Below are positions 1-64,000 of a stretch of DNA of 64,000 nucleotides, one piece after another. A program made the translations under genes and the position numbers. The number at the start of each line of letters is the position of its first letter. Position 1 is the first letter of the stretch. Origin of the DNA: Heterohyrax brucei (lineage: Eukaryota > Chordata > Mammalia > Hyracoidea > Procaviidae); the NCBI GenBank assembly GCA_028571685.1, contig CM053164.1, positions 39,730,501 to 39,794,500 of the forward strand, written 5' to 3'. The notes beneath the pieces are model-generated. The model saw nothing but the letters and a program-made list of their open reading frames with translations. It ran no database searches and was not told where the DNA came from.

Positions 1-117
1 ACTCCTCAGTCACTCTACCACTTTCTCCCCTCTCCGTGTGTCCCTGGGGTCCTGTTACTGGTTTGTCAGTCTCACTACTTGGGTCCCAAGTTCAGGAGGA
101 CCTGTGAAATGCTATGA

Positions 118-187
118 CCACACACACACACAGACACACACAGACAGACAGACAGACACAGACACAGACACAGACACACACACAAAG
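118..187. repeat. CA/CAGA microsatellite
   Basis: Simple repeat of CACA and CAGACA units, about 70 bp, in the ADGRF3 intron next to the exon at 238-411. Likely length-polymorphic. Confidence 0.95.
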
Positions 188-237
188 ATCTCTTTCACAC
201 GGGGGCTATTGATTTTCAAATTCCCAACCCTCCTCAC

Positions 238-411
238 TGGGTGGCAGCAACTGGCAGTAGGCAGGCTCAGGATGGCTGAAGTTAAGACAGACACAGGGCT
301 GGTGGCTGGGTGAAGTTTGGCAGGAAGGATGACGAGAGCAGATGCTGGTGTTCCACTGGTACCCAGAGAGACAACCACAACAGAAATGACCATCTTGGTT
401 GGCATTACATT
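238..411 (-). CDS. ADGRF3: ADGRF3 (GPR113) internal exon, cysteine-rich ectodomain segment
   Basis: Read on the minus strand, this 174-bp exon follows a clear acceptor (pyrimidine-rich tract ending in TTTATCACAG) and ends before GTGAGG. It encodes about 58 residues with a dense cysteine pattern and the string CLSGYQWNTSICSRHPSCQ, then CVCLNFSHPEPAYCQLLPP. From memory this matches the N-terminal region of the adhesion G-protein-coupled receptor ADGRF3 (GPR113), an orphan plasma-membrane receptor of subfamily F with a long extracellular part, a GAIN domain and seven transmembrane helices. The phase joins cleanly to the exon at 899-1060: a final G plus AA gives the Glu codon before the first Cys. 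Downstream exons would lie left of position 1. The paralogues ADGRF1, 2, 4 and 5 have related cysteine modules, but the string fits F3 best. A longer ORF in another frame over the same bases is a shadow. Confidence 0.85.
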
Positions 412-898
412 CTGTGATAAAATGAAGGGAAGTAAGAAACAACAAAGCCGGGTAGACAGGACCAACAACTGCCTAATGCCTGAGAGGCTCTAAGGCTGGG
501 TATCAGGAAGAATTCCAAAGTCACAGGTGCTTCTGTTGATCCCATCCATCAGGGACTGCATCCCCAGCTACGGCCCATAGTAGACTGGGTCAGTGCTGGG
601 AAAGACTTCAGGGTTGGAGTGCGAAATCCTGTCCCACAACTGTTTGCCCCTTGGTCCCTCTGCCAAGCCTTAGAAGGTAGGAACAAGGAGCTGGAAAAGA
701 AGGCGCTCTCTGGTCGGGACAGCAAAAGGAGCTGCACTAGAGGGAAAAAGCTGGGGAATCTTCAGGAAACGGGGAGGGTCCCCCATCATCTCAGGCAAGT
801 TGGCTGCAGAAGGCTGAGGGGCCTTCTCACATCTGAGCCCCCTTTCCAAGCCAGTGGTGACAGTGAGTGGCAAGGAGGCAGTGGGATATCCTTCCTAC
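412..898 (-). other. ADGRF3: ADGRF3 intron between the two ectodomain exons
   Basis: Unique sequence with matching acceptor and donor at its ends. I see no repeat and no further exon in it. Confidence 0.6.
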
Positions 899-1060
899 CT
901 GTTGTGATGTTGAGGCCAGTAAGATTTCTTGGGGATGAGAAAGTCAAGGCAGAGGGGAGAGTCAGGGTCCTCGAGAGTTCCGGTGGCCAGGTGTTGTTTG
1001 AAAAGTCCAGATGTACATAAACAGAGACCAGGGTTGCCCCTATAGGAGCAGATGGGGCAA
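899..1060 (-). CDS. ADGRF3: ADGRF3 internal exon upstream of the cysteine-rich module
   Basis: This 162-bp minus-strand exon has an acceptor with a pyrimidine tract ending TTTTTTCCAG and a donor CAG|GTAGGAAGG. An alternative acceptor AG lies about 20 nt further in, at TCCTATAG. It encodes VSVYVHLDFSNNTWPPELSR, then TLTLP and a stretch ending near LNITT. From memory this matches the part of ADGRF3 just before the cysteine-rich module. It is extracellular and has one or more Asn glycosylation sequons (NNT, NLT, NIT). Splicing to the exon at 238-411 keeps the frame. One or more exons between this one and the signal-peptide exon at 5250-5333 may exist in the 1061-5249 interval, but I could not identify them. 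Confidence 0.82.
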
Positions 1061-2084
1061 CTGGAAAAAACATACTATGAAGCTACAGGCCAGTCCCCCT
1101 TTTGCTTTCCATATTAAGGTGGTCATTCCCAGGAACAAGGTCTGCTCTCTCCTCACACAGCCTTTCTAGGCACCCAGACAGGACTCAGGAAGGCCTGACT
1201 CCTCTGCAAGGTATGGCACATTCGGATACATGGTTCGACTGTATCCTCCAAAAAGCCCCATTTTACAGACAAGGCTGATGAAGATGGCTGATTTCCTCAA
1301 GCCTCACAGCTAGAGAATTGGTACAGCGCCCTGGTCTGGCTGATGCAGGTCCAGTCCTTTTTCATGAACCCCCACCATTCCCTCGCTGCGCCCTCTCCCA
1401 GTCCTTCTGTTCCCCTGCCCAGGCCCACCTATGCCCCCTCTTCCTGTCCATCCACTCACTGGATGCTCCACTTGCTTGGTCCAGTTGCTGCTCCAATTCC
1501 CCGCTCGCCTGACTCCAGCCCTGGAACACAGCACAGAGGAAAGACATCTGAGAGAGGCTGACCCTGGTTCTCCTAGGAGAACTTTCTTCCCAAGCTGCCT
1601 CAGGGACCAGCTTGGCTAGTCTGGTGTGACTCAGTCTCCTTAGATCTCTTCTTTTTGCCTGGAATCAAGTGCACACATCATCAGGTGAAAGTGGCTTCTG
1701 ATAGGAGACGCCAGGTATCCAGCACCAGGGACCCCACCTGGGCCTGTGAGTCCCACCTGAAGCCAGGAAGCAGGCACACCTGGAAAGTCAACAAGCTTTG
1801 CTTAGTTCCTTCCTGTGTTTGCCTGGCCTACAGCCTCCAGGCTAGTGAAAATGGATGGGTATAGATTTCCTGTAGGGAAGGCTGGGCAGAGCTGGCTGAG
1901 CTGGTCAGAGGCTTAGAGCTTCCATTTCCTCCAGGGATTCACCATGAGGGTGAACAGAGGACAACATTTTCCTTTGTCTCTTTTTCCTGCAACTTACTCC
2001 CCATCAATTCTTTCATCTCTCAAAATTGCACTTAGACGTATACCTCTATCTCCAGACATCATGTGGATACAGCTGTAGATAGGA

Positions 2085-2262
2085 GTCCCCGGATGACACA
2101 ACGGTTAAGCACCTGACTACTAACTGGAAGATTTGAGTTCACCCAGAGCCATGTTGGAAGAAAGGCCTGCCAACCTACTTCCAAATAACTACCCATTGAA
2201 AACCCCACAAAGTAGTTCTCCTCTAACAACTATGATGCCAAAGTGAGTCAGAACTGATGGTA
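2085..2262 (+). mobile_element. AfroSINE, long-variant subfamily, diverged
   Basis: tRNA-derived head (CGGTTAAGCACCTGACTACTA) followed by a middle region with AAAGGCCTGCCAACCTACTTCC that common AfroSINE copies lack, then the usual tail (GTGAGTCAGAACTGATGG). The same variant occurs at 7614-7822. Confidence 0.75.
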
Positions 2263-2274
2263 ACTGGTATGGGT

Positions 2275-2432
2275 ATAAACCCTGGTGGTGTAGTGGTTAG
2301 CTGCTACAGCTGCTAACCAAACGGTTGGCAATTTGAATTCATCAGGTGCTCCTTGGAAACTCTATGGGACAGTTCTACCCTGTCCTATAGAGTTGCTATG
2401 AGTCAGAATCAACAGCAATGGGTGTGGGTCAT
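2275..2432 (+). mobile_element. AfroSINE
   Basis: Starts AAACCCTGGTGGTGTAGTGG, has a B-box-like segment (GGCAATTTGAATTC), the body TCCTTGGAAACTCTATGGGA and the tail TATGAGTCAGAATCAACAGC, then a T-rich end. Same orientation as, and next to, the variant copy at 2085. Confidence 0.9.
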
Positions 2433-2519
2433 TTTTTTGTTTTTTTGGCTATTATGGATGTGAATATGGATAAGGTATAGAGATAAATGATAGCAGCTTC
2501 TCCATTGTATCATCAGTTA

Positions 2520-4835
2520 GAACAAGGCCAGGGGCCAACTGTGAAACGGACTATCACTTGATCACATGTCACATGTAAGTTCAAGATGAAGCTAAAGAAA
2601 ATTAGAACAAGTCCATAAGAACCAAAGTATGATCTTCAATACATCCCACCTGAATTTAAAGACCATGTCACGAATAGTTTTGACCCACTGAACATTAATG
2701 ATCAGATGAGTTGTGGGATGACATCAAGGACATCAAACATGAAGGAAGTAAGAAGACAAGGGGGAAAAAAAGACAAAGCAGGTGTCAAAAGAAACTCTGA
2801 AACTTGCTCCTGAGTAACTATGAGTAGCTAAAGCAAAAGGAAGAAATGATAAAGTAAAACAGCTGAACAGAAGATTCTAGAGAGCTGCCCAAGAAGACAA
2901 AGCAAATTATTATAATGAAATGTGCAAAGACATGGTATTAGAAAACCAAATGGGAACATGCTCAACATTTCCCAAACTGAAAGAACTGAAGAAAAAATTC
3001 AGTTCTCAAGTTCAATATTGAAGGATTCTAGAGGGTCGCCATGAGTTGGATCCAACTCAACAGCACTTGGCTGGCTGGCAGAGGGAAAATATTAAATGAC
3101 CCCAGAAGCATCAAAAAAAGATGGAAGGAACACACAGAGTCACTGCACCAAAAGGAACTGGTTGACATTCAACCATTTCAGGAGGCAGCATGTGATCAAC
3201 AACAAGTGGTACTGAAGAAGTCCAAGCTGCACTGACGGGGGTGTGGAAAAACGAGGCTCCAGGAACCGACAGTATGCCAACTGAGATGCTTCACCTAACA
3301 GATGCAGCACTAGATGTGCTCACTCAGCTAGGCCAAGACATCGGAAGACAGCCACTTGGCCAACTGAATGGAAGAGATCCATATTTGTGACCATTCCAAA
3401 GAAAGGTGACCCAACAGAATGTGGAAAATATTGCACAATATCATTAATATCACACAAGTAAACTTGTCCTGAAGACAAAAATGATTGCAGCAGTACATCA
3501 GCAGAGAACTGCCAGAAATTCAAGCCAAATTCAAAAGAGAATTCGGAATGATGGATATCATTGCTGATGTCAGATGAATCCTGCCCTAAAACAGAGAATA
3601 CCAGAAAGATGTTTATCTGTCTTTTATTGACCTTGTGCAGGGTTTTGTAATTCATAACAAATTATGAATAACATTGCAAAGAATGGGAATTCCAGAACAC
3701 ATAGTTGTGCTCATGATAAATCTGTACGTAGACTAAAAGGCAATCGTTTCAACAGAGCAAAGGAACACTGCATGTTTCAAACTCAGGAAGGGGTGCACCA
3801 GTGTTATCTCCTTTCACTGTACTTCTTCACTCTGTATGCTGAGGAAATGACCCAAGAAGCTGGACTTTCTGAAGAAGAATGTGGCATCAGGACTGAAGGA
3901 AAACTCTTGAAAAACCTGGGTTATGCAGATAACATAACCTTGTTTGCTAAAAGTGAAGAGGGCTTAAAGCACTTCCTGAAGAAGATCAAAGGCCACAGCC
4001 TTCAGGATCAATTGCACTTCAACATAAAGAAAACAAAAATTCTCATGCCTGGACCAAGAAGCAACATCATGATAAAAGGAGACAAGATTAAGGTTGTCGG
4101 AGATTTTGTTTTGCTTGGATCCACAATCAGTGCCCATGGAAACAGCAATCAAGAAATCAAATGACACACAGCATTGGGAAAATCTGCTGCAAAAGACCTC
4201 CTTTAAAGTATCAAAAGGAAATCTTGGTGGTATAGTGATTAAGTGCTAAGTCTGCTGACCAAAAGGCTGGCAGTTTAAATCCACCAGGCACGCCTTGGAA
4301 ACTCTGTGGCACGGTTCTTGTCTGTCCCATTGGGTCAGTATGAATTGGAATGGACTTGACAAGGGTTGGGGTTTGGTTTAAGTGTATAAACAAAGACATC
4401 ACCTTGAGGACTAAGATGTGCCTCACCTAAGCCATGGCATCTTCAACTGTCTCATATGCATGTGAAAGTTACACAATGAGACCAAAGAACTCATGCTTTG
4501 AATTACGGTGTTGCTAAAGAATATTGGATATACCCTGCACTGCCAGAAAAACAAACAAATCTCTTGGAAGAAATACAGCCAGAATGCTCCTTAGAAATAA
4601 GGATGGCAAGACTTCATCTCTCATATTTTGGACATATTATCAGAAGCACCAGTCTCTGGAGGGTCAGCAAAAAAGAAGAAGGCTGTCAATGAGGTAGACT
4701 GACACCACGGCTGTGACAAGGAGCTCAGACATAGCAACAGTTGTGAGGATGGTTGAGGAGCAGGTAGTGTCATATGTAAGGGTGCCGTGAGTCAAAACCA
4801 ACTCTATGCCACCTGACTACAATGTAACACAGAGA
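2520..4835 (+). mobile_element. RTE/BovB-like LINE (AfroLINE type), decayed
   Basis: Frame-shifted reverse-transcriptase reading. A stretch around 3490-3530 encodes a degenerate finger-region segment, and the ORF at 3664-4164 carries LYAEEM, then LKNLGYADN and FVLLGSTI. Near 4560-4690 it reads ECSLEIRMARLHLSYFGHII, the typical C-terminal part of RTE proteins. The catalytic box is YADN in place of YADD (residues 87-90 of the 3664-4164 reading), so the enzyme is dead as well as frameshifted. The last ~50 bp (CCGTGAGTCAAAACCAACTC) resemble the AfroSINE tail, as expected if the SINE borrows RTE machinery. An AfroSINE interrupts it at 4219-4383. Confidence 0.85.
4219..4383 (+). mobile_element. AfroSINE inside the RTE LINE
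   Basis: Head CTTGGTGGTATAGTGATTAA, body GCCTTGGAAACTCTGTGGCA and tail ending GGTTGGGGTTTGG. It splits the RTE sequence, which resumes at about 4384. Confidence 0.88.
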
Positions 4836-5249
4836 GAGACAGAGAAACGAAGAGATAGAGACCCCCTTCCCCCTAGTAAAAAGAGAAAACAGATCCCAAA
4901 GTAGTAACCTAGACTGTTGCCTCTCCTCAGATTCTCTCCTGCCCTCTAGGCCAACAGTTTCCAAGTCTAGCAAGTTTATCTTTTCATTTTTAAATCATGG
5001 GCTCATTAGCAGAACCTTTGCCCAATGTATAGCAGGCACCATCTGTGTTCTCAGTGACTCACATGAAGAAATCTTTGGAAATAAGACTGAATTCTCAGAG
5101 ATCCGGTAATAAATCCACCTTTGTGCTTCAGTCCTTGTTCCCTCTACCTGCACTCTTACCTTACATCTTGTTACCTCTCACAGCCTGAGAAGCCCAGCCC
5201 CCTGTCACCTCTACAGATCTTGCCTGGGTCACTCACTCATTTCACTTAC

Positions 5250-5333
5250 AGGTCGGGATGCTGGGACAGCTGGTGACCCCAGCAGGGATAGAGTCGAGAC
5301 CAGGAGAAGCAGAAGAGCAGCCCAGCCGACCAT
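5250..5333 (-). CDS. ADGRF3: ADGRF3 first coding exon, signal peptide
   Basis: On the minus strand an ATG in the context GCCATGG starts MVGWAALLLLLVSTLSLLGS, then PAVPASRP: a short N-region, a Leu-rich hydrophobic core and small residues suited to signal peptidase. A strong donor (CCT|GTAAGTG) follows. From memory the human ADGRF3 precursor starts with a similar leader (Leu-rich core, LLGSP). If the donor is not used, the reading continues VSEMSE and then stops. I believe a human isoform continues with a related VSE string, so an alternative donor may exist. The upstream strand contains ATTTGCAT, an octamer-like motif, but no clear TATA box. I chose this Met rather than the one 28 codons upstream because the upstream codons do not form part of a signal peptide. 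Confidence 0.75.
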
Positions 5334-5744
5334 GGCTCCCTGGAGCAGTCCCAAGAGTCCTTCCCCCACTGCTGCATGATGCAAATATCCTGGGAGGAGA
5401 GCAGGCAGGGCAGGCAAGGATGGAATGGGAGGGCAGGATGGAACGGAGCCAAAGCTGAATTTACAGAAGAAGAGCTACCGGTCCATGACTTTGAGTCAAA
5501 TGGGCATCCAGGTCGCTGAGGGGTCACCGGGAACTTATACACCCAAGATGAGAGGGGTCTGGGGAGGCTCCCTGACAGTCTGGACTGGGAACTCAGTGAG
5601 CAGAAGACTTGAAGGCCCCAGGCCTCAACTGGCAGTGTGTGAGTAAGCCAAATTGAGCCATATGCCCAGGATCCCCAGAAATCTGATTGTTCTGAAGAAG
5701 AAAGTTGGATCATTGCTCACATATTCCTGGTTCCACATCCTCTT
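5334..5744 (-). promoter_or_regulatory. ADGRF3: Presumed ADGRF3 5' UTR and promoter-proximal region
   Basis: Unique, moderately GC-rich sequence upstream of the first coding exon on the minus strand, bounded by an antisense RTE LINE that begins about 400 bp away. It contains an ATTTGCAT octamer (plus-strand ATGCAAAT near 5380) and no obvious TATA box. The promoter role is inferred from position only. Confidence 0.35.
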
Positions 5745-7613
5745 CTGAATCCAGCTTAAATTTCTGGCAGTTCCCTGTTGCTGCACTGCTTCAACGGTTT
5801 TTGAAGGATCTTCAGCAAAATTTTGTGTGTGCTATTAATGATATTTGGTGATTTCCACATTCTGTTGAATCACCTTTCTTTGGAATAGGTATGAAGATAG
5901 ATCTGTTCCAGTTGGTTGACCAGGTGGCTATTTTTCAAATTTCTTGGCCAAGAAAGTACTTCCAGCGTTGTGTCTGTTTATTGAAACATCCCAGTTAGTA
6001 TTCTGTCAACTCCTGGGGATTTGTTTATTGCCAATGCCTTCAGTGCAGTTTGGATCTCTTCCTCACTACTTGATCATATGCTACCTCCTAAAATGTTTAA
6101 GAGTGACCGATTGATTTTGGTACAATGACTCTGTCTATTCCTTCCATTTTCTTTTGGTGCTTCCTGCATTGTTCAGTATTTTGCCCATAGAATGTTTCAA
6201 TAGCCACTCAAGGCTTGAATTTTTCCTTCAGTTCCACCAGCTTCAGCAGTGCCAAGTGTGTTCTTCCTAACTGCAGGCCTTTGCACATTTCATTATAATT
6301 CTTTGTCTTCTCAAGCATCCTTTGAAATCTTCTGTTCAGCTCCTTTACTCAGTCATTTTTGCCATTTGCTTAAGCTACTCTGTATTCAAGAGCAAGTTTC
6401 TGAGTCTCTTCTGGCACCGATATTGGCCTTTTCTTTCCTTCCTTCCTTTCTTTATGTATAATGTTCTTCATGTCATTCCACAACTTGTCTTCAGTTGTTG
6501 GTGTTCAGTTTGTCATATTTGTTCTTGAGATGGTCTCTAAATTCAGGTAGAATAGCCTCAAGGTCATACTTTGGCTCTTATGGACTTGTTTTAATTTTCT
6601 TCATCTTCACCTTGAACTCGCATGTGAGCAGTTGATGATCTGTTCTGCAGTTGGCTGACTGATGATGTTGAGTTTTTTTGTTTTCTCTTTCCACAGACAT
6701 AGTTGATTGGGTTCCTGCATATTTCATCTGGTGAGGTCCATGTGTATAGTTCTCATTGACTTGAATTTTTTCTTCAGTTCTCTCAGCATCAGAAATGTCA
6801 AATGCGTTCTTCCTGCTCGATTTTCTAACAACAGATCTTTGTACATTTCACTATAATACTTAGCAATGAAGAAGTTGTTGGTCTTGTGAAATTCTGTCAT
6901 GAGATCTCTGGCATTATTTCTATCACCATGGCCATATTTTCCAACTATCTATCCTTCTTTGCTTCCAATTTCTGCATGCTAATAATTAATAATTATTAGC
7001 ACATCCTGCTTGCATATTTGATCAATGTCAGACAGCAGAACTTGGTAACAATCTTCGGTTTCTCCCTCTCTGGCCTCAGTGTGTTGGTGAGTAAATTTGA
7101 ATAATAGTCATATTAATGGGTGTTCTTTGTAGGCATATAGATAGTTATCCTGTACCAACAGCTTTGTACTTCAGGATAAAATCTTGAAATGTTATTTTTG
7201 ATGATGAGTATAATGCCATTTGTCTTCACCTTGTCATTCTTGGCATAGGATGGCCATTACCAGTACTTTTCAGCTCACTAATGCCTAGAACAGAAACCCC
7301 AGTGATGTAGTGGTTAAGTGCTACAGCTGCAAACCAAGAAGTTGACTGTTCAAATCCATGAGGTAGTCCTTGGAAACTGTCTAGGGGCAGTTCTACTCTG
7401 ACCTATAGGGTCGCTGAGTTGGAACCGACTTGATAGAACCCAGCAACAACAATGCCTAGAGTATCTATGTTCATGCATTCCATCTCATTTTTAATGATTC
7501 TAATTTTCCTAGTTTTATGCTTTATACAGTCCATGGTCCTATTATTAATACGTTTGCATCTGTTTGTTCTCATTTTGAGTTGTGCCACATCAGCAAATGA
7601 CGATTCTGAAAGC
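5745..7613 (-). mobile_element. RTE/BovB-like LINE, antisense, decayed
   Basis: Reverse complement matches the RTE copies at 2520 and 20641. For example, the complement of AATTTCTGGCAGTTCCCTGT occurs as ACAGGGAACTGCCAGAAATT near 24778, and the plus-strand text CACCTTTCTTTGGAATAGG is the complement of the CCAAAGAAAGGTGA box seen near 3396. It runs from the reverse-transcriptase region leftwards to upstream ORF sequence on the right. An AfroSINE sits at 7290-7450. A TTCC-rich run is at 6430-6455. Confidence 0.82.
7290..7450 (+). mobile_element. AfroSINE with preserved target-site duplication
   Basis: Complete element flanked by the 10-bp direct repeat AATGCCTAGA at 7280-7289 and 7451-7460. The duplicated bases belong to the antisense RTE it interrupts, so the order of insertion is clear. 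Confidence 0.93.
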
Positions 7614-7822
7614 GAGACTATGGGTGGTGTAAATGGTTAAGCTCTCTGCTACTCACTAAAAGTTTAGCCATTCATGTCCATCCAGAGGCACCTCAGAAGA
7701 AAGACCTGGGATCTACTTCCAAAAAACTGGCCACTTAAAACCCTTTGGAACACAGTTCTACTCTGACACACGTGGGGTTGCCGTGAGTTAGAACTGATTC
7801 AACAGCAACTGGTTAATTATCA
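7614..7822 (+). mobile_element. AfroSINE, long-variant subfamily
   Basis: Head GGTGGTGTAAATGGTTAAGC, extra middle segment (AGAAGAAAGACCTGGGATC) as in the copy at 2085, then tail GCCGTGAGTTAGAACTGATT. About 200 bp against about 165 bp for the common form. Confidence 0.8.
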
Positions 7823-8182
7823 AAACACAAAAACATTGATTACATTCAGTGCTAACAAAAGTATACTTGTCCCTGTGTACAGAAAAATGCATAAAGATAT
7901 TCAGTTCATAAATGTTATGGCAAATGGAATTAACCAAAATGTCTCCTAGAAAGGAATCATTTGAATAAATTGTGGGATTTCCAAACCACACAATATCTTC
8001 TTGGTCTCTTTGAAGGACTGTCTCTTGATCTATGTGCAGGCCCCTTCTAAATGAACAATGCCAGCCAAGTGCCGTGGAGCTAGAACACTATAAATTTGGG
8101 AGAAAAAAAAGTGAAGTGACTCTACTTTGAAGTGATCGCTAATATATGTGGTTTAGTTTGGAGCGTACATTGTGGATACCAA

Positions 8183-8388
8183 ACTAAAATCAAAGCAGTT
8201 GCCGTTAATTCTGACTCATAGTGACTCTATAGGACAGAGTAGGACTTCCTCATAGAGTTTCCAAGGCTGTAGTCTCTAGGGAAACAGGTTTACATGTCTT
8301 TCTCCTGTGGAGGTGCTGGTAGATTCAAACTGCCAACCTTTCATTTGTAGTTCAGTGCTTAACCACTGCACCACCAGTGCTCACTACA
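8183..8388 (-). mobile_element. AfroSINE, antisense
   Basis: Begins with the reversed tail (GCCGTTAATTCTGACTCATA), then the reversed body (CATAGAGTTTCCAAGGCTGT) and the reversed head (CAGTGCTTAACCACTGCACC). Confidence 0.88.
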
Positions 8389-10190
8389 TAATGGATAGTA
8401 TGTGTATATTATGCTCCCATTTGTGTGAAAACATGAGTCTATATTAGACATTTGTGCTTATATACACCACAGCTAGAATATTTCCAGGAGCATGCAACAA
8501 CGAGAGTTGTTGCCTGTAGGAGTCTCCATGGGATGTTTTATTTTTTTATTTACAAGAAGCATGTACTGAAAAAGAAAGACATGCACAGTACCTAGAGCAG
8601 AAATCTATCCCCAGCACATTTCTTCGATTTCCACCACTATCTCAAATTCCTCCTTGCTACAATTGCTGCTGGGAGAACAACGAACACAAACACATGGGAG
8701 CAAAGACTTTTGTAAATGATCAGTTTCAGTAAACACAAAAATGGTGTATATTTGGGGTTGAGAACTGGAAGCAAAGTGAATGAGAAGGGAGACACAGGCA
8801 TTGCAGTGGGATGCTGTCAGCTTCAGGTAATCTCAGATGGGCCAAGGGACGTGGGCCATTGGAAGCATCTGCTGCAGTCAAAGCAGATGGTAGGGTCAGT
8901 CAAAGCATGAAGTGGTCTAGGACAATGCTCGCCAGGCCCTCTAGAGCAGCAGGACTTACAGCTGAGAGAAGAGGAATTGAGCCCCAAAGAAAAGTGGCTG
9001 TTCTGGGGCTGAGTGGAACCTGAATGGCTGTAGCCCCTAGAGAGGGGAGACAGGGACGGACTCCAGTGGGGAAAGGACCCTACATCTAAAAGAGACCCTG
9101 AAGGGACAAGTGACTCTGTGAGAACATTAGGAAGTTGATGGAGCTGGACAGAAGTGGAAAGACCCCTAAGGATTCTACCCCAAATCTCATTTTTCCCTAA
9201 TTGATACCCAACTCATCTTAACCACTCTGAGTTCACGGCAAGAAGCAGGACTAACAAGGAAGACAGCAATACACTCCTAGTTCAGTTAAATCTGACGTGT
9301 CTAAGGTGTGTAAAACTATTGACAGAACAAAGGAAGTAAGGTTTCTTGTGCAGTAATTGAGGGTACAAGAGTTGAACTGTGCCTGTAATTTTAAAAAAGT
9401 CTGAGACATTTTTGCATGCACAAAAATAGCTAGAAAAGGATTGGAAGGAAATGTTATCAGTGTCCTGCAGTGTCTATTCAGGTCACTTCAGTCTCCCCAC
9501 AGGGCCCGGCACCATGCCCTGGAAGACTTACATAAATATTTATTAAATGAATCAATAAACTACAAATAACCTACACCAATGTATGAACAGTGATCGTAAC
9601 TAAATAGTAAGATTTCATATGTTTTTCTATGTTTCTGTATTTTTCCATTTTATTTTATATAGGAAAAATGTTAATATAAATGCCAAATTTTAGAGTCTCA
9701 ACTTCTTTCTTACAGACCAACCATGTTCAGAGTGCTCTGGGGTTGTCCAGGTGTCACAATTTCTAGGGAAGAGCCCACAGGCAGAGTCATGTCTTAGATC
9801 TAAGGTCCCCAAATCCAAGGTCACCACTATGGCTATCGACCTTTGTCCCTCTATATACACAACAACATTGTGAAACAAAAAAAGTTTTCACCCCTGATAT
9901 CAGCTCCTCTTGGCTCCTAGTTGCACACTGGGCTGAAAAAATTTCTTTTCCCTTTGTGTTTTGAGCCCTCCAGGCCATATCAGCATGGGATTTGGTAATA
10001 AATGTTTGCAATCTGGGGTTCCTTTTATCTCTATCCAAGTAGGTTATTATATAATCTCCTTAATTTAGTAAAATAAATAAGTACATAAATTAGGAAAACA
10101 AGAAGATAGCTTAGACGTTTATTCTCTTTCCCACCTCAGGCACTGACCAAGAGGCTAGAACCTAAAGTGACATTATTAGAAATATTAAGT
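8389..10190. other. Unique or unrecognised sequence
   Basis: No gene, splice-flanked exon or element that I recognise. Around 9475-9560 a short MIR/L2-like fragment may be present (GGGCCCGGCACCATGCC ... AATATTTATTAAATGAATC). Open frames here are short and lack codon structure. Confidence 0.5.
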
Positions 10191-11470
10191 GATACATGAA
10201 CAGATACATGCACACAAGTGTTTATTGCAGCATAGTCAGTCCACAATTGCAAAAAGATGGAATTAACTGAGATGCCCAACAACAGATGAATGAATAAATT
10301 ATAGTACATATAATCGATGGAACACTATGCAATGATAAAGAGCAATGACGATTTTTTTTTTTTTTTTGCAGTGATGATTTTAGGAAGCATCTCATAACCT
10401 GGTTTCAACTGGAAGACATTATACTGAGTAAAATCAGTCACAGCACAAAGACAAATGTTGTATGAGACCCCTACGATAAGGACTTGAAAATACACTCACG
10501 TACAGAAGAAAAGACTCTGATGGCTGAAAGGGAGGGGAGGAAGGAAGAGAGTTGGTCACAGATTAGATAGTTGGTAGACATTTGGTTGGATGAAAGCAGT
10601 GACAGCACACAGTAGAAAGATGATCAACTTAACTGGACTTCAACATAACCTGAAAACTCTTTTAATCTTAATTCAATATGGAAAGGATAGAGTAGTAGGG
10701 TCAGGGGCCTGGAGACCATACTCTCAAGGGACATCCGGGCCAATTGGCATGACTAGCCTATTGATAAGACAGTCTTCTGCACTCTGCATTGGTGAGTGGC
10801 ATCTAAGGTCTTAAAAGCTAGACAGCTGCCATCTGAGGTACACCAAATGATCCCAATGCATCCAGAATAGATAATCACCAAGAACAATAAATACATGAGG
10901 GAAAAAGAGCCCAGGAAACAGGAGAACCCATGTGAATGTGTGACTGTATCAGCATGTGTCCAGAAGAACCAGCTGGTGCCTAGCCACCACGAAAGACAGC
11001 TGGGCTGGTACACACAATGTTGAATGCCAGTGGCAACATGAGAAAAAGACGGGAGCACCCTAAGAACTCCACTAAAAGACCACAATTGATGATCCGTCGG
11101 CCTGGGGTTTCCCCAGGGAACACAGCCCCTAGACCTGCTGCTGCCCCTGACCAGAAAACATTACTGAGACCAACTCTTTCAACAGGAATGGCCTGGACTT
11201 GGGGACACAATGTGACCATGCGGTGTGTATACTTTATGGATCTATGCATCTATAGAATGCTGTCTTACTGGCCTCTTACCAGAAGAGAGAGGAGAGAATG
11301 GAGAGGAGGGGACAGGAGATTTTTAAGAGGATATGACATATAGAACGAAAAGGAGTGTGCTGTCACCAGCCAAGGAGAGTGGAAGAAGCTGCAGATAATC
11401 TGGCATGCAAGTTTAATTTGGATTGTATACTTCCACTTAATCACAATTTAAAAAGAAGAAAAAGTTAGAA
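10191..11470 (+). mobile_element. L1 3' end, copy 1
   Basis: Starts in the last part of ORF2 (GAACAGATACATGCACACAA is close to the same part of the L1 at 33780) and runs through a 3' UTR with TGGTCTGA-type and AGAACCAGCTGGTGCCTAGC segments shared with copy 2. It ends in an A-rich tail at 11450-11470. An internal poly-T tract is at 10352-10368. Confidence 0.82.
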
Positions 11471-12890
11471 AAGAAAGCCAAGCATTGCAAAATGGTCCAG
11501 CCTCTTTGGAAAGCAATCTGGCGCTTCCTTAAAAAAATGGATATCGATATACCTTTTGACCCAGTAATTCCACTACTTGGAATCTATCCTACAGAATCAA
11601 GGCCTTTCACACCAACGGACACATGCACCAGAATGTTTATCGCAGCACAGTCCACGATAGCAAAAAGACGGAATCAACCCAGATGCCCAACAACAAAAGA
11701 ATGGATAGGTAAACCATGGTACATATACTCAGTGGAGCACTACACAATGATAAAGAATAACGATAATTCCAAGAAACATCTCCTAACCTGGTTTCAACTG
11801 GAAGACATTATGTTGAGTGAAAGTAGTCAGTGACAAAAGGACAAATACTGTATGAGACCTCTACGATAAGATCTCAAAAACAGACTTGTGTATAGAAGAA
11901 AAGACTCTTTGACAGCTGCAAGGGAGGGGAGGGAGGGAGGGCGAGGGGGAGAGGGTTTAGATTAGATAGTTGCTAGAAATCTGGTTGAGAGAAAGCGGTG
12001 ATAGCACACATTAGAAACAAGAACAATATTAAGTGGACTTCAGCATAACTTGAGTACTCCTTCCATCTTAACCCAATATTGCAAGGATAGAGTAGCTGGG
12101 GCAGGGTGCAGGGGATCATGTTCTTAGGCGAAATCGAGGCCAATTGGCACAACTAGCGTTTTGCTAAGAGAGCTCTCTGCACCCCACATTGGTGAGTACC
12201 GTCTGGGGTCTTAAAAGCTGCCAAGCTGCCATCCGAGGGCACAGCAAGTGGTCCCAACTCAGCAGGAATGGATGCTCACCAAGGACCAAAATGACACACA
12301 GTAAAGACAACCGAGAAGACAGAGAGACCCACAAGAGTGGGTGCCTACATCAACTTGGGACCGGAAGAACCGGATGGTGCCTAGCCACCACCAGGGATAG
12401 CCACGATGGAGCTCACAGAGAGGAGTCTCACTTGCAACACAAGAATAAAAAGGGTTGTATCCTGAGATCTCCACTAAAAGACCTCAATTGATGGTCCAGT
12501 GGTTTCGGGGTTCTCCTGAGAGCATGGGCCCCAGCCCTGATGCTGCCCTTACCTATAAATTATAACAAAGGTCCACTCTTTGGACAGGAATGGATTGCAC
12601 TTGGCAGTGCAGAGTGACCATATATTGGATGCACTTTATGGTTCTATACATCTATAGGATATCATCCTTCTCACCTGTGGCTGGAGGAAGGATAGTGGAT
12701 GGAGAGGAGGGGAAAGGAGGCTGTTGGGAGTATGAGACATGTATGGAGCAGAGAGGAATAGTGTGCTGTCACCGGACAGGGAGAGCAGTGGAAGCTGCAT
12801 ATAAGTAGGCATGTAAATTTATACGGGAATGCATATTTTTACTCAGTCATATTAAATAAAAAAAAAGAAAAGAAAAGAAAAAAAAAGAAA
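11471..12890 (+). mobile_element. L1 3' end, copy 2, with ORF2 C-terminal remnant
   Basis: The 113-codon frame at 11492-11833 matches the C-terminal part of L1 ORF2p (WKAIWRFLKKMDIDIPFDP, then PLLGIYP). It is followed by a 3' UTR like that of copy 1 and an A-rich tail (AAATAAAAAAAAAGAAAAG, 12855-12890). Direct adjacency to copy 1 means one inserted at the tail of the other, or both derive from one rearranged copy. Confidence 0.85.
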
Positions 12891-13216
12891 GCCAAGCTAG
12901 GAAGTGACTCATCCAAGATCACACAGATGCTGAATGTCAGAGCCAAAACTTAAAGCCCATTCTTCCAATTTTGAATCTAAAGATCTGACTGGATAAAGGC
13001 AATTAAGACACATTAACCTAAATGTATAAAATTAGGGACTTGAACAAAAATGGATGAAAAATAATGTAAGATAGAATTTGTACATATAAGGAAGCAGTTC
13101 TCCAATAAGGCTTTCTTTCCTAAGTGGGATAAGAAATGAAATTAATGTGAAAATGGTGATTATGGAAAGTATAAGAATCAAGCACTCCCTTGGGAAACTG
13201 GTTCATCAATACCTCA
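12891..13216 (+). other. Mostly unique; probable MIR fragment at the left edge
   Basis: 12895-12965 (GAAGTGACTCATCCAAGATC, then ACACAGATGCTGAATG) has the typical look of a MIR core. The remainder shows nothing I can name. Confidence 0.4.
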
Positions 13217-13955
13217 CCTATCAGTTGTTGTGTGCTCTTGTGTTAATCAGACTCATAGCAACCCTATAGGACAGAGTACAACCACCCCATAGGGTTTTCC
13301 AGGCTGTAATCGTTATGGAATCAGATCTCCAGGCCTCTTTCCCCTCAGAGCCACTATACAGGATTTAACCATTAACCTTTTGGTTAGCAGCTCTTTTAGT
13401 CAGCTAGGGATGCTCTAACAGAAGTATCACAGAGTGGATGGCTTTAGTAAAGGAAAGTTTATTCTTACATAGTCTGGTAGGCTGCAAGTCCATATTCAGG
13501 GTGTCCACTCCAGGGGAAAACTTTCCCTTTGGCAGCTCAGGAGGAAAGTCCAGTATTGCATCACTCTGTCCAGGGAGCATCTTGGCACAGGAACCTCAGG
13601 TTTGAAGGATGCTTTTCTCTCGGTGCTGCTTGCTTGATGGTGTGAGGTTCCCAATTCTCAGCCTGCTCCCCTTTCCTTTTGTCTTTTGCAGGATGAAAGG
13701 ATTAAGGGTAGGGCAAGCCATACTCCAGGGAAACTCCCTTTACGGTGGAGCAGGGAGGCATTCCTATAAAGGGATTTACAGCCCCACCCTAATCCTTTAA
13801 CATGCAGTTTAGGAAAACCACAAAAGGAGGACAGTCACAAGATACTGGGAATCATGGTCCAGCCACACAGCTACGCATATTTTTGGGGGGACACAATTCA
13901 ACCCATGACAGCAGCCAAGCATTTAATCATTGCAGCACCTAGGCTCCTTTCTTAC
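13217..13955 (-). mobile_element. AfroSINE split by a MaLR LTR
   Basis: Reversed AfroSINE body at 13217-13391 (CCCATAGGGTTTTCCAGGCT) and its reversed head at 13916-13955 (AAGCATTTAATCATTGCAGC). The two parts are separated by the LTR at 13392-13910 with a 5-bp duplication. Confidence 0.85.
13392..13910 (-). mobile_element. Solo ERVL-MaLR-type LTR
   Basis: Reversed LTR running from the complement of ...CTGACTAAAA to the complement of TGTCATGGGTTGAATTGTGT. The 5-bp target duplication GCAGC lies at 13387-13391 and 13911-13915 inside an AfroSINE. The LTR resembles human MLT1/MST-type LTRs in its opening (GGGTTGAATTGTGTCCCCCC) and its end. It is present in about ten copies in this window. Confidence 0.85.
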
Positions 13956-13961
13956 CTAAAA

Positions 13962-14118
13962 AACCAGCCAAATTCATTGGCAGAGTTGATTCCAACTTAC
14001 AGTGACCCTGTGGGACAGAGTAGAACTGTCTCATGGGGTTCTAAGGAGCACTGGATGGATCCGAACTGCTGACTTTTTGATTAGCAGCCAAGCACTGCAC
14101 TATGATGGCTCCTTTACA
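13962..14118 (-). mobile_element. AfroSINE, antisense
   Basis: Reversed tail (GAGTTGATTCCAACTTACAG), reversed body (CTCATGGGGTTCTAAGGAGC) and reversed head (CAAGCACTGCACTATGATGG). Confidence 0.85.
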
Positions 14119-14239
14119 CTTAGCTAGAGATCCTTAATTCTGTAACCATTTGAACTCTGTGACCATTTGAAACATAGCTGAGATCCTCAAAGAAGCTATG
14201 TTGGGTAACTGTGCCAAAAGAGGGCTGGAAGCACTGCAC

Positions 14240-15785
14240 TGGGAGATCTATCCAAGGCCATTAGGCAAGAAAAAAGAAATAAAAGGCAGCCAGACTGGCA
14301 GTCAGGGAGTAAAACTACTTTTATTTGCAGATGACCTGATCTTGTGCTACAAGAAATCCTCAGGAATTCACTAAAAAACTACTAGACCTAATAAACAAGT
14401 AATCTCAAAATGAAGTTAACAAGAGCAATTCCATTCATAGTAGCATCAAAAAGAATAAACTACTTCAGAAGAAATTTAGTGAAAGAAGTCAGGCACTTGC
14501 CCACTGGGCCAACCAAGGGTCTAATTTCAAAGTCTACTACAAAACAACAGCAATCAACACAGCCACTATATAAAGAGAGGAGCTTATGTGAATATTATAT
14601 TGATTTAAAAGTCCAAAAATAAATCCTAACATTTATAGTCAACTGATTTTTGACAAAAGTACCAAGACAATTCAAGGGAGAAAAGAATGGTACAGTTGGA
14701 TATCCACATTTAAAAGAATGAATTTAGACCACTGCCCTATACTATACACAAAAATTAACTCACGATCAACCATAGACCTAACAGTAAGACCTAAAAATAC
14801 GTAGCTCTTATAAGAAAGCGTATGAGTAAATCTTTGTAACCTCAGGTGAGGCATGGCACCAGGAGCACAAATAATAAAATAAAAATATAAAAATAATAAA
14901 TAATAAATAAATAAATAAATAAAAAATAACAAATAATAAAATAAAAAAGTGATAAATTGGATTTCATCAAAATTAGAAACGTCTGTGCTTCCAGCAACAC
15001 CTTTAGTAAAGTGAAAAGACAACATAAAGTGGGAAAAATATTTGCATATGATGTAAAATACTTATATCTAGAATATTTAAATAATTTTTTCAAATCAATA
15101 AGACAACCTAATTTTAAAATGGGCAAAGATTTGAACAGACATTTCTCCGAAGAAAATACACCAATGGTCAATAGGCACACAGAAAGATGCTTAACATCAT
15201 TATTCACTATAAAAATGCAAGTCAAAATCACAAGGACTTATCACTTCGTGCCCACCGTCCTAGACAGCTGCTGTTAGTCAGACTCGAAGGCACAAAACAA
15301 CAGCAACAAGGCATCTACCAGAGAGAAACGAAAGTGTATGTCCACATAAATACTTGTACATAAATGATCACAGCAGCGCTATTCACAATAGGCAAAAAGT
15401 AGAAAACCCAAGTTTACATCATCTGATCAATGGATAAACAAGTTGCTATACATACATCCACACAGCGAAGTATTATTTGTCAATAGAAAAGGAATGAAGC
15501 ACTGATATATGCTACAACATGTGTGAACCTTGAGAATATTATGCTAAATGCAAGAAGCCAGTCACAAAAGACCACACTTTGCTTTATTCCATTGATATGA
15601 CATGCTCAGGATAGGCAAATCTGTAGACACAGATAGATTAGTGGTTGCCAGGGGCTGGGGTGGGGAGAGTAGGGAGCTAATGGATGTGGAATATATTTTG
15701 GGGTGATAAAAATGACACGAAATTAGAGCATGGTGGTGGTTGCAAAACTCTGTGAAAACACTAAAAATTACTGGATTGTACACTC
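14240..15785 (+). mobile_element. Ancient L1 3' portion
   Basis: Decayed ORF2 reading starts near ACTACTTTTATTTGCAGATG and continues through ACATTTCTCCGAAGAAAATA and CACATAAATACTTGTACATA to GGTTGCCAGGGGCTGGGG, sequence typical of old mammalian L1 3' ends. A short reversed AfroSINE tail fragment (GTTAGTCAGACTCGAAGGCA) is at about 15275-15310. Confidence 0.75.
14874..14956. repeat. AT-rich low-complexity AATAAA-type tract
   Basis: Run of AAATAATAAATAAATAAATA units inside the ancient L1, about 80 bp. Confidence 0.9.
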
Positions 15786-18700
15786 TTTTTTTCCTTCTGA
15801 ATTTTAAAAATTGTGTTCTAAGTGAAAGTTTTCAACCTGAGTCAGTTGCTCATACTAAAACATATACATGCTTTGTTACATGACTAGCTGTTCTCCTCGC
15901 GTGATGATGTACTCCTCCTGTCACATCCCTGTATTTCTTGTATCCATTCAACCAGCTCCCGTCACACCCACCCCACCCCTCACCCTCTCATCTGGACTCC
16001 AGACAAGAACTGCCCAGTTAGTCTCCTGTATCTGCTTAAGTCAAGAAGCATGGTCCTCATCAACATCACTTGATGTCTTATATACTACCTCAGTCCTTGC
16101 CTGGAGAACTGGTCTCGGGAATGGCCAATTCTGGGCCAACAGAGAGTCTGGGGACCATGTTTTCTGGAGACCCTCCAGTCTGTCAGACCATGAAGTCTGA
16201 TATTGTTTACTAGAGTTCCCTCTCCATCAGGCACTCTCTTGAGTTCCCTGTGAGGGCGGTCATCGGTGGTAGGTGGGCATCATCTAGTTCTTCCAGTCTC
16301 ATGTTGATGTAATCTGTGGTTTATGTGCCCCTGTCTGTCTCTTGAACTCATATTTTCCCTGCCTCTTTGATGTTCTTCATTCTTGTTTGCTCCAGATGGG
16401 TCGGGACCAACTGATGCTTCTTAAATTGCTGCTTCCTAGTGTTTAAGACCCCAGATGCCCCTCACCAGAGTATGACACCAAACATTTTCTTAACAGACTT
16501 TGTTATGCCAGTTGACCTAGAAGTCTGCTGAAACCATGGTCCCCAGAACCTCCACCTCTGCTTCTCTGCCCTTCAAAATGTTTGGTTACAATTAGGAAAC
16601 TTTTTAGTTTGGGTTTAGTATGATTGTACTGACTACTCTGCGTTTTCCCTTTATCTAAAATAATTTTTGTCTAGTAACAAATTGATAAGTATCCCTTTCC
16701 CTCCCTCTCCACCCTCAAAACCATCAAAGAGTGTTTTCTTCTGTGTTTATGCTTTTTCTTGAGTCCTTATAATAATGGTCTTATACAGTATCTGCCATTT
16801 TGTCACTAATTTCACTCAGCATAATGCCTTCCAGAGTCCTTCGTGTTATGAGAGGTTTCTCAAATTCGTAGTTGTTCTTTATCATTGCATAATATTCCAT
16901 TGTGTAAAAATTTATACTTTGTTTATCCATTCATCAATTGGCAGGCATCTAGATTGATTCCGTTCTTTTGCTGTTGTGGATAGTGCTGTGATAAACACTG
17001 GCGTGTATATGTCTATGTGAGTGGCAGCTTTTATTTCTCTAGAATATATTCCAGGAAATGGGATTGCTGTATCCTATGGTATTTCTATTTCTAGCTTTTT
17101 AAGGAAGCATCAAATTGATTTCCATAGTGGTTATACCCTTTTACATTGCCACCAGCAGTGTGTAGGTGTTCCAGTTGCTCTACAGCCTCTCCAGCGTTTA
17201 TTGTGTTTTTTGGATTAATGTCAGACTTGTTGGGTTGAGATCATATCTTGTTGTAATTTTGATTTGGATTTATTTAATGGCTAATGATCCTGAGCATTTC
17301 CTCATATATCTGTTAGCTGCCTCAATGTCTTTTTTGGTGAAATTGTCTGTTCATATCCTTTGCCTATTTTTAAGTTGTGTTATTTGTCTTTTTGTTGTTT
17401 AGGCTTTGTAGTATCTTGCAAATTTTAGAGATTAGACACCGATCACATCTGTTCTGTGCAAATTTTTTCCAGTCTGTAGGTTGTCTTTCTTACTCTTTTG
17501 TTGAAGTCTTTAGATGAGGATAAGTGTTTGTTTTTTCTTCTGATGTTTGTGTATTGTTAGTAATGTTTTGTAGTCTGTTTATGTTGCCATGTATTAGGGC
17601 TCCTGGCATTCTCCCTACTTTTTATTCCATGAATTTTATCATTTAGGTTTTGTACTTAGGTCTTTGATCCATTTTGAGTTAGTTTTTGTGCATAGTGAGA
17701 GATACGTATCTTGTTTCATTATTTTGCAGATGAATATCCAGTTACGCCAACACTTCGTTAAAGAGACTGTCTTTCCCTAAGTTACAGACTTTGGTCAAAT
17801 AGCTGCTCATAGGTAGATGATTTTATGTCTGGAGTCTCAATTCTGTTCCACTGATCTATGTATCTGTTGTTGTAGCAGTACCAGGCTGTTTTGACCACTG
17901 TGGTGTAGTAATAGCTTCTAGAGTTGGGTAGTATGAAGTCTCCCACTTTGTTCTTCTTCTTCAGTAGTGCTTTACTTATCTGAACTTCTTCCATTTTCAT
18001 ATGAAGATGGTGATTTGTTTCTCCACCTTATTAAAAAAATACTACTGGAATTTGGATAGAACAGTTGTTTTTCAATGCTGAATCTTCCTACCCATGAGCA
18101 AGGTAGGTTTCTCCAATTATGTAGGTCTCTTTGAGTTTCTTGCAATAGTGTCTCGTAATTTTCTTTGCACAGGTCTTGTACATCTCTGGTTAGATTTATT
18201 CCTAAATGTTTTATCTTTTGGGGGGCTAAATATTTTATCTTTTGGGGGATATTGATTCAGTAATTTCCTCTTTGATACTCTCTTTCTTGGTGTAGAGGAA
18301 TCCAACTGATTTTTGTGTGTTTATCTTGTATCCTGATTCCTGCCTGAACTGTTAGTTTTGGTAGTTTTTTGTGGATTATTTGTGGTTTTCTGTGTGTAAC
18401 ATCATATTATCTACAAATAGAGAGATACCTCTTTCTTTCCAGTCTGGATGCCCTTTATTTCTATTTCTAGCTTGATTGTTCTGGCTAAAACCTTCAGCAC
18501 AATGTTGAATAAAAGTGGTAACAAAAGATATCTTTGTCTGGCTCCCATTTTCAAGGAGAATGCTTTCAGACTCTCTCCATTTAAGATGCTGTTGGCTATT
18601 GGTTTTGTGTATACAACCTTTAGTGCAATGAGGAATTTCCATTCTACCTCAATTTGCTGTGAGTTTTTAACATGAATTGGGGTTGTACTTTCTGACATGT

Positions 18701-19840
18701 CTTTTCTGCATTAATTGATAGAATCAACTGAATCTTATCTTTGGTTTTATTTATATGGCTAATTACATTGTGTGTTTTTCTGGCATTGAACCATCCCTGC
18801 ATTCCTAGCATGAATCATATTTGGTCATTCTTTTAGTCATCTGGTACTGCTCTAACAGAAATACCACAGAGTGGTGGATGGTTTTAACAAAGAAAAGTTT
18901 ATTCTTACATAGTCCAGTAGGCTGCAAGTCCAAATTCAGGGCATCTACTCTAAGGGGAGGCTTTCCCTCTCTGTTAGCTCTGGAGGAAAGTCCTTGTGTT
19001 GCGTCAGCCTGTGGTCAGGGAGCATGTTGGTGCAGGAACCTCAGGTCTGACGGATGCAGTCTTCTCCCAGTGCTACTTTCTTGATGGTTTGAGGTTCCCA
19101 ACTCTCCACTTACTTCCCTTTCCTTTTATCTCTTGTAAAATAAAAGTATAAAGCATGATACAAGCCACATTCCAGAGAAACTCCCTTCATACTGGAACAG
19201 AGGAGTGACCTTGGGAAGGGATTTACAGTCCCAGCTTTTTTTTGTCTAACCTACAGCATAGGAAAATCACAAAATGGAAGACAGTCATAAAATATTCGGA
19301 ATCATAGCCCAGCCAAATGTCTACACACATATGGGGGGGGGGACACAGTCCACTCCAAGATAGTCATGGTGAATTATTTTTCATATGCTGTTGAATTCTA
19401 CTGGCTAAAATTGTGTTGAAGATTTTTGCATCTAAGTTTGCATCTAAGTTATTAGATTTTGTGGCTTTGGTATCAGGATAATTCTGGCTTTATACAATGA
19501 GTTTGGGAGTTTTCCATTCTTTACTATGATGTGAAAAACCTTTAGTAATAGTGGTCCTAACTCTTCTGTGAAAGTTTGGTAGAATTCTCCAGTGGAGCTG
19601 TCAGTGCCAAAGACTTGTTGTTGTCAGTAGTTTTGTAATTACTGTTTCAATCTCTCCTTTTGTTATGGGCTTATTTTAGTTGTTCTATATTTGGTTGTGT
19701 TGATTTAGGTAGGTGGTCTGTTTCTAGAAATTTGTACCATCTCAATGGGTGGATTTATGATATATAAATTATATCCTCATAAAACTGTCTTTTAAAATTC
19801 TTCAACAAGTCCTTGCATTTTACTAGTAGTTTGTGCACTT
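15786..19840 (-). mobile_element. L1, antisense, ORF2 3' half and 3' UTR
   Basis: The reverse complement reads as L1 ORF2 (about 17000-18780 and 19361-19840). Protein fragments on the minus strand near 18411-18698 include LKVVYTKPIANSILNGESLK and FVDNMMLHTENHK, a mutated form of the YVDDM box region. The left end (15786-16700) is a 3' UTR different from that of the plus-strand L1 copies, so it is another L1 subfamily. A MaLR LTR interrupts it at 18828-19360. All ORFs are broken. Confidence 0.8.
18828..19360 (-). mobile_element. Solo MaLR-type LTR
   Basis: Reversed LTR (TTTTAGTCATCTGGTACTGC to GGGGACACAGTCCACTCC) flanked by GGTCA at 18823-18827 and AGTCA at 19361-19365 within the antisense L1. 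Confidence 0.83.
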
Positions 19841-20640
19841 TTCATTTAATAAGCACAAAAGCTCTCATTCTGAGTTCACTAATCTTATTCCTCATGCAAA
19901 CTTAAAACTTGATTGCTTTGAAAACTTTAAGAGCTCACTGCAGGTTAGAAGAGTGAAGGGATGCTGCTGTCAGGAGATAAAACCATCAGGTACAGAGTGA
20001 CAGGGGACAAACTCTGAGACAAGGGGTAGAAAAATTATACAAAGCAACCACAAGAATTTAAAAGACCTGAAAATCTGGTTATCCTTTGTAGACTATATAA
20101 TGAGGAACAGTCATTTTGAGCTTTCGGCACTGAGATTAGAGCAACAAAGCCCAAAGCAGTTATTCACTCAATGAACTTCTATTAAGGGCCTATTACGTTC
20201 CAAAAAACATTAGGTGCTAGAGTATGGCAGTGGGAAAAATAGATGAAGACCTTGGTCTTGTGGAGGTTACATTCTTGGGGTGATAAGACACTGATAAAAG
20301 CAAATAAAAGTATCATATGGTGATAAGTGTTATGAAGAAAAATAGAGTGATGGGATACATAGTGACAGAAATAAGGCGATGCTATTGCCGATTAGGTGCT
20401 TTGAGGGGCCCTTAATGTGAGTTAACCTTTGAGCCAGGATCCACATGAGGTTAGAAACTTATTCACACGTAAATATGAGGAAGAACATTCCAGGAAGAAT
20501 GAACAGCCATTTGCTGTACAGGAATGACTGATGACTAGAACTGAAATAGACAAGTAAGAATGATGGTCTAGGTTTTGGGCTTGAACAAATTAAGTAAAGA
20601 GCATTAAAAAGACAGGAAATAAAGGACGGACCAAAATGAG
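19841..20640. other. Mostly unique; L2-like stretch
   Basis: 20150-20290 (CAATGAACTTCTATTAAGGG, then AACATTAGGTGCTAGAG and TGTGGAGGTTACATTC) looks like an old L2 3' fragment. The rest is unrecognised. Confidence 0.4.
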
Positions 20641-21474
20641 TATCAGAAGATATCCATTAAAAGTTGTTCTTGTACATAGAGTAGCTAAAGTTTAAGGAAG
20701 AAATGTTGAAGTAAAAGAACTAAACAGAAGATTCCAAAGCACAGCTTGAGTAAAGTCTTATAAGGACACGTGCAAAGACTTGGACATAGAAAACCAGAAA
20801 GGAAGAATATACTTGGCATTTCTCAGACTGAAAGAACTGAAGAAAAAAATTCAAGCTTCAGGTTGTAATATTGAAGGATTCTATGGGGATAATACTAATG
20901 ACACAAGGAGGATCAAAAGAAGATGGAAGGAATACAGAGTTACTGTATCAAAAAGAATCGGTTGATAGCCAACCATTTCAGGAGGTAGTATGTCATTAAG
21001 AACCTATGGTACTAAGATACTTAGAAGATAGCCATCTGGCCAACCAACTGGAAGTCATCCATAGTTGCATACATTCCAAAGAAAGGTGATCCAATCTAAC
21101 ACAGAAATTACCCAGCAATATCATTTATATTACATGCAACTGAAATTTTGCAGAAGATCATTCAAAATAGTTGCCGTGGTCTGACAGAGACTGGAAGAAT
21201 TCCCAAAACTGTGACCCCTGGATGAACTGTTAACCCAGAAATAAAACCATTCCCAAAGCCACTCTTCAGGCAAAGATTAGACAGGATTATAAACCAAAAA
21301 TTAATACATGGGAGGAACATCCTTGTTAGTTCAATCAGATACATAATATCAAGTGAGCAGTACCTGTGCAAAAGCAGGATGAGAAGGGAGCAAAAGACAG
21401 GAATTGGTCAAATGAACACAAGGAACCTGGGATGGGAAAAAGGGTGCTGTCACATTGTGGGGACCACAGTTAAT

Positions 21475-21834
21475 TGCCCTGGCCCCCGGGGCATTTCAGC
21501 AGGGGAGCGGGGAGGAGCCTGTGAAAAGGAAAACGGGACAAGAGACATGAAGAAATGGAGGCAAGACAAGATTCTGATCAAGCCTCAAAAAAAATTTTAT
21601 TGCAACAGCGGAATATATACACATTGAGGAGGGGAGGGGTTTAGAATCGGGTGATATCTGGTGTAAGGCACTTGGCGTTTTATGCTTGGTTAGGCAGTAT
21701 GCCTGGACAGTGACGCTGGGCAGTGACGCTGGGCAGTGACGTGCGGGTAATTTTCGCGCACGCGCGTTTTCAGGGGCTTTCCAGACTTCCTGTTTTTTTT
21801 GGGGGGGGCCTGAAGTTTTTCAAGGCCCCCGACA
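21475..21834 (-). mobile_element. 3' LTR of the betaretrovirus-like provirus
   Basis: 360 bp, same organisation as the 5' LTR but with two full U3 repeat units. The AATAAA signal is conserved (complement of TTTATT at about 21596). Confidence 0.92.
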
Positions 21835-21848
21835 TCTCTCCCTTTTTG
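21835..21848 (-). other. Polypurine tract
   Basis: On the minus strand AAAAAGGGAGAGA directly precedes the 3' LTR start (TGTCGGG). This is the plus-strand priming site of reverse transcription. Confidence 0.85.
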
Positions 21849-22121
21849 TTTTGTTTTGGGAGGTGGGCTTTAACCGGGAGAGGGAGTAGTGACCTGGCTC
21901 CTCCTGTTATAGTATTTGGCTCTTGGTATCTTTTGGGGAGGAGAGGCAGAGCCGTTTTCATGTTTTAGGATAGATGCCAACCTCTATGCAAGCCAGGTAT
22001 GCTCCAGGGAAACGTAGAGGAGTTAATGATAACTTTCCCTTGCAATGCTTTGCTTCACACTCATCCCGATACCCATACCTCTCTTCCCATACTGGCAAGG
22101 AGGTAAGCATGCCTCTACTTT
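21849..22121 (-). other. env-to-PPT spacer of the betaretrovirus-like provirus
   Basis: About 270 nt between the env remnant and the polypurine tract. Type D retroviruses carry an RNA export element (CTE) at this place. I see no decisive CTE motif, so the role is only positional inference. Confidence 0.3.
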
Positions 22122-22334
22122 TCATGCTGTCCCCTTGGGGAGGAAGTCTGAGTACCCATTGTCAGCGGCGTACTCATCGTCGACTGCCAGGCGGTGGTAA
22201 TGGACTTGAATAGGTTTAGCCAATGCTGAATCTATTTGTTGCTTGATGAAGCTCGTCAGTCTCTTGAATGCCCAAGGGCCGAAGGACAGGACTAGTAATA
22301 TACCTAGAACAGGGCCAACAAAACTGAGAAACAA
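22122..22334 (-). pseudogene. env: env transmembrane C-terminal remnant
   Basis: On the minus strand the reading has a hydrophobic span (FVGPVLGILLVLSFGPWAF) followed by an amphipathic, basic cytoplasmic tail (KRLTSFIKQQIDSAL). This is the pattern of the membrane anchor and tail of type D/gammaretrovirus-like Env. Everything upstream (SU and the TM ectodomain) is deleted. It follows gag in another frame across the deletion junction near 22340. Confidence 0.75.
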
Positions 22335-23843
22335 GTTAGTGAGCCATGAGGTCCCCGATGCTGCTTATTTATGGGGCACTCGCGTGCGAAGTGTCCAAGC
22401 TGTTTGCAATTAAAGCAGGTTTTTTGTTGTTTATTTTGATCAGAGCCTTTAAGAGCAGCCCCTATGGCTATTCCGATGGCATGTGAGGCCCCTATACCCG
22501 AACAAAGTTTAACATAATCAGAAAGGCTACCACTGTGGTGAGGTCTTAGAGCCTCTTGACAAGAAGGATTAGCATTTTCAAAAGCAAGATGCTTGATGAA
22601 GGCGCTATCGGTCTCTCCCACTCCGACCAGACACTCAGCAGCGTCAGTCAGGCAGCTGATGAAGTCACTGTAGGACTCATCAGGGCCCTGGTGGATTTTG
22701 GCCAAAGAGGTAGTGGCTGAGCCCTTTGGGGGAAGACGCCTCCATGCCTTGAGGCCGGCATTTTGTATCTGTGCCAATAAACCAGGGGGAAATTCTGCTT
22801 GTTTCTCATTAGTATCATAGGGAGTCCGCCCCAGGAGCTTATCTCTCATCCAAGAACGAGACGTTTTGCTTTCACTATTATGCTGGGCGGTTTCTCTGCA
22901 ATTTTCTGCAAAATCAGTGCGACAGAGAACAAAATCGCCCCCAGATAATGTGGCCCATGCCAGAAAATGCCAATCATTAGGGGTTAGCCATCGATCGCTT
23001 AGGCTTTCAAGTATGGCCAGGCTGTTGGGGGCAGTAGGGCCATAGTTATTAACAGCCGCCTTTAAGTCTTTTAAATGCTTGAGGTTTAGGCGGTGGTATT
23101 TTTGTTTGTCTGAGCTACTCTCATCTGGGGTAGGATTTTCCTCATCAGAGGCCTCTCTCCCCCGATCCTGGGCTCTCATCAGGATCGCTGGCCACCTCCT
23201 CTTCCTTAACCTCAGGTTGAGGCTTTTGACTACGGGTCACAGGAAATGTGAAGAGGGAGTCTTTGGGACTTGAGGCCTTGGGGGTTTTCTTGGAAACCGG
23301 GTTGAGCATTGTGGAAGCAAGCTCCGCCTCAAGGGCTCAGATTTCTTTGATAAGCTGTAAGTGCTCGCACTTCTGAGTCAGCAGTTCTCTTAAGGAGGAA
23401 ACCTCCTGAGTGAGGGAGATTTTAGCCTGCCGAATGGGGTCTGAAACCATGTTTGTGCTGTGCTCTGGGTTAAGGGGTGAGGTGAGGGGAGCTGGGGGAC
23501 CTTGGAGATATGGAGGAGGTTTTAGAGTTTCACTAGGGGACCGCGGAAGGCGGGGGCGGGGCCAGCCGGCCGAGATTTTTCAGCGGGCGGGGCACCGGCT
23601 GACGGCGGCGCCCGCGGGGAGAAGGCCACCGCCCCTTCTCGGCCCCGAGCTTGGAGCTCGGGGCAGCGCGCAGGGTAGGCTGGGGCCGTGCGAGGAGAGC
23701 GCGCGGTGTGCCGAGCCCTGAGCGCCGGAGCCCGGTCGCCCTCGCGGTGACCGTGGTTTGGGGAGCCCTCTCGCCTGCCCCCACACACCCCTGAGGAAAT
23801 CTTTAATGCCCTGTTGCTTCACGGGGGAACTAAGGGCAGACAT
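22304..23843 (-). pseudogene. gag: gag remnant (truncated matrix, PPPY, capsid, one zinc knuckle)
   Basis: The possible start at 23843 reads MSALSSPVKQQGIKDFLRG, matrix-like, but within about 20 residues it enters a very GC-rich block (23527-23795) that replaces most of matrix. Next comes a PPPY late motif (about 23505-23516) and a Glu/Lys-rich coiled segment with an in-frame stop and a frameshift near 23180. The open frame 22304-23179 (291 codons) holds capsid: a Trp-rich N-terminal core with SLSDRWLTPNDWHF, a major-homology-like stretch around QGPDESYSDFISCL, and an NC knuckle CFNCKQLGHFAREC (C-x2-C-x4-H-x4-C). Only one knuckle remains because the deletion junction follows at once. The family resembles type D/betaretrovirus Gag. 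Capsid is intact, but the whole is non-functional. Confidence 0.85.
23527..23795 (-). other. GC-rich, CpG-dense block inside gag
   Basis: About 270 bp with many CpG dinucleotides and an Sp1-like GGGGGCGGGG, in sharp contrast to its AT-rich surroundings and the rest of the provirus. It lies where matrix should be. Minus-strand translation gives low-complexity Arg/Ala/Pro-rich peptides without a recognisable fold. It may be captured host sequence. Confidence 0.7.
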
Positions 23844-24207
23844 CAGACCAGAAACTAAAGAAATGTACTAAATCTTTTTATTTTTCCAACCATAATTCTT
23901 TACAACTTGAAGGAATCCCTGATTCCTATCTTTTTGTTAGCCTTAATTCTTCGCATCTTGAAGGAATCCCTGATTCCAGTAAGGAAGAGCTCGTGGGAGC
24001 TCAATTCTTGTCCCATTGTCACCCACCTGTCTCCTCAGATCAGTTTCGCAGGTCGGCTACTTCTGCGGTGATCGCGTCCGAGTCTAGCTCGCGGGCTGCT
24101 GCCACACGGAGACTCAACCTGAGCCTGGCTCACACCCTGTGTGGAGGCTCGAGAATCGCCCGGCTGGGGCTTTTCAGGTGGTCCTCTTCAGCAGCTCCGT
24201 ACCCCGG

Positions 24208-24225
24208 GCCCCACGCTGGGCGCCA
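24208..24225 (-). other. Primer-binding site, lysine tRNA type
   Basis: On the minus strand TGGCGCCCAGCGTGGGGC lies five bases after the 5' LTR. It matches the tRNA-Lys(1,2) primer-site pattern used by betaretroviruses with one apparent mismatch (G for A). Confidence 0.85.
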
Positions 24226-24230
24226 AACAA

Positions 24231-24615
24231 TGCCCCGGCCCATGGGGCATTTCAGCGGGGGAGCGGGGAGGAGCCTGTGAAAAGGAAAACGGGCCAAGAG
24301 ACATGAAGAAATGGAGGCAAGACAAGATTCTGATCAAGCCTCAAAAAAAATTTTATTGCAACAGCGGAATATATACACATTGAGGAGGGGAGGGGTTTAG
24401 AATCAGGTGATATCTGGTGTAAGGCACTTGGCGTTTTATGCTTGGTTAGGCACTATGCCTGGACAGTGATGCTGGGCAGTGATGCTGGGCAGTGACGCTG
24501 GGCAGTGACGCTGGGCAGTGACGTGCGGGTAATTTTCACGCACGCGCGTTTTCAGGGACTTTCCAGACTTCCTGTTTTTTTGGGGGGGGCCTGAAGTTTT
24601 TCAAGGCCCCCGACA
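24231..24615 (-). mobile_element. 5' LTR of the betaretrovirus-like provirus
   Basis: 385 bp. On the minus strand it starts TGTCGGGGGCCTTG, has four full 13-bp U3 repeats, then TGTATATATTCC and a poly(A) signal AATAAA, and ends CATTGTTTGG-side at the primer site. It is 25 bp longer than the 3' LTR: two extra 13-bp units minus one base of a T/A run. Confidence 0.92.
24480..24525 (-). repeat. 13-bp U3 tandem repeat, copy number differs between LTRs
   Basis: Plus-strand unit GCTGGGCAGTGAC (or GCTGGGCAGTGAT), about four copies plus a partial one in the right LTR (about 24468-24525) against two plus a partial one in the left LTR (about 21716-21742). The position is in U3, where enhancer repeats usually lie. 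Confidence 0.85.
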
Positions 24616-25940
24616 GTTAATGTCACAAAACAATGTGTGTATCGATATGTGAGTGAGAAATTAACTTGAACTGTGACCTTTCACCTACAGTACAATTAAA
24701 AAATGATTGCATGATTTTTTAAAAAAGGAAAGCCAAAAATGGAAAGAAAAAGAAAAGCAGCTGCAGCAGTACATTGACAGGGAACTGCCAGAAATTCAAG
24801 ATAGACTCAGAAGAGGATGGACAAGGAAGGATATTACTGTTGATGTCAGATGGCTCATGGGTGAAAGCAGAGACTACCAGAAAGGTGTTTACCTATGTTT
24901 TATTGACTATGCAAAGGCATTTGACTGTGTGGATCATAACAATTATGGATAACATCCTGAAGAACATGAATTCCAGAGCCAAGCCAAGCCAACACTTAAT
25001 TTAAATTCATGAGGAACTTGAATTTAAACCAAGAGGCAGTCATTCAAACTGAAAAATGGGATACTGCGTGGTATAAAGTCAGAACGTTGTGTGTTAAGGT
25101 TGTAGCCTTTCACCGTATTTATTCAGTCTGTATGCTGAGTGAATAATCTGAAAAGCTGGACTATGTGAAGAAGAATCCATCATTGGGATTGGAGAAAGAC
25201 TAACAATCTGCTGTATGCTGATGACACAACCTTGCTTGCTGAAATGAACAGTACTTGAAATACTTAATGATAGAGATCAAAGACTACAGCCATCAATACA
25301 GATTAAACCTCAACAAAAAGAAAATAAAAATTCTCACAACTGAAACAATAAGCAGTGTCATCATAAGTGGGGAAAAGCTTTAAGTTGAGAAGGATTTTAT
25401 TTTACTTGGATCCACAATCAACACCAACGGAAGCAGCAGTAAAGAAATCAAAAGACACATTGCACTGGGCTAATCTGCTTCAAAGACGTCATTGTAAGGA
25501 CTAACGTGTGCCTGATCCAACCCATGGTGTTTTCAACCACCTCACATGCACAAGAAGGCCAGATAAGGACTAAAGAAGACTGAAGAAAAATCAACACCTT
25601 TCAATTACAGTGTTGAAGAATACTGAATGTTCCATGGACTGCCAGAAGAATAAACAAATCTGTCTTGGAATAAGTGCAGTTAGAATGCTCCTTAGAAGAA
25701 AGGATAGTGAGACTTTGTCTCACATACTTTGGGCATGTTGTCAGGAAGAACCAGTACTTGAAGAAGAACATCATGCTTGGTAAAGTCAAGGATCAGTGAA
25801 AAAGAGGAAGACCCTCAACAAGATGGAATGACAAAGTGGCTGCAACAACGGGCTCACACTCAGGAACAGTTGTGAGGATGGTGCAGGACCAGGCTGTATT
25901 TTGTTCTGCTATACATAAGACCACTATGACTTGAAATCAA

Positions 25941-26162
25941 TGCCACAGCTGCTCAGTTAGTAAATGGTGGTGCTATTTAGTAGTGACAGGGAGATGGGGC
26001 AAGTGCAATAATATTAGTGATGAGAGAAATCAAGAGTTCTCTTTTAAGCCTGGTGAGTTGAAGATGTGTGTTAGACATGTAAGTGGAGGTGATAATTATG
26101 TAGATGATATATGAGTCTGCTGTGCATAGGAGAGATAGGGTCTATATATAAGAGAGTGTACA
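25941..26162. other. Unique sequence
   Basis: Short stretch between the RTE and the next MaLR LTR; nothing recognised. Confidence 0.5.
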
Positions 26163-26167
26163 GATGG

Positions 26168-26692
26168 TATCATGAGTTGAACTCTGTCCCCCCCCAAAAT
26201 GTGTGTATCCATGTGGCTGGGCCATGAGTCCCAATATTTTATGATTATCTTCCATTTTGTGATTTTCCTATGCTGTATGTTAGAGGATTAGGGTGGGACT
26301 GTACATCCCTTCATAAGATCACCTCCTGTTCCACTGTAAAGGGAGTTTCCTTGGAGCGTGGCTTCCATCACCTTTTATACTTTCATCCTACAAGAGATGA
26401 AAGGAAAAGGAAGCAAGCAGAGAATCGGGAACCTCACACCATCAAGAAAGCAGCACCAGAAGTAGAATACATCCTTCAGACCTGAAGTTCCTGTGCCAAG
26501 ATGCTCCCTCACCAAAGACTGATGCAACACAAGGACTTTCCTCCAAAGCTGACAGAGAGGGAAAGCCCTTCCCAAGTAGATACCCTGAATTCAGACTTGT
26601 AACCTACTCTACTGTGTAAGAATAAATTTTTCTTTCTTAAATCCATCCACTTTGTGGTATGTCTGTTAGAACAACACTAGCTGACTAAAACA
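26168..26692 (+). mobile_element. Solo MaLR-type LTR
   Basis: From TATCATGAGTTGAACTCTGT to CTAGCTGACTAAAACA, flanked by the 5-bp duplication GATGG at 26163-26167 and 26693-26697. Confidence 0.9.
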
Positions 26693-28946
26693 GATGGCTA
26701 TTCAAAGCTTTGAGACTGGATAAAATTAATAGGGAGAAAGACAGAGAAAAGAAGAGGGCTTATATGAGTCCTAAGACATGCAGCACGTTCAAATCATCAA
26801 GAGAGACTGAGAAACAGCACCTGAAGAAGAGAACTAAGAATTAACCATTGAATTTTGCCAAAAGAAAGTCATTGGTGACCTTGATCAGTGTTTTCAGGAA
26901 GTATTAGAAGTACAGGTTGTCCCCGATTTAAGTTATATTCTAGCTATGATTAACCACAGTCATGAACTTTTTTTTGTTGTTTTATTTTTACATCTTATCA
27001 TTACTGACACTTGCTATATACAATGTTGCAGGATGTACTTTGCTGATGTTATTATTCTCAGACGTTTGTGTGCAATATTTCCAACCACAAAAATCAAATT
27101 AAGATCCTCATTATAAAGATACTGATAATAAAATGCAATAGTAGATGTAAGGATAAGACGGCAGAATAGCCACATGGACCCTGTGACCCCTCTAACAACA
27201 GAGGACCAGAAAAATAAACTGAATGGATTATGTAGGACATTCTGCCAAAGCCAAGTGCCATCGAGTCATTCTAGGAGCCCTGAATATCAGTGGGGAAGGT
27301 CAGACTGAGTGACAGGGAGTCGAGAGCAGATCCAGAAGCCAGTTACTTCAGCCAGAATTAAATCCATACCCTGGCAGAAGGACCCGCTTCTGTTAGTTGA
27401 GTGGAGCCATGATACAGCAGCAAGGGGAGACCAGAGCAGTGATATGGCTAGCAGAGCATGTCTTTCACAGTGGGGAAGTTGCACTTTGGATGACTGCACC
27501 TGCAGACCACAGAGGACTTTCACTTGAATGTTGTAAGCTAAGTGCTTGTGAACTCTTGTGGATTTAAATCTTTCCTGACTTCTCTCCCATTCCCCAGCAC
27601 CTCTGTCTCCCTTCTCTGCTCTATACAATAAGCTACACTCTGACACTCTACCTCAGTCACAAGGGAAGCATATTATGCATGTGCTCTGAGCTATTCTCCC
27701 AGACTTAGAGAGAAAAACAAAGGAGAGGAGGAAAAAAAAGTTCTTTCTGCTCTCCTATACTACACTCACAGCTCTAACCACCCAGTGACAGGCACTGAAA
27801 TTTCTAAGATACCAATCATCAAACTAGCTCAAACAACCAGACTATCTGGACACTCGAAAACTAAATTTAAAAAATATGTATGTATAAGTTAGAATACAAT
27901 AACCAAACATAAATAAATTACAACTTTCTGATGGCTAGGAGACAACAGTTAATTTGTCATCATTTAAAGAAGAACACTATGGCTTCAGAAAACTCAAAAA
28001 AAAAAAAAAAGAATAAAAAAAGATTTCTAGATGAAGAAGACTTCCTGCAATTGTCAGAGGGAGAATACAAAAGATTAATGTTTAGAGTTCTTCAAGACAT
28101 CAGAAAGGGGATTATGTAAAGTGCAGCAGAACATAATGAAAAATTAAAGAGGCTGCAGGAAATACTTGAACAACAATAATATGAAATTCAGCAGATTAAC
28201 AGTAACATTACAGAATTAGACAATTCAATACAAAGTTAAAGGAGCTGGATTGAGGCAATGTAACGCAGAATTAGTGACACTGAAGATAAAGCAACTGACA
28301 CCAGCATATATGAGGAAAATCAGATAAAAGAATTTTAAAAAGTGAAGAATCATTGAGTTGTGTAGAACTTTATCAAGAGGAATAATATATGAATTATTGG
28401 AGTATCACAACAGGCAAGGATAACAAAAAATACAGGGAGAATTGTTGAAGATATGTTGACAGAAAACTTCACTGATATCAGGGAAGATGAGGAGATTTTT
28501 CTCCAAGATGCTCATCAAACTCCCCACAAGGCAGATCCCAAAAGAAAGGCATCAAGACATATGATAATCATACTTACTGATACTAAAGATAAGGAGATGT
28601 TTTTAAAGGCAGCTAGGCTTTAAAAATAGCATACAAAGGAGAATCAGTAAGACTGAACTCTGATTACTCAGCAAACATCCTGGCAAGAAAGCCATGGCAT
28701 GACATATACAAAGCCTTGAAGAAAAAATCTGCCCACCAAGAGTAATATGTCCTGCAAAAATATCTCTCAAATATGATGGCAAAATTAGGACATGCTCAGA
28801 CAGAAATTTAGAGAATTTGCAAAAACCAAACCAAAATTATAAGAAGCACTGAAGGAAGTTTTTCAATTAGGAAATTAATAACATCAGACATATACTCAAA
28901 CATACAGTGCTGGACAGAGCATCTAGATATCAACATAGATAGAACA

Positions 28947-29112
28947 AAACCAAACCCACTGCTGTCAAGGTGATTCTAACTCATAGCAACCCTATAGGTC
29001 AGAGTAGGAAAGCCCCATAGAGTTTCCAAGGAGTGCCTGCTGGATATGAATTGTTTATCATTTAGTTAGCAGATGTATCACTTAACCATTATGCCACTAG
29101 GGTTTCCAGCAT
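28947..29112 (-). mobile_element. AfroSINE, antisense, in L1
   Basis: Reversed tail (GGTGATTCTAACTCATAGCA), body (CCCCATAGAGTTTCCAAGGA) and head (TATGCCACTAGGGTTTCC). Confidence 0.9.
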
Positions 29113-30399
29113 AGATAGGGAAATCACAAAAATAAATCAAAGCTAAAACACTGAAAATAGGGAAACAGATTTGAGTATGCAAATGATGGCAACAGTATCC
29201 CCAAAAGAGGGACTAATTAAGGTATTCATAGATCTTTCAGTTGGAGAGGAACTCAAGGACTGGTTTAAGCTTTCAACATTAGGAGTAAATATTAAGGTAA
29301 TCCAAAGCAAATTAACAATCACATGTATCAATCAACACCAACAAGTTTCAGCAAATATAAACACAATAATGAAAAGGATGAAAAGAAAACCTATAAAGAA
29401 GAACAACCTAGCAGAGAAAATTAAGTGGAACAAAGAAATTGTCAACAACACACAAAAAAAGCCACCAAAATGACAGCACTAAATTCATATGTAGCAATAA
29501 TTACATTGAATGTAAATGGGTTAAATGCACCAACAAAGAGACCAAGAGTAGCAGAATGAATTTTAAAAACAAGAATACAATCTGTCTATATGCTGCCTTT
29601 AAGAGACACTTAGACTTAACAGATACAAACAAACTGAAACTCAAAGGATGAAAAAATATATACCAAGTTACCAACATTTGAAAAACAGCAGGAGTGGTAA
29701 TACTAATTTCAGATAAAACAGATTTTAAAGTAAAATTCACCGTAGTAGCCCAGGAATGTCATTACATATTGCTTTGAAGAATCAGTATCTCAGGAGTTCA
29801 TAACCATATTAAATAGTTATGGATCCAACAACAGAGCTTCTAAATACATCAAATGAACTCCAATAGCATTGGAAAGTGAGATAGACAGCTCTCCAATAAC
29901 AGTAGACTTCACACATCACTTTCGGTGAAAGAACATCCAGAATAAAGCTCAAGACAGACACAGATGATCTAAATGTCACAGTCAGCCAACTTGACCTCAT
30001 AGACATAGAACAGTCCACCCAACAACAGACAAGTATACCTTCTTTTCCAGTGCATATGGAACATTCTCCAAAATGCACCACATGTTAGACCAAAAAGCAA
30101 GTCTTGACAAAATCCAAAGCATCAACATACTGCCAAGCGTCTTCTCTAACCATAAAATCACAAAAGTCAAAATCAATAGTAGAAAAAGTGAGGGCAAAAA
30201 AATCCAACACATGGAAACTGAACAACACCTTGCTCAAAAACTTCTGGGTTATAGAAGAAATCAAGGATGGAATAAAGAAATTCACAGACTCAAGTAAGAA
30301 TGAAAACACATCTTATGGAACCTACAGAACAAAGCAAAAGTAGTGGTCAGAGATCAATTTATCTCAGTAAATGCACACATCCTAAAAGAAGAAAGGGCC

Positions 30400-30892
30400 T
30401 GTTATGGTTACCTAGCACTGCTCTAGCAGAAATACTCGAAGTGGATGGCTTTAAAAGAGAGAAGTTTTGTTTGTCACAGCACAGTAAGATGAAAGTCAAA
30501 ATTCAGAGTGTCAGCTCCAGGGGAAGGATTTCTTTGCCAGCACTGGAGAAAGGTCCCTGTGGTCAATCTTCCCCTGGACTGGAGCTTTTGAGGTGCAGGG
30601 GCCCTGGCCCTTTCCAAACAATGCTTTCAGCTCCCAGCACTGCTTTTTGGCAGCATGAGGTCCCCAAATCTCCTCTTGCCTCCCTTTCTTTTTATATCTC
30701 AAGAGATAGCCTCAAAGCACAAAACAAACCTACACATTGAAAGTTGCTCTACCAGCACAACAGTACCCATCCACCCCCGTTAACATCATAGAGGCAGGTA
30801 TTCCAACATGGAGGAAGATCACACAATACCAGGAATTGTGGCCCAGCCAAATTGCTACAGATTTTTTACAGAACACAATTCAACCCATGACA
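30400..30892 (-). mobile_element. Solo MaLR-type LTR in L1 ORF2
   Basis: From TGTTATGGTTACCTAGCACT to CAATTCAACCCATGACA, with the 5-bp duplication GGGCC at 30395-30399 and 30893-30897. A 146-codon open frame across it is fortuitous. Confidence 0.9.
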
Positions 30893-31239
30893 GGGCCCAA
30901 ATGAGTTAATCCTACAACTAAAACAAGTAGAAAGACAGCAACAGAAGAACCACTCAACACCAGCAGAAAGCAGATAATAAAAATTAGAGCAGAAATTAAT
31001 GAATTAGAGCATAAAGAAACAACAGAAAATGTTAACAAAACCAAAAGCTTTTTTTTCAAAATATCAACAAAATTGATAAATCACAGGAGAGAAAGCAAAC
31101 AACTTAGACAGTAAATGAGATGAGTGATATCACAACAAACCCAAATGAGATAAAAGAATCATAATAGAATACTATGAAAAATTACACTCTAATAAATTTG
31201 AAAAACTAGAGGAAATGGACAACTCTCTAGCAACACCAA

Positions 31240-31409
31240 ACCGAGACCAAACCCAATGCAGTTGAGTTGATTCTGGCTCCTAGTGACCCTAAAGAACAGA
31301 GGAGAACTGCCCACACAGAGTTTCCAAGGAGCCACCAGATGGATTTGAACTGCTAACCATTTGGTTAGCAGCTCCAACCTTTTACCACTATGTCACCAGG
31401 GTTTCCACT
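31240..31409 (-). mobile_element. AfroSINE, antisense, in L1
   Basis: Reversed tail (GAGTTGATTCTGGCTCCTAG) through the reversed head (CTATGTCACCAGGGTTTCC). Confidence 0.9.
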
Positions 31410-32807
31410 ACCTACCCAAACTAACACAAACAGAAGTGGAACACCTTAATAAACCCATTATAAAAGAAGAGATTAAAAAAGTAATTTAAAAACTCCCAAT
31501 CAAAAACGTCCTGGCCCAGATGGCTTCACTGGAGAATTTTACCAAATTTTTAGAGAAGAGTTAACACCAATACTAATAAAGATATTTCACAACATAGAAA
31601 AGAATGGAATACTCCCAAATTCATTCTGTGAAGCCAGCATAACTGTGATATCAAAATGAGGTAAAGATACCACAAAAAAGGAAAATTATAGACCAATATT
31701 TCTCATGAACTTAAATGCAAAAATCCTCAGCACAACTCTAGCCAATAGAATTCAACAGCATATGAAAAAATAATTCACTATGACCAAGTAGGATTCATAC
31801 CAGGAATACAGGGATGGTTCAACATTAGGAAAACAATTAATGCAGTCAGCCACATAAGCAAAATTAAAGATAAGAATCATCTGAGTCTATCAGTTGACGC
31901 AGAAAAGGCATTTGAGAAAGTCCAACAATGATTTGTGTTAAAAACCCTCAGCAGAATAGAAATAGAAGGGAAATTCCTCAACATAATAAGGGGCATCTAT
32001 GCAAAGCCAACAGCCAACATCACATTAAGGAGAGAGTCTGAAAGCATTCCTCTTGAGAACAGGGACCAGACAAAGATGCCTTTGTCACCACTTTCATTCA
32101 GTGTTGTGCTGGAAATTCTAGCCAGAGCAATCAGACAAAATAAAGAAATAAAGGGCATCCAAACTGGTAAAAAAGAAGTAAAAGTATCTCTATTTGTAGA
32201 TGATATGATCTTAAACACAGAAAACCCTAATGAATACACACACACACAATTACTATTGGAACTAATAAATTTCAAAAGGGTTCAGGCAGTTACCAGAATA
32301 TAAGATAAACTACATAAATCATTTGTTGGATTCCTCTATACCAACAAAGAGAATATCAAAGAGCAAATCACCAAATCAATGCCATTTATGACAGCCCCCA
32401 ATAAGATAAAGTACCCGGGAGCAAATCTAACAAGAAATCACAAGACTCTACTGCAAGAAACCAAAAGAGACCTACACAAGTGGAGAAACCTACCTTACTC
32501 ATGAATGGGAAAAGTCAACATCATGAAAATGTCTATTCTACCCAAAGGGATCTACAGATACAATGGAATCCTAATACAAATGCCAACATAATTTTTTAAT
32601 GTGATGGAGAAACAAATCACTAATTTCATGTGGAAAAAGAAGAGATCCAGGATAAGGAAAACTTGCTGAAGAAGTGGGAAGCCTCACACTACCTGATTTT
32701 AGAACCTATTACAATACCACAGTAGTCAAAACAGCCAGGTACTGGTAAAAAAGACTGACACATAGACCAATGAAACAGAATAGAGAATCCAGATGTAATG
32801 TCATCTA

Positions 32808-32957
32808 TGTATACCTGCTACTGCTGAGTTGATTTCAACTCACTATAGGTCAGAGCAGAACTGCCCCACAGAGTTTCCAAGAGTACCTGGTGGACTTGAC
32901 TGCTAACCTTTTGGCCAGCAGAATTAGCACTTAACCCACTATGCCATCAGGGATCCA
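32808..32957 (-). mobile_element. AfroSINE, antisense, in L1
   Basis: Reversed tail (GAGTTGATTTCAACTCACTA) through the reversed head (CCCACTATGCCATCAGGG). It splits the L1 ORF2 reading between the RT and C-terminal regions. Confidence 0.88.
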
Positions 32958-35156
32958 CTTATACGGATCTGATATTTTGTCAAAGGCCCAGTGTCTATGC
33001 ACTGGGGAAGAAGCAGTCACTTCAACAAATGGTGTTGGCAAAACTGGGTATCTACCTGGAATAAAAAAAAAAAAAAAAATGAAACAAGATCCATATCTCA
33101 CAACTTACACAAAAACTAACTCAAAATGGATCAAATCTATAATAATAAAGATCACGGAAGAAAAAGTAGGGGCAACGCTGGAAGTCCTAACACACGACAT
33201 GCCAAGCCAAAGACATAAACAGACTAAAAACGTATTAATATCAATACACAAAACCAGGAGAGAAAAATAGATCAACGGAACTCTTAAAAATCAAACACTT
33301 ATGCTCATTTAAAGAATTCAGCAGAAGAGTAAAAAGACTACCTACATACTGGCAATAAATTCTTGGCAACCAAAAATCTGAACACTGTCTAATCTCCATA
33401 CTCTACGAAATACTACAAAAACCTCTACAAGACAGATAATCCAATTCAAAAATGAATAGGCAGACATCCAGGCAGAAGAAAGATACATGAGGAAATGCTC
33501 ATGACCATTAGCCATAAGAGAAACACAAATCAAAATTACGGTAAGATACCATCTTACCCCAACAAGGCTGGCATTAATCCAAAAACAAAACAATAAATGT
33601 GGCGAGGCTGTGGAGAAACTGGAACTCTGCTTCATAGATGGTGGGAATGTGAAGTGGCACAACTACTTTGGAAACTGATTTGGCACTGTCTTAAAAAGCT
33701 AGAAATAGAAATACCACATGATCCAGCAAATCCCACTTCTTGGAATATATCTTAGAGAAGTAAGTGCTATTACATGAACAGATACTTGCATACCAATGTT
33801 TATCACAGCACTGCCCACAACAAAAGATGGAATCAACCTAGGTGCCCATCAACAGATGAATGGATAAACAAACTATGATACATATACACAAAGGAATACT
33901 ACGCAATGATAAACAACAAGGATGATCCTGGGACACATCTAATAGCACGGAATCATTTGGAAGACCTGCTGGGTGAAATTAGTCAGTTGCAAAAGGAAAA
34001 CATTGTATGAGATCACTGTTATAAGGACTTAAGAAAAGGTTTAAGCACAGAAGAAAATGTTTAATGGTTACAAAGAAAGGACGGGAGGGAGAGAGGATTT
34101 ATAGATTAGATGTTAGCTAGGAATTGGGTTAAGTGAAGGAAATGACAGTGTGCAATAGAAAGGAAATTAACACTAGTGTACTACAGCAGAAGCTAAGAGG
34201 TTTCCTGTACACAATACAACATTTTGAAGGTCAGAGTAACGGGGGCAGTGGTTGGGGACCCATGGTTTCAGGGAATATCTAGGTCAATTGGCATAACTAA
34301 GATATTTTCTGTTTTTTTTTTTTTTTTTAACACAAATGTTCTGCATCCTATTTTGGTGAGTGGTGTCTCGCGTCTTAAAAGTTATTGCTACATAAGTAGC
34401 ACCTATTGGTCCCAAATCACCTGGAACATAGGAGAACAAAGGACATCAAAGACATGAGGAAAATATGAGCCAAGGAAACAGAAGGGGCCATATGATCAGG
34501 AGACAAAATCAGCACGAGACCAGAAAAACTAAATGGTGGTCAGCTACCACCAACGACTGCCTTGACAGTGAACACCGTGTAGAGTTCCTGATGCAGCAGG
34601 ACAAACATGGCAGTGCAGATCTGGAACTCTGTTAAAAAGTCAGACCTAATGGTCTGATATCTCAGAGGGGTCCCCTGAGGACATGATCCCCTGGACTTGG
34701 TGGTAGCCCACAGCTGAAACCAGTCCCTAAACCAACACTTCAGGCAAAGATTGGACTGAATTATAAGACACAGAGTAACGCTGGTGAAGTGTGTGCTTGG
34801 CTTAAATATAAGTATGAGGCTGTTGGAGCAGCTCTTGTCCAGAGGCAAGATGGGAGGGTGGAAAGAGGGGAACAGGCGTTGGTTGAATGAATATAGCCAG
34901 TACGGAGTGGAAAGGAGTGTACTATCATTGGGTAAGGAGATTAGCTGGAGTTGCACAGGGTGTGGGGAGTTTTATGTGGGAAATTGACTTGGATTGTAAA
35001 CTTTCACTTAAAGCACAATATTTTTCAAAAAAATAAAAACAAAAGCTGGTAGCAATGAAAACTTTAAAAAAAGAAGAGGAATTTCACTGCATGAGAACCA
35101 ACTGCTGACGGTGTCATCAGAATGGAATCCTGTTATAAAGTCAGGAACTACCTGTA

Positions 35157-36112
35157 TAAGACTGTCTGTAGTGGATTGACGGGAGACTGGGAGATGAGGG
35201 AGTAGAAATGGCAGGTATACACAACTCTTTCAAGGAAATTTTGTTCTGAGGGGGAACAGGGAGATGACATAGCTCTTCAGGAGGATGTGGGTTCTAGAAG
35301 AAACAAACAAAAGAACATGTTTTTAAAGAGAGAGAGATAGCCCAGGAAAGAGTAGAAGGAAAGGAATGCCCAGGAATGAAGGCTCTGGCTCAGCGCAGTA
35401 TGAAACAGACTCAGAATAAGGATGCTTGTGCAATATGACCTTTGAATGGAGAGAAACCAGACATGTCTACCTGTTCCAGCCATGGTCAGGTCAGGTGCCC
35501 AGGCTAGCATACTGACAATGCTGGGCATAGGCAAACAACCAACACGGCTCTATAGCCTCAGAGAGTCTTACATAATTCATGTACATAATGGCTGAGTTAT
35601 GGAGAAGTTTGTGCTTCTCCATAGAGGGGAAAAAAAGAGTATAATAACCTATAAAACATCACAGTAAGAACCATCGACACACTCTTTCAAATGTAAAGAA
35701 AAACGAGGAAGAGATGTCTTTGTTCCTCTTCATTATAAGCCAGACTGAACCAGCATCCTTGTTACTGGAGAAAGCTCTGCAATATGTGGCTATCTGCCAC
35801 CAATAAGCCAATTGTAGAGACACGTAGAGTGATCGAAAGTTTATTTGCATACCTGTATGCAAGAGACAGGTGGGTATTCTCGTTCTCAAATCCGGTTGAA
35901 GGTTGTCAGGCAAAGTCGGGGCATTTAGAGTAGAAGCTACCTGCTGTGCCAGCACTGGGGTACGTGTCAGGGAGAAAACAATGAGAGCAACTTGGGGAGC
36001 TTGTGGCGGTCAACTGGGTGGAGGTATTCTGCTTCACAATCTCTCAGGCCATCACCAGCCCTCAAAGAGAACAAAGTGGTGCTCCACATTACCTGACCAG
36101 CAATCTGAAAGA
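35157..36112. other. Unique sequence
   Basis: No repeat or gene recognised. Open frames are under 100 codons, and I see no plausible exon with both splice sites and coding bias. Confidence 0.5.
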
Positions 36113-36117
36113 ATGCT

Positions 36118-36623
36118 TGTCATGGGTTGAATTGTGTCCCCCCAAAAATACGTGTAGCCATGTGGCTGGGACATGATTCTCAGTATCTTGTGACTGTCCT
36201 CCATTTGTGGTTTCCCTAAACTGTATGTTAAAGGATTAGGGTGGGGCTGTAAATTCCTTCATAGGATTACTTCCCTGCCCTGCTGTAAAGGGAGTTTCCC
36301 TGGAGTATGGCTTGCTCCACCCTTAATCCTTTCATCCTATGAGAGATAAAAGGACAGAGAAGCAGGCTAAGAATCAAGAAAGCAGCACCAGGAGAAGAGT
36401 GCATCCTTCAGACCTGAGGTTCCTGTACCAAGATGCTTCCTGGACAAAGACTGATGCAATACCAGACTTTACTCCAGAGCCAACAAGGGGAAAGCCTTCC
36501 CCTGGAGCGGACACCCTGAATATGGAGTTGCAACCTACTAGACTGTGTAAGAATCAACCTCCCTTTGTTATAGCCATCCACTCTGTGGTTATTCTGTTAG
36601 AGCAGCCCTAGCTGACTAAAACA
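36118..36623 (+). mobile_element. MaLR-type solo LTR A
   Basis: 506 bp, flanked by the target duplication ATGCT at 36113-36117 and 36624-36628, so it inserted (or was resolved) as a solo LTR. Early diagnostic bases: GAATTGTG and AAAATACGTG. Late diagnostic text: CTAAGAATCAAG. Confidence 0.92.
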
Positions 36624-37211
36624 ATGCTCAAACACAAGTTCCTTCCCTGTCCTTCCTGGCCTCCTGCTTAATTCTTTTATCATTGGTTAGAGTTCAACTA
36701 TCAAGACCAAAGCAGTCATTTGTAGCTTACAGTTTACTGAATCTATGGTGGTGCCTCTGAGAGCTCACCCTAGCATCACCACCTCGGGCTTGTGGAATGT
36801 GGAGGTCATGTCTTTCCCTGTGGGTTTGGGGTAACCTGAATCAATGCTTCTCAGGCCCTTGATCTCAGGTTGCCCCCCAGGGGGTTTTAAGCCTCCAGTT
36901 TCATCTTTATTCTTGAATGATGTTTTTCATTGACTACAGAATTTTAAGTTAAAATTTACTTTCTTTCAGCTCTTTGAAAATGTCTTAAATTTTCTCCTGC
37001 TTCGTAAGATCTCCTCCCTCCCCTGCCCCACTCTAGCATTTATTTGTTGTCATTTTCACGTTTTTGGAGGATTTCTACTCAAATATCTGGTGATCCTTGG
37101 ATGTCTGATCACAGTAAGAGCGAGGTGTTAAAAAGCTGACCGAAAGGCCTGTAAATGTGCCTGTAGGGGCTCAAGAAAGACGCGGACTTGGTGACTGGTG
37201 GCTTTACTAGG

Positions 37212-37717
37212 TGTCATGGGTTGAATTATGTCCCCCCAAAAATATGTGTAGCCATGTGGCTGGGACATGATTCTCAGTATCTTGTGACTGTCCTCCATTT
37301 GTGGTTTCCCTAAACTGTATGTTAAAGGATTAGGGTGGGGCTGTAAATTCCTTCATAGGATTACTTCCCTGCCCTGCTGTAAAGGGAGTTTCCCTGGAGT
37401 ATGGCTTGCTCCACCCTTAATCCTTTCATCCTATGAGAGATAAAAGGACAGAGAAGCAGGCTAAGAATCAAGAAAGCAGCACCAGGAGAAGAGTGCATCC
37501 TTCAGACCTGAGGTTCCTGTACCAAGATGCTTCCTGGACAAAGACTGATGCAATACCAGACTTTACTCCAGAGCCAACAAGGGGAAAGCCTTCCCCTGGA
37601 GCGGACACCCTGAATATGGAGTTGCAACCTACTAGACTGTGTAAGAATCAACCTCCCTTTGTTATAGCCATCCACTCTGTGGTTATTCTGTTAGAGCAGC
37701 CCTAGCTGACTAAAACA
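37212..37717 (+). mobile_element. MaLR-type LTR B/A hybrid (middle copy)
   Basis: Begins with the diagnostic bases of the right LTR (GAATTATG, AAAATATGTG) and continues with those of LTR A (ATTACTTCCCT, CTAAGAATCAAG). It is preceded by the bases found before the right LTR and followed by the bases found after LTR A. It is a recombinant. Confidence 0.92.
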
Positions 37718-38305
37718 ATGCTCAAACACAAGTTCCTTCCCTGTCCTTCCTGGCCTCCTGCTTAATTCTTTTATCATTGGTTAGAGTTCAACTATCAAGA
37801 CCAAAGCAGTCATTTGTAGCTTACAGTTTACTGAATCTATGGTGGTGCCTCTGAGAGCTCACCCTAGCATCACCACCTCGGGCTTGTGGAATGTGGAGGT
37901 CATGTCTTTCCCTGTGGGTTTGGGGTAACTTGAATCAATGCTTCTCAGGCCCTTGATCTCAGGTTGCCCCCCAGGGGGTTTTAAGCCTCCAGTTTCATCT
38001 TTATTCTTGAATGATGTTTTTCATTGACTACAGAATTTTAAGTTAAAATTTACTTTCTTTCAGCTCTTTGAAAATGTCTTAAATTTTCTCCTGCTTCGTA
38101 AGATCTCCTCCCTCCCCTGCCCCACTCTAGCATTTATTTGTTGTCATTTTCACGTTTTTGGAGGATTTCTACTCAAATATCTGGTGATCCTTGGATGTCT
38201 GATCACAGTAAGAGCGAGGTGTTAAAAAGCTGACCGAAAGGCCTGTAAATGTGCCTGTAGGGGCTCAAGAAAGACGCGGACTTGGTGACTGGTGGCTTTA
38301 CTAGG

Positions 38306-38831
38306 TGTCATGGGTTGAATTATGTCCCCCCAAAAATATGTGTAGCCATGTGGCTGGGACATGATTCTCAGTATCTTGTGACTGTCCTCCATTTGTGGTT
38401 TCCCTAAACTGTATGTTAAAGGATTAGGGTGGGGCTGTAAATTCCTTCATAGGATTATTTCTCTGCCCTGCTGTAAAGGGAGTTTCCCTGGAGTATGGCT
38501 TGCCCCACCCTTAATCCTTTCAGCCTGCGAGAGATAAAAGGAAAGAGAAGCAAGCAGAGAAAAGGGGGAACTTCGTTACCATCAAGAAAGCAGCACGGGG
38601 AGAAGAGCGCGTCCTTCAGACCTGAGGTTCCTGCTCCAAGACGCTCCCTGGACAAAGACTGATGCAATACCGGACTTTCCTCCAGAGCCGACAAGGGGGA
38701 AAGCCTTCCCCTGGAGCTGACACCATGAATTTGGCCTTTTAGCCTACTGGACAGTGACAAAACAAAGTTTCTCTTTTTAAAGTCATCCATTTGTGGTAAT
38801 TCTGTTACAGAAAAACTAAATGACTAAGACA
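38306..38831 (+). mobile_element. MaLR-type LTR B (right copy)
   Basis: Starts GAATTATG with AAAATATGTG. From about 38455 (ATTATTTCTCT) it diverges from the other two copies, with its own downstream half (GCCTGCGAGAGATAAAAGG). It is flanked by CTAGG on the left and CTGGT on the right, an imperfect target duplication at best. Confidence 0.9.
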
Positions 38832-40023
38832 CTGGTTATTTCTCTTAATTTTACCTCTTGTCACTTTTACCATAGTAATTATGTTCCCGTTACACTGGAC
38901 TCCTTTTAAAATGTGCTTTACTTACTCAGCATCTTTGCATTTGTTGTTTTCTCTTCTGAAACACATTTCTCCTAGATAGTCACATAATCCATTCTTTCAC
39001 TTCATTGAATCCTCTGTCCAGATGGTGCCTCATTGAGAAGCTTTTCCTGCCTAATCTACACAAAATGGCATTCCTGCACCAATTTTTTTTAATCCTTCCA
39101 CGCTACCATGTTTTTCTTCATATACATTTACCTGTTTACTTTTGCTTCTCTCTACTCCTGTCTATCCTAACTTCATACTATCTTGACTTCCGTTTCTTTC
39201 AGCCTGCCTTTCTTTCACTCCTTTGAGATTACTAGGTACTCTCTTGGCTCTGTGCTTCTGCACATGCCATTCCTCCCGTTTCACACTACTCACCCTTCAG
39301 ATCTGTTTCCTCTTCTGAACCGTAAGTTCTTTAAGGACCGAGACTGCATTTATTTTTCCTTACCTCCTGTCTCTACTTCAGTGCCACATGCACAGAAGGT
39401 ACTCAGTACAGAAAAATAGGTAGGTAGGTAGATAAAGATGTATGCTTCTAGAATGTAAATTATATAAGAATTACACGAGTGGTGACATACACAAAGGCTA
39501 AGGAAAACTTTCCAGATAAAACAGAAATTAAGGGTACAATCCATTTGATGGAGAAGAAGAGTAACTTGATTTAGAATATGATGAGTTCAAGGTAAAGTGG
39601 AGATTTGGGACTAGAGCTTATCAAGGAATTCCATGTTTGGAGGCATCGATTTGAGACAGACAATATACGTGATATTTGAAAACCTTAAAGAATTTATCTT
39701 GTTCAATTGATCATTTCAGTTCAACAAACTTCGAATACTTACTTTGGCCAAAGTTAGGATTAGATAAAATAAGGTACAGTCTTTACTGTCTAGGAATTTG
39801 CAATATTAACAGATAATTTTAATATAACTATTGTGCAAGGGATTATACAGAGCACCAAGATGAACAGTAAACCAACTGGATTTTTTAAACAAGGCTTCAT
39901 CAAGGATATAATGACCAATGAGCCTATAAACAAAAGCATGAGTTAGACTGTGAAGGATTATGAAGGCCACAACTGAGAGTATGGACTTTCATCAGGTGGT
40001 AAATTTGTAAATAAAAAATCATT
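38832..40023. other. Mostly unique; L2-like stretch and a TAGG microsatellite
   Basis: 39000-39410 (CCAGATGGTGCCTCATTGAG, CTGTGCTTCTGCACATGCC) reads like an old L2 3' region. A short (TAGG)n run is at 39417-39434. No gene seen. Confidence 0.45.
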
Positions 40024-40521
40024 CTGGTCATCTAGTGCTGCTCTAACAGAAATACCACAAAGTGAGTGGCTTTACAAAGGAAGGTTCATTCTTACACAGT
40101 ATGGTAGGCTACAAGTCAGAATTCAAGAAAAGACTTACCTCTTTTTTGGCTCAGAGGAAGGTCCTTGTGTTGCACCAGTTTTTGATCAGGGACCATTTTG
40201 GTGCCCAAACCTCAAGTCTGATACTCTCTTGTCTCGGTGCTGCTTTCTTGATGGTCTGAGGTTCCCAACTCTCACTTGCTTCCTTTTCCTTTCATCTCAT
40301 GTTGAATGAAAGGATAAAAGTGGTGTAAGCCACACTCCAGGAAAATGCCCTTCACAGTGGAGTAGGGAGTTGACCTTAGGAAGGGATTTACAATTCACAG
40401 TCCCACTCTAATCAGCATAGGAAAATCACAAAATGGAGGGCAATCACACAGTGCTGGTAATCACAACCCAGGCAAATTTATGTACATATTTTGGGGGGGA
40501 CACAATTCAATCCATAACAGG
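40024..40521 (-). mobile_element. MaLR-type LTR, antisense
   Basis: Reversed LTR from TCATCTAGTGCTGCTCTAAC to CACAATTCAATCCATAACA. Target duplication not clear. Confidence 0.82.
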
Positions 40522-41294
40522 AATTAAGTTGGGAAACTGCCTTATTAAATGGGGCTTTAGATGTATTCCTTACAAATGGCATAACTTCAATTTAATAGGC
40601 AAACCATATGTTCAATGCCATAAGAGTACTCAAAACTGAAATGAATTCTGGTGAATCCATTTATTTATTAATTCATATATCCATTGAATAATGTATATTA
40701 ACACCAGTGTCAAATACTGTGCTAGGTCACACAGATTCAGTAGTGACCAAAATAGCCATGATTTCTGTCTCCAAAGTGTTTATCTTCTTTACGGGAGGCG
40801 GATGATAAATAACTAAATAACTGAAGAAAGCAGAAGTTGTAAAATTTGTTGTCAAGAAATATAAAAGGTGATATGATAAGAGTAAAACTCGAATGCAAAT
40901 AATTACTGTGTAATAAATTTTGGGGAGAGACAGTAATACATAATTGTCTTCTGGATTTCTTAAAGCTGGGCACATGTATACACAGATGTGAAGGCTGATC
41001 AGAAGCAGAATGTCATTATCACACACAGTGATCATCAAGGATGGCTACATATTAGTCTGCTACATGAGCCGGACATTGAAACATGAGGAATTTCCCAAAA
41101 TAAGATATGGACACAAAGGTCATGGAACAGCTATTTGGAGACAGCTGTTATAGAACATTGTGGTTCTGCTGGTTGCTACCAAGCCTTGGCAGGACCTGTC
41201 ATGGGACAGTGTGCAGAGAAGAGGAGAAAATGCACAGCTGTTCATTCAGATGCAGCTTTGATGCAGTCATTTCAGTAACGGCTAATTCTTGGCT
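40522..41294. other. Mostly unique; L2-like stretch
   Basis: 40660-40960 (ATTTATTAATTCATATATCC, then ATACTGTGCTAGGTCACACA and AAATAACTAAATAAC) looks like an old L2 fragment. The remainder is unrecognised. Confidence 0.4.
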
Positions 41295-41768
41295 GCCATA
41301 GGTTGAACTGTGTCCCCCCCAAAAATGTGTATGTCAGTTTTTCTGGGCCATGATTCCTGATATTGCATGATGTTCCTATATATTTTAGATTCTGTGTCTA
41401 TGATGTTAATGAGGAGGATGAGTGGCACTTGTGTTGTGGAGGCGAGACTCTATAAGACTGTATTGTGCCTTGAGGCAGTCTTCTGGGATATAAAAGAAAA
41501 AGAAGCAATTAGAGAGTTGGGAACCCACACCATCAGGAAAGAAGCAATGATGGGAGCAAAGTGCCTCCTTTAGACCTGGAGTCCTTGTTACTCAGAAGTA
41601 CCCAGTCTAGGGGAAGATAGATGACAAGGACCTTCTTCCGGAGCCAACACAGAAAGACTTCCCCTGGAGCTGATGCCCTGAATTCAGACTGATAGCCTGC
41701 TTTTCTGTGAGAAAATAAAATTATCTTTGTAAAACCTATACATTTGTGGTATTTGTGCTCTAGGAAGA
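41295..41768 (+). mobile_element. MaLR-type LTR, 3' end eroded
   Basis: From CATAGGTTGAACTGTGTCCC through ACATTTGTGGTATTTGTGCT. The canonical CTGACTAAAACA end is lost. Confidence 0.78.
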
Positions 41769-42840
41769 CATGGACAAAAACTGAAAGCACTAATATAGAA
41801 AATATCTGATTAAAATTCTTTTATGCCATAAAATAATCTATCAATTATATGACAGCAAGAAGTATGTTAGTAAAAGAGCTCGAGGCTATATATGTCTTCA
41901 TAAAAACATGAGGATACTTCTGATAGCAAAGTTTTGTGAGAAAAGACTTCTGGTCAACATGATGCCATAGACAGAAGTGCCACACTGTCCCTCCACAGCA
42001 AAGACCCAAAAAACTAAGTAAAGTAGAGACAAACATCAAATTTGGAACCCAAAATGTCAAATGAACGGACAAAGAACTCAGCCAAACACCGAATGGAATA
42101 AGAAACTGACAGAGAGCAGAGAGTGACAGCAGATGTGAGCATAAGTCTCCTATTAGCTCATGCAGCATGAATTCGTCATCTTGGACTGCTGTTGGAGATT
42201 AGAAGACAGGAAGCACTGGAAAGCAGCATCACGGAAGGCAGCTGATAATTAGTGATACTTGCTATCCTACCTACCATGCTCTCCCTACTTACTGCTGTAC
42301 CACTGATGCTTCTTGGCTAGCTGTGGTGGCTTTGACGGCTGGCAAATACAGTGTAAGAGAAGCTTGATTTGCCTCACTAACACTGGGAATCAGAGGACAA
42401 GGAGTACAGAAAAGTGGCCTGGTAGAGCTCCCAGCAGGACGCAGATCACTTGGTAACCAGTGATACATGTTTTCTTATCCTCATCCTTTCCCAACACCAT
42501 CCCTCCAAGCCTCCTCCACTTCCTTGCCAGTCTCTTGGCCAGGAGGCTACTGCTTCTACCCCAGCCACTTGGATTCACCCTACCCACACTGGCTGGAGCC
42601 CTGAGTGCCATTTGTTAGTAGCTGGTGTTGCTTATTTCCGTATCTTTTGAGTTCTTCCATGTCTCCCACCACCTCCCACTCTTTTGTCTTGAATACCTGG
42701 CACTGAGTGCCATGTTTGCTTCTTACTAAAACGCTGTGAAGCACCACTGAACTGGGGAACCAATTCTGTGGCCCATGATGCCACATTGGTGGGATTCTAG
42801 GGCTTTTATGTTTTTTATTTTTGCTTTGCTTTATGGTGTG

Positions 42841-43322
42841 TCATGGATTGAGTTATGTTACCCCGAAACTATGTGTAGCCGTGTGCCTGGGCCATGATTC
42901 CCTGTTTTCTATGATTGTCCTCCATTTTGTGATTTTCCTATGCTGTATGTTAAAGGACTATGGTGAGACTAAATTGTTTCACAGGATCACCTCCCTGCTC
43001 TGTAAAGGGAGTGCAGCTGGAACCACCCTTATTCTTTTCATTTTACAAGAGATAAAAGGAAATGGAAGCAAGCAGAGAATTGGGAACCTCACACCATCAA
43101 GAAAGCAGCACCAAGAGAAGAGCGTGTCCTTCAGACCTGAGGTTCCTGCTTCTAGATGCTCCCTGGACAAAGATGCAACACAAGGACCTTCCTCCAAAGC
43201 TGACAAGGGAGAAAGTCTTCCCCTGGAGTGGGCATCCTGAATTTGAACTTGTAGCCTACTGGACTGTGTAAGAATAAACTTTCCTTTGTTAAAGCCATCT
43301 ACTCTGTGGAATTTCTGACTAC
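42841..43322 (+). mobile_element. MaLR-type LTR
   Basis: From TCATGGATTGAGTTATGTTA to ACTCTGTGGAATTTCTGACT. Open frames across it on either strand are fortuitous. Confidence 0.82.
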
Positions 43323-44687
43323 AACATGGTGTTTTGTTTTCTTTTTCTTTTCTCAGCTTGGGATCCCCCTCTAGATGTGCTGTACTGCACAGGTGAGAAT
43401 TCACTCCCACAGTCTGCAAAGAGATCCTTAGGGGCATTTGCTGTTTTCTTTCTTACATTTTTGCTTTCTGTGTTTACTATTTTTCAGTTCTTATATGTCT
43501 ATAATTACTTTCTTTTCCTGTCTTGTGAATACCTGACACTGTGTGACAGCTATACTCCTTTCAGCCAGGCTACGCTGAGCAGCATAAGATGCACTTCCTT
43601 GGTCTTCACAGCCACACCAGTGGAGTCCATAGGATCCCTTCTTTTCTAATCTTTTTCTTGCTTTTTTTCTCTTTTTTTGAATTCTCATCTCACCACTCCC
43701 TCTTTAAATGTTTTTAGCATTCTTTTGTTTTGGGCCCCTATTTCAGTATCCTCTCTCCTCTTTCCCATAACCATCCTAGCTGAACACATCACAACATCAT
43801 CCTGCTTTCTGTTACACGCAGCATGCACTGAACACCACTCCCTCAAGAAGCACAGCCATGACCCACTGGAAATGTCCAGTACTAATCCTGGCTAATTCAG
43901 TCAGCCCTAGTATGTGCCACAAACAACCCATCTCAGCCCCTCCTCTTCAGCTGGACCTTCCCTGCTACACCATAGCTGAACGATTGGCCCTGCCCATTAA
44001 ACAAGGAGGTGAAAAATATTGTGACCAAAGACAAGCAAACAAAGAATGCACAGCCCACCTGCTCTGACATAACCAAATAAAAGAAGCAGGATGAAATAAA
44101 CATAAATACAATCAATAAATGGAGACAATAACTATCACTGTCCAGAAGACAGTAGACAATATCAAAGTGTACATAAAAAAAGGACAGGATGGTTCCAGTA
44201 GGCATCTAAAATAAAACACCAAATTGTTTTCCAGTAGAACCAAAGGTACTAAAACTACCTAACAGTGAGTTCAAATTTCCAATATTCAGAGTTAGCCAAG
44301 AGTTGAAGGGAAATGCAGAAAAAAATGTGGAAAAAATTCATGGAAAAGGCAGATAAATTCATGGAAAGTGCAGAAAAGAATGGAATAATTCAAGAAAATA
44401 ACATAGGAATAAAATGTCAAAATAAATTTGGAACTAGAAATCCTACAAAAACAGCAATTAGAAATCTGAAAGATAAACAAGATTTCAGAAACAAATAGTG
44501 TCATGGACTGAATTGTATCCCCCACAAAATGTGTGTATCCATTTGTTTGGGCCATGATTCCCACTATTGTGTGGTTGTCCTCTATTTTGTGATTGTAATT
44601 TTATTGTATATTGTAAATCCTCATCTCTGCCTGTGGGTAATGGGGCAAGATTGGATTATGATAAAGAGGATTAGGGTGGGACTATGT

Positions 44688-44836
44688 AGTGTACTAGGTT
44701 AAGTGCTATGTCAGCTAACCAAAAGGTCAGCAGTTCAAATCCTCCAGGCACTCCTTGGAAACTCTATGGGGCAGTTCTATTCTGACTTTTAAGGTCACTG
44801 TGAGTTGGACCAAACTTGATGGCAGTGGCTTTTTTT
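44688..44836 (+). mobile_element. AfroSINE
   Basis: GTTAAGTGCTATGTCAGC head, CACTCCTTGGAAACTCTATG body and GTGAGTTGGACCAAACTTG tail. Confidence 0.88.
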
Positions 44837-45336
44837 TTTCTTTTTTCTTTAACATGACTGAGTGAAAATGTACATTCACGTATAAATTTACATGCCCACC
44901 TATATGCAGCTTCCACTGCTCTCCCTGTCTGGTGACAGCACACTATTCCTCTCTGCTCCATACATGTCTCATCCTCCCAACAGCCTCCTTTCCACTCCTC
45001 TCCACCCACTCTCCTTCCTCCAGCCAGAGGTCAGTAGGATGATATCCAATAGATGTATAGAACCATAAAGTGCATCCAATATATGGTCACTCTGCATTGC
45101 TAAGTCCAATCCATTCCTGTCCAAAGAGTGGACCTTTGTTATAATTTACGGGTAAGGGCAGCATCAGGGCTGGGGGGGCATGCTTTCAGGGGAACCCCAA
45201 AACTGCTGGACCATCAACTGAGGTCTTTTAGTGGAGATCTCAGGATGCACCCCTTTTTATTCTTGTGTTGCCAGTGAGACTCAACCTAGTGAGCTCCATC
45301 GTGGCTATCACTGGTGGTGGCCAGGCATTTTTTTTT
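44837..45336 (-). mobile_element. L1 3' UTR, antisense
   Basis: A poly-T-rich start (TTTTTCTTTTTTCTTTAACA) followed by the reverse complement of the 3' UTR seen at 12300-12860 (for example GTGACAGCACACTATTCCTC). It joins the AfroSINE tail directly. Confidence 0.82.
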
Positions 45337-47331
45337 TTTATAACACCCTTATTGAAGTGATATGCCTGATCCAGTGTGAGGGAAGTTTTGCTGGATGTGG
45401 CCTACACCACCATTTATCTTAAAAGAGATAAAGGCAAAGGAAGCAAGCAGAGAGTTGGGACTTTCATACCAAAAGAGCAGTGTCAGTAGCAGAATGCATC
45501 CTTTGGAACTGAGGTTCCTGTGCTGAGGTGCTCCCAGGCCAAGATAACACAGTTGCATCACAGGACCCTCCTCTAGAGTCAACATAGAATGAACTTCATA
45601 CTGGAGCCAGCACCCTGAATTAAGATTTCTAGGCTACTGGACTGTAAGAGAGTAACTTCTCTTTGTTAAAGCCATCCATTTGTCATATTTCTGTTACAGT
45701 AGCACTAGGTAAATAAGACAGCCAGTATCACAGAAGGGCTAGGGAGCAGGTTTGAAATGAAGGAAAATAACATTAGAGAAATTGAAGATAAATACTTGAT
45801 TACAACTCTTTTTGAGGAAAAATTAGAAGAAAAAAATGAAGAAACTCAGAATCACATGGCATAAAATCAAAAAGAATAGTTTTTGAGTGATCAGAGCTCC
45901 AGAACAAGGTGAGAAAACAGAAAACACAGACAGAATCATTGAAGAATTGCTGACAGATAACTTCCCTTATATAATGAAAGATGAAAAACTGACTGACCAT
46001 CCAACAAGCTCAAAGAACCACATATAGGATAGATCCCAAAACAAAGTCACCAAGGCATATCATAATCTCACTTGCTGAAACCGAAGACAAAGATAATGTT
46101 CTTAGAGCAGCTCATGAAAAACAAACAAAAAACACATACAGAGGAGAAACAGTAAGACTAAGCATTGATTACTCAGCAGAAACCATTTAGACAAAAAGGC
46201 AATAGGTTGACATATATATTAAAAAGTTGCCAACCAAGAATAATGTATCCTGCAAAACTCTTGTTCAAATAAGATGGTGAAATTAGAACATTTTCAGATA
46301 AACAGAAATTAAAGAACTACGTAAAACCAAGCCTATAAGAATTATTAAAGGGAGTCCTTTGGTCTGAGAACAAACATCAGACCACAACCTAAATCTAGGA
46401 TGCAAGGTTATACCAGCCAGATATCAGAGTAAGAAATGGACTCTCAAGACTATCCAAAACCAAGAGAATTACAACAGGGCATCAGAGGTTAATCTAGCCA
46501 AGCCAAGTGCCTTCCAGGTGGATCCGACTCATGGAAATGACAATAACATCAGAACAACAAAACAGGCAATAAACCGTGTAAGTACTACATAGTGGAGTGG
46601 AAGGCAAGGCAACGCCAAATAATAATAGACTGAGTCAATGCCAGGAAGATAAAGGGGTAAATTTCAAGGTAACCACAAAGAAAGTTCACAAATTTACTCT
46701 TCAAAATAAAAAAAGAAATAAAATCTCAGTAAAAACAAAATCTGCAAAAACAGAAGAAATGAAAAAGAAATCCAAAGCCAAAAGGAATTCAGCAGAGAAG
46801 AGTCACAGAAACAAAGAAATTGTCAGCACCACAAAAAAAAGAAAGGACTACAAAATGACAGGAATAAACTCACACCTATGAATAATTACACTGAATGTAA
46901 ATGGACTAAATGAACTCGTGAAGAGAGTGACAGAATAGATTTTTTTAAAAAAGATCCATCCATATGCTGTCTACAAGGCACTCCTTAGAAACAAAGATTT
47001 ATTAAAAATCAAAGGATGGAAAACTATGTATCAAGCAAATAGCTACCAAAAAGGAACAAGTTTGGCAATACTAATATAAAATAAAATAGACTTTTAAAAC
47101 AAAATCTGTCTTAAAAGATAAAGAAAGACACTATATAATGATTAAAGGAATGATCCAGCATGAAGACTTAACCATAATAAATATCTACTCACCCAAAGAC
47201 AAGGCTCCAAAATACATAAAACAAACTACAAAAGCACTGAAAAGAGAACCTGGCAGTTCCGCAATAATAGTATGAGACTTTGGAGACTGGGCCAAGATGG
47301 CAGAGTAATCCGATACTTCCTGTGATCCCTC

Positions 47332-47842
47332 TGAAAGGGAGGCCCTTGGCCAGCCTGACTCCATCTTGCCACAAACAGTAGTTAAGACAAACATGTTATA
47401 AATATTGAGTCCTGAGAGCTCGATTTTCCCCTATCCATAAGAATTCACTTTGTGCTGGTTATAAGTCACACGGCTATTCTTTCCTCGTAGAAACATTGAT
47501 TAATTGCTCTGTTTATCCCCTTTCAGTTATTCTGTAAGACTACTGAACCGAATCACCAGGTAGTTTGGATAATTATCAAGCCCTGACTTGGTGGAGCCAT
47601 GCAGACCCCCACAAAGAACACTGTTGAAACATCGAAAGAATTACCTGCGTGGACCCAGGAACAACATCAACCAGCACGCCCTCCTTAATCAACCAGGCTT
47701 AGCCTATACATGCAGGCAAGCTTTGGAGGAACCGATTCCCCCTTGCTTCGTGTGCGTCGGCACTCAATAAACAACCTCATTTAATCACCTCACTTCCTAT
47801 CTCAGTACTGGCTTTGAGGACAGGCAGCACAAATCCACAAAT
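47332..47842 (+). mobile_element. 5' LTR of the ERV-I-like provirus
   Basis: About 511 bp, starting TGAAAGGGAGGCCCTTGGCC. An AATAAA poly(A) signal lies at about 47766, and it ends just before the primer site. Homologous to 55728-56254 throughout. Confidence 0.9.
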
Positions 47843-47843
47843 C

Positions 47844-47861
47844 TGGTGGCCCGTACAGGGA
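47844..47861 (+). other. Primer-binding site, tRNA-Ile
   Basis: TGGTGGCCCGTACAGGGA is the complement of the 3' end of tRNA-Ile (CCCGTACGGGCCACCA) with a single change. Confidence 0.9.
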
Positions 47862-48635
47862 AGCCCCCCCCCCACTCCTTCTTGCTGCTTGGGACGTGGT
47901 GGCCCCAGTGGGGGATGTGGATTGGACAGCTTCTGCTTCGTTAGTGTCCACAGGGCCAGTTAGCCTGTGAAAGGGTGCTGCCAGTCACCTTGGTGCTGCC
48001 AGTCACCAATCGCTGTGACTGAGGTGAGTAAATTGGGACCTGGAAATCCCCACGGGGTGTTGAGTCTGTGGCTCCCCTCCCTATGGTGCTCAGGGCCAGA
48101 CTAGCGTGTCAGGTTTTGGGGAAAAACCTGTCCCTGGGTTGGATTATTTCCAACATTGCCAGTTCTGTGAGCGGACCCGCCTGGTTTGGACCCCTGGAAG
48201 TCCCTAGTGTCTGGTCTGGTACGTGAGTGGGGACCACCCTTGGTTTGGGGGATGGTGATCATCTCCAACTGTTTCCCTTTCAGGTGGTCCGAACGGGTGT
48301 GTGTGAAGAGTCAGCTGTTTGAGTGGAGTTGGGTGATTGTGTGCATGCGGCCCAAAGCTGGTGAACTGTGAAGGTAAAGAACTAACTGGAGTTACAGAGA
48401 AGTAACATAAGAAACTGTAGCCAGGTTTGCCGGACAAAACCGATCTCGTGTTACTTCTAAGAACAGCTCTGTGACTGCCTGGTGCAGTCAAACAAAAAAG
48501 CTGAGGTCTGATACATTCCAGATTTCTTGACAGAAAGGCTAGGAGAACAGGAGAGGAAGAATCCCTTAAAAGGACAAGGAAAGCTCCCTCTAATAGGCAA
48601 GGTAGGAAGGGCTTCAGCCATCTCTGACTACTGAC

Positions 48636-50400
48636 ATGGGAGGAGTCTCTTCTATTCTGTCAGGCTCCCCTTTGGGGTGCATCTTAGCTGGATGGAAAAA
48701 GTACAGTTATGAACCCACAACTAAGAAAAAGGTGATTCATTTGTTTAATATGTATGGTCCCAGTATATCTTTGGAGATAGGAAATTTGGCCTGTTAACGG
48801 GGTCATGAGGTCCCCTATGTTCAAGCATTTACATCTCTGTGTCAGTCTGTGAGACCACATGAATCTATTCTGTATCAAGGAAAGAAATCGGGTAAGAAAA
48901 TTTATCAGGATTCTTCAGAAGATGATCCCTTATTTGGGGGATGGATGCCCCCATCTGCACCTCTGTCAGTACCAAATGACGGGCAGAATGGGAGACAGAG
49001 AGATGCACAGCCAGTGGCCTCCCTGGACACCTCGAAGGGATAGATCTGCTGTGGGGTCAAGAGGCTGTGTTCAATGGAGGGGCAGACTCATCTACAGGTA
49101 TGGCCTCCCCTTCTCATACCTGACAGGGCACTGTTTTTGGTGAGGGAACCTATAGGCTCCAGAAAGGGCAATACCATTTAAGAGAAGTACCGGCTGGGGT
49201 AGATGCTGATGGGCATCCGAGGCCTGCAATGCTCATCTACACTCCATTCTCCACCTCTGACCTGTATAACTGGAAGAACTACACCCCTCCTTACAGAAGT
49301 GATCCTAATAGAATGGCAGAACTGTTTCTTTCCGTTTTCTGCACTGATCGCCCCACTTGGGTGGATGTATAAACTCTCCTCAATACATTGCTAACGTCTA
49401 AGGAGTGCCACATGGTGTTGGAATAGGCACGGACAGAGGCTGATTGGTTACATAATTTGGATCCCACTAATGGGGATCCCCCAGCCGGCTTGGCAGCAGT
49501 CCCTGTGGCTGACGCCGGATGGACCTATAACACTCAGGAAGGAAAGGCTAGGCTTCAGCACTATCGGGATTGTATTATTTTTGGATTAGGAAATGGGGCT
49601 CCTAAGCCAAAAAGTTTAAATAAAATCAGGGAAGTTATAAAGGAATAAAAGGAGGATCTTCAACCTTTCTTGAGAGAGTTACTGAGGTATTTTGCCAATA
49701 CATTGATATTAACCCTGAAGATCCCAATAATACTAGATTGCTGAATATGATGTTCATCCCTCAGAGTGCCCTGATATTAAAAAAAAAATTACAGAAATTT
49801 GAAGGGGGTCTTGGGATGCCTCTATGACAGCTGCTTGAGATAGCCTTTAAGTTTTTAATTATTGGAACCAGGCTGCTGAACAGAAGGAAAAACAGAAACA
49901 AAAACAAAAGGCAGCACTGTTGGAGGGGACCTCCTCTCAGAGCTGGAGGCACAAGTTATTTTCAGTCCCCCTAAAGTACTGGTACAGATCCCTCCTCCTG
50001 CAGCTTGTGTGTTGCAGGCTGCTCTGCTACATGATGAAACAATGCCACCCAGTGAAGGTGAAAACATACCTGAATGTGCCGAACAACACGTAAATCCATC
50101 CATTTGGGCAGTGGGCCAGCTGGGGCAAGCAAAGTCAGCAGCACTGTTGGCAGCCACTTGGCAAACAGGGGATAAGAGGTGAACACGGAGAACAAGGGCG
50201 GGGGCAATCCCTAAGCAGGCAAAGCTGTTTCAATGGCAGTCTTCGCAGACAAATCAACGTGCCTACTGCAAAAAGCTGGCACACTGGAAGTGAGAATACC
50301 CCAAGTGCAGGCCCCCACAAGGAAAATTACAGGCACTCTAGGAGTGTCTTAACGTTGAAGACTCAGATTGAAGGGGTCCAAGGTCAGAGAACACCTTCCT
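48636..50400 (+). pseudogene. gag: gag remnant
   Basis: The ATG at 48636 starts MGGVSSILSG, with Gly2 as a myristoylation site, then PLGCILAGW, a gammaretroviral matrix-type start. A stop follows after about 50 codons. Capsid is recognisable at 49457-49800 (GWTYNTQEGKARLQHYRDC; then LERVTEVFCQYIDINPED and LKKKLQKFEG), with stops. A Lys/Gln-rich stretch and a degenerate zinc-knuckle remnant (AYCKKLAHWK near 50266-50295) follow. Between capsid and the knuckle lies a 215-bp block (49926-50140) copied from the pro/RT linker. Matrix, capsid and NC order is normal apart from that block. Confidence 0.85.
49926..50140 (+). repeat. Copy of the pro/RT-linker segment inside gag (repeat unit 1)
   Basis: Ungapped match by eye to 50660-50874 at an offset of 734 bp, including CTGCTCTGCTACATGATGAA. 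Unit 2 runs naturally into RT, so unit 1 is the displaced copy. Confidence 0.9.
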
Positions 50401-50640
50401 TATCTCCTGCCGAGAACCCTGGGTAACCCTAACAGTGGGAGGACGACCAGTTGACTTTGTTGTTGACATGGGTGCAAACTTTTTGATATTGAATATGGCT
50501 GAGTATCTTTTGAGCCCTAAAACAACACTCATTGGTGGAATCACTGGAAAACCTGTGACCCGACCTTTCTTACAGCCAGTGAATTGTGAGTTGGGAAGTA
50601 AATTGCTTTATCACAAATTTTCTCTATATGTCTGAGCGCC
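50400..50640 (+). pseudogene. pro: Retroviral aspartic protease remnant (pro)
   Basis: Reading VTLTVGGRPVDFVVDMGANF at about 50420-50480 is the active-site region of a retroviral protease. The canonical D-T/S-G-A is DMGA here (50464-50475), a change expected to impair catalysis. The flap and C-terminal part follow (IGGITGKPVTRPF), then a stop at about 50635. It would process the Gag-Pol polyprotein in an intact virus. Confidence 0.85.
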
Positions 50641-50659
50641 CAGTGCCCCTTCTTGGGAA

Positions 50660-50874
50660 GGGACCTCCTCTAAAAGCTGGGGCACAAGTTGCTTTCAATC
50701 CCCCTAAAGTACTGTTACAGATCCATCCTCATGCAGCTTGTGCATTGCAGGCTGCTCTGCTACATGATGAAACAATGCCACCCAGCGAAGGTGAAAACAT
50801 ACCTGAGTGTGCCGAACAACAGGTAAACCCAGCTGTTTGGGCAGCAGGCCAGCCAGGGCTAGCAGAGTTGCCAG
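50660..50874 (+). repeat. Pro/RT-linker segment, native position (repeat unit 2)
   Basis: It lies between the protease end and the RT start and is in frame with the start of RT (PAPVKIILKPEIPTVNQKQY). Confidence 0.9.
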
Positions 50875-52230
50875 CACCAGTAAAAATTATTCTGAAACCT
50901 GAGATCCCCACAGTAAATCAAAAACAGTACCCAATTCAAAGAGGAGCCCTATAAGGCCTCACACCTCTGGTTCAACAATATTTGAAAACATGACTTTTAA
51001 GATATTGCCAGTCTCCTTATAATACCTCCAGGTTGCCTGTGCTTAAACCAGGCACCCAAGAATATCTGTACAAGATTTAAGAAAATCAGTCAGATTGTGG
51101 AGGACATTCATCCCATGGTACCCAATTCATGTACCTTCCTGGTCACCATCCCTGGGAACTGTGCATGGTTTTCAGTGCTGGACTTAAAATACGCATGTTT
51201 TGCACACCTTCATACCTGAGTCACAGCCTTTGTTTGCCTCTGAATGGAGAGGTGTTGAGACTGGAACAAAGAGACATCTGACTTGGTAGGTTCTGGTACA
51301 AGGATCTAAGAATTCTCCTACAACATTTGGAGAAATTTTGGCATGAGACTTGAAAGCCTTAGAACTGAAAGGAGGAATTATCTTACAACAGTAGATGATA
51401 CATTGGTAGCCAGTGAACTTAAAGAGGATTCAGACTGAAACACTGTATGTGTTTTAAATTATCTAGCTGAATGTGGTTATAAGGTCTTCAATGAAAAGCT
51501 CAAGTTTCACAAACTCAAGTGAAATACCTGGAGTTCTAGATTTCCCAGAGTCAAAGAGATCTTTTTCCTGATAGAGGAGAAGCAATTGTCCGAGTGAAGC
51601 CACCAACAAATAAGCAACAACTACAGGGATTTCTAAGAATGGCAGGGTTCTGTTGCATTTGTATACCAGGGTATAGACTAATCACTAAGTCTCTGTATAA
51701 GGCATTAAAAGAAGAAAGGGAGCCTCTGCTGTGGACACTGAAGTGCCAATAAGCCTTTGAAAAGATTAAACATAAACTAATGACAGCTCCTGCTCTAGGG
51801 CTCCTCGATCTCAAAAAGCCTTTTGAACTGTTTGTACATGAAAAACAGGGAGTGGCCATGGGGGTCCTGACCCAAACTTTAGGGCCTGCAAAGTGACCAG
51901 TTGCCTGCTTTTCAAAACAGTTAGATGCTGTGGCTTGTGGATGGCCCCCCTGTCTGCAGGCCGTCACTGCCACCTGTAATTTGCTCCAAGAAGCAGAGAA
52001 GTTTACTCTGGGACCGCAAGTGCTGGTAAATACACCTCATGTAGTCCTCCTCCTCCTAGAACAGTGGGAGGGATTCTGGTTAACAGCAGGACAGATGGGG
52101 AAATATCAGGCCATCCTATTAGACAATCCAAGCACAACCTTACGGGTGGTGATGACTTTGAATCCAGCCATGTCGCTGCCTGTTGTGGAAGGCCCACCTC
52201 AGCATGACTGTTTATAAAAATCATCAAAGA
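50875..52230 (+). pseudogene. pol: Reverse transcriptase and connection domain remnant (pol)
   Basis: RT begins near 50880 (KPEIPTVNQKQYPI). The fingers/palm text is degraded (DIHPMVPNSCTFLVTIPG; FSVLDLKYACF). The catalytic box reads TVDD in place of YVDD (Val-Asp-Asp at 51391-51399). The thumb and connection regions follow (LTQTLGPAK at about 51870; the 51930-52217 frame with EAEKFTLGPQVLVNTPH). Many stops. The order and spacing are those of a gammaretroviral Pol. Confidence 0.88.
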
Positions 52231-52269
52231 GGTCTATTCTAGCTGTACTGATCTTTCTGATGTTACCTT

Positions 52270-52700
52270 TAATGACCCAGAAGTTGAAATATACACAGAT
52301 GGTAGCAGTTACACAATGAGAGGGACAATAAGGGATGGATATGCAGTAGCATCTCCGACTGATGTGTTGTAGTCTGGCCCTCTACCCCCAGATACTTTGG
52401 TCCAAAAGGCAGAGTTGATGGCCTTGGGAAGAGCCCTTCACCTGACTGCAGGGAAGAGAGTGAACATGTACACTGACAGTTGGTATGCTCATCTGGTTTT
52501 ACATGCTCATGGGGCCCTGTGGAGGGAAAGAGGTCTTCTCGCTGCGGCAAACTGAGAGATAAAACATGTGCCTGAAATTTTGGAACTCCTGCAGGCTGTA
52601 GGAGCTCCTGCCCAAGTAGCAGTTATCTATTGCCCTGACTACCAATTGGGCAGGACTCTAGAGGCCCTGGGAAATAGAAAGATAGATCTTGAGGCTAAGA
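52270..52700 (+). pseudogene. pol: RNase H domain remnant (pol)
   Basis: EIYTDGSSYT at about 52286-52315 holds the first catalytic Asp. QKAELMALGRALHLTAGKRV has the Glu, and NMYTDSWYAHLVLHAHGALW the second Asp. Stops interrupt the frame near 52369 and 52553. Confidence 0.9.
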
Positions 52701-52839
52701 GAGCTCAACTCCAGCCAGTTGAGCCCAATTCCTCTTTTGCTCTAATTCCCACTCTCACTTCCCCACATCTTGCTACACCTGTTTCTACTTCTCAGGATTT
52801 AAAAAGTGCTGAGGAATGGGGATTTTGCCCCAACACAAA

Positions 52840-54026
52840 CATGACTGGCCGATTGGTCCAGACGGGAAAGTCCTGGTACCCAAAGCTCAGGTACAAAATG
52901 TAGTGTCTGTTCTCCATGACAGGACTCATTATGGTTGGGATGCCAGCATAGAATGGATGCAATAAATAATAGCTGGACCTAACCTCTTAAAGACTATTCA
53001 GAAGGTGACACAAGAGTGTCTCCTCTGTCTTCCAAATAATCCAAAAACAGTCTCACACCCCTCATTACCAGGGATCCAGTTCTGTGGAACAGATATGGGA
53101 GAAGAATGGCAGGTGGACTTCACTGTAATGCCTTGAGTCCCTGGAAATTTTTGGTATTTATTGGTCTTTGTGGACATATACTCTGGATGCGTGGAAGCTT
53201 TCCCTTTTGGACTGAACAAGCCCGGGAAGTGACCAAGGCTCTTCTGACAGATATTTTGCCAAGATTTGGACTCCCTCTGACTATCCAGAGTGATAATGGT
53301 GGGGCACTTATTGCCTAAGTAACCCAAAATGTAAATAAAGCACTGCAAATAGTGTGGAGGCTATATTCTGCCGGGAGACTGCAGTCGATGGAAAAAACAG
53401 AAAACATGAACCACACCTTAAAGAAGACATTGACTAAGCTTTGCCAAGAGACCCATTCAACACGGATCCAGGCATTGCCTACTTCCCTGCTCTGGGTTTG
53501 GGTGGCCCCTCGAAGTGGGCTTAAATTAAGCCCTTATGAGTTAATATATGGGAGGCCATTCTTGAAACGGTTTGCTCTTCCCCCCTCAGCGGCTACTGAG
53601 GTGGAGAAGCAGGAATGGATCTGTTCTCTGGGAAAAGCTCTTACTATTATTAATCAGTATGCTTCCTCTTGTTTATCTTTCCCAGCCAATGTTCCTCTCC
53701 ACAGGTTCAAGCCCGGCAACCAAGTGTTACTGAAGGTGTCAAGACAGCAACATCCTGAAGACGGGTTGTTTCCACCGTGGAAAGGTCCACATGAGGTCCT
53801 ATTGACCACTCACTCTTGTGTGAATCTTGCTGGGGCAGTGGCTTGGGTACACCACACCCAAATCAAGGCTAGCTCTCCTTTACAACCTGGAAAACAACAA
53901 CAAGGAGAAGACAAACAGACTCATCACAAATATTCCTGCACAGCAGTGGGAGGCTTAAGTACAAATTCAAAAAAATATGATGCTTTTTTTGTTTCTCATT
54001 TTCCAGAATTTGACAGAAAGGTCTGA
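52840..54026 (+). pseudogene. pol: Integrase remnant (pol C-terminus)
   Basis: The zinc-binding region shows a His-x3-His (HDRTH near 52915) and ECLLC (53014-53028). The catalytic core has GEEWQVDFTV (first Asp), then IQSDNGGALIA (second Asp, about 53285-53318), and a Glu-containing stretch near 53395. The C-terminal 224-codon open frame (53352-54026) carries the SH3-like region (HRFKPGNQVLLKV, then WVHHTQIKAS). Its last residues read into the SIRP-like segment, so the integrase terminus is not native. Confidence 0.9.
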
Positions 54027-54357
54027 ACTCGTTTTACTTCAGACAGAAGGAACTCTCACTGTGGTGACCAATGGGACCCTGACACTTACTCGCACTATTT
54101 CTGCCTTAACTACAGGGGTGCCAACAAAATGGGAGAAACAAACCTCAGGAGGGGAAAGTTCTACAGTTTGGGAAGCAAAAAATAAAGCTCCTCACATTTT
54201 CCTTATTGCTGATACTACCTGGGGAAATAACATGGATTTTTCTGTTATGATCTCTGAAATCACTCCCCTTGATGAAGGCAGTTATTTCTGTGTTAAATTT
54301 CATAAGGCAACCCCTCAAGATGTTGAGGTTCTGAGGGGACAAGGGGTTCAAAGTTAA
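53977..54357 (+). pseudogene. SIRP-family immunoglobulin V domain exon inside the provirus
   Basis: A 126-codon open frame between integrase and env. Residues about 15-119 follow the signal-regulatory protein (SIRP) V domain: an N-terminal strand (SELVLLQTEGTLTVV), B-strand text LTRTISAL, C-strand VPTKWEK (Trp52), then NNMDFSVMISEITPLDEGS and YFCVKFHKATPQDVE (Cys105). From memory host SIRPs carry a very similar NNMDFS...ITPADAG...YYCVKF stretch. The expected B-strand Cys is Arg39 (CGC, one transition from TGC), so the intradomain disulfide is lost. The segment 54007-54352 (346 bp) is preceded by a strong acceptor (TTTGTTTCTCATTTTCCAG) and followed by a possible donor (GTTAAG), matching one whole V exon. 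The ORF's first ten residues come from the acceptor tract. Host SIRPs bind CD47 through this domain; whether this copy ever did is unknown. Confidence 0.8.
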
Positions 54358-55105
54358 GATTTCAACCTGATGGATGGTACTGGTCCTTTAATGCCATGAC
54401 ATCCACGTCCCAAGCAGTTGCTAAGGGGGTTAGACTTAAAAATTGTTAGATTTGCCACCATCTACACTACTCAGGAGCTCCAGTTCATCCACTGGCCACC
54501 CTGGTGCTCAATTATAATCATACCCTTTACTGTGTCAATACACTTACAAAGCCAAAAGTTCCTGTATGAGCCTGGTTAATTCAATATCCTATTACAGTGT
54601 CTTGTTTTACTGTGTCTAGTCTACATAATAGGACTACCCTTGGGGGCTGGAGACTCCTCTGTTGACCCCTGAGGGTGGGTGGGAATCCCAGTTGTCAAGA
54701 TTTCCAACTTTTTCCTTTATGTGATCAAACTAAGTTTAGTACTTATCTGATGCTTACTTCTGATTCACTTATTGCTAACTTCTCACTGTGTGCCCCTCCA
54801 GGATACATTTTTCTGTGTGGGGGAACACCCCATCCTTCTAACAAAGAATCCTTGCCTCGACCCACACATTGGACTTGGGCTATACAACAACCAAACACAA
54901 AAAGCTTTGTGGGACAGTGTAATTTGGGATTCCTAGTGTTCCCTACTGAGGTTTGTCAAAATGCCTCAAGAGTCTCCCTTGAAATTGCTAAAAGGGACAC
55001 AGAGGGGTACGATCCAGAAAGACATAATCCTTTGTTGGAGAAAGCAGCTTTGGATGGTAGCTTCTCCAAATTCTCATACAGGGACACAGGGATGTACTAA
55101 ATGGA
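54358..55105 (+). pseudogene. env: env surface (SU) remnant
   Basis: Broken frames with Cys- and Asn-glycosylation-rich text typical of a gammaretroviral-type SU. The clearest is the 141-codon frame at 54675-55100, with PPGYIFLCGGTPHP and GQCNLGFLVFPTEV. No signal peptide or normal SU N-terminus is visible; the SIRP-like segment lies where it should be. Confidence 0.8.
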
Positions 55106-55627
55106 GGAGACACAGTTTGAAATTTGTCTGATACCATATATCTGCTGGTTGTGGGAACATAAAAAGCTTTGAGAGCTCAACAGATGTCCCTGAATTTGTT
55201 AGCAGAGGTGGTCCTTGATAACTGCCTTGCTTTAGATTTCCTGCTTGAAAAATGGGGGTGTCTGTGCAGTAATCAATAAAACCTGCTATACTTGGATTAA
55301 CACTTCAGGAGAAGTCGAGGTAAGCCTAAATGAAATCCATAAGGTGGTTGATTGGACTCATCTCCACCCAAACTGGAGGTCTTGGGATAGCTGGCTGTCC
55401 CCTCTCTAGAATCTTGGCTAACACCATTACTCACTACCATAATAGTGATTGTTCTAATCTGTGTTTGTGTACCGTATCTTGTTAAAATGAACCTGGGAGG
55501 AACTAGATGCACCCTCCAGGCAGAAGGGGTATTTATAAGGGATACCCTGTCCTCTTCCCATAAGCAGACGTGTATGATACAAGATGCTGCTGTTTTCCAG
55601 AATACACCTCCCCCTTACTGTGAATAA
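55106..55627 (+). pseudogene. env: env transmembrane (TM) remnant
   Basis: Degenerate heptad region (SLNLLAEVVLDNCLALDFLL), a Cys-containing loop (about 55255-55310), a membrane span (TIIVIVLICVCVPYLV, about 55436-55485) and a short tail ending at 55624. Several stops and frameshifts. The pattern fits the ERV-I/HERV-F/H group. Confidence 0.82.
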
Positions 55628-55715
55628 AAAAAATCCCTAAGTCAATGTCCCTGGTCAGCAGAAAGTAGCTATAAGAGGTCAGCACCGCTTTTCCCATGAC
55701 TGAGAAGGTAACCAC

Positions 55716-55727
55716 AGAAGCGGGGAG
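55716..55727 (+). other. Polypurine tract of the ERV-I-like provirus
   Basis: AGAAGCGGGGAG, purine-rich except for one C, directly before the 3' LTR. Confidence 0.75.
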
Positions 55728-56254
55728 TTAAAAGGGAGGCCCTTGGCCAGCCCAACTCTGTCTCACTACAAACAGAGTTAAGACAACCATGTTATAAACA
55801 CTGAGTCCTGAGAGCTTGATTTTCCTCTATTCATAAGAATTCACCTTGTACTGGTTATAAGTCACATGGCTATTCCTTCTTCTTAGAAACATTGATTAAT
55901 TATTCTGTTTATCCCCTTTCAGTTTCTCTGACTATTGAACCAAATCACCAGGTAGTTTGGATGATTATCAAGCCCTGACTTGTTGGAGCCATGGACATCC
56001 CCACAAAGAACACTGTTGAAACATCGAAAGAATTACTTACATGCACCCCAGAAAAATTTCAACCAATGCTGCCACCTTAATCAACCTATATAACCTCCAG
56101 GCTTAGCCTATGCAAGCAGGCAAGCTTTGGAGGAATCGATTCCCCCTGGCCTCTTGTGTGTCGGCACTCAATAAATATCCTCATTTAATCACCTCCCTCC
56201 TGTCTCAGTATTGGCTTTGCAGACAGGCTGCATGGATCCACGATTGTGGTCATA
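55728..56254 (+). mobile_element. 3' LTR of the ERV-I-like provirus
   Basis: Starts TTAAAAGGGAGGCCCTTGGC (the first base pair has decayed from TG), AATAAA at about 56170, ends near TGGTCATA. Followed by the CCTCT target copy. Confidence 0.88.
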
Positions 56255-56690
56255 CCTCTAGTAACAAAGACTCAAAAGAACAAATGATTCTACCTTATAT
56301 GACATTCTGGGAGCCCTGAACATCAAAGGGAAAGTTGAGATACAAGACTGAGCCACACGGAAGGGAGAGTAGGTCCAGAAGTACCTAGGAATGGCCAGAC
56401 CTGAGCTTAAGGGAAATGGCACCAAAGCAGATCACCTGCAAGGAACATAGGGTGGGAAGCAGTGATGTTTGGAAAGTGTCTTCCACAGTGTGAGAGACCA
56501 GGCAGCGCAGAACCCACTCATGCTCCCAGAATAGTGAAAAACGGCATTTGATCATTAACTAGCTTGCGTCTAACCTACCAAATGTGTCTAATTCTTTCCT
56601 TTGTGATAAATCTCTCTCCATTTTCCCAGTGCTTCCTCAGCGCTTCTCTGTAGACTGACACAACTCCTATACAGGAAGTAGGACTGATAA

Positions 56691-57342
56691 ATACCAAGGG
56701 AACCTGGTGATCACTGCTTGGGGCTTGGGAAGGGTAATCACAGATAAGAGGCGTCCTTCCTGACAACTGGAAATGACAAGATTAGCTTGGGAAAGGTAAT
56801 CATAGATAGGGTGGTTCCTTCTTGACAGCTGTTATAAGGACACAACAATCCTGGCTATCTGGGACTTGATGACATACATGGAAAGTATGTCCTAGGGATG
56901 ACCTAGCCCTTACTTCCATCCTATCTGCATATCATCTTCATACTCCCCTGTAGGGGAGCCATCAAACAGTTGCTGACTCTTGGCCTAAGACTCAGATCCA
57001 GGAGCAACATCACCTGAACCTGGAACAACGTCACCACCCTCCTCCCTTGCCAATGTATAAAAGGGATCTCCAAAATCTATACAGGGTCTTTCTTCACTGT
57101 GAGACTGACCCATTCCCTCTTTGGAACATGCTTTCACTTACTAAAACTTCCCTTAGTAAAATTTTGCAGCCAAGAAAGTTGTATCCCCAGGGGAGCAGGA
57201 ACACAGTTTGGCACCCATCAGGAGACCGGACTTACTGGCTCAATCGCTGGAACCTGAACCAGGTCTCTCAGGGTCTAATCAGTTACAGGAACTGGACAGG
57301 ACACCTTAGACACACCCTGAGCCATTGTCTCAGCACTGGCCA
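56691..57342 (+). mobile_element. LTR-like segment, probable solo or partial class I LTR
   Basis: Has a TATA box (TGTATAAAAGGGATC near 57054), a downstream AGTAAAATTTTGC that may serve as a poly(A) signal, and after about 57195 a TTTGGCACCCATCAGG stretch that resembles the region after an LTR end. Exact ends and family not resolved. Confidence 0.4.
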
Positions 57343-57481
57343 GTAGACAGCAGAAACTTCCCCTGGAGCTGGTACCATGAATTTGGATTTCTAGTCTCCT
57401 AAGCTGTGAGAAAAAAAATTTCTTTGTTAAAGTCATCCACTTGCTGTATTTCTGTTATAGCAGCACTAGATAACTAAAACA
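57343..57481 (+). mobile_element. MaLR LTR 3' fragment
   Basis: Starts abruptly in CAGAAACTTCCCCTGGAGCT and ends ATAACTAAAACA, the last ~140 bp of a MaLR-type LTR. Confidence 0.78.
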
Positions 57482-58092
57482 GGGGCTATAGGATACAATT
57501 TTATGGATTGAATTGTGTCCCCCAAATATATGTTGTAAGTCCTAAATGCTATACCCTTGTGATAATACTATTTGGGAATGGGTTTTCTGTGTTATATTAA
57601 TGAGGCAGTATTTGTAGGGTGTGTCTCAAATATATCTCTTTTGAGATACGACAGAGTAGACTAAGCAAACATCAAGGAAAAAGATAAGGGAGAAGATAGA
57701 TGCCAAGCCACATGAAGATCACTTAAGAACAGAAGCTGGAAAGAGACAAGGACCTTCCTAATGTTGGGGTTTGGATTTCAAGACGTGACCCAGAATTTCT
57801 TTAAAGGTAAAATTTTATTAAAAATATGCCCAGTAGGAAAAAGACTGATACACCAGGGATACACTCCAAACTATGCAGAGTAAGGAGGCGACCCCAGGCT
57901 TCCTCAGCACCCAGTATTTAAGTCGTGAGATTACAAAGCAGGGAGGGGGAACTGACCTTTACTTTGATTGGTTAAGGCCACCTGGAATTCCTGTTAGTTG
58001 TAATAATTTAGGTAGGCGGTATGAGTCAAGGAATTTTTCCATTTCCCCTAGGTTTTCAAATTTGTTAGAGTACAGTGTTTCATAGTATTCTG

Positions 58093-59325
58093 TTATGATA
58101 TTTTTGATTTCTGTTGTATCTGTGGTGACAACTCCCTTCTCATTTCTAATTGGGTTATTTGTTTCCTTTCCTGTTTTTCTTTAGTAAGTTTAGCCAGTGG
58201 TTTATCAATTTTGTTGATCTTTTCAAAAAACCAGCTTTTGGTCTTTTCAATTTTTTCAATTGTTATTCTATTCTCTAATTCATTTAGCTCTGCTCTAATC
58301 TTTATGATCTCCTTTCTTCCGGTGCCCGAGGAGTTCCTCTGTTGTTCTCTTTCTACTTGTTCAAGCTGTAGAGTTAGTTCCTTGATTTGGTTTCTTTCTT
58401 CCTTCCAGATGTGTGCATTTATGGAGATAAACAGACCTCTGAGCACTGCTTTGGCTGTATCCCATAGGTTCTGGTAGGAAGTGTTTTCGTTCTCATTGGA
58501 ATCCATGAATTTCTTTAATTCATCCCTGATTTCCTCTATAACCCATGTTTTTTTGAGCAAGACGTTGTTCAGTTTCCAAGAGTTCCACTTTCTATCTCTG
58601 TTTTTTCTGCTATTGATTTCAACTTTGATGGCTTTATGATCTGAGAAGATGCTTTGCAGTAATTCAACGGTATGGATTTTGTTGAGCATTGCATTATGGC
58701 CCATCACGTGGTCAATTCTGGAGAATGTTCCATGTGCACTGGAGAAGAAGGTGTAGTTGTCTGCTGATGGGTGGAAAGTTCTGTATATATCAATGAGGTT
58801 TAGTTGGTTAATTGTGTCATTGAGGTCTTCTGTATCTTTACTGAGCTTTTTTCTAGATGATCTGTCTAGTAATGAGAGTGGAGTGTTAAAGTCTCCCACT
58901 ATTATTGTGGAGTCATCTAATTCTCTTTTGAGCGTAGTCAGTGTTTCTTCAACATATTTAGGTGCTCTGACATTAGGTGCATAAATGTTTAATATAGTTA
59001 AGTCTTGCTTGTGTACTGAACCTTTCAGCAATAAATAGTGTCCATCTTTGTCCACGATTGTGGATTTGACATTAAAATTGATTTTGTCTGAGATTAGAAT
59101 TGCCACCCCTGCTCTTCTTTGTTCATTGTTAGCTTGATATATATTCTTCCATCCTTTAATTTTCAGTTTGTTCCTGTCTTTAGGTCTCAAGTGAGTTTCT
59201 TGTAGACCACATATGGATGGGTCGTGTCTTTTGATCGAAGATGACACTCGGTGTCTCTTTACTGGAACATTCAGTCCATTCACATTCAATGTAATTATTG
59301 ATAAGTATGTGTTCACTGCTGCCAT
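58093..59325 (-). pseudogene. L1 ORF2 N-terminal part: intact endonuclease, no reverse transcriptase
   Basis: 410 codons from MAAVNTYLSIITLNVNGLN. All residues known to matter in L1 endonuclease are present at the expected positions: Asn14, Glu43 (LQETH), Asp145 and Asn147 (VGDFNTP), Asp205 (SRIDH) and His230 (SDH). After residue ~400 a frameshift gives a stop, and the element ends 89 bp further. In intact L1 the endonuclease nicks target DNA for target-primed reverse transcription. Here only this domain could be made. Confidence 0.9.
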
Positions 59326-59740
59326 GTGATATGTTTGTTTTTATGTTGATGTTTTCTCTGTTGTTCTTATTAGTCTGTTCTGAGACACTCTTTTTTGTGA
59401 GTTGATTTTTCACCTTTTTCAGAGCTGGTTTTATAGTTGTTGAGACTCGTGTGTTAGATTTCTTGAAATGGTATGATACATCTTTGTTGTGCTTTACAGC
59501 TGCCCCTATGAATCCCCTTAATAACCTATTTATAAACCCAATTTTAATTACTACCAGTCTTGCCATCTTCCTCTCCATCTGGAAGGACTATAGTGACTGC
59601 AGTACATCCCTCTTTCATTATGATGACACCATAGTTTTCATGATGATCACTGGATTGCTTCTTTCCAAATCAAAGCTGTGATTTACTTTGGAGCCTTCCC
59701 TAAATGAGTATTGAGTAGTGTGTCATTCTAAAATATATAC

Positions 59741-60700
59741 TTAGTGGTTACGTTCTTCTAAGCCAAAGCCAAGAACTTCTTTCAGTATTTCTTGTAGTTT
59801 GGGTTTGGTTTTTACAAAGTCTCCGAGTTTCTGTTTATCTGGGAATGTCTTAATTTCATTTTCATATTTGAAAGATAGTTTTGCAAGATATATAATTCTC
59901 GGTTGGAAGTTCTTCTCCTTCAAGACTTTGAATGTGTCATGCCACTGTCTCCGTGCCAGCATGGTTTCTGCTGAGAAATCTGACGAGAGCCTACAGGGTT
60001 TCCCTCTGAATGTTAGCTTTGCCTTGAGTCTTGCTGCCTTTAAGAGTTGCTGCTTATGTTTCATTTTGTTAAGCTTGATTATAATATGTCTTGGAGTCTT
60101 TCTTTTGAGATCTATATTGGGTGGCGTACGATATGCATCTGAGATGTCTATATTCTCTTCCTTCATGATTTCTGGGAAGTTTTCTTCCAGCAGCTCAGCA
60201 ACAATACTCTCTGTGTTCTCAGATGTCTCACCCTGTTCAGAGACTCCGATTAATCGAAGGTTGTTCCTCTTAATAGAGTCCCACATGCTTCTTAATGTTT
60301 CTTCATTTTTCTTGCTTCTTTTTTCTGATTTCTGCTCATAGACACCGGCATCAGTAGCTCTGTCTTCCAAGTCAGAAATTCTTTTTTCCATTTGTTCCAT
60401 TCTGTTTTCTTGGCTTTGCATGGAAGTTTCTATGTCTTTGATTTTCTTCTTGATCTGTTGGATTTCAGAGTACTGGTGTTCCATCAGGTTGAACAACTTG
60501 CTTAATTTTTCATTTTGTTCTGTTGCATTTTGTATAAGGTCTAGAAGGGCTCTGTATATAATCAATTTGTATTCACTTCCTGATGCTTTCATAAAAGTTT
60601 CTTCATCTGGAAAACTCCTTGGTTGCTTTGTTTGGGAGCCTTCTGAAGCCATGAGTGATTGCTTGTATGCCACAATTGTCTGTTGCTTTTTGGGTCCCAT
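59741..60700 (-). CDS. L1 ORF1p, intact 319-codon frame
   Basis: The RNA-binding chaperone of L1, which coats L1 RNA as trimers in the ribonucleoprotein. The frame is unbroken: an N-terminal head, a coiled coil at about residues 55-145 (QNATEQNEKLSKLFNLMEHQ, then IKDIETSMQSQENRMEQMEK), the RRM from NNLRLIGVSE (about 147) and the C-terminal domain (FSAETMLARRQWHDTFKVLK onwards). The length is close to that of other mammalian ORF1 proteins. An intact frame beside otherwise decayed L1s indicates a recent insertion. It could be translated if the internal promoter is active, but the element lacks RT and cannot move by itself. Confidence 0.92.
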   Translation of the reverse strand: MGPKKQQTIVAYKQSLMASEGSQTKQPRSFPDEETFMKASGSEYKLIIYRALLDLIQNATEQNEKLSKLFNLMEHQYSEIQQIKKKIKDIETSMQSQENRMEQMEKRISDLEDRATDAGVYEQKSEKRSKKNEETLRSMWDSIKRNNLRLIGVSEQGETSENTESIVAELLEENFPEIMKEENIDISDAYRTPPNIDLKRKTPRHIIIKLNKMKHKQQLLKAARLKAKLTFRGKPCRLSSDFSAETMLARRQWHDTFKVLKEKNFQPRIIYLAKLSFKYENEIKTFPDKQKLGDFVKTKPKLQEILKEVLGFGLEERNH

Positions 60701-61702
60701 GTGAGTATATAGAGGCTGGAAGAGGTACTGTGAGGATGGATTGCAAATGTTTCTCTAGGCTGTCTTCAAACGCAAAGCAAAAGGTATCTGACCGGTTCAC
60801 AAGTCAGTTAAGTTTTCAGGTGTAGAGGTCCCTCTTCTCATCTGACGAAGTAAGTGCCACCATATCCCACCCCAGATGATAACAAACTAGTTCAGAATAC
60901 AGCAATGCTACTGCCCTGGTGGCCTCTGCTGACAGGGCCTAGCCTTGTCCAACACTGCGTCGAGTACTGGTTTTGTGATAGAAAAGCGCTCTCTTGTGGG
61001 CAGGCTCTGGCTCCCAAGCTAAGAATTAGGTCCAGCTGCGGCCACCGTACCCAAGATGGCGTCCTCCACACAGGCAGCAGACAGAGGGGCTAACGGTGCC
61101 GAGAGGCAACGATTCCTCTGCTTCTGTTGCAGGGACCCCAACGTAGACAGCACTGTGCAAAATCACTACTTTTCTGAGGGAGAAGCGCTGCCCCATTAGC
61201 AGGCGCTGGCTCCCAGGCTAAGAACAAGGTCCCGCTAAAATCTCAGTACCAAGATGGCATCCCGCACCCTGACTGCGGAGCTCCGTGCAAACCCCACTGA
61301 GGCAGCTACAAAACGAAGGGCTCAAAGTGTCTAGATTAACAGAGTCCCGAGCCTGGCTCTCAGAGTATGGGAATTTCGCCTGCCTATTCCCCCAGCAGCG
61401 CGTCTGAGTCCAGCCACCAGGCAAAGCCCAGCTCTGCCTGCCAGCCGAGACAGAGGGGAAAAAAAAGTCAAAATGGTGCGTTTACCTTCTGTCCGTGAGA
61501 GCCGGGGCTAGCCTGGAGCGGGAGTCAGCGAAAGAGAGGAGGTTTTTCGCTGAGTGGTATGAAGTCCCGATTAACAGCTCTGTGCCATGTCCTGAGGCTG
61601 ATTAGGTGATCAGAAGGTTCGGTTTGATTGTCCAATTCAGGTCTTGGTTTCCAGAGGGATATAAGGAGACTTGGGCTTAGTCGGCCATCTTGACTCCACC
61701 CC
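60701..61702 (-). promoter_or_regulatory. L1 5' UTR and internal promoter
   Basis: About 1 kb, GC-rich relative to its surroundings. The very 5' end carries CAAGATGGCC, the YY1 motif known to fix the start site in L1 promoters. Two further AAGATGGC words occur on the other strand near 61053 and 61251. Confidence 0.7.
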
Positions 61703-62149
61703 CCTGTTAGTTGTAAAATGTGGTCAAGGTCTAGGGGTCACATGCAAGGCTGTCCCCAGGCTTTGTCTTGTGACAGATGTTTTGTAAGACAAAGGTGAGA
61801 TTACTCTATGGTGTTTTGTGCTATTGTTTCCTGGGGCTTTCTTTAATATCTTGAATTTTTACTGTGCCATTCCTCAAAATGGAGTCACTTATGCCTCATT
61901 TCAACACTCCGAAGCCAACACAGAGAGAAAACTTACACCTAGAGCTGGTGCACTGAATTTGGATTTCTAGGCTTCTAAATTGTGAGAAAATAAACTTCTC
62001 CTTGTTAACATCATCTACTTGTAGTATTTCTGTTACAGTAGCTACAGATAACTAAGACAACTGGAAGGCTGTTATTTCCATTTGTGTTCCATTTGTGTTG
62101 ACCAATATCCTTGAAACTGCCCCAGGCTTAACAGTGAAGTAGTCATTGC

Positions 62150-62447
62150 CCCTATTTTTCTCTGTGTTGGCTCTGGAGGAAGATCCTTGTCTCTTTTCAG
62201 CTTCTTTTCCTAAGTGATCTGCATGTGGCTTGGCATCTATCTTCTCCCTTATGTTCTTCCTTGCTGTTTGCTTAATCTACTCTTTCATATCTCGAAAGAG
62301 ATTTATTTAAGGCACACACTACAAATACTACCTCATTAATGTAACACAGAAAACCCATTCCCAAATAGTATTATGACAAGGGTATAGCATTTAGGACTTA
62401 CAACACATATTTGGGGGACAGAATTCAATCCATGAGGCTACAACTCA
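62150..62447 (-). mobile_element. Older MaLR LTR fragment, antisense
   Basis: Reverse complement of the family at 57499: CTTGGCATCTATCTTCTCCC answers GGGAGAAGATAGATGCCAAG, and GGGGGACAGAATTCAATCC is the reversed LTR start. It forms an inverted pair with the split copy to its left. Confidence 0.85.
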
Positions 62448-63795
62448 TCCACTCAAAAGTATGAACCTATCACCAACTTGGGACAATTTCTCTCTTTTCA
62501 GGGACTTTTGGAAAAGGGACCTAGAGACAGACTGCAGTTGGACCTGCAACATGGGAAATTCAGCAGTTACGAGTGCCTACATCTTTTGCCACATGGACTA
62601 GGAAAATGATTGGAGCTCAAAGTGTAGCCAATACAGAACCAGAAACGGAGATGAGATGTGGAATGACTTTAATTTCAAGTCATTCCTGGTGATCATTTGC
62701 ACTCCTGACGTTGGGTTCCACGAGACAGGGATCCCAAATTCTTTTAATTATTTCCCTTTTTGCTTGAATCTGGTGAAATGAGTATTAACACATGCTCAGA
62801 AAGACAAATAAGCTGTTACTCTTGTCTGAGTGTAAACTCTAGACCGACACTGCTTTAGAAACAAAAACAGAAATTTTACTGACAGAGTAATTTCATTCAC
62901 AAAATGCAGTAGCACACAGTGTCCAAACAGGAGTCTACAGTGTGTCCTGCCCACGGTGTGCTCTCTGGGGCGTTTCACAGACAATAGACAAAGACAAGTG
63001 ACTTTAGTTAAAGGGAGTGCCGAGAGGAAGTCTACAATGAGCCATCAAGCCATAAACTTTTAGCCTAACACAAATCTTATTCCTGACAGTTTAACTACAG
63101 CAATATTTCTAAAGCAAGTCATGAAAACATTTCTGATGTGAGACTTAAGTAATAAATTACAGGCCAGGTCAAACCTAGTTGGAGTCCTGGAAATGCAAAC
63201 GTTGAACATTTCATTAGGAAGGAGAGTAAATCAGCTCAAACTTGAAATCTTTCTGAAGTGCAAACACTGCCCAACTGACTAGGCGGGAGTGAGTTAGGGC
63301 CTAGGCATTCACTGCACGAATTGCCTGAGAGCAGCTAAAATAGCAAGGTTATTTGCATAAGCTCAAGCCCCAGTCTCTACGGTCCTTGTGTTACAGTCAA
63401 GACTTTCACAAGAGGCCATATTGTCTACCAGAGCTGGGATTTGTCTCATTAACAAACTTAGTCTCTATCTAGTTACAAACTTACAGCAAATTAGCAGAAA
63501 TACAATGAAAAAATGCCAACAAGTGAAAATTAATTTGGAAGTCAGGACATGGAACTCAGACTTGGTAAACATCTATTTTGGCTATGAAGTAATTTGCAGA
63601 TCCTAACTTCATTTAATATCATCTGTTCTGTTTTTCACCCTCTTCTTGACCAAGAAGCCTTCTCTGAGACCAACTGTGTAAACATTCTTAACAGTTACCA
63701 AGCAATTTCTTATCTAGGTTAGAAATTCTGGCTTGTGGGTTCTTTGTTTTTCAAGCAATAAAACTTTGACAACAAGCTGAATGATTAGAAAAGTA
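62448..63795. other. Unique sequence
   Basis: Nothing recognised on either strand: no repeat body, no exon with paired splice sites and coding bias. Confidence 0.5.
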
Positions 63796-64000
63796 GAAAT
63801 GTTTATTTTTATGTTGATGTTTTCTCTGTTGTTCTTATTAGTCTGTTCTGGGACATTCTTTTTTGTGAGTTGATTTTTCACCTTTTTCAGAGCTGGTTGT
63901 ATAGTTGTTGAGACTCGTGTGTTACATTTCTTGAAATGGTATGATACATTTTTGTTGTGCTTTACAGCTGCCCCTGTGATCCCCCTTAATAAACTATATA
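63796..64000 (-). mobile_element. Second young L1, inter-ORF segment, cut by the window edge
   Basis: Nearly identical (about 95% by eye) to 59333-59530 of the L1 at 58004, same strand. In L1 orientation its 3' limit at 63796 lies just before the ORF2 start, with no poly-T on the plus strand, so this copy too is missing its 3' side at this junction. Confidence 0.85.

What the first reader, a model, noticed from the sequence alone, without database searches (positions are those of the whole stretch)
53977..54357. A SIRP-family IgV exon captured by an endogenous retrovirus, at the SU N-terminus position
Seen: an open frame with the ordered landmarks of a SIRP V domain (C-strand Trp52, NNMDFS, SEITPLDEGSYFCVKF), on the provirus coding strand, between integrase and env. 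The 346-bp core is bounded by a strong splice acceptor and a possible donor, like one host exon with its intron edges. Integrase now runs into it out of frame, and no normal SU start is visible. Known: SIRPα binds CD47 through this domain, and viruses are known to take host immune genes. Inference: the retrovirus transduced a SIRP V exon from DNA or unspliced RNA, possibly as a secreted or Env-linked CD47-binding module or a new receptor-binding domain. The Arg at the B-strand Cys and the decayed env show it is not functional in this copy. I do not know of a published example.
Basis: partly seen in the sequence, partly recalled or inferred. Interest (0 to 1): 0.93.

Follow-up and report, generated by a model that had tools for sequence, protein, structure and literature searches.

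The report
SIRP immune domain in retroviral Env
A mammalian immune-receptor domain (the SIRP V domain) was built into the envelope protein of an ancient group of retroviruses now fossilised in this genome; the window holds one dead copy, and at least one other copy still has a complete open envelope gene.

Summary
Window 53977-54357 encodes a SIRP-like V domain: E 8e-19 to human SIRPG against 3.7e-6 for the best non-SIRP chain. It is a family feature: all 40 scored genomic copies of 53850-54500 cover it. A SIRP query gave 150 scored loci, 17 in a host SIRP cluster and 133 elsewhere. In L080 one open frame runs from a signal-peptide-like start through a complete V domain to a CWVC-bearing SU and a TM. 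Two other ERV groups carry V in frame with SU. In the tree 35 ERV and 17 host V domains split cleanly, 100/99. In the L080/L077 pair V is as constrained as the rest of SU: dN/dS 0.22 and 0.21. The window's family is decayed: 29 of 40 copies lost an env segment but kept V, and its V shows no codon-position constraint. Host-intron edges were tested and not supported. L080's LTRs differ by 25%, yet its 587-codon env is open: possibly a domesticated gene. CD47 binding is inferred, untested.

The parts
47334..47843 (+). 5' LTR (approximate)
   Evidence: pairs with 55731-56250
47844..47861 (+). primer-binding-site-like stretch; tRNA-Ile type by recall
   Evidence: position; the tRNA identity is recalled, not tested
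53319..54023 (+). integrase C-terminal frame (MLVIN_C), overlapping the start of env
   Evidence: Pfam E 1.9e-9
   Evidence: Met at 53977 in 25 of 40 copies, AG at 54005-54006 in 37 of 40; host-intron similarity above shuffles at the 10% level in 2 of 9 copies only
54031..54354 (+). SIRP-like V domain; G strand cut short by a deletion seen only in this copy; Arg in place of the B-strand Cys
54358..55100 (+). SU remnant; the stop at 54447-54449 lies at the Trp position of the CXXC motif, which is Trp in 13 and a stop in 20 of 40 copies
   Evidence: the L080 SU query matches C25:39784866-39785498, which is window 54366-54998, E 4.6e-47
55100..55490 (+). TM remnant, spread over several frames
   Evidence: three-frame translation; assigned by eye from likeness to L080
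54549..55322 (+). segment lost in 29 of 40 copies (present in this copy)
   Evidence: net loss 773-777 nt in the 26 copies where it could be measured
55731..56250 (+). 3' LTR (approximate)

Best explanation
An ancestral gamma-type retrovirus gained the coding sequence of one host SIRP V domain and fused it in frame behind the Env signal peptide, ahead of the SU CXXC motif, so that SU carried an immunoglobulin V domain as its outermost part (order shown from sequence; direction host to virus inferred). The arrangement was kept while the lineage split into at least three ERV groups, and V stayed under purifying selection in the better preserved ones (shown by pairwise dN/dS). Most likely V, displayed on virions and infected cells, bound the SIRP ligand CD47 or a relative, as an attachment or tropism module and/or an immune mimic (inferred). 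The window copy belongs to a group in which this stopped mattering: most sampled copies lost an env segment, many the disulphide, while pol stayed constrained. One old copy elsewhere (L080) still has a complete open env despite very diverged LTRs and is a candidate domesticated host gene (inferred).
Against: No binding or entry data; CD47 rests on homology alone, and ERV V domains are only 33-42% identical to host SIRP V domains (group medians). L080 has no RxxR in its Env and L090 none before its stop, so these copies may not be ordinary fusogens. F3a against F3b gives dN/dS 0.63, nearer relaxation or change of function. dS in the L080/L077 pair is about 1.4, near saturation; TM could not be computed. 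V in the window's own family shows no codon-position constraint. The tree is unrooted with a long ERV branch, so time and donor of the capture are unsure, and several captures are not excluded.
Confidence: 0.85

Rival explanations
1. V is a stand-alone secreted SIRP-like decoy, an accessory gene beside env, not an Env domain.
For: In the window family 29 of 40 copies lost an env segment but kept V, and a stop replaces the CXXC Trp in 20 of 40, so such copies could only make V plus a short tail.
Against: V is in one frame with SU and TM in L080, with SU in the other groups, and with the TM cysteine motif in L090. In the window family V shows no codon-position sign of constraint and the B-strand Cys is kept in only 16 of 40.
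Confidence: 0.1
2. V is an old, intrinsic Env receptor-binding domain that merely shares an Ig-like fold with SIRP, with no capture.
For: Gamma-type receptor-binding domains are beta sandwiches (recalled; PMC9967133 passages speak of a conserved beta-strand core). ERV V domains form a group apart from host SIRPs.
Against: Sequence, not only fold, points to SIRP: E 4.3e-23 against 9.7e-11 for the best other Ig chain; the J-like G strand is shared.
Confidence: 0.05
3. A SIRP pseudo-exon inserted into this one provirus after integration.
For: The window copy alone could not exclude it.
Against: 40 of 40 scored copies at different places share V and its junctions.
Confidence: 0.01
4. The transfer went the other way: host SIRP genes took V from the retrovirus.
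For: The tree is unrooted.
Against: SIRP V-C1-C1 receptors with antigen-receptor-like V domains are widespread in mammals (recalled); human and this genome's SIRP V domains lie together on one side; V lies in intron-flanked exons in the host (8 exons printed, by eye).
Confidence: 0.02

Closest known systems
Crocodilian CrocERV31 lineage with captured nectin-3, and the KIT-ligand capture (PMC4299795, passages seen)
   Same: An ERV took a host immunoglobulin-superfamily gene and kept it through spread.
   Different: There the host mRNA came in at the expense of env and spans three Ig-like domains; here a single V domain is fused in frame into Env and the Env order is kept.
ERV-Hako with SUSD6 or SPHKAP pieces (PMC11905727, passages seen)
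   Same: Host sequence inside an ERV, in several copies.
   Different: Those are 3'-UTR pieces, not a coding domain.
Syncytin-2 / HERV-FRD Env (7oix)
   Same: Best solved match of the L080 Env outside V, E 1.5e-11, in TM. In Syncytin-2 the CXXC is near the N-terminus, residues 43-46 (PMC9967133 passages).
   Different: No Ig domain is known to me in Syncytin-2 (recalled). CWxC to CX6CC is 388 residues there, 286 in L080, 226 in L090.
SIRP alpha/beta/gamma V domains
   Same: Sequence, predicted fold, two invariant FG-loop lysines.
   Different: In L080 V is followed by SU and TM, not by SIRP C1 domains.
Ig-like proteins of pox-, herpes-, adeno- and iridoviruses (BFVD rows)
   Same: Viral Ig-like domains, several named after host proteins.
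   Different: DNA viruses; at most 22% identity in the 50 rows shown.

Membership tests
SIRP V domain | Sequence closer to SIRP V than to any other Ig V domain | tested here: met
   19 of 19 top chains SIRP in both searches; 8.2e-19 vs 3.7e-6 (window), 4.3e-23 vs 9.7e-11 (L080)
SIRP V domain | V-set fold with B-F disulphide, C-strand Trp and J-like G strand | tested here: met
   met in L080; not in the window copy, which has Arg for the B-Cys; in its family B-Cys in 16, Trp in 29, F-Cys in 35 of 40
SIRP V domain | Binds CD47 | not testable with these tools
   no assay; two FG-loop lysines invariant in 17 of 17 rows of A1; their contact role is recalled
SIRP gene | V-C1-C1 order | tested here: not met
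   V is followed by SU/TM in L080; host cluster lies elsewhere, C17:56.8-57.6 Mb
Gamma-type Env (L080) | SU CXXC, TM CX6CC, TLV_coat match | tested here: met
   CWVC at 171, CX6CC at 457; TLV_coat 1.2e-10
Cleaved, fusogenic Env (L080, L090) | Furin-type RxxR motif between SU and TM | tested here: not met
   no RxxR in L080 Env, none before the stop in L090; other copies not examined, so these two are not filed as fusogens
Host-gene-carrying ERV | Same host segment and junctions in separate insertions | tested here: met
Domesticated env gene (L080) | Open frame kept much longer than neutral decay allows | tested here: inconclusive
   LTRs 24.7% different over 324 sites; 10-11 stop gains expected, P(0) 2e-5 to 4e-5 before allowing for its choice among 150 rows; upstream integrase match has 6 stops and a second match in another frame; no orthologue could be sought

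The most novel reading that the evidence does not exclude
A retroviral lineage entered and/or evaded through a stolen SIRP V domain mounted on Env, and one such Env (L080) has since been kept for tens of millions of years as a host gene: in effect a new, virus-delivered, membrane-anchored SIRP-like protein that may bind CD47 without fusing membranes.
Probability: 0.4. Interest if true: 0.96.

Novelty: new variant of a known kind. Interest (0 to 1): 0.91.

Why it matters
The origin of retroviral Env receptor-binding parts is mostly unknown. Here an Env domain has a traceable host origin in a receptor whose ligand, CD47, is known, so its partner can be guessed and tested. It would show that a retrovirus can acquire an immune-checkpoint domain as an Env module, keep it through the split into several families, and hand it back to the host as a possible gene.

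Tried and rejected
Host intron edges: 60 nt before V of 19 ERV rows against 11 host SIRP V exons, 200 shuffles each (letter pairs shuffled within halves, a coarse control). F1: L002 5/200 and L003 13/200 reached the score; the other 7 had 30 to 97 of 200, the window copy 58. F2: L080 25/200, L077 80/200. F3: 90 to 193 of 200 in 8 rows. Rejected as unsupported, not disproved.

A stop at 54355 as the natural end of a secreted protein: a column tally seemed to show it in 34 of 40 copies, but 30 of 39 siblings are in another frame there. Rejected.

V as a clean replacement of the receptor-binding domain: not decidable. The Syncytin-2-like N-terminal CXXC suggests that V was added ahead of it; the 102-162 residues fewer between CWxC and CX6CC suggest that old SU was lost. 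My early note that V sits in the receptor-binding slot was too strong. Model of the L080 SU body: pLDDT 29.7, unusable. BFVD: no row named as a retroviral Env among the 50 shown, some rows without a name; this is an absence only. Viral contigs: no relative of V or of the integrase frame. TM query for V-less relatives: not completed. LTR dating: 20 siblings tried, 7 gave an alignment, two of them under 80 sites.

Literature: listings only (searches found no paper). Passages were seen in PMC11905727, PMC4299795, PMC9967133 and PMC10536682; a term search in PMC9604959 found nothing. No paper was read whole.

Full report
Observation. The frame at 53977-54357 is open and reads as the finding says. 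Against all PDB chains the 19 best distinct sequences are SIRP V domains, E 8.2e-19 to 2.7e-13; the best other Ig chain has E 3.7e-6. Pfam: V-set 2.6e-9 and, in the frame before it, MLVIN_C 1.9e-9. LTRs flank the element, 442 of 526 columns identical, K2P 0.145 over 508 sites. At an assumed 2.2e-9 per site per year (recalled) that is about 33 million years.

It is a family, not one capture. The window's genome (G000, unnamed, 3.49 Gb) answered a DNA search with 53850-54500: 82 candidates, 40 scored, all covering V, 80-86% identical apart from the window itself. All 40 were fetched and aligned. The query contained V, so this list alone could not show V-less members; the SU test below was made for that reason.

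Window family (F1) in detail. Of 40 copies, 29 lost an env segment with the same or nearly the same ends; where it could be measured (26) the net loss is 773-777 nt, exactly 773 in 22, so it is in the main one inherited deletion. The other 11 are L001, L002, L005, L006, L010, L018, L020, L027, L028, L033, L037; L027 has a different gap. B-strand position: Cys 16, Tyr 18, other or gap 6; Trp 29; F-strand Cys 35; Met at 53977 in 25. 30 of 39 siblings share one frame beyond the end of V, in which V passes its G strand and goes on into SU; in the window copy a small deletion at about 54352, seen in no other copy, breaks it. The Trp of the SU CXXC is Trp in 13 and a stop in 20 of 40. Shared variants fall evenly on codon positions in V (23/19/20, p 0.81) but favour third positions in integrase (17/13/31, p 0.012), CpG columns left out; without that filter 27/26/25 (p 0.96) and 30/26/44 (p 0.069). 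So pol was still useful to this family and V apparently was not.

Beyond the window family. A search with the human SIRPG V domain gave 150 scored of 278 candidates. 17 rows lie in C17:56.8-57.6 Mb, the host SIRP cluster; 133 lie elsewhere, not all inspected. L080 (C27) is the clearest: one open frame of 654 codons whose last 587, from a Met, hold a signal-peptide-like start (by eye), a complete V domain, CWVC, CX6CC, a membrane anchor (by eye) and a tail. Pfam finds V-set (1.6e-11) and TLV_coat (1.2e-10) in that frame. Its V hits SIRP at 4.3e-23, best other 9.7e-11. L090 has most of V, CWIC and CX6CC in one frame before its first stop, but its frame is broken near the start of V. Of the 21 loci read, a SU stretch like that of L080 follows V in frame in 20 (not L087); CWxC is intact in 17 (not L087, L091, L101, L104), and stops lie in the stretch in L091, L098 and L104.

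Looking for V-less relatives. SU of L080 (after V) gave 177 matches, 148 of 697 candidates scored. I picked 20 SU loci with no V row and fetched what lies upstream: 19 have V (E at most 8.4e-8); L116 does not (E 0.35), and its upstream sequence looks unrelated by eye. The other SU matches were not checked one by one. The TM query, which would reach further, did not complete. So a V-less relative was not found in a small, chosen sample; it is not excluded.

Tree and constraint. 52 V domains: 35 ERV rows on one side, 15 host plus 2 human on the other, 100/99; three ERV groups, F1 (window), F2 (L080, L077), F3. Rows matching under 95 query residues, and repeats of the same place, were left out. 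Median identities to host V: F1 35%, F2 42%, F3 33-36%; host to host 68%. NG86 dN/dS in V: F3a 0.37 (21 pairs), F3b 0.47 (28), F3a against F3b 0.63 (56), F1 0.73 (36), host 0.50 (45). For L080 against L077, V 0.22 and the rest of SU 0.21, with dS about 1.4 and so near saturation; TM could not be computed. In that pair selection treats V like the rest of SU.

Possible domestication. L080's LTR pair differs at 24.7% of 324 sites, K2P 0.306; a second piece of 104 columns is 81.7% identical. That is roughly 70 million years at the assumed rate. Under neutrality 10-11 stop gains are expected in its env and P(0) is 2e-5 to 4e-5; it was noticed as the best of 150 rows, so the fair figure is 0.2-0.6%, before indels are counted. 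The integrase match just upstream has 6 stops, and a second match lies in another frame. Suggestive, not proof; LTR recombination or conversion is not excluded.

How it may work. V sits outermost on SU. Two FG-loop lysines are invariant in 17 of 17 aligned V domains, host and ERV; that this loop touches CD47 is recalled. I infer attachment to CD47, with immune mimicry as an alternative or extra. L080 and L090 lack RxxR between SU and TM, so a displayed, non-fusing role is possible for them.

Added or replacing? The best solved match of the L080 Env outside V is Syncytin-2, through TM, E 1.5e-11; the two CWxC motifs pair only in a fragment below zero bits. In Syncytin-2 the CXXC lies at 43-46, before its receptor-binding domain (PMC9967133, passages). 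With V taken away CWVC would lie about as near the start here, so V looks added in front. CWxC to CX6CC is 286 (L080) and 226 (L090) residues against 388 in Syncytin-2, so some old SU may have gone. Both can be true.

Edges. V homology spans about one host exon, from just after its acceptor to just before its donor (by eye), so capture from genomic DNA, unspliced RNA or trimmed mRNA cannot be told apart.

Novelty. Host-gene capture by ERVs is known (nectin-3 and KIT ligand, PMC4299795; SUSD6 and SPHKAP, PMC11905727). A host Ig domain fused into Env, kept by several ERV groups and constrained like SU, was not in the listings; subscription papers and preprints could not be searched.

Noticed in passing
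window 49948-50144 and 50681-50877: A 197-nt direct repeat, 88% identical, by eye once in the 3' part of gag and once between protease and RT: an internal duplication, perhaps a template jump.
   Followed up: no
window 54549-55322, lost in 29 of 40 copies: An env deletion with short matching ends spread through most sampled copies while V was kept, so an env-less subfamily amplified.
   Followed up: partly
L080 1426-3186: A 587-codon open env with a V domain between LTRs about 25% diverged: candidate domesticated gene.
   Followed up: partly
L080 and L090 env: No RxxR between SU and TM in either, although L080 is a fully open frame.
   Followed up: partly
G000 C17:56846489-57642974: 17 SIRP V-exon matches in one host cluster, more than the few SIRP genes recalled for human.
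   Followed up: no
window 47180-47334 and 56250-56330: The provirus seems to sit in the 5' end of an L1 (recalled likeness) with a possible 4-bp target duplication (by eye).
   Followed up: no
codons 54091 and 54447 across 40 copies: Cys/Tyr and Trp/stop splits would both fit G-to-A changes carried by subfamilies; hypermutation not tested.
   Followed up: no
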